NCBI GenBank assembly: GCA_014800815.1
Contig: JAAVFI010000063.1
Coordinates: forward strand, 1 to 34,799
Reading direction: 5' to 3'
Source of the DNA: Bacteroidales bacterium
GTDB lineage: Bacteria > Bacteroidota > Bacteroidia > Bacteroidales > Muribaculaceae
Length of the DNA stretch: 34,799 nt
Shown: positions 1 through 34,799 of the stretch, one piece after another
How the letters are laid out: each line of letters opens with the position of its first letter
Position numbering within the stretch: position 1 is the first letter of the stretch
Program-made: the position numbers and the translations under genes
The notes under the pieces: model-generated
The model's database searches: none
Seen by the model: only the letters and a program-made list of their open reading frames with translations
Told to the model about the DNA's origin: nothing

Positions 1-40
1 ATTTTTGCTGTCGGAGGATTTTAAAATGAATTTTCTGAGC

Positions 41-48
41 TATCTTTG
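41..48 (+). promoter_or_regulatory. -7 box of transposase promoter
   Basis: TATCTTTG fits the Bacteroidetes -7 consensus TAnnTTTG and lies 23 nt before the transposase ATG. No good TTTG box is visible at the expected distance upstream, so the promoter may be weak, as is common for IS elements. Confidence 0.45.
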
Positions 49-71
49 CAGGCATAGCAATCTGCAAGCAA

Positions 72-1280
72 ATGGCACAAATTCCGTTCATTTTTAATCA
101 GCTGGTATCCTTCATACCGAGGGATTATTTTGAGGCTCTTGTCAAGAAACATAATGGTAATGCATATGTCAAGGACTATAGCTGTTGGAAACATCTTCTC
201 GTCATGATATGGGCACAAATCACGAACCGTGGCAGCCTGAGAGATATTGTGGCATCTTTACGTGTACATTCCGATAAGACATATCGAATGGGAATGGGCA
301 AAGCTATTAGTCGTAGCAACATAGCCAAGGCCAATGCTCAACGAGATGTGGCCATATATCGGGGATTGGCAGAGGAAATGATGCGTCGAGCATCGAGGAT
401 TACATATCGCGAAGAAACGCTTGACTTGATATCACAGGCATTTGGCTTTGCTGGCTTCTTTGCCATAGATTCCAGTACCGTGAGTCTTGCCCTGCATAAG
501 TTTCCATGGTCAGTCCCTCAAGAAGGATCGGGTGGTGTCAAGCTTCACACAATGTACGATTTGCTGCGCAACGTCCCGGCCATGTGTCTGATTACTGGTC
601 ATGAGGAGCGCGACCAGACCTTTATGGAAGATTATCCGTACAGAGACGGTTGCATATATATCCTTGATCGGATATACTTTAAGACAGCTGGGCTATATAA
701 AATCGCATCGACAGGAGCATATTTCATCACACGTATCAAGAAAAACGTATGTTATGAAACAGTTGCGGCCTCTGAGGCAGACGGGATGCATGTGCTTGCC
801 GATGAGACAATACGGTTTACCAGCCGATGCACTTGCATGAGTTATCCAGACCATATGCGTCTTATCAAGTACTATAGTCTTGAAAATAATGAAGTGCTTG
901 CATTTGTATCCAACAATTTCGATTTGGATGCAGCTACTATAGCACTGTTATATCGTTATCGCTGGAATATTGAAGTATTCTTTAAATGGATAAAGCAGCA
1001 CCTTAGAATTACCTCGTTTTATGGTACATCGGCCAATGCCGTGGCAATCCAGATTTATATTGCGTTCATTGTATTTTGTATGCTTGCAATGGCATCGGAT
1101 GCCATTGCCCACAAAGGGTCACTCTATGAATTTGCAAATATGATGAGTGTCGCTCTTACCGAAAAAGTTTATCTGCAGGATTTGATCAAACGCTATGATG
1201 CTGGCTTGATTCAAGAGACACTAGTAAAGCAGCCTACTCTGTTCGATTTTGACAAATTGCCACCAATTCAGCCGATGTAA
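72..1280 (+). CDS. IS4-family DDE transposase
   Basis: This 402-residue protein catalyses cut-and-paste movement of the surrounding element. The DDE signature is visible: the first Asp in FAIDSST (about residue 133), the second in ILDRIYFK (about residue 199), and the IS4 hallmark Y-(2)-R-(3)-E-(6)-K in the stretch beginning YRYRWNIEVFFKWIK (about residues 296-310). The N-terminus is the helical, basic region usual for the Bacteroidetes branch of this family. Length is normal and no internal stop or frameshift is seen, so the gene is probably functional. The 3' end sits about 36 nt from the inferred right end of the IS. Confidence 0.93.
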   Translation: MAQIPFIFNQLVSFIPRDYFEALVKKHNGNAYVKDYSCWKHLLVMIWAQITNRGSLRDIVASLRVHSDKTYRMGMGKAISRSNIAKANAQRDVAIYRGLAEEMMRRASRITYREETLDLISQAFGFAGFFAIDSSTVSLALHKFPWSVPQEGSGGVKLHTMYDLLRNVPAMCLITGHEERDQTFMEDYPYRDGCIYILDRIYFKTAGLYKIASTGAYFITRIKKNVCYETVAASEADGMHVLADETIRFTSRCTCMSYPDHMRLIKYYSLENNEVLAFVSNNFDLDAATIALLYRYRWNIEVFFKWIKQHLRITSFYGTSANAVAIQIYIAFIVFCMLAMASDAIAHKGSLYEFANMMSVALTEKVYLQDLIKRYDAGLIQETLVKQPTLFDFDKLPPIQPM

Positions 1281-1317
1281 CGTCTGCTTTTGACTGTTAA
1301 AATTTTCCGTGGACAGC

Positions 1318-1461
1318 AGTGCATCATATTCGGTCGATGTCTACTCACTCAGTGGCATGACCGTGCTCAGCAATGCGCCGGCCGACGAGGTACACAATCT
1401 CCCCGCAGGCCTCTACATAGTCCGTCAGGGCAAGTCTGTGAAGAAAATCGTAGTGAAGTAA
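1318..1461 (+). pseudogene. Orphan C-terminal tail of a T9SS type A cargo protein
   Basis: Immediately beyond the IS right end a frame of 47 codons ends at TAA 1459-1461. It reads SASYSVDVYSLSG, then NLPAGLYIVRQG and the basic end SVKKIVVK. This is the pattern of the type IX secretion C-terminal sorting domain: a beta strand with an LxG turn, then LPAGxYIV, then a lysine-rich terminus. No start codon or catalytic domain precedes it in the window. I infer that the IS separated this tail from its gene; the body of the gene should lie left of position 1. A rho-independent terminator follows at the expected place. Confidence 0.75.
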
Positions 1462-1485
1462 GTTTCACTCAATACTAAAAAATTG

Positions 1486-1523
1486 TGAGGCTGTGTCGAC
1501 GAGGCGCAGCCTCATATTTTTTT
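1486..1523 (+). terminator. Terminator of the truncated T9SS gene
   Basis: An 8-bp stem (TGAGGCTG 1486-1493 with CAGCCTCA 1507-1514) is followed by a T-rich run to 1523. It lies 24 nt after the stop of the T9SS remnant. Confidence 0.75.
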
Positions 1524-1550
1524 GCCTGCACGGTAGGGGAGAATGTGCAA

Positions 1551-1742
1551 GTGGCTATGTACCGGGGAGACTACGGGGTGTCTGTAAGACATCCTCTGCG
1601 CCGCATATGCGTAAGTAGCTATGTATCAAGGAGACTACGGGGTATCTGCAGGACATCCTCTGCGCCTCATATGCGTAAGTAGCTATGTATCAGGGAGACT
1701 ACGGGGTGTCTGTAAGACACCGATTAACTCGTAACCCCGCAC
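1551..1742 (+). repeat. Three tandem 64-bp units
   Basis: Units start at exactly 64-bp spacing (1551, 1615, 1679). Units 1 and 2 match along nearly their full length, with a handful of substitutions. Unit 3 diverges after GTCTGTAAGACA and runs into the CGATTAACTCGTAACCCCGCAC segment shared with the inverted arm. The period is not tied to a reading frame. Confidence 0.85.
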
Positions 1743-1785
1743 ATACCGGAGCCGGAGGCGGAGAGGATGTGCGGGGACAGTCCTA

Positions 1786-1930
1786 CCCACACACGTTGGC
1801 GTAGGAGGACGCCGATTCATGGTAGGGACTACGGAAAAGATAGTCAGAGGGTTAGCGTCTTACTCCGGGCCTCGTGGGGCGTGGATTCAGCCATGAATCG
1901 GCGTCCTAAGCCGGACGCCAACGTGTGGGG
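1786..1930. repeat. Central long stem-loop of the foldback
   Basis: The segment 1786-1822 (core ACACGTTGGCGT and GGACGCCGATTCATGG) pairs with 1891-1930 (CCATGAATCGGCGTCC and ACGCCAACGTGTGG), leaving a loop of about 68 nt. The stem exceeds 30 bp with a small internal mismatch. A diverged copy of the left half occurs at 34375-34442. Confidence 0.8.
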
Positions 1931-2159
1931 CTTGACTAACCCCGCACATCCCTCCGCTTCGCTGCGGTATGTGCGGGGTTAGTGGTTAATCGGTGTCTTA
2001 CAGACACCATGTAGACACCCTGGTACTTAGCGATTTACACACACATCTCTCCGCTTCGCTGCGGTATGCGCGGGGTTACGAGTTAATCGGTGTCTTACAG
2101 ACACCCCGTAGTCTCCCTGGTATATAGCCACTTACACATTCTCCTCTACCGTGTAGACG

Positions 2160-2194
2160 AAAAAAAGGAGGCAGACCGTGCGGTCTGCCTCCTT
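2160..2194 (-). terminator. Terminator of the M16 peptidase gene
   Basis: A near-perfect 13-14 bp stem (GGAGGCAGACCG with CGGTCTGCCTCC, 2165-2194) is followed on the minus strand by seven U (A2160-2166). It lies 23 nt past the stop of the peptidase gene. Confidence 0.9.
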
Positions 2195-2217
2195 GGATAT
2201 CTGTGGAAGTGTGGAGT

Positions 2218-5058
2218 TTATTCTTTAACTTCGGGGTCGAGGAGGATAGTGCGGTAGTTGCCCTGGTTGATGATGTTCTGCATGAAAGCGCGTATCTTTT
2301 CGGCGTTGATGCCCTTGAGGGCTTCCTCGGTGGTGAGGAATGTGTTCACGCCGTTGATGTTTGCAGCTGTGATAGATTCAGTCCATTCTTCGTTCTTTTC
2401 GAGTTTCTCCTTGATGTCCTTCTGCATGAATTCAATCACGGGTTTAACGTCGTCTTCGGTGACGGTCTCAGGCATAGCCCAGATGATTTCCTTGATAGCG
2501 GCGAGAGCCTCGTCTTTCATTTCGGGTTTCATCGGGAATGCGATCTGGAAGAGTACGTTGTCGTCGCCGGTGCGGGTGAGAGCGCCTGCGGCACCGATAG
2601 AGTAGGTTGCACCCATTTCTTCGCGAACCTTGTTGAGGAGGCTCTTGGAGAGAATCTGAGCGGCGGCGTCGGCCATGATCTTGTTTTCGGTAGTGTAGGG
2701 AACCTTACCTGAGAGGAGGATGAATACCCATGTCTGGGGTGTCTCCATTGAGGTGCTGAAGTTGTTGGTCTCGGTGCCCTTGGGGAATTCAAAGCCCCGG
2801 TTTACAGTGTAAGCATTTGTAGCCTTGGCAGGGTTGCCGGGGATAGTGGCGATGTACTGCTCCATGAGGGGGATGAATGTGTCGGTGTCGATGTCGCCGG
2901 TGAAGATGAAGAGGTAGTCGGCGGCGTTGGCGGTCATGTTCTTAACCATAGCGATGATATCGTTGCGATCGGCAGCCTTGATATCGTCGATGGTGAGGGC
3001 CTGACGGAGGGGTGAGCTGAAGAGAACGCTCATGAAGCTCTTCTGGAAGATGTACTGGGGGTCGGTAGCCTGGTTGGCCATGATGCCTGCCATAGCGCTG
3101 CGGCGACCTTCGAACTCGTCTTCCTTGAGGTTGAAGCCTGTGAAGAAGGCGTAGAGAAGCTCCATGGTGGTGGGGAGGTCTTTGGCGGTAGTCATACCCT
3201 CGATGTTGCGGGTGTAAGCGTCTACGCTGAAGCCGAGAGAAACCTGCTTGCCCTGGAGGTACTTGTTGAGGTCGGAGTTGGAGTAGTCGTAGTAGGCTTC
3301 GTTCATGAGCGCAACGGGGAGGTACTTGATAGAGGCAGCCTTGGCGGTGTCGAGAGTAGCGAGGCCGTTGCCGAGAGCGAGAGCGTGGAAGGTGATTTCA
3401 CCGGGCTTGAAGTCGGTTTTCTTCACGAGGACTCGAGCACCGTTGGAGAGGGTGTACTCGGTGGCATCCCATTCGGAGTTGGCCTTTGTAGACTTGATTT
3501 TGCCGGGCTTGGGGAGCGAGGGAATGAGGGGGTCGGTACGCATTTCGTCCTGGTAGGGCTCGATGTCTTCTTCCTCAACAGCTTCGATAGCTGCGGCGAG
3601 AGATTCTTCGGTGGGAAGGGCGTAGCCTTCTGCATCGGGGATGAGGGCGAGAACCACGCGGTTGTCCTCAGTAATCATCTGGGGAAGGATAGCGTTGATC
3701 TGCTCTACAGTGAGGAACTGAGCGTACTGCTCGTACTTAGCCTTGAAGGTGTCCATGTCGGTCATAGGTACACCGTCGATGAATGTGCGGACGATGCTGC
3801 GTGAGAATTCTTCGTTCTCGCGGTGGTCGCGTTCGTTATAAGCCTTCTCGATCTGAGAGAGGAACTCGGCGCGTGCGCGTTCGTATTCACCGATAGTGAA
3901 GCCGCCGCGGGCGGCGCGGAGGAGTTCGCGGTAAGCCTGCTGGAATGCGGGGATTACGTCGGTGTCTTTTGCTACAACATCGAGGTCGAGGGCACCCATA
4001 GTCTTGGCGATGAAGAAGTCGCCGATCGACACACGTGCACGTGCATATTCAGTCTCGGGATTGTTTGCAAGGTCGGCAAGACGTGTGTTGAGCATCGATG
4101 TAATCATTCGCTTCATGTACTGAGTGGCGAAGTATGCGTCGGTGTTGCGGTATTCGCGGGGGAGAAGCATAGCATCGCTCTTGAAGATCATCTCGATGTC
4201 GGCAGAGGTGATTTCCTTGTCGGAGCCGATAGCGAAGATAGTGCCGGGAGTCTCCTCTACGAGGAAGTATTCGCGCTCCTTGGCGTTCTCGGGCATGGGA
4301 ATGGGCGAGAAGATCTCTTTGATTTTTGCCACGATGTAGTCGGGGTCGATGTCGCCGACTACTACGATACCCTGCTGGTCAGGACGGTACCATGTGTGAT
4401 AGTAGTCGATGATAGCCTGGGGAGGGAAGTTGTCTACAACCTCCATGATGCCGATAGGCAGACGTTCGCCATAGCGGTTGTCGGGATAAATTTTGGGGAG
4501 GAGCTGCTCGATTACGCGCATCTGGCCTGCCATGCTGCGACGCCATTCTTCGTGGATCACACCGCGTTCGGCATCAATTTCGGCAGGGTCGAGAGTGAGG
4601 GCGCACGACCAGTCGTGGAGAATGAGAAGGCAAGAGTCCTGTACGGAGGTTGAAGTACAGGGCACGTTGGAGATGTTGTAGACGGTTTCGTCGACGCCTG
4701 TATAAGCGTTGAGGTTGTAGCCGAAGCGAACACCTTTCGATTCGAGCCAGTTGATGATACCCTTGCCGGGGAAGTTTTCTGTGCCGTTGAAGCACATGTG
4801 CTCGAGGAAGTGCGCCAGACCGCGCTGATTATCTTCTTCGAGGATTGAACCTACTTTCTGAGCGATGTAGAAATCTGCCTGTCCTTTGGGAGTCTCGTTG
4901 TGGCGTACGTAGTATGTAAGGCCATTGTCGAGCACACCTGTGCGGATTTCACTGTCGAGCGGCAGGGTGGGAATCTGCTGTCCCTGAGCCATTGCCGGGC
5001 TCCATGCGGCTGTCACTGCCATGATGACAGCTATACCGCGTAAAATCAATTTTTTCAT
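2218..5058 (-). CDS. Secreted M16-family zinc metallopeptidase (two-domain)
   Basis: This 946-residue protein begins with a signal peptide (MKKLILRGIAVIMAV..AMAQ) and so acts in the periplasm or envelope. The inverted zinc motif HFLEH is at 83-87, and the third ligand E164 (in ERGVIHEEW) lies 77 residues after the last His, as in pitrilysin/PqqL-type enzymes. The order is an active M16 domain, an M16_C domain, then a second, catalytically silent M16-like pair (from about residue 510). The length matches Bacteroidetes PqqL/YhjJ-like insulinase homologues. It is monocistronic, with its own -7 box and a strong terminator. The substrate is not evident; the family generally degrades peptides. Confidence 0.93.
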   Translation of the reverse strand: MKKLILRGIAVIMAVTAAWSPAMAQGQQIPTLPLDSEIRTGVLDNGLTYYVRHNETPKGQADFYIAQKVGSILEEDNQRGLAHFLEHMCFNGTENFPGKGIINWLESKGVRFGYNLNAYTGVDETVYNISNVPCTSTSVQDSCLLILHDWSCALTLDPAEIDAERGVIHEEWRRSMAGQMRVIEQLLPKIYPDNRYGERLPIGIMEVVDNFPPQAIIDYYHTWYRPDQQGIVVVGDIDPDYIVAKIKEIFSPIPMPENAKEREYFLVEETPGTIFAIGSDKEITSADIEMIFKSDAMLLPREYRNTDAYFATQYMKRMITSMLNTRLADLANNPETEYARARVSIGDFFIAKTMGALDLDVVAKDTDVIPAFQQAYRELLRAARGGFTIGEYERARAEFLSQIEKAYNERDHRENEEFSRSIVRTFIDGVPMTDMDTFKAKYEQYAQFLTVEQINAILPQMITEDNRVVLALIPDAEGYALPTEESLAAAIEAVEEEDIEPYQDEMRTDPLIPSLPKPGKIKSTKANSEWDATEYTLSNGARVLVKKTDFKPGEITFHALALGNGLATLDTAKAASIKYLPVALMNEAYYDYSNSDLNKYLQGKQVSLGFSVDAYTRNIEGMTTAKDLPTTMELLYAFFTGFNLKEDEFEGRRSAMAGIMANQATDPQYIFQKSFMSVLFSSPLRQALTIDDIKAADRNDIIAMVKNMTANAADYLFIFTGDIDTDTFIPLMEQYIATIPGNPAKATNAYTVNRGFEFPKGTETNNFSTSMETPQTWVFILLSGKVPYTTENKIMADAAAQILSKSLLNKVREEMGATYSIGAAGALTRTGDDNVLFQIAFPMKPEMKDEALAAIKEIIWAMPETVTEDDVKPVIEFMQKDIKEKLEKNEEWTESITAANINGVNTFLTTEEALKGINAEKIRAFMQNIINQGNYRTILLDPEVKE

Positions 5059-5113
5059 ATGATATAAGTGGTTGGATTATTTGTTCCTGTCTGTGTTCTA
5101 TGTATAATAGACG

Positions 5114-5121
5114 CAAAAATA
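5114..5121 (-). promoter_or_regulatory. -7 box upstream of the M16 gene
   Basis: On the minus strand 5121-5114 reads TATTTTTG, matching TAnnTTTG, about 55 nt before the ATG. The nearest TTTG (5137-5134) is only 12 nt away, closer than the usual 19-21, so the -33 assignment is open. Confidence 0.45.
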
Positions 5122-5249
5122 CTCAATTAATTACAAACGGGCGGGATTTGTTTATGTTAAAAAGTGTTTAACATGCTTTGCGGAGGCTTCTGACGATGCC
5201 TCTCCGGCCACCCGACAGTTGATTTCTTCTATATCTCACAGATTTTTCG

Positions 5250-5257
5250 TAACTTCG
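5250..5257 (+). promoter_or_regulatory. Probable -7 box for the Abi gene
   Basis: TAACTTCG differs from TAnnTTTG at one base and lies 18 nt before the ATG at 5276. It falls inside the longer open frame that begins at 5219, which argues for the 5276 start. Confidence 0.4.
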
Positions 5258-5275
5258 CATCTTTCAAAACTGTAT

Positions 5276-6154
5276 ATGGCGAAATCGGCAACTACAATAG
5301 AACAGCAACTTGACCTCCTGAAATCAAGAGGTCTCGCAATCTCAGATATTGAAAAGGCGAAGGAGATCCTTCTTGACGTAGGCTATTATCGCCTTGGATT
5401 TTATCTGTTCCCATTTGAAAAGACTTATCCCGGCCTGCGCGATCGCACCCACGAATATATCGAGGGCGCGTCGTTTGAGGACGCGGTCAATCTCTATTAC
5501 TTCGATTTTGACCTTCGTCTGCTGTTCATGCGCTATCTCAACCGTATCGAGATAGCCTTCCGCACTTCGCTCATATACAAGCTCTCAAATAAATATAATA
5601 CCACGCCGATATGGTTTGTAAGTCCTTCTGTTGTCAGTCGCTCGTACGCCCGTGACTTCGAGCGCAAGGTATATACCTCGGACTTCAAACGCAATCCTGT
5701 AATACATCGCCATCATCAGAGAAATCCCAACGACCGCTTCGCTCCGTCGTGGAAAACTCTCGAATTTATGACCTTTGGTGCCGTAATGAAGCTCTACGAG
5801 CAACTTAAAGAGCTTGAAGACAAAATCTCCATAGCCCATGAGTTCGGCATCCGGCAGATCGTTACGTTCGAGAATTATATGCACACTATCCGGCAAGTCC
5901 GCAATGTTTGTGCTCATGGACTGCTTTTGTATGATTTGAAGTTGCCGCAAGGTATTCGACGCGGCCCTGCGGCAAATGCGCCCAGCGAGAGGTACAACTT
6001 AATCGGCGCTCTGCGCGTTATTAAGTATGTAATGGGGCAGGTCTCAACAAATCGCTCCTCCGAATTAAGCGAGTCGATTAAGTCTCTTTACGAGACTCTT
6101 TGCAAGGCATCGCCGAAATTGAAACCGCTGATACCTGATTTCTCCACGATATGA
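5276..6154 (+). CDS. Abi family (Abi_2/AbiD-AbiF-like) HEPN protein
   Basis: This 292-residue protein resembles Abi_2 abortive-infection proteins, which are thought to act as HEPN-fold RNases that halt phage-infected cells. Two features show it. Near the N-terminus is the family hallmark GYYRLGFYLFPF (residues 36-47), and near the C-terminus is the HEPN catalytic motif RNVCAH (Rx4H, R209-H214). I chose the start at 5276 (MAKSATTIEQQ) over 5219 because family members begin shortly before the QLDLLKSRGL helix and a -7 box lies between the two. No partner antitoxin gene is adjacent. The next feature downstream is a promoter and candidate small RNA. Phage defence is inferred from the family, not shown by the sequence. 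Confidence 0.85.
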   Translation: MAKSATTIEQQLDLLKSRGLAISDIEKAKEILLDVGYYRLGFYLFPFEKTYPGLRDRTHEYIEGASFEDAVNLYYFDFDLRLLFMRYLNRIEIAFRTSLIYKLSNKYNTTPIWFVSPSVVSRSYARDFERKVYTSDFKRNPVIHRHHQRNPNDRFAPSWKTLEFMTFGAVMKLYEQLKELEDKISIAHEFGIRQIVTFENYMHTIRQVRNVCAHGLLLYDLKLPQGIRRGPAANAPSERYNLIGALRVIKYVMGQVSTNRSSELSESIKSLYETLCKASPKLKPLIPDFSTI

Positions 6155-6184
6155 TAATTTTAACACGGAATTTTTACTAAAAAT

Positions 6185-6215
6185 TTTGTCAAGTCAACTA
6201 AAAGCATTATCTTTG
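6185..6215 (+). promoter_or_regulatory. Bacteroidetes promoter for the twin-hairpin RNA
   Basis: TTTG at 6185-6188 and TATCTTTG at 6208-6215 are separated by 19 nt, the consensus arrangement. No open reading frame starts soon after it. Predicted transcription begins near 6220, just before the first hairpin. Confidence 0.75.
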
Positions 6216-6221
6216 CATCAT

Positions 6222-6315
6222 CATAGTGCCTTTGGAGACTTTAGTCGCTCCAACTTGCACTCTAAAAAAAGGTAAAGTCGAGGCTGCCACTTAGTCGGGT
6301 AGTCTCGCTTCTTTT
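6222..6315 (+). ncRNA. Candidate small RNA with two hairpins sharing one loop sequence
   Basis: Hairpin 1 (6226-6260) has stems GTGC/GCAC and TTGGAG/CTCCAA around the loop ACTTTAGTCG. Hairpin 2 (6279-6307) has a 10-bp stem including two G-U pairs around the loop ACTTAGTCG, and is followed by CTTCTTTT. A consensus promoter sits directly upstream, and the next gene has its own separate promoter, so this looks like an independent short transcript. I do not recognise the family; it shows no features of SRP RNA, tmRNA or RNase P RNA. It could also be a leader or repeat element. Confidence 0.5.
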
Positions 6316-6367
6316 ATGTATCTGCACGGACCTTTCTTTTTCCGCATCAAATGGGCGCTTCTATTTT

Positions 6368-6398
6368 TTTGCCGATTAGCCGAAAATGTCTAACTTTG
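6368..6398 (+). promoter_or_regulatory. Promoter of the six-gene run 6451-10693
   Basis: TTTG at 6368-6371 and TAACTTTG at 6391-6398 have a 19-nt spacer. The ATG of the DUF4199 gene follows 52 nt later. Confidence 0.8.
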
Positions 6399-6450
6399 TA
6401 GGCTACTTAAGTAAGACTTGAAAATTACTTTATAAAAAACAATACAACGT

Positions 6451-7017
6451 ATGACCACACCCCAGACTCCTCCGAGACCAATCCTTGCCCGCGCGGGCGA
6501 GAGCGGACTCGTAATAGGGCTTTATATATGTGCGTTGGCAGTGTGCACGGCTTTCTCGCCATACTCCGGCATTGCCGTGGTGCTGGTTTGGTTAGGCTCG
6601 CTGGCCATGCCTTTTGTGCTTTACCGCCTGATACGCAAGAGCAATATGTCGGCAGGCTACAGCCTCGGTTTTCCCGAACTGTGGGCCGAGGGCATAGGCA
6701 CATTTTTCTTCGGAACGCTCATCCCCGCGGCCTTTGTCTACGCATGGTTGCGCTTCGTATCTCCTGAATATATCTCGAATACGGTGGCGTTTACCATTAA
6801 GACTCTGCGCGAGGTGCCCGAACAGCAGTATGCCGATATGGCCAACCTGCTGAGCGATATATATTCCAAGAAAATGCCGACGGCAGCCGACGTCACGGCC
6901 AATCTAATTTCGTTCAATATCATTGTGGGTACCGTTATGTCGCTGATAGTGGCCGTCTTTGTCAAGACAGCGTCTATCCGCCGACGCATGCAGCGTCTAC
7001 CCGAAAACAATCTCTGA
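6451..7017 (+). CDS. DUF4199 family membrane protein
   Basis: A 188-residue inner-membrane protein of the Bacteroidetes DUF4199 family; its function is unknown. About four hydrophobic segments are visible: roughly residues 18-37, 40-58, 80-100 and 150-172. Between the last two is a soluble stretch rich in charged residues (about 108-145), and the C-terminus is basic (RRRMQ), probably cytoplasmic. It is first in a tightly spaced run with the GT2 glycosyltransferase gene 3 nt downstream. That pairing is familiar in Bacteroidales and suggests a shared role in lipid-linked sugar or membrane processes, although the sequence gives no direct proof. Confidence 0.8.
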   Translation: MTTPQTPPRPILARAGESGLVIGLYICALAVCTAFSPYSGIAVVLVWLGSLAMPFVLYRLIRKSNMSAGYSLGFPELWAEGIGTFFFGTLIPAAFVYAWLRFVSPEYISNTVAFTIKTLREVPEQQYADMANLLSDIYSKKMPTAADVTANLISFNIIVGTVMSLIVAVFVKTASIRRRMQRLPENNL

Positions 7018-7020
7018 CCG

Positions 7021-8004
7021 ATGGATATTTCTGTAATAGTACCTCTCTTCAACGAGGCCGAGTCACTTCCCGAACTCAATGAGTGGATAGCCCGTGTAAT
7101 GGCCGACAACGGTTTCAGCTACGAAGTGATTTTTGTGAACGACGGTTCGACCGACGATTCATGGAAGGTAATCCGCGGTCTTCGCGAGGCCGACCCCGAG
7201 CACATCAAGGGAGTGTCGTTCCGCCGCAATTACGGCAAATCGCCCGCGCTGAACACCGGTTTCCGTCTGGCTAAAGGCGATGTGGTAATCACTATGGACG
7301 CCGACCTGCAAGACAGCCCCGACGAAATCCCCGAGCTTTACCGCATGATCAAGGAAGACGGTCTCGACCTGGTTAGCGGCTACAAGCAGAAGCGCTACGA
7401 CCCCCTCTCGAAGACAATTCCTACAAAACTTTTCAATGCTACGGCCCGAAAGGTGAGCGGTATACACAATCTCCACGACTTCAACTGCGGCCTGAAAGCA
7501 TACCGCAGCGCCGTGGTGAAGCACATCGAGGTGTACGGCGACATGCACCGCTATATACCTTATCTCGCAAAGCTCGCCGGATTCAATCGCATAGGCGAGA
7601 AGGTGGTGCATCATCAGGCACGCAAGTACGGCAAGACCAAGTTCGGCCTCGACCGCTTCGTGAACGGGTATCTCGACCTTCTTACGCTGTGGTTTACAGG
7701 ACGTTTCGGTAAGAAACCCATGCACTTCTTCGGCCTCCTCGGCAGCCTGATGTTCTTCTTCGGCCTCATTGCCGTGATAATGGTGGGAGCCATGAAGCTC
7801 TATCACCTCCACACGGGAGCGCACTATATCCTCGTCACCGATTCGCCCTATTTCTATATCTCGCTGGTACTCATGCTGCTCGGTTCGCAGTTGTTCCTTG
7901 CGGGTTTTGTGGGCGAGCTCGTTGTGCGCAACTCTCCCAAGCGCAATGAGTATGAGATTGAAGAAGTACTTGGTGAAAATGTAAGAAATGAACACAATGA
8001 CTGA
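7021..8004 (+). CDS. GT2 family glycosyltransferase, DPM1/GtrB-like, membrane anchored
   Basis: This 327-residue enzyme probably transfers a sugar from a nucleotide donor to a polyprenyl phosphate at the cytoplasmic face. The N-terminal GT-A domain has ISVIVPLFNEAESL, the FVNDGSTDDSW donor-binding segment, and the metal-binding DAD at residues 93-95 (TMDADLQDSP). A basic region (HHQARKYGKTKFG) follows, then two C-terminal transmembrane helices (about 235-257 and 275-300), which is the layout of dolichyl/undecaprenyl-phosphate glycosyltransferases. The donor sugar and acceptor cannot be read from sequence. It sits 3 nt after the DUF4199 gene and overlaps the nitroreductase gene by 17 nt, so all are likely co-transcribed. 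Confidence 0.9.
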   Translation: MDISVIVPLFNEAESLPELNEWIARVMADNGFSYEVIFVNDGSTDDSWKVIRGLREADPEHIKGVSFRRNYGKSPALNTGFRLAKGDVVITMDADLQDSPDEIPELYRMIKEDGLDLVSGYKQKRYDPLSKTIPTKLFNATARKVSGIHNLHDFNCGLKAYRSAVVKHIEVYGDMHRYIPYLAKLAGFNRIGEKVVHHQARKYGKTKFGLDRFVNGYLDLLTLWFTGRFGKKPMHFFGLLGSLMFFFGLIAVIMVGAMKLYHLHTGAHYILVTDSPYFYISLVLMLLGSQLFLAGFVGELVVRNSPKRNEYEIEEVLGENVRNEHND

Positions 8005-8518
8005 AAATTGCTTCGATACGCTCTGCGCCGCACGCTTCTCGTGCCGCTCATATTCCGACCGCGCTGTAAGTGACGAACTCCTCACGGCTGTGCTCGAAGA
8101 TGCCCGTCTGGCACCTTCGGCCTGCAACCGTCAGCCCTGGCGATTTGTAGTGGTTGAGGGCGAAGAAGCCCGCAAGGCCGTCGTAGCATCATACGACAGA
8201 GCCTGGTTTGCTTCCGCTCCCTTATATATTATAATGTGTGGAGTGCCCGCCGAAGGCTGGGTGCGCCCCGACGACGGCAAGAACCACACCGATATCGACG
8301 TGGCTATCGCCACCGAGCACCTCTGCCTCGCAGCCGAGGCTCACGGTCTCGGCACCTGCTGGGTGTGCAACTTCAAGCCCGAAGTTCTCGCCGAAGGCCT
8401 CGCGTTGCCCGAAGGTCTCGTTCCCGTGGCCATTCTTCCCCTCGGATATCCCGCCGAAGGTGTGAAAGCTCCCGCAAAAGTACGCCGTCCGCTCGACGAA
8501 ACAATCATACGCCGGTGA
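7988..8518 (+). CDS. Nitroreductase family protein (FMN-dependent)
   Basis: A cytoplasmic FMN flavoprotein of 176 residues, a short member of the nitroreductase superfamily. FARFSCRSY-type FMN phosphate binding is seen near residues 15-22 (AARFSCRSYSDRAV), LAPSACNRQPWRFVVV at about 41-56, and AIATEHLCLAAEAHGLGTCWVC at about 105-126. Such enzymes reduce nitro compounds, quinones or related substrates with NAD(P)H; the real substrate is unknown. The start overlaps the preceding gene. An in-frame ATG at 7997 is an equally good alternative. The stop overlaps the next start as GTGA. Confidence 0.88.
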   Translation: MNTMTENCFDTLCAARFSCRSYSDRAVSDELLTAVLEDARLAPSACNRQPWRFVVVEGEEARKAVVASYDRAWFASAPLYIIMCGVPAEGWVRPDDGKNHTDIDVAIATEHLCLAAEAHGLGTCWVCNFKPEVLAEGLALPEGLVPVAILPLGYPAEGVKAPAKVRRPLDETIIRR

Positions 8519-9021
8519 AGCTCATAAGATATATACTCCTTGCTGCTGTTGCGCCCGCTTTCGTAGCGTGCAATACCACGGGATGCCTCGACAACCAGAG
8601 CGCAGTGCCTCTCGCCGGATTCTACGATTCGGAGGGGGGCGCCATATCGCTTACCGGAATTGAGATTTCGGGCGTCGGTGTCCCCGGCGACTCCGTACTC
8701 GTAGAGCCGGGTTCGTCGGTCGCAAAGGTATATCTGCCCATGCGTTCTACCCGCGAGAGCACCGCGTGGTGCATACACTACACACAGGAAGGGCTCGATA
8801 ATCCCGCTCTCAACGATACGATATCGTTCGGCTACACCTCCGAGCCGTACTTCGCCTCTCTCGAGTGCGGAGCCATGTACTACTATCATATAAAGGAGAT
8901 GCGCTATACCACCCATCTAATCGACTCGGTGGCTATCACCGATTCGCTGATAACGAATGTGGATATCGAGCGCATACACATATACTTCAGGACAAGTAAT
9001 TCCGATACTGACGAAGAATGA
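8515..9021 (+). CDS. DUF6452-like lipoprotein
   Basis: This 168-residue protein has a lipoprotein signal (KLIRYILLAAVAPAFVAC), with the lipidated Cys at about residue 18, so it is probably anchored in the envelope. The GTG at 8515 overlaps the upstream TGA as GTGA. No ATG fits, because the open frame upstream is only a shadow of the nitroreductase gene. The mature part is beta-rich (GFYDSEGGAISLTGIEISGVG; VYLPMRSTRESTAWCIHY) and ends acidic. It directly precedes a DUF6048-type gene with an ATGA overlap, and this pairing is characteristic of Bacteroidetes DUF6452/DUF6048 loci. The family assignment is from recall of context and pattern. Function is unknown. Confidence 0.7.
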   Translation: MKLIRYILLAAVAPAFVACNTTGCLDNQSAVPLAGFYDSEGGAISLTGIEISGVGVPGDSVLVEPGSSVAKVYLPMRSTRESTAWCIHYTQEGLDNPALNDTISFGYTSEPYFASLECGAMYYYHIKEMRYTTHLIDSVAITDSLITNVDIERIHIYFRTSNSDTDEE

Positions 9022-9959
9022 AAAGGGTACACATCATACTCATATTGCTCGCCGTGGCTGCGGGTATCTTCGCCGCCGATGCACAGACGCGTCGGAGAAT
9101 GACTCCTGTAGATACCCCCGCGACAACCACTCAGGCCGTCAACGAGACCGCAAACGATACTGCACGTATCAATGCGCGCCGTCGCGCCAATTCTGTGAGT
9201 TATCTCAACGACAACGGTCAGACCGTGTACGTAGATACTATCACCGGTATGGAGTGGATGGATTCGACCCTCATCAACAGGGTGCCGAAAATGGAATTTC
9301 CCCTTTTCCACGCCGTAACCGTCGGCGTAAACGTATGGGACCCCCTCATGCGTGCATTCGGGCAGCACTACGGCATCGCCGACGCGTGGGCCGAGCTCTC
9401 GCTCCACAACCGCTACAAACCTATCGTGGAGGTCGGTCTCGGAAAAGCCGACTACACACCCTCGGGAAGTAATTTCACCTACCGCTCGCCCATGAGTGTG
9501 TATTTCCGCCTGGGTATCAACTACAACTTCCTGTACAATTCCAATCCCGACTACTCGTTCGTGGCGGGTGTGCGATACGGCCTGGCACCGTTCACGTACA
9601 GCATCGACAATGTTACGGTCGACTCCCCGTATTGGGACGAAACAAGCACATTCAATATCCCCTCCACCAAGACCACAGTTGGCTGGTTTGAATTCTGCCT
9701 CGGACTCCGTGTGAAGATATGGGGTCCCGTCTCGGCCGGTTGGACCGTCAAATATCAGAGCATCCTCCACAGCGGCAAAGCTCCTTACGGAAAGCCCTAC
9801 TACATACCGGGGTACGGTTCGCGTAACGCGCCCGTATCAGGTTCTTTCTCCGTCTCATATACTTTCGGTATCGAACGTCTGAACAAACACCGCACTCCGG
9901 ACGTTGACATGACTGAGACACCCGTCTCTACCGAACCAGAGAATAACACTATTGAATAA
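9018..9959 (+). CDS. DUF6048-like outer-membrane beta-barrel protein
   Basis: A 313-residue exported protein with signal peptide MKRVHIILILLAVAAGIFA..DAQ. Residues 20-80 are a Thr/Ala/Arg-rich linker. The rest alternates aromatic and polar residues (VGVNVWDPLMRAFG, FRLGINYNF, FVAGVRYGLAPF, FEFCLGLRVKIWGP, SFSVSYTFGIERL), which suggests a small outer-membrane barrel. It overlaps the DUF6452 lipoprotein gene by ATGA and the SDR gene by one base, so translation of the three is probably coupled. The two DUF proteins likely work together at the outer membrane; their function is unknown. Confidence 0.75.
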   Translation: MKRVHIILILLAVAAGIFAADAQTRRRMTPVDTPATTTQAVNETANDTARINARRRANSVSYLNDNGQTVYVDTITGMEWMDSTLINRVPKMEFPLFHAVTVGVNVWDPLMRAFGQHYGIADAWAELSLHNRYKPIVEVGLGKADYTPSGSNFTYRSPMSVYFRLGINYNFLYNSNPDYSFVAGVRYGLAPFTYSIDNVTVDSPYWDETSTFNIPSTKTTVGWFEFCLGLRVKIWGPVSAGWTVKYQSILHSGKAPYGKPYYIPGYGSRNAPVSGSFSVSYTFGIERLNKHRTPDVDMTETPVSTEPENNTIE

Positions 9960-10693
9960 TGAAAAGAATCATTATAATCGGAGCGTCCTCAGGAATGGGA
10001 CGACGCGTAGCCGCCGACTTCGCCCGTTTGGGTTGGCGCGTAGGTGTGGCAGCACGCCGCGAGGAAGAACTCAAGAAGCTTAAAGAAAGTTTTCCCGACC
10101 GTATCGAGTACGCCACTATCGACGTAACCGCCGACGATGCCGTCGAGCGGTTCTATAATCTCATCGAGACCCTTGGTGGCATGGATTATATGCTCTACGC
10201 CGCAGGCTGCGGCTGGCGCAACCCCGAGCTCGACGATGCCTTCGATCGCCGCACCCTCGAAGTGAACGTGCTCGGCTTCACCCGCATGGTCAACGCCGCC
10301 TACAAGTATTTCAAAGACACTGCCAACGTATCGCGCGGCCACATCGCCGCCATTACATCTGTGGCCGGCACCAAGGGTATAGGCATCTCCGCCACATATT
10401 CCGCCTCCAAGCGCTACCAGTGGACTTATCTGCAGGCTATCGACCAGCTCGCTCACCAGCAGCATGTCAATGTCGCCATTACCGATATTCGTCCGGGCTT
10501 CGTGGATACGCCGCTCATCGAAGGCCATAATTACCCTATGGAGATGAGTCTCGACTACGTTGCTCCCCGACTTGAAAAAGCCCTGATGCGCAGCAAACGC
10601 GTGGCGGTGATCGACTCCCGTTGGGCTGTAGTCACGGCGCTCTGGCGACTTGTGCCCGACCGCTTCTGGCGACGCATCGAGCTTCTCGACTGA
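9959..10693 (+). CDS. Short-chain dehydrogenase/reductase (SDR)
   Basis: A 244-residue classical SDR, a cytoplasmic NAD(P)-dependent oxidoreductase. The Rossmann motif GASSGMG is at 8-14. RR near residues 33-35 (AARREEE) favours NADP(H). The catalytic Ser is in ITSVAGTKG, and the YxxxK pair is in SATYSASKRYQ (about residues 143-147). The usual NNAG motif is replaced by YAAGCG. The substrate is unknown. It is the last gene of the packed run, followed by a possible terminator at 10720-10784. Confidence 0.92.
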   Translation: MKRIIIIGASSGMGRRVAADFARLGWRVGVAARREEELKKLKESFPDRIEYATIDVTADDAVERFYNLIETLGGMDYMLYAAGCGWRNPELDDAFDRRTLEVNVLGFTRMVNAAYKYFKDTANVSRGHIAAITSVAGTKGIGISATYSASKRYQWTYLQAIDQLAHQQHVNVAITDIRPGFVDTPLIEGHNYPMEMSLDYVAPRLEKALMRSKRVAVIDSRWAVVTALWRLVPDRFWRRIELLD

Positions 10694-10719
10694 AACACAC
10701 TACATAAATTACAATATAC

Positions 10720-10784
10720 AAGGGGCCAAGGACGGCTTACTACTTTTTACATTTAGGAAAAACAGTCGTCCGATTGCCCCTTTT
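10720..10784 (+). terminator. Long hairpin with U-run after the SDR gene
   Basis: AAGGGGC (10720-10726) pairs with GCCCCTT (10776-10782), and inside it GGACG pairs with CGTCC, around a loop of about 32 nt. TTTT follows. It may terminate the upstream run or form a leader structure for the next gene, whose ATG lies 14 nt later. Confidence 0.4.
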
Positions 10785-10796
10785 CTCTATCTACCC

Positions 10797-13022
10797 ATGA
10801 ACACCGACCTCCTCAAAGTCGCACTATCTCACGGAGCCTTGTATTTCGGCCCGTCTCCTGCAATAGACCACGGTACGCTGCGCGAACCTGCGGCGGCCTT
10901 CGCGGCCTCGCTGGCCCGTTGTGGCTACGTACTCGCCCCCGACGCTCTCGGAGCGGCAAACGCTTCTGTGCCAAATGTCCTGCAGCAGATAGTCGACGTC
11001 GTTGAGGATGTCTACGGCATAGGGCTCAACTGGGCCCCCCTCGTCAAGGGCTGGACCACGCCGACGGGCGAGTCGGCGGTCGACCACCTCGTCACCCTCT
11101 TTGCCAACCTCTTTCCCGATTCGTCCATTCCCGGCACTACATTGCCTTGCGGACACTTCATTCCGTTCGGCACCTTCCCGCTCGACCGCTATAACGGTTG
11201 TCCCTTCTGCGGCACGCCTTTCACCTTGTCAGGCGAAATCTATACAGGGCAGGGGAGTAGGGCGAAAGTGCTCGAACTCTGGCGCGAGGCCGACCTCATC
11301 AAGCTCCGCGACACCCTCGTGCAGTCGGCGGTGCCTCTCGATGCCACGCGCATACAGCAGCTGCGTGTGCTTGCCTACGCCTTCGGCCCGGGCGACATAC
11401 GTACAGTGGTGTCGGTCGAGAACGCCTTCGTCGTTGCATCTATCCTCGAGGATAAAGGAATGTACTCCGAGGCGGCTGTACTCATCGACAACCCTTCCAA
11501 ACTCATCCGCTATCTCTGGTACAGGCATACGGGCCAACTGCGAATCGTTCGGCCCGCGTCGGTTTACGGCAAGATTGCGCGGAACTACGCCGACAGCGAA
11601 GCCCGCGTTGAGGCAGTGGCACTTTCCAGGCGACAGATGAGCCTGCACTACACTCGAAGCGAGTGTCGCCGCTACGCCGATTGGTTGGAGAATATGAATA
11701 TCGAAGCGGCCGCGATGTGCGAAATGATGAATCCGCGCCGTCAGATGTGGGTGCGGTTTATCAGAGCTTTGCGCCTCACCGAGTTCGCAAAAAATGCGAA
11801 ATACCCGAAGCTCCGCACCTTCCTTGATTTATTCTACCGCAAGGACTATCCCGTGTGGCTCGGAAAACTCGAAAGTTCAAAGTTGCGCAATGATTCCGAG
11901 GCCTTCTTCCGCCGTCTCTCGACGCGCCCCGGACTCTTCGCCCGCTCGCTTTTCGCCTCTATGCTTTGGTTCGGCCCTGGGCAAACGCTCGAAAATTTCC
12001 TGAAAATATCGCTGGAAATTCCTCCGCGCCTCCTCATATCACTCTCAAACGCCGCGGTAGGATATTTCATGCCCGACGGCGACAAGCGATACGTGGAGTT
12101 GCCCGGGGGAAAGCGCGTAGCCGTTCCCGTCAATAAATTGCTGAGCCTTTATGCTGAAGAAAAGCGTATGGATATGGCCGTTGCCGTGAAAGGCGCGTGT
12201 CTCGAAGCTGTCGGCCAATTCTTTGCATCGGTTCCGCACACTTCGGGCCGCCGCGTGTACATTGCGCCCTCGCTTTTCGACATCCCCGTACCCGTCGGCG
12301 ACAGAGCCGCCACCGTGCAGGATGCCTCCGCGGCATATCAGGGCGAGCGATTCAAGGTCGAAGGCAATGAAGTGCGCCTGTTCCTGCAGTGGGGCAAAGG
12401 TCTGCCCGCTCAGCACCTCGACATGGACCTCAGCGCCGCCATAATTTATGCCGACGGCACCTCCGAGGAGTGCGCATACTACAGCCTCTCCCTGCCCGGT
12501 GCATGCCACAGCGACGATATCCGACATATCCCCGATTTGGTGGGAACTGCCGAGTATATCGAACTCGATATCAACGAACTTCTCCGCAACAATGCCCGCT
12601 ATGCAGTCTTCACGTGCAACGCCTACACGGACGGTTCGCTCGACCCGGGGCTGATTGTCGGTTGGATGGATTCTGCAAATCCCATGAAAGTCAGCGATGA
12701 AAGCGGCGTGGCCTACGACCCCTCGACCGTGAGTCATTTCGTGAAAGTTTCGGCAGGAAATCTCTCCAAAGGTCTCGTGTTCGGCGTGTTGGATATTGCC
12801 AAACGAGAAATACTGTGGGTAGAGATGCCCTTCGACGGCCGCTCGGTAGCGAGCCTCTCACTCGACTCTGTGCAGGCACTTGTGCACCGCCTCGAGTCCA
12901 AAATATCCGTAGGCGAACTCATTGCGATAATGGCCGATGCGCAGGGCCTTGTGCGCACAGATAGTCCTGCCGACGCCGACATCTCCTATACCTCCCGCGA
13001 CTCCGTGCTCGAAATTCTCTGA
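10797..13022 (+). CDS. Large hypothetical protein with CxH..CxxC cluster and possible TerD-like C-terminus
   Basis: I do not recognise this 741-residue protein as a named family. It has no signal peptide or transmembrane segment, so it is probably cytoplasmic. Near residues 118-138 four ligands (C118, H120, C135, C138; PCGHF then CPFCG) look like a zinc knuckle. The middle (about 140-430) is helical and rich in Arg and Leu. The C-terminal part (about 560-700) has alternating strands with HLDMDLSAAIIYADG, acidic YIELDINEL and VGWMD, reminiscent of TerD/CABP stress-protein domains. The start at 10797 (MNTDLLKVALSHG) is preferred over 10650, which would run through the SDR gene end and the hairpin. 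Stress or metal response is only a suggestion. Confidence 0.75.
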   Translation: MNTDLLKVALSHGALYFGPSPAIDHGTLREPAAAFAASLARCGYVLAPDALGAANASVPNVLQQIVDVVEDVYGIGLNWAPLVKGWTTPTGESAVDHLVTLFANLFPDSSIPGTTLPCGHFIPFGTFPLDRYNGCPFCGTPFTLSGEIYTGQGSRAKVLELWREADLIKLRDTLVQSAVPLDATRIQQLRVLAYAFGPGDIRTVVSVENAFVVASILEDKGMYSEAAVLIDNPSKLIRYLWYRHTGQLRIVRPASVYGKIARNYADSEARVEAVALSRRQMSLHYTRSECRRYADWLENMNIEAAAMCEMMNPRRQMWVRFIRALRLTEFAKNAKYPKLRTFLDLFYRKDYPVWLGKLESSKLRNDSEAFFRRLSTRPGLFARSLFASMLWFGPGQTLENFLKISLEIPPRLLISLSNAAVGYFMPDGDKRYVELPGGKRVAVPVNKLLSLYAEEKRMDMAVAVKGACLEAVGQFFASVPHTSGRRVYIAPSLFDIPVPVGDRAATVQDASAAYQGERFKVEGNEVRLFLQWGKGLPAQHLDMDLSAAIIYADGTSEECAYYSLSLPGACHSDDIRHIPDLVGTAEYIELDINELLRNNARYAVFTCNAYTDGSLDPGLIVGWMDSANPMKVSDESGVAYDPSTVSHFVKVSAGNLSKGLVFGVLDIAKREILWVEMPFDGRSVASLSLDSVQALVHRLESKISVGELIAIMADAQGLVRTDSPADADISYTSRDSVLEIL

Positions 13023-13028
13023 CGCCGA

Positions 13029-13060
13029 TTTGTCTTTCTACGCTTTCTTTCGTAAATTTG
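13029..13060 (+). promoter_or_regulatory. Promoter of bioB
   Basis: TTTG at 13029-13032 and TAAATTTG at 13053-13060 have a 20-nt spacer. The box starts only 7 nt after the preceding stop codon. An AAGGA-like site precedes the ATG at 13083. Confidence 0.8.
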
Positions 13061-13082
13061 TACCGTTAATCCATTAAGGAAA

Positions 13083-14078
13083 ATGAACGAAAGCAAAGAA
13101 AAAGAACTTCGGATTGTTGCCGAAGCACTCGATAGAGTTCTCGCAGGAGAAACACTTGACGAGAACACCCTTTATGCACTCGCCGATATCGACTCTCCCG
13201 AAGGGAAAGAGGCATTGGTAGAAGGTGCTATAAAGATTACATCTACCTTTATCCCTAAAAAATTCGACTCTTGCTCTATAGTCAACGCACGGTCGGGACA
13301 CTGCTCCGAAGACTGCCGCTGGTGTGCGCAGTCGGCTCACTATAAGACCGGTTGCAATACCTACGATATCGTCGACCACGACTATGCCCGTCGGGTGGCG
13401 GCGCACAATTCGTCGCTCGGCATCGGCCGTTTCTCGCTCGTGGGCAGCGGCAGGGCTGTGAAGGGCAGGGCACTCACTCAGGTGTGCTCGCTCCTGCGCG
13501 AAGTGGCAGAAGAAGACGGCATAAGCACCTGCGCATCACTCGGTCTGCTCAATGCCGACGAACTTCGTGAACTATGGGACGCCGGCGTACACCGCTATCA
13601 CTGCAATCTCGAGACTGCCCCCTCGTATTTCGGCTCTCTCGTGAGCACTCATACCATAGCCGATAAACTCGCCACCATTGCCGAAGCCCGCAAGATAGGA
13701 TTCGAAATCTGTTCGGGAGGCATCATAGGCATGGGCGAGACACGCCGCCAGCGCATGGAGCTCGCCATAACTCTCCGTGAGGCACAGCCCGTGTCGATCC
13801 CTCTGAATATCCTCTGTCCTATCCCCGGCACCCCCTTGGCTGACACTCCTCCCATTTCCGAGGACGAGATACTGCTTACCGTAGCGCTCTTCCGCTTTGC
13901 ACATCCCAAGGTGCAGCTTCGTTTTGCCGGCGGTCGCGAGCGTCTGAGCCGCGACACCCAGCTGCGCGCCATGCGTGCGGGCGTCAACGGTGCCATTGTC
14001 GGCGACCTCCTTACTACGATAGGTTCAACCGTCGCGGCCGACCGCGAACTTTGTGCGGAGGCTGGATATGAATTCTGA
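13083..14078 (+). CDS. bioB: Biotin synthase
   Basis: A radical SAM enzyme that inserts sulfur into dethiobiotin, the last step of biotin synthesis in the cytoplasm. The CxxxCxxC cluster is C74, C78, C81 in SGHCSEDCRWCAQS, which is diagnostic of BioB. Further conserved blocks are the YHCNLET-type YHCNLETAPSYF, CSGGIIGMGET and PLNILCPIPGTPL. The 331-residue length is typical. No other bio genes are nearby. The 3' end overlaps the methyltransferase start by 11 nt, implying co-transcription from the promoter at 13029-13060. Confidence 0.97.
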   Translation: MNESKEKELRIVAEALDRVLAGETLDENTLYALADIDSPEGKEALVEGAIKITSTFIPKKFDSCSIVNARSGHCSEDCRWCAQSAHYKTGCNTYDIVDHDYARRVAAHNSSLGIGRFSLVGSGRAVKGRALTQVCSLLREVAEEDGISTCASLGLLNADELRELWDAGVHRYHCNLETAPSYFGSLVSTHTIADKLATIAEARKIGFEICSGGIIGMGETRRQRMELAITLREAQPVSIPLNILCPIPGTPLADTPPISEDEILLTVALFRFAHPKVQLRFAGGRERLSRDTQLRAMRAGVNGAIVGDLLTTIGSTVAADRELCAEAGYEF

Positions 14079-14838
14079 TTTTCAGCTCACCAACCGCCTG
14101 CGTAAGGAATTTGCGTCGCTCGACGATGCAAAAGGGCGTCGCCGCGCGGGTATCTTCCCCGCCGAAGGCACTAAATGCGTGCTCGAACTCCTCGCCGCCT
14201 TCACTCCGCGCTACATCTTTTCTACCGCCGAATGGAAAGAGCAATACGCTTCTGAAATCGGTGAATATGAAGTAATTACTCTTAAAAATTGTGAACTCAA
14301 AGAGTTGTCGCGACTCTCTGCCACACCGCCCGTAATAGCTTTTTTTGAGCTTCCCGAGGCAGCCCCCGTTCCCTCAAAAAAGTACTTTGAGGAGAATCTC
14401 GTGCTTGCTCTCGACCGCGTGCAGGACCCCGGAAATCTCGGCACGATTTTGCGCACAGCCGACTGGATGGGCGTCCACACCGTGCTTGCCTCCCACGATA
14501 CCGTAGATGCTTTCAACCCCAAGGTAGTGCAGGCTACAATGGGCGCACTTGCACGCGTAAATATCGTGTACACCTCACTTCCTGAGGTACTTGGTGGCGT
14601 AGATACCCCTGTCTACGGCACCTTCCTCGACGGCACCAATATCTACTCATCACCCCTCACAGCCTCGGGTGTGATAGTTATGGGAAACGAGGGTAGCGGT
14701 ATCTCCGCCGAGGTTGCCGCCTGTGTCACCCGACGCCTGCTCATTCCACCATATCCCGGCGGTACCGTAGAGAGTCTCAACGTAGCCGTGGCTACTGCTA
14801 TCACGCTCGCGCTTTTCAGAGCCCCTTTGTTAAAATAA
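14068..14838 (+). CDS. SpoU/TrmH-family RNA 2'-O-methyltransferase
   Basis: A 256-residue SAM-dependent ribose methyltransferase acting on rRNA or tRNA. The N-terminal substrate-binding domain (about 1-105) precedes the SPOUT trefoil-knot domain. The three motifs are visible: NLGTILRTADWMG (motif 1, from N123), VMGNEGSG (motif 2, 204-211) and LIPPYPGGTVESLNVAVA (motif 3, 225-242). The start at 14068 overlaps the bioB end. A longer frame from 14053 is possible but lies deeper in bioB. The exact target (23S rRNA as in RlmB, or another site) cannot be fixed from sequence. Confidence 0.92.
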   Translation: MNSDFQLTNRLRKEFASLDDAKGRRRAGIFPAEGTKCVLELLAAFTPRYIFSTAEWKEQYASEIGEYEVITLKNCELKELSRLSATPPVIAFFELPEAAPVPSKKYFEENLVLALDRVQDPGNLGTILRTADWMGVHTVLASHDTVDAFNPKVVQATMGALARVNIVYTSLPEVLGGVDTPVYGTFLDGTNIYSSPLTASGVIVMGNEGSGISAEVAACVTRRLLIPPYPGGTVESLNVAVATAITLALFRAPLLK

Positions 14839-14852
14839 GGAAATTGCAATTG

Positions 14853-14884
14853 TTTGGTAGTCTGAGTTTTTTTTCTTACCTTTG
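14853..14884 (+). promoter_or_regulatory. Promoter of the glycogen operon
   Basis: TTTG at 14853-14856 and TACCTTTG at 14877-14884 have a 20-nt spacer containing an 8-T run. The ATG at 14913 follows 28 nt later. Confidence 0.8.
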
Positions 14885-14912
14885 CGGTTCGAAAAAATGA
14901 TCTTACGTTTAT

Positions 14913-16577
14913 ATGTGTAACTGTAACCAAGAGATAGATTTGTTGTTTGAGTCAAGCTGGGAAGTTTGCAATAAAATTGGAGGTATCTATACCGTCCTTT
15001 CCAGCAAAGCAAAAACTTTGAAAGAAAGATTCAAGGACAAGTTGATATTTATTGGCCCTGATGTATGGAGCGAGGAACATCCTTCGCCCTATTTCGTAGA
15101 GTCAAATACTCTCATGCGCTCATGGCTGCGCAACGCCATGCTCCCCGAAGGCCTCGACGTGCGTGTCGGCCGCTGGGATATCCCCGGACGCCCCGTAGCC
15201 ATTCTTGTGAAATTCGACGGAATGTATTCCTCTAAAGACGCCGCTTATGGCCGTATGTGGGACCTTTTCGGCGTGGATTCGCTCCATGCCTACGGCGACT
15301 ACGACGAAGGATGTGCCTTTGCCCGCGCCTCGGCAATCGTCATGGAGAGCATCATCAACTATACCAAGACCGACCCCTCGCACGTAGTAGCCCTCTTCAA
15401 CGAATGGACCACTGCTATGGGCATGCTTCAGCTCAAAGCCGATATGCCCGGTGTAGCCACTGTCTTCACCACTCATGCCACAAGCATCGGCCGAAGCATA
15501 TGCGGCAACGGCAAACCCCTCTACGACCAGCTCAAGAACTATAACGGCGACCAGATGGCTGCCGAACTCAATATGGAGGCAAAGCACTCGCTCGAGAAAG
15601 CCGCCGCGTGGAATGCCGATTGCTTCACTACCGTGAGCGACGTCACCGCCGACGAAGCGGAGCAGCTGCTCGGTATCCGTCCGCTCGTTACTCCCAACGG
15701 CTTCGAGCTCAACTTCGTACCTTCCAAAAAGAACTACAAGGCTGCCCGCGAGGCTTCGCGCAAACGCATCTTCGATGTGGTCGGCGCCCTCACAGGAGTC
15801 GAATACCCCGAAGATACCTTCATCGTAGCCACTTCAGGCCGATGCGAGTATCGCAACAAGGGCATAGACATGTACCTCGACTCGCTCGCGCGCCTCTCGG
15901 CCTTGAATCCCTCACGCAAAGTCCTCGCCTTTGTATTCGTACCCGCATGGTGCGGAGGTCCGCGCGAAGACCTTGCCAAGCAGCTCGCCGAAGGCACTCA
16001 CTCGCGCCTCGACGACGCCGTGATTACTCATCGCCTGAACAATTACTGCGACGACCCTGTTAATCGTCGGATACACGAACTCGCGTTCGCCAACGATGAT
16101 TCCGCAAAGGTTTCGGTAATATATGTTCCCTGCTACCTCGACGGTGCCGACGGCATCTTCGATATGACTTACTACGACATCCTGCCGGGCCTCGACCTCA
16201 CGGTCTTCGCATCGTACTACGAGCCCTGGGGATATACCCCCCTCGAAAGTGTGGCATTCGGCGTGCCGACCGTCACCACAACCCTCGCCGGCTTCGGCCG
16301 TTGGGTGCTCGATATCGAGCCTGCCCCCACATTTACAAACTGTGGCGTAGAGGTTGTTGAGCGCACCGACAGCAATTATAGCGAGGCTGCCGACCGCATA
16401 GCCGCCTGCATGGCATCTTACTGCTCGGCTTCCGCAGCCGATACTCTCAAGGCACGCGAGGCTGCCGCTGCTACTGCTGCCAAGGCTCAGTGGTCCGACT
16501 TTATCAAATACTATTACACCGCCTTCTGCGACGCTCTCGAAGTTCGCGCAGGCAAGATGAATAAAGACAATAAATAA
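14913..16577 (+). CDS. Glycogen synthase, GT3 type
   Basis: This 554-residue enzyme extends alpha-1,4-glucan from a nucleotide-glucose donor. It resembles the eukaryotic-type GT3 synthases rather than the usual bacterial GT5 GlgA. The N-terminus reads LLFESSWEVCNKIGGIYTVL, the GT3 hallmark, and the retaining catalytic pair is E437/E445 in YYEPWGYTPLE (EX7E). GT3-like synthases are usual in Bacteroidetes. A glucan phosphorylase gene follows after 9 nt, so synthesis and breakdown enzymes are co-expressed from one promoter. No glgB or glgC is in the window. Confidence 0.92.
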   Translation: MCNCNQEIDLLFESSWEVCNKIGGIYTVLSSKAKTLKERFKDKLIFIGPDVWSEEHPSPYFVESNTLMRSWLRNAMLPEGLDVRVGRWDIPGRPVAILVKFDGMYSSKDAAYGRMWDLFGVDSLHAYGDYDEGCAFARASAIVMESIINYTKTDPSHVVALFNEWTTAMGMLQLKADMPGVATVFTTHATSIGRSICGNGKPLYDQLKNYNGDQMAAELNMEAKHSLEKAAAWNADCFTTVSDVTADEAEQLLGIRPLVTPNGFELNFVPSKKNYKAAREASRKRIFDVVGALTGVEYPEDTFIVATSGRCEYRNKGIDMYLDSLARLSALNPSRKVLAFVFVPAWCGGPREDLAKQLAEGTHSRLDDAVITHRLNNYCDDPVNRRIHELAFANDDSAKVSVIYVPCYLDGADGIFDMTYYDILPGLDLTVFASYYEPWGYTPLESVAFGVPTVTTTLAGFGRWVLDIEPAPTFTNCGVEVVERTDSNYSEAADRIAACMASYCSASAADTLKAREAAAATAAKAQWSDFIKYYYTAFCDALEVRAGKMNKDNK

Positions 16578-16586
16578 CCAAATTAT

Positions 16587-19145
16587 ATGAAACTTTCTGT
16601 AAGCAACACCAACGCACCTGTATGGCGCGACATTACAGTAAAGAGCGAGCTTCCCGCTCAGCTCAAACCCCTCGAGGAACTCTCCAAGAACCTCTGGTGG
16701 GTATGGAACAGCGAAGGTAAAGCCCTTTTCCGTTCTCTCAATCCCGACCTCTGGCGCACTGCAGGCGAAAACCCTGTACTCCAGATTCAGGCTCTCACTT
16801 CCGACCGCATCGCCGAACTCCTCGCCGACAAGGAATTCCTCGCAAACCTCGAAAAGGTTTACGCCGACTTCAAGGAATACATGGCCAAGCCCATGCGCAA
16901 GGACGTTCCCTCGGTTTCTTATTTCTCTATGGAGTATGGCCTCTGCAACTGCCTCAAGATATATTCAGGCGGTCTCGGCGTACTCGCCGGCGACTACATC
17001 AAAGAAGCTTCCGACAGCTGCGTAGACATGACTGCCGTAGGTTTCCTCTACCGCTACGGCTACTTCACACAGTCGCTCAGCGTTGACGGTCAGCAGATTG
17101 CCAACTACGAACCCCAGAACTTCAACCAACTTCCTATCGAGCAGGTGCTCGAAGAAGACGGTCGCCCTATGATTCTTGAAGTACCTTACCCCGGCCGTAT
17201 CATCTACTGCCACATCTGGCGTGTCAACGTAGGCCGCATGAAGCTCTACCTCCTCGACACCGACTTCGACATGAACAGCGAGTTCGACCGTCCTATCACC
17301 CACAAACTCTATGGCGGCGACTGGGAAAACCGTATCAAGCAGGAATACCTCCTCGGTATCGGTGGCGTGCTCATGCTGCAGAAACTTGGCGTTAACTCGC
17401 AGCTCTACCACTGCAACGAAGGTCACGCAGCGCTCCTCAACCTCCAGCGCCTCGTCGACTATGTACAGAAAGACGGTCTTTCGTTCAACGTAGCCCTCGA
17501 GCTCGTCCGCGCATCGTCGCTCTACACCGTACACACCCCCGTACCCGCCGGTCACGACTACTTCGACGAAGGCCTCTTCGGCAAGTACATGGGCGAATAT
17601 CCCGCAAAACTCGGCATCAGCTGGAACGACCTCATGAACATGGGTCGCGAAAATCCCGATACCAACGAACGCTTCTCTATGAGCGTGTTCGCGCTCAACA
17701 CCTGCCAGGAAGCAAACGGCGTAAGCTGGCTCCACGGCGAAGTGTCGAAGAAAATGTTCGCAGGCATCTGGAAAGGTTATAGCTGGGAAGAAAGCCACGT
17801 TGGCTATGTGACCAACGGCGTGCACATGCCCACCTGGGCCGCTTCGGAGTGGAAAGAATTCTACGCAGAGAAGCTCGGCAAGCAGGTATTTGAAAACCAG
17901 AGCGACCCCGAAGCATGGAAAGGCATCTTCGAAGTGCCCGACGCTGAAATCTGGAACATGCGCCAGACGATGAAGAACAAATTCATCAACTTCGTCCGTC
18001 GCGACTTCAAGGAAAAATGGCTCGCAAACCAGGGCGACCCCGGATCGGTGGTAAACATCCTCGACCGCATCAACCCCAACGCCCTCATCATCGGTTTCGC
18101 CCGTCGTTTCGCTACCTACAAGCGTGCACACCTCCTCTTCACCGACCTCGACCGTCTTGCCAAGATTGTCAACAACGAGAAGTTCCCCGTGCAGTTCATC
18201 TTCGCAGGTAAGGCTCACCCCGCCGACGGCGCAGGTCAGGACCTCATCAAGCGCATCGTCGAAATCAGCCACCGTCCCGAGTTCCTCGGCAAGATTATCT
18301 TCCTCGAAGACTACAACATGATCGTTGCCAAGCGCCTCGTTACAGGTGTCGATATCTGGCTCAATACACCTACCCGTCCACTCGAGGCTTCCGGTACATC
18401 CGGCGAAAAGGCCGAGATGAACGGCGTCCTCAACTTCTCTGTACTCGACGGCTGGTGGTACGAAGGCTACCGCTTCAACGAGCAGGCAGGCTGGGCGCTC
18501 ACCGACAAGCGCACCTACACCGACCAGGGTCAGCAGGATAAGCTCGATGCAGCTACTATCTACTCGATGCTCGAGAACGAAATCATTCCTCTCTACTTCG
18601 AAAAGAACTCTGCAGGCTACTCACCCCGCTGGATTCAGTACATCAAGGGTTCTATCGGCGACATCGCTCCCCACTTCACCATGAAGCGCATGATCGACGA
18701 CTACATCTCCCGCTTCTACAATAAGGAAGCTGCCCGCACCAAGCGCCTCTCTGCCGACAACTTCGCCCTCGCCAAGAACATTGTGGCATGGAAAGAGAAA
18801 GTGGCAATGGACTGGAACGGCATCAAGGTGCTCGACGTACGTCACAGCGGCGAAATCAACTCTTCGCTCACCGGCGAACCCTTCCGTATTGAAGTGACCG
18901 TAGATACCAATGGTATTGGTCGTGACCTCGGTCTCGAACTCGTTATCTACCGCCAGGCCGACGGCAAAGACAACTTCCTCCGCACAGAGCAGTTCAAGGT
19001 CGTTAAGCAGGAAGGCAACATCCTCACCTACGAACTCTCTACCAAGATGAAAGATGCAGGCGTATTCCGCTACGGATTCCGTCTCTATCCCAAGAACGAA
19101 GAGCTGCCCCACCGTCAGGACTTCGCTTACACCCTCTGGTTCTAA
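16587..19145 (+). CDS. glgP: Alpha-glucan (glycogen) phosphorylase, TIGR02094 type
   Basis: An 852-residue PLP enzyme releasing glucose-1-phosphate from glycogen or maltodextrin. The N-terminal DUF3417-like part ([13 protein letters not shown]) is followed by the GT35 catalytic domain: [20 protein letters not shown], the [10 protein letters not shown] segment, and the PLP-binding lysine K608 in [14 protein letters not shown]. The DUF3417 start marks the short, archaeal/bacterial subfamily rather than the classical GlgP, though the length includes an added C-terminal beta-rich domain of about 100 residues. Codon use is strongly biased to C-ending codons, which suggests high expression. It is the second gene of the glycogen operon and ends at a hairpin terminator. 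Confidence 0.95.
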
Positions 19146-19165
19146 ACCTTAAACCAACATAGCAA

Positions 19166-19198
19166 AAGGCCCCTTGGACGAGATGTCCGAGGGGCCTT
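19166..19198 (+). terminator. Hairpin after glgP
   Basis: A 14-bp stem (AAGGCCCCTTGGAC with GTCCGAGGGGCCTT, one G-U pair) has a 5-nt loop. Only a weak T-rich tract follows, so the hairpin strength must do most of the work. Confidence 0.7.
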
Positions 19199-19374
19199 CC
19201 ACGTTTCAACTATTTATCTATGAGAATCATGCAACCTCAGTAATCACTACTCTGTTGCACAACGAGGGATGCTTTCTTTTTCCTTTTGTATATATAACAA
19301 TCACAGTCCCTCTCTTGCTATCGTCACACACTTAAACTTCGCTAATAAAAGCTAACAATGAGTGTGAAGGCAGC
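19199..19374. other. Convergent intergenic region, nothing identified
   Basis: An AT-rich stretch between two terminators of convergent transcripts. I see no open frame with a start, no promoter box and no tRNA-like fold. Confidence 0.5.
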
Positions 19375-19413
19375 AAAAAAATTGCCCTGACATTACGAGA
19401 ACGTCAGGACAAT
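19375..19413 (-). terminator. Terminator of the four-gene minus-strand operon
   Basis: CCTGAC (19386-19391) pairs with GTCAGG (19403-19408), extended by ATTG/CAAT across one mismatch. On the minus strand the stem is followed by a U-run from A19375-19381. It lies 19 nt past the nitroreductase stop. Confidence 0.85.
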
Positions 19414-19432
19414 CGAGTTATAATTGCATGTG

Positions 19433-20065
19433 TCAGTTTGCTGCGGGATAGCCTATTACATTGTTCATGATAGGAATTTTATTCTCATTGAGGTCAAGCA
19501 GTTCCTTTATGGCATCGCTGTTCATCGAGCCTCTCGGGCGTGAGGCGAGGCCAAGTCCGGCGGCGGTCACATTGATGTTCTGGCATACGATACCGGCATC
19601 GATTGTAGCCATTGAAATCTGGCGGGGCTGTGTGCCTCCGAATTTATCCATATCCATTACGATAACGATGCTCACGGGAGCCGACTTAACGAAATCCTGA
19701 TGAGCGGCTACGAGGTCGCGATGATCGCCTTCGGCCACCTTCTTCAACTCATGACCGTGAGGGAGATATTCGCTTACACCGTTCTCGGTGAATACGAAAA
19801 GGCGCACCTCCTGCATGTTTCTTGCACTGGGTGCAGTCAGTTTGCCGTTCTCGCGGTTTTGGCCCAAGGCACCCCACAGCAGATTTGCAAGGTCCTGGTC
19901 TGCCAGAGCGCGGCTGTCGAATGCGGTTGTAGATTGACGCTGAGCCATAATGCCAAGCACTGCCGGGCCATTTTCAACCTGGGGTGCAGGAAGCGAAACA
20001 GTTTGAGCCGATACACCTGCAAAAGAGGTGAGCAGAATTCCGAGAATTAAACTTCTAAGTTTCAT
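19433..20065 (-). CDS. Exported nitroreductase-like (SagB/ThcOx-type) protein
   Basis: This 210-residue protein has a signal peptide (MKLRSLILGILLTSFAGVSAQ), which is unusual for flavin nitroreductases and places it outside the cytoplasm. The body follows the SagB-type pattern: RQSTTAFDSRAL (FMN phosphate contact), LLWGALGQNRENGKLTAPSARNMQ, and a C-terminal VCQNINVTAAGLGLASRPRG flavin-binding block. Its redox substrate is unknown. It is last in an operon behind an OB-fold protein (35 nt gap). How it would obtain FMN outside the cytoplasm is unclear, although export with cofactor or periplasmic loading is possible. Confidence 0.85.
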   Translation of the reverse strand: MKLRSLILGILLTSFAGVSAQTVSLPAPQVENGPAVLGIMAQRQSTTAFDSRALADQDLANLLWGALGQNRENGKLTAPSARNMQEVRLFVFTENGVSEYLPHGHELKKVAEGDHRDLVAAHQDFVKSAPVSIVIVMDMDKFGGTQPRQISMATIDAGIVCQNINVTAAGLGLASRPRGSMNSDAIKELLDLNENKIPIMNNVIGYPAAN

Positions 20066-20100
20066 TGTATGGGCTTATTGGAGTGTGCTATCTTATGTCA

Positions 20101-20556
20101 TCAAGGCTTTTTACCGTTTACCGATACTATCTTTGACTGCTTTACAAGAACAATATCATACTCATCGATATAGCCTCTGACTTCGCCATTCATGACGACT
20201 TTATCACCTTTACTTACATGACGCAGTTTCAGATAATCGCTGAATGGTAATACACATAATGCGCGAGCTTTACCACCTTTTGTATCTGAAAGTTCTACTG
20301 ATGGCAGTCCGTAAACATCCGGACCGACCTTGACTGCGTAACCACTGATATTAACTCTAGGAGCAGCGTTGTTGGATTTACCATTTTCGGATTTACCCTT
20401 TTTTATTGAACCTTGCTCCTTCGTAATATTATATACTTCAAGCACAGTCTTGTTGTCGTTATCTTTCAGTTTGGCCGATGCCTGTGTTTGAGCGAAGCCC
20501 GATACAGCAGTGAGAACAGCCAAAAATATGGATAATACCGTCTTTCTGAAATTCAT
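20101..20556 (-). CDS. Exported OB-fold (tRNA_anti-like) protein
   Basis: A 151-residue protein with a signal peptide (MNFRKTVLSIFLAVLTAVSGFAQ) and an OB-fold-like domain of about 95 residues. A Lys/Asn-rich linker (KKGKSENGKSNN) separates KTVLEVYNITKEQG from the conserved part VNISGYAVKVGPDVYGLPSVEL. The KGDKVVMNGEVRGY strand-loop-strand is the typical end of tRNA_anti-like OB domains. It is a close paralogue of the product of 21754-22089: PFSDYLKLRHV and VNISGYAVKVGPDV are identical in both. Ligand and role are unknown. It lies 44 nt after the metallophosphoesterase gene. Confidence 0.75.
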   Translation of the reverse strand: MNFRKTVLSIFLAVLTAVSGFAQTQASAKLKDNDNKTVLEVYNITKEQGSIKKGKSENGKSNNAAPRVNISGYAVKVGPDVYGLPSVELSDTKGGKARALCVLPFSDYLKLRHVSKGDKVVMNGEVRGYIDEYDIVLVKQSKIVSVNGKKP

Positions 20557-20600
20557 TGTTATATTCTATTAAATTAAATAAATTATTGATTATCTTAATA

Positions 20601-21743
20601 TTAGCGCTTGAGAGTAAGAACGTCGATAGTAGGATATACTCCGAAGCGGAATGCAATGTTGCCTCCCACACCTGTGCTTACGTATAGCTGCTGATCGCCC
20701 TCCCTGTATAGTCCGCTCCATTCAGGATAAGACCACTCTGCAGGAGAGAAATTTCCGATGCGGAACTGCATGGCGTGCGTATGTCCGGCAAGCATCAGTG
20801 GGATGTCGGTAGTCGTCAACACCTCCCTGTGCCAATGCGACGGGTCGTGCGAAAGGAGAATGGTGCATTCATCTTCCGGGACTCCTTTCATTGCTTTCTT
20901 CAAATCGGACTTATCGGGGAAATGTCCGCTACCGGCGTTCTCCACGCCAACGATTGCTATGCTATCGTTACCACGCTTGATCTGCACTGCTTCGTTACGC
21001 AGCAGATTCCAGCCCATCGACTCCTCCGACTTGACTACACGTGCAAGTGCCCGTTCAGGTGTATCATCACCCTTATATCGGTGATATATACAGTAATCAT
21101 GATTTCCGAGCACCGAGATTACACCGTCGGGCGCTTTAAGGCGGCTGAGCACCTCCGTGAACTGAGGCAGCTCCTCAGGCGAGGTGTTTACAAGGTCGCC
21201 GGTGAAGACTATAAGGTCAGGCTTGAGCGAATTGACCGTATCGACAATTCTGTCGACAGCGCCGGGTGTAGCCCCGTACACTCCGATATGAAAGTCAGTG
21301 AGTTGGGCTATGCGGTAGCCCTCGAAATTCTCGGGCAGATCGGGAATGTTTATATCAGTATTCTTCACCTCCAGCCTGCGCCAGCCGAATACCGACCCAT
21401 ATACCGCTATGACAAACCATACTGCCGCAATGCCTGCGCCGGCCCATGATAATACAGGATACAGCGGATGCCATATAAGCCCAAGACCTTTACCCAAAAG
21501 TGAAAACAAGGTAAAGGCCAGAGTGGGCAGAAATACACAGATAGTAATCCACATCACGCCGTTGAGAATCATCTGACGCGTGTCGCCGGTGAAATACATC
21601 CACAGTATCAGAGCCCAATATATCAGGGCCGGCAGGAAGAGCCAACCCTTGGCAAACCACGAAACACTACTCATGACCGACGATGTGATATACACGTCGG
21701 CCAGAGTGAGCAGTAGGGCTAATATACTAAGTATTACAGCCAT
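20601..21743 (-). CDS. Membrane-anchored metallophosphoesterase
   Basis: This 380-residue calcineurin-like phosphoesterase has four hydrophobic segments in the first 120 residues, so the catalytic domain is tethered to the inner membrane. All dimetal motifs are present: DFH (D150, H152), GD (182-183), GNHD (213-216), the H299 site in LLSHDPSHW, and GHTH (320-323). The layout matches YkoQ/YaeI-type enzymes, some of which act on lipid-linked diphosphates; the actual substrate is not known. It is flanked on both sides by paralogous OB-fold genes (gaps 10 and 44 nt) in one operon. Confidence 0.93.
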   Translation of the reverse strand: MAVILSILALLLTLADVYITSSVMSSVSWFAKGWLFLPALIYWALILWMYFTGDTRQMILNGVMWITICVFLPTLAFTLFSLLGKGLGLIWHPLYPVLSWAGAGIAAVWFVIAVYGSVFGWRRLEVKNTDINIPDLPENFEGYRIAQLTDFHIGVYGATPGAVDRIVDTVNSLKPDLIVFTGDLVNTSPEELPQFTEVLSRLKAPDGVISVLGNHDYCIYHRYKGDDTPERALARVVKSEESMGWNLLRNEAVQIKRGNDSIAIVGVENAGSGHFPDKSDLKKAMKGVPEDECTILLSHDPSHWHREVLTTTDIPLMLAGHTHAMQFRIGNFSPAEWSYPEWSGLYREGDQQLYVSTGVGGNIAFRFGVYPTIDVLTLKR

Positions 21744-21753
21744 AAGTAGCAGA

Positions 21754-22089
21754 TCAGAGCTTCTTATCGTTTACAATCTCGATTTTCGATTGCTTCATAA
21801 GTGCGATGTCATACTGAGGTACATAACCTCTGACTTCACCATTAATGACAACTTTATCACCTTTATGCACGTGACGCAGTTTCAGATAGTCTGAGAAGGG
21901 TAGCACGCAAAGAACACGTGCAATGCCATTCTCCCTCTCGGAAACTTCTACTGAAGGGAGTCCAAATACATCCGGCCCGACCTTCACTGCATAGCCGGAA
22001 ATATTTACTCTCACAGGCTTCTCAAGATGTCCCTGTGGTTTTACGATATTGTAGACCTCTATAGCGGTCATATTATCATTCTCTTTCAT
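21754..22089 (-). CDS. OB-fold protein without signal peptide (paralogue of 20101-20556)
   Basis: A 111-residue protein that begins directly at the domain (MKENDNMTAIEVYNIVKPQG) with no signal peptide, so it should be cytoplasmic. The rest aligns closely with the exported paralogue: VNISGYAVKVGPDVFGLPSVEV, VLCVLPFSDYLKLRHVHKGD, VVINGEVRGYVPQYDIALMK. The linker of the paralogue is shortened. It is the first gene of the minus-strand operon, 10 nt before the phosphoesterase. Either it is a true cytoplasmic form, or its signal-encoding 5' end was lost; no upstream in-frame signal sequence is apparent in the AT-rich region. Confidence 0.78.
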   Translation of the reverse strand: MKENDNMTAIEVYNIVKPQGHLEKPVRVNISGYAVKVGPDVFGLPSVEVSERENGIARVLCVLPFSDYLKLRHVHKGDKVVINGEVRGYVPQYDIALMKQSKIEIVNDKKL

Positions 22090-22178
22090 AGCGTATTATA
22101 TTTTTTAGAGTTTTGCTATAATTTGCATAATGTTCAATATTTACTTAATTGTCTTCTTCATTCTTTTACATTTTTGTC

Positions 22179-22193
22179 GTTCTATAATAGAAC
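22179..22193. promoter_or_regulatory. Perfect 15-bp palindrome, candidate operator
   Basis: GTTCTAT-A-ATAGAAC is a perfect inverted repeat in the intergenic region between the divergent OB-fold operon and the AraC-type gene. It may be a regulator-binding site, but no protein can be assigned. Confidence 0.4.
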
Positions 22194-22267
22194 AAAACAA
22201 AACGACTATTTGACTTGAACAATAAGACTTAAATATTAAACATATTGACCTATTGTAGCAATGGGGT

Positions 22268-22290
22268 AATATTCAAATTTGAATATTCAA
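22268..22290. promoter_or_regulatory. Perfect 20-bp palindrome with overlapping direct repeat
   Basis: AATATTCAAATTTGAATATT (22268-22287) is a perfect palindrome. The word ATATTCAA also recurs as a direct repeat at 22269-22276 and 22283-22290 (14-bp period). It lies about 80 bp before the AraC-type promoter. A direct-repeat operator would suit an AraC-type regulator. Confidence 0.45.
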
Positions 22291-22349
22291 TGATTTTACA
22301 AAATTACATTAAGACTGAATCACTGATATTGACTAATAGTCCCCAATTA

Positions 22350-22381
22350 TTTGCATAAAAGGATCATTCTCCCTAATTTTG
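22350..22381 (+). promoter_or_regulatory. Promoter of the AraC-type gene, nearly abutting its start codon
   Basis: TTTG at 22350-22353 and TAATTTTG at 22374-22381 have a 20-nt spacer. The ATG is at 22386, only 4 nt after the box, so the predicted transcript starts at or next to the start codon. Confidence 0.7.
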
Positions 22382-22385
22382 CTAA

Positions 22386-23207
22386 ATGGAAATATCAGTA
22401 AACAATCGAATTATCGTCAGCCGTAACTTTTTAGATTTCTGTTCGCAGTCATATAAGGGGTTTATCATACATTTTATATGTGAATCCGGTTCCGCAGAAT
22501 TTTTATGTGGAGAACAGTGGTTTCGTGTCACAGCCGGTTGCCTGATGGCCTTACCTGATGCCGGAGCAATACGTAATATCGTTTGTGACAACGATTTTAA
22601 GTGTCTCTTTGTACTGGTTTCAGATAAGTTATTACATTCGCTGCTTCCGGCACGTAACTATTCGATAAGCGGTCATCTTAAACTCTTTTCAAATCCGATA
22701 ATCTCTGTCAGCCCGGAGCAAATGGAAGTGTTTAGGGATGATATCCTCATGGTAGAAAAGAGAGTAGGGGATACCGACCATAAATTCTACGATGAAATGA
22801 TAGGCGGCCTGCTGCGAACGCTTGTATACGATTTCTTCGACATCCACTCTGAATTTTCCGAGACCATTCCCGAATCCAACCGCGCATCGGAAATCTCGCG
22901 GCAGTTTTTCCTGATGCTTGAGAGCGGCAAGGTGAAATACGACCGCGAGCCTGAACAGTATGCCTCGGCTCTCAATGTCACCAGGAAATATCTTAATTCA
23001 GTGATTAAACGCCTGACAGGTAACACCGTATCCTATCACATCAACCGTACGGCTCGCGCGATGATAATTGACTATCTTAAGGAGAATAAGCTCTCAATCT
23101 CGCAGATTGCCGACGAAATGAATTTCGCATCTTTGGAATATTTCAGCCGCTACTGCAAGAAACATCTGGGTGTTTCACCGTCGAGATACCGCCTTTCTCA
23201 GAAGTAG
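22386..23207 (+). CDS. AraC-family transcriptional regulator
   Basis: A 273-residue DNA-binding regulator. The N-terminal 165 residues form a cupin-like sensor region (GFIIHFICESGSAEFLCGEQWFRV) with no recognised ligand. The C-terminal pair of helix-turn-helix units spans about 175-270: YASALNVTRKYLNSVIKRLTG and then LSISQIADEMNFASLEYFSRYCKKHLGVSPSRYR, the signature end of the AraC HTH. It is divergent from the OB-fold/phosphoesterase operon across 296 bp, which makes that operon and its own gene the likeliest targets. This is inferred from position only. An A/T-rich 5' part contrasts with the GC-rich 3' part. Confidence 0.93.
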   Translation: MEISVNNRIIVSRNFLDFCSQSYKGFIIHFICESGSAEFLCGEQWFRVTAGCLMALPDAGAIRNIVCDNDFKCLFVLVSDKLLHSLLPARNYSISGHLKLFSNPIISVSPEQMEVFRDDILMVEKRVGDTDHKFYDEMIGGLLRTLVYDFFDIHSEFSETIPESNRASEISRQFFLMLESGKVKYDREPEQYASALNVTRKYLNSVIKRLTGNTVSYHINRTARAMIIDYLKENKLSISQIADEMNFASLEYFSRYCKKHLGVSPSRYRLSQK

Positions 23208-23293
23208 CACTATTCTACTTTTATCGGAGCAATAAAATCAATACGGCCGACGTTAAAGACCTGCGCGATAACGAATAACTCTTATCCACCCAC

Positions 23294-23334
23294 AAAAAAA
23301 ATTCGGGGTCGGTTCCTGCTGGAGCCGATCCCGA
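23294..23334 (-). terminator. Terminator of htpG
   Basis: A 14-bp stem (TCGGGGTCGGTTCC with GGAGCCGATCCCGA, with G-U pairs) and TGCT loop are followed on the minus strand by an 8-U run. It lies 29 nt after the htpG stop. Confidence 0.9.
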
Positions 23335-23363
23335 TTTATATTAAGTATATGAAAACTATGGGC

Positions 23364-25412
23364 TTATTTCTGCATCATTGCCACGGTGCGGGCAATGAAG
23401 TCGGAGAGGTTGGAGCCGCGGAGAAGACCGTTGCCGAGGAGGGCGAGGTCCACGAGCTGCTTGGCGGTATCGGCTTTCTTGCCGTATTCGTTTATCGCGT
23501 CGCTCATCTTAGTGCGGGCGTCGGCCACTTCCCTTTCAAGGTCTGCTATGCGGGCGTCGTCCTCGGCTGAAGTCTTGCCTTCTGGAGCAGCCTTGCGGAT
23601 AGCGTCGGCCTCGGCATTCTTGCTGTCAATTGTCTGCAGCAGAGGTTCTACAGTGGCGAGGAGGGCATCGTCGGCCTTGGCGGTGATGTCCTTCACGAGC
23701 GGGTGCTCGGTGTTGACCACGAGAGAGTAGCTGTCGGGCAGTTCGCCGTAGAAATTCATCTGGGGCTGCATTGCCGCCATCTCTTTCATTCGGCGCATAT
23801 ACTCATTCTGAGTCAGCACGATAGGCTGTGCATTTTCGCCGAGAGCCTCGAACTGAACCACAAACGATGCCTTCTCAACCTTCGCGGTATCAGAGTTGAA
23901 GAGCTGTGAGAGAATTGCAGTCTGCGCGGGTGTGAGATTAGCGCTCTTGCGGTCGTTCTTGCGGATGAGATTGTCTACCACGTTGGCATCAACACGCACG
24001 AGCTGTACATTTTCGAGCTTGTGTTCGAGGAGGCCTACAAAGTGGTTGTCGAGCTGACCGTCGAGGAGGAGCACATTGTAGCCCTTGTCATTGGCAGCCT
24101 TGATGTAGTTGTACTGTGCCTGCTTGTCGGTAGCGTAGAGGTATACGATTTTACCCTCCGAGTTGGTCTGCGAAGCTTCGACAAGAGTCTTGTACTCGTC
24201 GAGGGTGAAGTATTGACCTTCGGTGTCCTTGAGGAGCATGAATTTGAGAGCTGCGTCGCAGAACTTCTCATCGGTGAGCATACCGTACACAATGAAGATG
24301 CGGATATCGTCCCACTTCTTCTCGAATTCCTTGCGGTCGGCGCGGAAAAGTTCGTCGAGGCGCGAGGCCACTTTCTTGGTGATGTAACCCGAAATTTTCT
24401 TCACTGCCGTATCGGCCTGCAGATAGCTTCGCGATACGTTGAGGGGGATGTCGGGCGAATCAATCACACCCTGCATGAGCTGCATGAACTCAGGCACGAC
24501 ACCTTCTACAGAGTCGGTTACGTACACCTGATTGCAGTAGAGCTGGATGCGGTTGCGGTTGATATCGAAGTTGTTCTTGATTTTCGGGAAGTAGAGGATA
24601 CCGGTCAGCGTGAAGGGGTAGTCTACATTGAGGTGAATCCAGAAAAGAGGATCTTCCTCGCCGGGATAGAGCTCCTGATAGAACTTGCGGTAGTCTTCGT
24701 CGGTAAGTTCCGAAGGCTTCTTCATCCACTGGGGCTCGGTGGCGTTGACCACGAGGTCGCGGTCGGTGGCCTCCCACTTGCCGTCTTTCCACTCCATTTC
24801 CTTACCCGAAACAACGGGCGCGGGCAGGAAGCGGCAATATTTGCGGAGAAGCAGGTCGACACGCTGCTGCTCGAGGAATTCCTTGCTGTCCTGGTCTATG
24901 TACAGAATGATGTCGGTACCGCGCTCGGTGCGGTCGCCTTTCTCCATAGAGTATTCGGGCGAGCCGTCGCAAGTCCAGCGTACGGGTTCCGCGCCTTCCT
25001 TATAGCTGAGAGAGTTGATGACAACCTTTTCGGCCACCATGAAAGCGGAATAGAATCCGAGACCGAAGTGGCCTATGATGCTGTTGGCGTTATCCTTGTA
25101 TTTGTTGAGGAAATCTTCCGCACCCGAGAATGCTATCTGATTGATGTACTTGTCCACATCTTCGGCATCCATGCCGATACCGTGGTCGGAGATAGTGAGA
25201 GTGCCGGCTTCCTTGTCGATAGTCACGCGCACTTCGAGTTTGCCTACTTCGCCTTTGAAATCGCCGAAGTTGGCAAGCGTACGCAACTTCTGCGATGCGT
25301 CTACGGCATTCGATACAAGTTCGCGGAGGAAGATTTCATGGTCGCTGTAAAGAAATTTTTTGATGACGGGAAAGATATTTTCCGTCGTTACTCCAATAGT
25401 TCCTTTTTGCAT
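23364..25412 (-). CDS. htpG: Molecular chaperone HtpG (Hsp90)
   Basis: A cytosolic ATP-dependent Hsp90 chaperone of 682 residues. The N-terminal GHKL ATPase shows E31 and N35 in LRELVSNAVDA, D77 in DHGIGM, and the lid glycines in IGHFGLGFYSAFMVA. The middle domain (PFTLTGILYFPK; NRIQLYCNQVYVTD; NVSRSYLQAD) and the dimerisation domain with a long charged helix near the C-terminus follow. I start at the ATG at 25412 (MQKGTIGVTTENIFP) because family members begin here; the upstream ATG at 25445 adds 11 non-conserved residues. Stress induction is usual for the family but no CIRCE element is visible. Confidence 0.96.
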   Translation of the reverse strand: MQKGTIGVTTENIFPVIKKFLYSDHEIFLRELVSNAVDASQKLRTLANFGDFKGEVGKLEVRVTIDKEAGTLTISDHGIGMDAEDVDKYINQIAFSGAEDFLNKYKDNANSIIGHFGLGFYSAFMVAEKVVINSLSYKEGAEPVRWTCDGSPEYSMEKGDRTERGTDIILYIDQDSKEFLEQQRVDLLLRKYCRFLPAPVVSGKEMEWKDGKWEATDRDLVVNATEPQWMKKPSELTDEDYRKFYQELYPGEEDPLFWIHLNVDYPFTLTGILYFPKIKNNFDINRNRIQLYCNQVYVTDSVEGVVPEFMQLMQGVIDSPDIPLNVSRSYLQADTAVKKISGYITKKVASRLDELFRADRKEFEKKWDDIRIFIVYGMLTDEKFCDAALKFMLLKDTEGQYFTLDEYKTLVEASQTNSEGKIVYLYATDKQAQYNYIKAANDKGYNVLLLDGQLDNHFVGLLEHKLENVQLVRVDANVVDNLIRKNDRKSANLTPAQTAILSQLFNSDTAKVEKASFVVQFEALGENAQPIVLTQNEYMRRMKEMAAMQPQMNFYGELPDSYSLVVNTEHPLVKDITAKADDALLATVEPLLQTIDSKNAEADAIRKAAPEGKTSAEDDARIADLEREVADARTKMSDAINEYGKKADTAKQLVDLALLGNGLLRGSNLSDFIARTVAMMQK

Positions 25413-25441
25413 AGTATATAGGGTTTTTCCAAGTAAGTCTT

Positions 25442-25449
25442 GCAAATTA
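25442..25449 (-). promoter_or_regulatory. Possible -7 box for htpG
   Basis: The minus strand reads TAATTTGC, one base short of TAnnTTTG, 29 nt before the ATG. No clear TTTG lies at the standard distance upstream. Confidence 0.35.
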
Positions 25450-25467
25450 GTTTATATTAAAATTTGA

Positions 25468-25558
25468 AGTAGTTATGAGCGAGATTCGTACTTGCGAAGA
25501 AGGAGTTATGGGGCTCCATAATGACTGATGAGTAAGCGCGAAGATTGCCATAACTACT
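25468..25558. repeat. Structured 91-bp inverted-repeat element
   Basis: AGTAGTTATG (25468-25477) pairs perfectly with CATAACTACT (25549-25558). Inside are TTCG..CGAA and TTATGG-GGCT-CCATAA hairpins, giving a multi-branched fold. The word AGTTATG occurs twice forward and once inverted. It lies in the 344-bp divergent region between htpG and the clostripain gene. It may be a MITE-like remnant, a structured RNA or a regulatory site. Confidence 0.45.
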
Positions 25559-25617
25559 CAAAGGTTGATATAAAATAATTTTCATGACTTACTTATTATT
25601 TTCTTTTGTATAAACAA

Positions 25618-25663
25618 TCCTGCAAAAAAAATGCCACGCCGAAATTCTGTCATTTTGGCAGGA
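25618..25663. repeat. Interrupted inverted repeat upstream of the clostripain operon
   Basis: TCCTGC (25618-25623) pairs with GCAGGA (25658-25663), and AAAATG pairs with CATTTT inside, with a bulge. The remaining intergenic sequence around it shows no gene. Confidence 0.35.
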
Positions 25664-25742
25664 TATCTGTTATTATATGCTAAACTTAGGCAAAGAGAGT
25701 TGAACGTGGTCCGATTATTGCGGGCAATAGTAGAAAAATTCG

Positions 25743-25750
25743 TAACTTTG
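25743..25750 (+). promoter_or_regulatory. -7 box of the six-gene operon
   Basis: TAACTTTG matches TAnnTTTG and ends 6 nt before the ATG at 25757. An ATTG at 25717-25720 is 22 nt upstream, slightly beyond the usual spacing. It decides the start at 25757 over the open frame from 25631. Confidence 0.65.
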
Positions 25751-25756
25751 TATTCT

Positions 25757-26992
25757 ATGAATAAGTATATACACATATTACTTGCAATAATAACCCTCGG
25801 CTCTGCGCTGTGCAGCTGCGACAGCACTCAAGAGCCCGACCCAGTGAAACCGAATCGCCCCGAACCCGAGAAGGTCGGGCGCACCGTACTTGTCTATCAG
25901 GTAGCCAATAACAACGGCCTCGCCGGCAACAGCGTCTCCGACCTCTCCGAGATGCAGAAGGCCGTGGATGAAGGACAGATACCTGCCGACGGCCGCGTAC
26001 TCGTCTACTGCAGGCGCACCGGCATGGAGCAAACCCTCTTCGAGCTCACCAAAGCGGGCAACGATACCCTCGCCGTATATTCCGATAAACTCTCGTCGGT
26101 CGCCCCCGAGCGCATGCTCGAAGTGCTCGCCGACGTACAAAAATTCGCCCCCTCCGATTCCTACGGCCTCATCCTGTGGGGACACGGCTCGGGTTGGCTG
26201 CAGGACGGCGTCGAAACAGCAACTTCAAAGCGCCGCAGCTACGGAGGCGACGACGGTCAGTGGATGAATGTCACCACTCTTGCCAAGACCCTCGCAAAAG
26301 GTCCGGCTCTCGACTACATATACTTCGACTGCTGCTTTATGGCCGGTGTCGAGGTGGCCTACGAACTCTCTTCCGTCGCCCCCTACATCGCGTTCAGCGC
26401 CATGGAGATTGCCGCCGAAGGCATGCCCTACGACCGCACCCTCGGCTCTTTCTTCAATGCCGGAGCCGAGGCCGTGACTGTCCCCGCCGAGACCACGGTA
26501 GACTACTACCGCGAGTGGCAGACAATCGGTGTACGTCCCGAATTCTCAATTCCGCAATTCGCCGGCAGATACTGCACTATGAGCGTGGTAGATTGCTCCA
26601 AGATTGATGCCGTGGCACAGGCCACACGCAGCATCTACGCCCTTGCGCCCGCTTCCCGACCTTCCGATATGTCGCCTCTCGACTACGGACGCAACAAATA
26701 CAAAGGCTACTACTTCGATTTCGGCAAATACGTGCACGACCTCTGCCTTGACTCTCAGGGACGCGAACGCTTCGACGGCGCCACTGCCTCCCTCGCCAAC
26801 TTCGACCAGACCCTTGCCGACGCCCTTATCTACAACGGATATATGGAGGAAGTCTTTGCCGGTGCTCGCCCTATCGACTCCTGCTCAGGCCTCACCACCT
26901 ACATCATGTCTACCCCCTCGTCGGCTTCGACAGTAAACTACAACACCCTCTCCTGGTATTCCGATATTGCCTCAGAACTATTTGTACGATAA
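25757..26992 (+). CDS. Clostripain-family (C11) cysteine peptidase lipoprotein
   Basis: A 411-residue envelope peptidase with a lipoprotein signal (lipidated C21 in ALCSC) and a Pro/Glu-rich linker. The catalytic dyad of family C11 is visible: H143 in LILWGHGSGW and C193 in YIYFDCCFMAGVEV. C11 enzymes cleave after Arg or Lys and often self-activate by cleaving a loop after the catalytic region. It is the first gene of a run of six; the next start is 6 nt after its stop. Its target is unknown. The start is set by the lipoprotein signal and the promoter box. Confidence 0.92.
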   Translation: MNKYIHILLAIITLGSALCSCDSTQEPDPVKPNRPEPEKVGRTVLVYQVANNNGLAGNSVSDLSEMQKAVDEGQIPADGRVLVYCRRTGMEQTLFELTKAGNDTLAVYSDKLSSVAPERMLEVLADVQKFAPSDSYGLILWGHGSGWLQDGVETATSKRRSYGGDDGQWMNVTTLAKTLAKGPALDYIYFDCCFMAGVEVAYELSSVAPYIAFSAMEIAAEGMPYDRTLGSFFNAGAEAVTVPAETTVDYYREWQTIGVRPEFSIPQFAGRYCTMSVVDCSKIDAVAQATRSIYALAPASRPSDMSPLDYGRNKYKGYYFDFGKYVHDLCLDSQGRERFDGATASLANFDQTLADALIYNGYMEEVFAGARPIDSCSGLTTYIMSTPSSASTVNYNTLSWYSDIASELFVR

Positions 26993-26998
26993 TAACTT

Positions 26999-28081
26999 AT
27001 GATACGCCTGCAATTCCCCGACGTAATGCCCGTAGCGGTCCCCGACTCAATCCCCACTCCACGCGAAGAAATCTCCATGCTCCGTTCGCTGCCCTTTGAC
27101 GAACTCCTCAATCGGTTCGTATCGTCAATGGTGAGCTTCGCCATAAATCTTCTCATAGCAGCAATCGTCTTCTATGTAGGCAGGCTGATTATCAATAAAC
27201 TATACCGCCTCCTGAGCGGAGTATTCATCAAGCGCAAGCTCGACCACTCCCTTACTACCTTCGTGCTGAGTCTCGTTAGGATAGTGCTTTACTTCATCCT
27301 GATAGTTACGGTGATAGGTATTCTCGGCATCGAGACATCATCATTCCTCGCGCTCTTTGCCTCCGCCGGTGTCGCTATCGGTATGGCTCTCAGCGGCACG
27401 CTCCAGAACTTCGCCGGCGGCGTGCTCATACTCCTGCTCAAGCCCTACAAGATAGGCGACTACATCGAAGCCCAGGGCTATGCCGGCACTGTGAGTGAGA
27501 TTCAGATTTTCCACACTATCATCTGCACCGGCGACAACAAGTCGATAATAATCCCCAACGGCGGCCTCTCCACCGGCTCCGTAAACAACTGGTCTCGCGA
27601 AGACTACCGCCGAATAGAGTGGACCGTAAGCATCAGTTACGGCGACAGCATCAACGCCGCACGAGAGAAAATCCTCGAGATTTTCGCCTCCGATCCCCGC
27701 ATCGTCACAAAATTCATTGAAGACGACCGCAAGCACCGCGCCGAAGAACTCGCCTCCACAACTCCCGCCGAAGATGCCGAACCCGAAAAGCCGCGTGGAT
27801 TCTTCGCCCGCCTATTCGGCCGTCGCAAGCTCCGCCCCGTGGTAGCGCCCCTCCCCTCCGAAAAAGCCATAATAGCCGTGCCCGTAGACCGTTCGCCGCG
27901 CGTCTTCGTGGGCGAGCTCGCCGCAAGCAGTGTCGACCTCAAGTGCCGCGCATGGGTGCAGACCGCCGACTACTGGAGCGTGTTCTTCGACATCAACGAA
28001 CGTATCTACAACGAACTCCCCGAAGCCGGAATTTCCTTCCCCTTCCCGCAGCTCGATGTTCATAACATACCTAACAACTAA
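26999..28081 (+). CDS. MscS-family mechanosensitive channel with extended C-terminal insertion
   Basis: A 360-residue inner-membrane channel that releases solutes on hypo-osmotic shock. Three transmembrane helices (about 44-66, 85-108, 114-148) end in the pore helix ALFASAGVAIGMALSGTLQNFAGGV and are followed by the beta domain (KPYKIGDYIEAQGYAGTVSEI, IIIPNG). Between DPRIVTKF (about 232-239) and PRVFVGELAASSVDL (300 on) are about 60 extra residues: an acidic EPEK-rich half, then a basic amphipathic stretch GFFARLFGRRKLR. E. coli MscS has only a few residues there. The end SFPFPQLDVH is typical. It is the second gene of the operon. Confidence 0.94.
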   Translation: MIRLQFPDVMPVAVPDSIPTPREEISMLRSLPFDELLNRFVSSMVSFAINLLIAAIVFYVGRLIINKLYRLLSGVFIKRKLDHSLTTFVLSLVRIVLYFILIVTVIGILGIETSSFLALFASAGVAIGMALSGTLQNFAGGVLILLLKPYKIGDYIEAQGYAGTVSEIQIFHTIICTGDNKSIIIPNGGLSTGSVNNWSREDYRRIEWTVSISYGDSINAAREKILEIFASDPRIVTKFIEDDRKHRAEELASTTPAEDAEPEKPRGFFARLFGRRKLRPVVAPLPSEKAIIAVPVDRSPRVFVGELAASSVDLKCRAWVQTADYWSVFFDINERIYNELPEAGISFPFPQLDVHNIPNN

Positions 28082-28091
28082 CATATTATAG

Positions 28092-30233
28092 ATGAAATCC
28101 GTCCACTTCATTGCAATGACAGCTCTGCTCACTTCATGTGCCGGCAACTCGGGTAAATTCAACTATCCCGAAGCTCCCTCCGACAGCACCGTCTACGAAG
28201 TTTTCGGCATGGAAGTTGCAGACCCGTATCGTCCTCTCGAGAATGATACCGCAGCCGCCACTCTCGCGTGGGTTGAGGCTGAGAATGCCCTCACTCAGAA
28301 ATATCTCTCGGCCATTCCATTCCGCAAAGACATCCACAAGCGCCTCGACGCCCTCAACCGCTACAGCCGTCAGGGTGCACCCTGGCGCGGCGACGATGGC
28401 AAATACTACTTCTCGGCCAACGACGGTTCGCACAACCAGGCCATAATCTACCGCAGCGAGACTCCCGGAGGCGAAGCCGAGGTCTTCCTTGACCCCAACG
28501 CCCTCTCCGACGACGGCACCGTTGCCCTCACAGGCCTCTTCCAGAGCCCCGACGGAAAGTACACCGCCTACACTATCTCGCGCTCAGGCTCCGACTGGAC
28601 CGAAATATTCTTGCTCGACACCGCCACCGGACAGCTCCTCGACGACCATATCGAGTGGGCAAAATTCACCGGAGCATCGTGGAACGGCAGCGACGGATTC
28701 TACTACAGCGCATACCCCGTGCCCGAGGCCGGCAAAGAATTCAGCAACGCCAACGAGTACCACAGCGTATACTATCACAAAATCGGCACTCCTCAGTCGG
28801 CCGACACCGTGGTGTATCACGACCCCGCCAAACCTCTCCGTTTCCACTCCGCCGAGACTGCTCACGACGGCAGCGCGCTCGCCATTATCGGTGGCGGCGA
28901 AGGGTCGGGCGAATCCGTCATTATCAAAGACCTCCGCAAGCCCGGTGCCTCATGGGTTACAATCGAACCCTCGCAGGACTTCACCAATGAAATCATCGGC
29001 ATTGTCGACGGCAAGATTTACATGCTCACTTCGGTAGACGCCCCCTCGAACCGTTTCGTGTGCGTCGATCCCGCAAAACCCGACCGCAAGGACTGGGTTG
29101 AAATTATTCCCCAGGATGCCGACGGTGCCGTGCTCTCGTCGGTAAACTTTGCCGGCAAGGACCATATCATCGCAGTTTTCGACCGCGACGCGGCCCACAC
29201 GGCATACCTCTATAATATCGCAGGTGGTGCGCCCGTCCGCGAAATCGAACTCCCCACCTACGGCACAGTCGCCGTTTCGTCCGACCACTCGTCCGACGAC
29301 GTATTCTACACCTTCTCCTCATTCGTCTATCCCGCCGCCGTCTACAGCTACGACATCGCTACCGGCGAGAGCAAGCTCTTCCACTCCACCGAGATTGAAG
29401 GCTTCACCCCCGAAGACTACATCACTGAGCAGATATTCTACACCTCGGCCGACGGCACTCGCGTACCCATGTTTATCGTACGCAAGAAGGGCGTCGAGGC
29501 CAATGGCAAGAATCCCGTGTACCTCTACGGCTACGGAGGTTTCAACGTAACCCTCAACCCCGGCTTCAATCCCAACCGCCTGCTCTGGCTTGAAAACGGT
29601 GGCATCTATGCTCAGGCCAACCTCCGTGGAGGCGCTGAATATGGCGAAGCATGGCATCAGGCAGGTACAAAGCAGAATAAGCTCAACGTATTCAACGACT
29701 TCATCGCCGCTGCCGAGTACATGATAGAGCAGGGCTGGACCACTCCCGAGCTCCTCACTATCGAGGGTGGCAGCAACGGCGGCCTCCTCGTCGGCGCTAC
29801 GGTCAACCTTCGTCCCGACCTCTTCAAAGTGGCCATTCCCCGTGTGGGCGTCATGGATATGATGCGCTACCACCTCTTCACCATCGGCTGGAACTGGGCT
29901 CCTGACTACGGCACCGTCGACGACAGCCCCGAAATGGCTTCGTACCTCCTCTCGTACTCTCCCGTCCACAACATCAAGAACGACGGCACTCCCTATCCCG
30001 CTATCCTCGTTACGACTGCCGACCACGACGACCGCGTTGTGCCCGCACACTCCTTCAAGTACGCCGCCACCCTCCAGGCTTCCGATACAGGCAATGCTCC
30101 CAAGCTCATCCGTATCGACAGCAAGGCAGGCCACGGCGCAGGCAAACCCGTTGCTAAGGTTGTCGATGAATACGCCGATATCTATTCATTCATCTATCAG
30201 AATCTCGGTATCGTACCCGCTACTGCCGAATGA
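28092..30233 (+). CDS. Prolyl oligopeptidase family (S9A) lipoprotein
   Basis: This 713-residue serine peptidase cleaves short peptides after proline. A lipoprotein signal (C16 in LLTSC) anchors it in the envelope. An N-terminal seven-bladed propeller (about 70-440) gates the alpha/beta hydrolase domain. The catalytic triad is S561 (EGGSNGG), D647 (DHDDRVVP) and H681 (AGHGAG), matching the spacing in mammalian POP (554, 641, 680). It is the third gene of the operon and overlaps the next by ATGA. Confidence 0.96.
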   Translation: MKSVHFIAMTALLTSCAGNSGKFNYPEAPSDSTVYEVFGMEVADPYRPLENDTAAATLAWVEAENALTQKYLSAIPFRKDIHKRLDALNRYSRQGAPWRGDDGKYYFSANDGSHNQAIIYRSETPGGEAEVFLDPNALSDDGTVALTGLFQSPDGKYTAYTISRSGSDWTEIFLLDTATGQLLDDHIEWAKFTGASWNGSDGFYYSAYPVPEAGKEFSNANEYHSVYYHKIGTPQSADTVVYHDPAKPLRFHSAETAHDGSALAIIGGGEGSGESVIIKDLRKPGASWVTIEPSQDFTNEIIGIVDGKIYMLTSVDAPSNRFVCVDPAKPDRKDWVEIIPQDADGAVLSSVNFAGKDHIIAVFDRDAAHTAYLYNIAGGAPVREIELPTYGTVAVSSDHSSDDVFYTFSSFVYPAAVYSYDIATGESKLFHSTEIEGFTPEDYITEQIFYTSADGTRVPMFIVRKKGVEANGKNPVYLYGYGGFNVTLNPGFNPNRLLWLENGGIYAQANLRGGAEYGEAWHQAGTKQNKLNVFNDFIAAAEYMIEQGWTTPELLTIEGGSNGGLLVGATVNLRPDLFKVAIPRVGVMDMMRYHLFTIGWNWAPDYGTVDDSPEMASYLLSYSPVHNIKNDGTPYPAILVTTADHDDRVVPAHSFKYAATLQASDTGNAPKLIRIDSKAGHGAGKPVAKVVDEYADIYSFIYQNLGIVPATAE

Positions 30234-31198
30234 CTATTCGCACAATAATCCTCTCGATAATGCTTCCGGTGCTTGCCTTAGGCACCGGAAGCTGCTTCAC
30301 GGGTGTGGAGGGCACTCCCAAAATCCGCCTCGACGACGTGCGCCGCACAGGCGCGTCAAAGCTCACTCCCGAGCAAACCTATCTCGCTGATTTTGAACCA
30401 GAGGCTCCCTCGAAGTGGCGCAAAGGCAAGCCCTTCCTTGTAGCAAGCGACCGTATCTCCCTTATTTTCACGCAGGCATCCTCTCCGGCCGACAATCTCA
30501 CAGGCCGCGTGCTCGCTTTCGAAGAATTCACGCCCTCGCGAAGCCTCACCGGCGACGACGCCGGCGAAGTAGTCTTCACCGGCCGCGACAATACTCGATA
30601 CTACTACCGCGTCCCCGGTCTCACCGCCTCGAAACTCGACACACTCTCGCGCCTGCAGATACCATTTACCGTCGACCTCGACCTTGTAGCCCGCGTCGAT
30701 TCAGCCCTTACGGGTCGCAACCTCTTCGTGCGCACACCCCTGTGGTACGATGCGCGCACACGCCAGGATGTCAACGGACTGCGCCACATCGAAGTGCATA
30801 TCGACAGCGTCGGTCCCGGCGACGATTATTTCCCCGCCGCCGTGTATTTCCATGCCACCGACCCGCAGTACCTCTCCCGCACCGACCCCGACGGCCACGG
30901 ACGCATGCTCCTGCTTAGCACAGGCACGAGCCGCGCCGCCACACGCACATTCGACACCCTCTTTTCATTCTCCGACCCGCGCAAGACTCACCCCGAAATC
31001 AAAGACGACGTGTGGGCCCTCATCATCGCCTCGAAGGTGCGCAACGGCATGTCGCGCGAAGAGTGCCGCCTCGCCCTCGGTTCTCCCCACGAAGTACTCC
31101 GCACACCCTCCTATAGCGGCATGCGCGAGAGCTGGAGCTATTCCGACGGCGTTTACCTGATTTTCGACGACGGTTTTCTCACTCGATTCCGACTATGA
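30230..31198 (+). CDS. Lipoprotein with BamE/SmpA-like C-terminal domain
   Basis: A 322-residue protein with a signal (MTIRTIILSIMLPVLALGTGSC) whose Cys at residue 22 is probably lipidated. The middle (about 40-250) is a beta-rich region I do not recognise. The last 60 residues read KVRNGMSREECRLALGSP, then an aromatic strand and YLIFDDGFLTRFRL. This is the BamE/OmlA pattern of helix, GxP turn and hairpin. BamE-like domains act in outer-membrane assembly, but this protein is much larger than BamE, so a different envelope role is likely. It overlaps both neighbours by ATGA, suggesting translational coupling. Confidence 0.75.
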   Translation: MTIRTIILSIMLPVLALGTGSCFTGVEGTPKIRLDDVRRTGASKLTPEQTYLADFEPEAPSKWRKGKPFLVASDRISLIFTQASSPADNLTGRVLAFEEFTPSRSLTGDDAGEVVFTGRDNTRYYYRVPGLTASKLDTLSRLQIPFTVDLDLVARVDSALTGRNLFVRTPLWYDARTRQDVNGLRHIEVHIDSVGPGDDYFPAAVYFHATDPQYLSRTDPDGHGRMLLLSTGTSRAATRTFDTLFSFSDPRKTHPEIKDDVWALIIASKVRNGMSREECRLALGSPHEVLRTPSYSGMRESWSYSDGVYLIFDDGFLTRFRL

Positions 31199-32028
31199 AA
31201 CTCACTTTTCTTGGCACCGGCACCTCAACGGGCGTACCTCAGATGAGGTGCGATTGTGAAGTGTGCCGCTCGTCCGATCCGCGCGACAACCGCCTGCGAT
31301 GTTCGGCCCTGCTTGAGATAGAAGAAGGCCTGCCAGGTATTCTCATCGACTGCGGCCCCGATTTCCGCTCACAGATGCTCCGCGAGCAGAGTCCCGACCT
31401 CGCCTGCGCCGTCCTCACCCATAGTCACTACGACCACGTGGGAGGTGTCGACGATTTGCGTCCCTATGCCTATTCAGCCCCCGGCGAGCATTTCCCGCTC
31501 TACTGTCAGGCCGACGTCGCCGCCGACCTCCGCGCGCGTATTCCCTATTGCTTCACCGAGCACCCCTACGCCGGCGTGCCTCAGTTCGACCTCCGCATAG
31601 TCGAGGCCTACAAAACTTTTTCAATAGACCTCGGTAGGGGAGTGACAGTCGAAGTTCTGCCGCTCGAAATCATCCACGGCAAGCTGCCGATTCTCGGCTA
31701 TCGCTTTGATTCACTTGCATATATCACCGATGCAAGTTACGTTCCAGAGCGCACCGTCGAAGCTCTCCGCGGCGTCGACACACTCGTCATCAACGCCCTC
31801 CGGCACGAGCCGCACTTCTCTCATCTAAACCTTAGGCAAGCTCTCGACGTTATAGAATTGACGGCACCGAGGCAGGCTTACCTAACTCACTTCAGTCATC
31901 AGATAGGGCTCCACAGCGAACTCCTGAAGATACTACCCGAAAACGTTCACCCTGCCAGCGATCGTCGTCAGATAATTATAACCGACGATAAAACGCTTAA
32001 CTATGGCAGCAGAAATAACTTATCTTGA
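31195..32028 (+). CDS. MBL-fold metallohydrolase, PhnP-like
   Basis: A 277-residue cytoplasmic metallo-beta-lactamase-fold hydrolase. The metal motif HSHYDH is at 76-81, with TDASYV (third-metal Asp) and NALRHEPHFSH, THFSHQIG later in the chain. The N-terminal MRCDCEVCRS carries Cys residues that form the structural zinc site in PhnP-type phosphodiesterases. Such enzymes cleave cyclic or small phosphodiesters; the substrate here is unknown. It overlaps the preceding gene by ATGA and the next by 26 nt. Confidence 0.92.
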   Translation: MKLTFLGTGTSTGVPQMRCDCEVCRSSDPRDNRLRCSALLEIEEGLPGILIDCGPDFRSQMLREQSPDLACAVLTHSHYDHVGGVDDLRPYAYSAPGEHFPLYCQADVAADLRARIPYCFTEHPYAGVPQFDLRIVEAYKTFSIDLGRGVTVEVLPLEIIHGKLPILGYRFDSLAYITDASYVPERTVEALRGVDTLVINALRHEPHFSHLNLRQALDVIELTAPRQAYLTHFSHQIGLHSELLKILPENVHPASDRRQIIITDDKTLNYGSRNNLS

Positions 32029-32743
32029 CAACTCGGGCTTTCTCGTAGAACTCCCCGACGTACTTCTCGTTTTCGATTACTATCGCGACCCCGCGCATTC
32101 TGTCACTAAGGCTCTTCAGAAATATCCCGAAAAGCCCGTAATCTTCTTTGTGACACACAACCACTCCGACCACTTCAACACCGAGATTTTCAACCTCGGC
32201 CAGAGTCACCGTCGCCTCTACGTTCTTTCCAACGACATCCCCACACGTGAGATTCACGACACCATGCCTATCGACTGGATGAGCCGCGGCGATACTCTCG
32301 AAGACCTCCCCGGCGGCCTCTCTGTAAAAGCATACGGCTCCACCGATGCAGGCGTGAGCTACCTCGTGACACGCTCCGACGGCTTCCGCATCTTCCATGC
32401 CGGCGACCTCAATCTCTGGCATTGGGACAAAGAAAGCACACCCCGCGAAGTGGCTAAGGCAAACGACCTCTTCAATACCGAACTCCACCGCATCAGCTCC
32501 GAAGTCGACCGCATCGACGTGGCATTCTTCCCCGTCGACGTACGCCAGGGTGCCAACTGCGCCGCAGGTGCTCAGGAATTTATCAAGACAATAGCCGTCC
32601 GCGATTTCTTCCCCATGCACTACAAAGGCGACTACGAGCAGGCTCTCTACTTCGCCACTTACAATCTACCCGAAAAGATAGTGGAACGCACAAATATCCA
32701 CTGTCTGCATAAACCCGGAGAAACAGTCTCCGTAGATTGCTGA
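32003..32743 (+). CDS. MBL-fold metallohydrolase, UlaG/COG2220-like
   Basis: A second, unrelated metallo-beta-lactamase-fold protein of 246 residues. The metal motif HNHSDH is at 52-57, and a later FHAGDLNLW supplies the Asp ligand. A shorter N-terminus (ITYLDNSGFLVEL) and the pattern of COG2220 enzymes separate it from the PhnP-like neighbour, so the two genes are not a recent duplication. Its substrate is unknown. It closes the operon and is followed by a terminator 6 nt after its stop. Confidence 0.9.
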   Translation: MAAEITYLDNSGFLVELPDVLLVFDYYRDPAHSVTKALQKYPEKPVIFFVTHNHSDHFNTEIFNLGQSHRRLYVLSNDIPTREIHDTMPIDWMSRGDTLEDLPGGLSVKAYGSTDAGVSYLVTRSDGFRIFHAGDLNLWHWDKESTPREVAKANDLFNTELHRISSEVDRIDVAFFPVDVRQGANCAAGAQEFIKTIAVRDFFPMHYKGDYEQALYFATYNLPEKIVERTNIHCLHKPGETVSVDC

Positions 32744-32748
32744 ACACT

Positions 32749-32777
32749 GTGGCCGGCCTCGTGTCGGCCACTATTTT
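32749..32777 (+). terminator. Terminator of the six-gene operon
   Basis: A perfect 7-bp stem (GTGGCCG with CGGCCAC) with a 9-nt loop is followed by TATTTT, just after the last stop codon. Confidence 0.75.
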
Positions 32778-32813
32778 AAGTAGCTATTTTTCAACCTCTT
32801 CAACTATTTTATC

Positions 32814-33797
32814 ATGACCACAAATTCAAGAATTAAATCATCGTCCGCTCGATGTACGCGGCCGGTCTTAGTTGCCGAACCCGCAGCTAAACCGGTTTTT
32901 GAACCCTTTACCCTCAGCGATATACAGCAGACCCTACCCATGCTCCGCAGCAGCAGGTCGCGCTCATGCGATTTTACAGCCGGAGGAGTATTCATGTGGG
33001 TCGATTATTTCGGCTACGAGCGGTGTATCGTCGGCGGCGACACCCTCTTTATCCGCGGCCTCTCCGAAGATTTCACTCGCCGCCCCGCCTTTTCGCTTCC
33101 CGTAGGACGCATGCCCTTGACCGAAGCCGTAGCGTTTCTCCGCGAGTATTGTCATGAAAACGGTATCCCCCTTTTCTTCTCTGCAATCCCCGAAGACAGA
33201 CTCGAAGAACTTCGCGAACTCGGTGTCGAACAAGTCGAAGAACTCACCGACTGGGCCGACTACATCTACCGGGCCTCCGACCTCGCAACCCTCACGGGCA
33301 AAGCGTATAGCAAGAAGCGAAATCACGTAAACCGTTTCATCTCCGACAACCCAGGCTACCGCCTCGAAACAATCGACGACTCCAACCTGCCCGAACTCAT
33401 CGACTTCTTCTCGGCTCTCGACATCGAAAGCGAGAAAGTCGACCCCGTCATGTCAGAATACGAGCGCGAGCAGTGCCTCGACGTCCTCCGCAACTATCAT
33501 CTCTATCCCTTCGAGGGAGCAATCCTCCGCGACGGCGAAGGGCGAATAGTAGCCTTCACTGCCGGCGAACTCGTAGGAGACACACTCATCCTCCACATCG
33601 AGAAAATGCGCCACGACGTATCGGGAGCAGGCGAAGCCATCAACAAATTCTTTGCCGAAAAGATGCTCGCCGAGCACCCCGAACTCCAATACATCAACCG
33701 CGAAGACGACTCCGGCGACCCCGGCCTCCGTTTCGCAAAAGAATCATATCACCCCGCATTCCGCCTCCGCAAGTACAACGTACTCATGAAAGCATAG
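32814..33797 (+). CDS. DUF2156 (LPG synthase C-like) protein
   Basis: A 327-residue cytoplasmic protein of the DUF2156 family, two GNAT-like folds related to the aminoacyl-transferring domain of phosphatidylglycerol lysyltransferase. It lacks the transmembrane flippase of MprF. Conserved blocks are TAGGVFMWVDYFGYE, the YSKKRNHVNRF segment and YINREDDSGDPGLRFAKESYHP near the end. The first 25 residues are variable and basic. The start is supported by ATG after the operon terminator, with a weak TATTTTTC box near 32784. Its acceptor is unknown. Confidence 0.88.
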   Translation: MTTNSRIKSSSARCTRPVLVAEPAAKPVFEPFTLSDIQQTLPMLRSSRSRSCDFTAGGVFMWVDYFGYERCIVGGDTLFIRGLSEDFTRRPAFSLPVGRMPLTEAVAFLREYCHENGIPLFFSAIPEDRLEELRELGVEQVEELTDWADYIYRASDLATLTGKAYSKKRNHVNRFISDNPGYRLETIDDSNLPELIDFFSALDIESEKVDPVMSEYEREQCLDVLRNYHLYPFEGAILRDGEGRIVAFTAGELVGDTLILHIEKMRHDVSGAGEAINKFFAEKMLAEHPELQYINREDDSGDPGLRFAKESYHPAFRLRKYNVLMKA

Positions 33798-33824
33798 CGG
33801 AGCGCACAACACCGAGAGACATAG

Positions 33825-33862
33825 AAAAACGGACCGCAGAATATTCTGCAGCCCGTTTTTTA
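33825..33862. terminator. Bidirectional terminator between DUF2156 and rpmE
   Basis: AAAACGG pairs with CCGTTTT and GCAGAAT with ATTCTGC across a small internal loop. A-run on the left and T-run on the right allow use from both convergent genes. Confidence 0.8.
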
Positions 33863-33926
33863 TGTCTCTTGTCTTGAGTGGCGGATGTTGCGCAATTACC
33901 GCCGTTAAGACTTACTGAGGCGAAAC

Positions 33927-34181
33927 TTATTTTTTCTTGCGAACAGCGTAGCGGTTCATGAACTTGTCAACGCGACCTGCGGTGTCCACGAGCTTCTGCT
34001 TGCCGGTGAAGAAGGGGTGTGATGAACTTGTGATTTCAAGCTTCACGAGGGGATAAGTGACGCCGTCTACCTCGATAGTTTCGCGAGTAGCTACAGTTGA
34101 GCGGGTGATGAAGATTTCGTCGTTAGACATATCTTTGAATACCACTTCGCGATAGGTTGAGGGATGAATGTCTTTTTTCAT
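33927..34181 (-). CDS. rpmE2: 50S ribosomal protein L31, type B
   Basis: An 84-residue ribosomal protein of the large subunit at the intersubunit bridge. The sequence begins [17 protein letters not shown] and has the conserved block [23 protein letters not shown]. It contains no Cys, so it is the zinc-free type B form. No type A copy is in the window. It has its own promoter and a leader of about 70 nt. Confidence 0.97.
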
Positions 34182-34222
34182 TGCTAATTAGCTATTTAAA
34201 TACGTATTATTCTGTTACTTGA

Positions 34223-34241
34223 AGGCGCTGGTAAGGCGCTT
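34223..34241 (-). promoter_or_regulatory. Small hairpin in the L31 leader
   Basis: The leader contains two direct AGCGCC words that can pair through their self-complementary GCGC cores (6 bp including one G-U), next to an A-run. It could be an autoregulatory leader element, but the signal is weak. Confidence 0.2.
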
Positions 34242-34257
34242 TTTTCGTAATGGCCTG

Positions 34258-34288
34258 CAAATTTACGCATTTTTTCTCATTCTCGCAA
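34258..34288 (-). promoter_or_regulatory. Promoter of the L31 gene
   Basis: The minus strand has TTG (34288-34286), a 20-nt spacer, then TAAATTTG (34265-34258). The ATG lies 76 nt further on. Confidence 0.75.
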
Positions 34289-34374
34289 CCATTTCACCAT
34301 TTAATTCCCCGCAACCCCCTCAAAAATTAGCGGTATAGTTATTGGTGCGCAATCGCCGACCTCAGCCACTTGCG

Positions 34375-34442
34375 GGATGTGCCCGGATAGGTCTGTCTAT
34401 ACGTTGGCATCAGGGAGACAGCTTCATGGCAGAGGCTACGGT
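34375..34442 (+). repeat. Diverged copy of the left-end repeat
   Basis: Starting at GGATGTGC, this 68-bp segment aligns with 1765-1835: ACGTTGGC, then GGAGA/GAGGA, then TTCATGG, an AGGCTACGG/AGGGACTACGG end, with small gaps. The following seven T are absent from the first copy. Confidence 0.7.
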
Positions 34443-34455
34443 TTTTTTCAATACG

Positions 34456-34799
34456 TCAATTTGCTCTTCGCTGCGGGGCGTGAGCCGTAAGGCTCATCGT
34501 GTGCGGGGCAGCTGCCGCTAAGGTGTAGAAGTCCAGGCCCTCCATAGTCGGGTCCGAACCTACGGCCTTGGGTGGCGGCTTCTGAGGCGAAGAGACGGGG
34601 ATGAGGAAATAGGTGGTCATGGGAGCGGCCTTCGCAGGCAGGTCTTCCATGGCCTTACGGCGATATGCGCGGTATGCGCTGATGCTTATGTCACGCTCTA
34701 CACAGGGCGGGAAGTCTGGATTGCGAGTGCCCGCACAACTGTGATAGATGATGATATAGCACGGCAGGTCGAGAAAGACAGGATGCGCATACCGAAACA
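34456..34799 (-). CDS. Partial open frame, unrecognised protein
   Basis: A frame open from the window edge (113 codons, stop at 34456) on the minus strand. It reads PVFLDLPCYIIIYHSCAGTR, then DISISAYRAYRRKAMEDLP, MTTYFLIPVSS and a Pro/Ala-rich tail. I do not recognise it. The last 25 or so codons run into GTGCGGGG/TGAGCC-TTAC-GGCTCA sequence like the repeats at 1740-2090, so the true C-terminus may have been replaced by repeat DNA. There is no ATG before 34650 in the window. It could be non-coding. Confidence 0.35.
   Translation of the reverse strand, partial: FRYAHPVFLDLPCYIIIYHSCAGTRNPDFPPCVERDISISAYRAYRRKAMEDLPAKAAPMTTYFLIPVSSPQKPPPKAVGSDPTMEGLDFYTLAAAAPHTMSLTAHAPQRRAN

Follow-up and report, generated by a model that had tools for sequence, protein, structure and literature searches.

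RCd22, an RNA of ~100 nt from the C. difficile prophage phi027, carries two abiF hairpins 19 nt apart; PMC12373285 reports that it neutralizes the toxin AbiFCd by direct binding and that stem mutations abolish neutralization. PbAbiF is described as a homodimer that holds two RNA copies (PMC12373285), one RNA per subunit (PMC12737573). Cas13 has been proposed to descend from AbiF pairs, and current work continues to address how the toxin is held by its RNA. Dozens of genomes with varying stems and loops make a branch with a different RNA a natural source of data on contact points. Covariance models of AbiF RNAs from Zilberzwige-Tal et al. (Cell 2025) are mentioned in PMC12804078. In the literature examined, we found no description of a two-hairpin AbiF RNA located downstream of its gene in the Bacteroidales, and the string "Bacteroid" is absent from the main text of PMC12373285; the Cell 2025 covariance models may cover such an RNA. 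An RNA antitoxin for AbiF is a known kind of molecule, and the two-hairpin form described here is without a match to a listed RNA family.

RESULTS

An abiF gene followed by a two-hairpin RNA

The window analyzed here, a 34,799-nt stretch of contig JAAVFI010000063.1 from a member of the Muribaculaceae, contains a two-hairpin RNA with a probable extent of ~6221 to 6314, as read from the sequence. The first-pass annotation of this locus recognized the hairpins and the promoter but missed the AbiF toxin gene just upstream, which belongs to a family with known antitoxin RNAs. The features are as follows, with agreement values referring to 15 clade relatives.

5276-6154, plus strand: abiF, Abi_2 (AbiD/AbiF) HEPN ribonuclease toxin gene, 292 amino acids, ATG start
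6185-6188, plus strand: -33 box TTTG of the putative RNA promoter, agreement 0.85
6208-6215, plus strand: -7 box TATCTTTG of the putative RNA promoter, agreement 0.88
6225-6261, plus strand: hairpin 1, likely AbiF-binding motif (fold, compensatory changes, covariance model match)
6262-6278, plus strand: conserved A-rich linker, agreement 0.91
6279-6307, plus strand: hairpin 2, terminator-like (fold, compensatory changes, agreement among clade relatives)
6308-6318, plus strand: interrupted U-rich tail, probable 3' end (sequence read)

The N-termini of relatives place the abiF start at the ATG at 5276, not at the TTG at 5219 given in the open reading frame list. The frame from 5219 matches Pfam PF07751 (E = 4.3e-45, 154.7 bits versus a cutoff of 25.6), and the protein matches the PADLOC AbiD model (E = 5.3e-53) and the solved AbiF of PDB entry 8vz6 (E = 4.5e-26 as a single sequence and 4.2e-46 as a profile). 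Its HEPN RNase motif, R-x4-H, is intact (RNVCAH). Upstream of abiF lies a minus-strand M16 peptidase gene, hairpin 1 of the RNA follows 70 nt downstream of the abiF end at 6154, and a DUF4199 gene (6451) comes after the RNA. In a relative of the same genus (L203), abiF and the RNA are both missing, and the gap between the peptidase and DUF4199 genes is ~250 bp versus 1392 bp in the focal genome; this empty site is a single case, as the peptidase adjoins DUF4199 only in L203 within the stretches fetched for 29 relatives' loci. The DUF4199 gene has its own TAACTTTG box, in line with the earlier claim that the next gene has a separate promoter, and TAATTTTG occupies the same place in the relative without the insert.

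A phage or plasmid origin was considered and rejected: every match in such sequences (262 plasmid and 24 phage records) is to a distant AbiF protein with <60% identity. Four IMG/VR contigs carry AbiF relatives at 49 to 52%. A hairpin at ~5170 to 5195, upstream of abiF and with a loop recalling the canonical abiF loop, was likewise discarded; it was not seen upstream in 25 relatives, and a search of 5100 to 6460 at E = 10 gave no Rfam abiF match near it.

Hairpin 1 is built from an outer stem (AGUGC/GCACU), an asymmetric internal loop, and an inner stem (UUGGAG/CUCCAA), with the loop ACTTTAGTCG at 6238 to 6247. Hairpin 2, 17 nt further on, has 10 pairs and the loop ACTTAGTCG at 6289 to 6297, which matches the loop of hairpin 1. 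Sequence and fold both bear out the original description of two hairpins with different stems, whose coordinates were right within 1 nt, and the two loops are nearly identical in the focal RNA, as had been noted: only 2 of 20,000 random pairs (10 plus 9 nt, regional composition) are as alike. The 6185 to 6330 stretch folds with a minimum free energy of -36.4 kcal/mol (z = -1.98), equaled or bettered by 6 of 200 shuffles; the opposite strand (z = -0.40) folds no better than shuffles. Agreement with the focal RNA among the 15 clade relatives is 1.0 on both sides of the outer stem, 0.91 and 0.61 in the inner stem, 0.80 in the loop, and 0.45 in the bulge of hairpin 1. In hairpin 2 it is 0.87 and 0.84 in the arms and 0.92 in the loop, followed by 0.64 in the tail and only 0.26 past 6320.

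Loop-loop kissing or a loop-linker pseudoknot is conceivable by eye in the focal clade and was set aside; visual inspection showed neither in the L018 and L042 types. Judged by eye only, a pseudoknot could form between GACUUU (~6237 to 6242, the 5' part of the hairpin 1 loop) and the linker's AAAGUC (~6276 to 6281), an option that is limited to the focal clade and nearly invariant where present.

Promoter-like site and 3' end

Bacteroidota promoters have a consensus against which the boxes were read, and the layout upstream of hairpin 1 is TTTG, 19 nt, and TAnnTTTG. The 19-nt-spaced promoter and the U-rich end are present as first read, and the boxes are more conserved than the spacer between them (0.52) or the stretch 5' of them (0.48). 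Of 71 loci, 70 have TAnnTTTG at 7 to 16 nt 5' of hairpin 1, versus 7 of 70 for a control stretch. These features support the proposal that a small RNA of ~95 nt is encoded separately, behind a promoter-like site of its own. A simple terminator scan, which accepts loops of up to 8 nt, reported none at hairpin 2, where the loop is 9 nt; the same scan, which missed hairpin 2, reported none between abiF and the RNA. With no terminator found in that interval, transcripts of the toxin gene may extend through the RNA as far as hairpin 2 and stop there, in which case each message would carry a copy of the antitoxin.

Comparison with described AbiF RNAs

The locus resembles RCd22/AbiFCd in having an Abi_2 toxin with the HEPN motif and an RNA of ~100 nt with a promoter of its own, whose two hairpins are separated by 19 nt in RCd22 and by 17 nt here. 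RCd22 is described as lying upstream of its gene and being cotranscribed with it, whereas the focal RNA is downstream; it has two Rfam abiF motifs, whereas the focal RNA matches no Rfam family; and it has a separate terminator, whereas hairpin 2 of the focal RNA is itself terminator-like. The toxin of the PbAbiF-AbiFr complex (8vz6) is homologous to the focal AbiF, but the PbAbiF dimer is reported to hold two single-motif RNAs, and 8vz6 is nearer to a second AbiF (L175) encoded on contig C4 of the focal genome (E = 6.8e-51 versus 4.5e-26). Just upstream of that second gene, the Rfam abiF RNA (RF03085) is found at 31779 to 31815 with 46.9 bits. RF03085 shares with the focal RNA the form of a small RNA hairpin with an asymmetric internal loop that adjoins an Abi_2 gene; it differs in sequence, its model does not match the focal RNA, and it lies on the opposite side of the gene in most loci.

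At gathering score, no Rfam family matches the 34,799-nt window. Candidate families for 5100 to 6460 were dismissed as chance-level matches (E = 5 to 10), and RF03085 is not among them at E = 10. Neither RF03085 nor any other Rfam family matches the loci of 19 relatives; the first-pass annotation had likewise recognized no known RNA family. As a positive control, RF03085 reached gathering score in 8 of the 20 loci of a more distant AbiF subfamily that were given to Rfam; by eye, many genes of that subfamily have a single hairpin upstream, like the Rfam abiF RNA. Across the order, 7 of 198 genomes searched have RF03085 at gathering score.

Co-occurrence of the RNA and AbiF

AbiF proteins were searched for in GTDB contigs (48 loci), in the family (48 of 149 genomes at E = 0.001 and 109 of 397 at E = 1e-15), and in the order (40 of 344 genomes at E = 1e-15); these sets overlap. 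A locus set drawn from part of the matches comprised 177 records, 174 of them with a match and 139 after removal of duplicates by shared sequence. A split at 180 bits divided the 139 into 88 loci near the focal AbiF, focal locus included, and 51 more distant ones, among which L048 and L114 were placed as fragments.

The two-hairpin RNA stands beside abiF in 79 of the 88 nonredundant loci of the focal subfamily, downstream in 75 and upstream in 4. Of these RNAs, 71 downstream and 3 upstream came from the pattern search and fold test alone; with the covariance model and inspection, four more were recovered downstream, namely L015, L020, L106 (truncated at the contig end), and L068 (hairpin 1 shortened), and one upstream, L155. 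The interval between the stop codon and hairpin 1 has a median length of 63 nt (range, 29 to 118; 71 loci). The U-rich stretch 3' of hairpin 2 in the pattern-found loci follows from the construction of the search.

Pattern search, covariance model, and inspection gave no two-hairpin RNA in the other nine loci (L033, L034, L038, L039, L148, L153, L156, L157, and L158). The HEPN motif is intact in all nine, an observation that does not fit a simple antitoxin story. Most of the nine AbiF proteins start with MGRKAKP or similar.

Compensatory changes in both stems

Whole-RNA alignments (A1 to A3) left some hairpins out of register, and the hairpins were therefore aligned separately. Alignment A4 holds 32 of 50 distinct hairpin 1 sequences and A5 holds 22 of 47 distinct hairpin 2 sequences, and counts are valid for those rows; eight loci whose hairpin 1 took another form, as well as hairpin 2 forms of >32 nt, had already been left out. 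The aligned sequences are related to one another, and it is sequences, not events, that the measure counts.

The first-pass annotation had named a lack of compensatory stem changes in relatives as a refutation of its reading; such changes were found in both stems, and the reading was not refuted on this count. In hairpin 1 (32 sequences), 96.3% of cells pair, and two-sided changes occur in all five pairs of the inner stem; four of the five outer-stem pairs are invariant, and the fifth fails in eight sequences. In hairpin 2 (22 sequences), 99.5% pair, and all 10 pairs show two-sided changes. The covariation score was reached by 0 of 500 shuffles for either hairpin. Weaker measures were reached more often: the number of pairs with two-sided change by 30 (hairpin 1) and 31 (hairpin 2) of 500 shuffles, and the number of further pair types by 1 and 75 of 500, respectively.

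A covariance model, R1, was built from 18 seed RNAs, none from the focal AbiF clade; the seeds L017, L024, L025, and L109 lie outside that clade at 60% identity, yet have a loop of the same type. R1 matches the focal RNA with 49.8 bits (E = 3.2e-10), the next best match being 17.5 bits. At E = 0.01, it misses the pattern-found RNA in six loci (L066, L107, L143, L145, L149, and L154); in four further loci that have two RNAs, it misses the first. Among the 51 distant loci, two were matched by R1 at this threshold: L048, which is a fragment of the focal subfamily, and L072 (21 bits).

The shared loop

Both loops start with ACTT in all 16 RNAs of the focal clade, except for ACAT in hairpin 2 of L008; for longer hairpin forms, the loop was taken from the pattern-search output. 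The first-pass annotation had seen selection on the loop in this likeness. Conserved loops in the focal clade fit that view, with protein binding fitting best and pairing to mRNAs finding no support in these data, but a shared loop is not a general rule. The match between an RNA's own two loops stands out in 5 of 15 clades, the focal clade and those of L016, L041, L042, and L017; in the other 10, the loops match no better, or hardly better, than loops of other clades. Loop sequence varies from clade to clade, with CTATGTC in the L016 clade, CAAGTC in L041 and L042, and ACTT..GTCG again in L017. Tested on 74 of the 88 loci, the overall loop match gave a mean p of 0.075 across 15 clades and 0.006 across 27 clusters, which are less independent. 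The presence of GTC in both loops, a post hoc test, gave p values of 0.46, 0.058, and 0.001 at 15, 27, and 51 clusters, respectively. Our reading of these sequences is that the hairpin 1 loop is a contact site that is present also in hairpin 2 in some clades; a duplicated hairpin that turned terminator is an equally plain history for the shared loop.

Solitary and tandem copies

A search of 49 genomes of the genus with R1 produced 19 matches, spread over 16 genomes. Three of these, at 31 to 35 bits, are probably chance. Sixteen exceed 39 bits, and 12 of them adjoin an AbiF gene, one being a contig-edge remnant. The remaining four (L177, L188, L190, and L191) lack an AbiF relative in the flanking 1.5 kb on each side, as judged by tblastn with 139 AbiF protein queries, and genome searches found no AbiF on their contigs (E = 0.001 for three genomes, E = 1e-15 for G477). 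One of them is in the focal genome (G000).

Contig C32, 10966-11045, minus strand: L177, solitary RNA, R1 match

Hairpin 1 of L177 is identical to that of the systems L064, L140, and L152, and promoter boxes are present. All four solitary copies are well-formed two-hairpin RNAs with promoter boxes and are candidates for solitary antitoxins. In the order, under stricter filters, R1 matched in 7 of 295 genomes at E = 0.001, in two of them with 31 to 33 bits. Four loci (L060, L062, L112, and L146) have a tandem pair downstream of abiF in which the second RNA is of another clade's type.

DISCUSSION

We consider it very probable that the RNA acts as antitoxin to the AbiF toxin, the two forming a toxin-antitoxin pair; transcription, toxicity, binding, and the role of hairpin 2 are what we infer. 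The direct basis for this view is the identity of the gene, the intact HEPN motif, the co-occurrence, the promoter-like boxes, the structure with compensatory change, and the joint absence from one empty site. The nine RNA-less loci, the failure of the Rfam abiF model, the RNAs that R1 misses, and the limited generality of the loop match count against it. Antitoxin action is proposed from the homology of the toxin and from an RNA layout similar to that of RCd22. By this analogy, AbiF (5276 to 6154) would cut cellular RNA as a HEPN ribonuclease and stop growth, an abortive defense against phages. The RNA would be made from its own promoter, bind AbiF, and keep it inactive; hairpin 1 would be the main AbiF-binding motif, and hairpin 2 would end transcription.

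Type III toxin-antitoxin systems such as ToxIN offer a further parallel in that the RNA antitoxin would be expected to bind a ribonuclease toxin directly (PMC12373285). A structured candidate antitoxin RNA gene adjoins the toxin gene here (79 of 88 loci). As for a repeated antitoxin motif, the two hairpins of the focal RNA have matching loops on different stems, and such loop matches occur in 5 of 15 clades. As described in PMC12373285, the ToxIN toxin is unrelated to AbiF, and its RNA consists of tandem repeats upstream of the toxin gene, with a shared promoter and a terminator before that gene. Such an order, with upstream RNA, one operon, and an attenuating terminator, is not seen at the focal locus, where the RNA is downstream with its own TAnnTTTG box; among the 88 loci, the RNA is downstream in 75 and upstream in 4.

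What hairpin 2 does beyond ending transcription can be read in two ways. Possible, though on the improbable side, is that in the focal clade its loop provides another place for the toxin to dock, which would let a single RNA serve both subunits of the toxin dimer. The chances are even that the RNA is an antitoxin whose hairpin 2 is merely an intrinsic terminator, its loop likeness stemming from descent of a duplicated hairpin or from chance and having no binding role. That 10 of 15 clades have loops matching no better, or nearly so, than those of other clades agrees with a plain terminator, as does the U-rich stretch after hairpin 2, a feature built into the pattern search; the 0.92 agreement of the focal-clade loop while the arms (0.84 to 0.87) change with compensation, and the matching loops of four other clades, partly with other sequences, argue against it. 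Two other explanations would give the RNA a different task. A small RNA that acts in trans by loop pairing with mRNAs, and whose place beside abiF is due to chance, could have its own promoter-like site and solitary copies, but we regard it as very unlikely given the AbiF neighbor in 79 of 88 subfamily loci and 12 of 16 strong genus matches and a loop sequence that differs among clades. Variation of the loops by clade would also suit a guide with which AbiF picks RNA targets, like a Cas13 ancestor; we regard this idea as very unlikely too, as the clade has no spacer-like variable stretch, the linker keeps an agreement of 0.91, and solitary RNAs occur without an effector.

Returning to the antitoxin reading, a wider and rather doubtful form of it is that these loci are an unlisted Bacteroidales branch of AbiF antitoxins, in which the toxin gene comes first and the RNA after it from its own promoter. 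In some clades, the terminator hairpin would copy the binding loop so that one RNA clamps both subunits, and solitary or tandem copies would protect the host from incoming AbiF elements of a different type. From the solitary copies, it seems possible that gut bacteria hold antidotes to elements that carry toxins.

The RNA at L104:1328-1405 is chimeric, with an L102-type hairpin 1 and an L018-type hairpin 2, as if hairpins had been exchanged between systems, and L026:2031-2118, upstream of an AbiF gene, is an apparent RNA remnant without the 5' half of hairpin 1.
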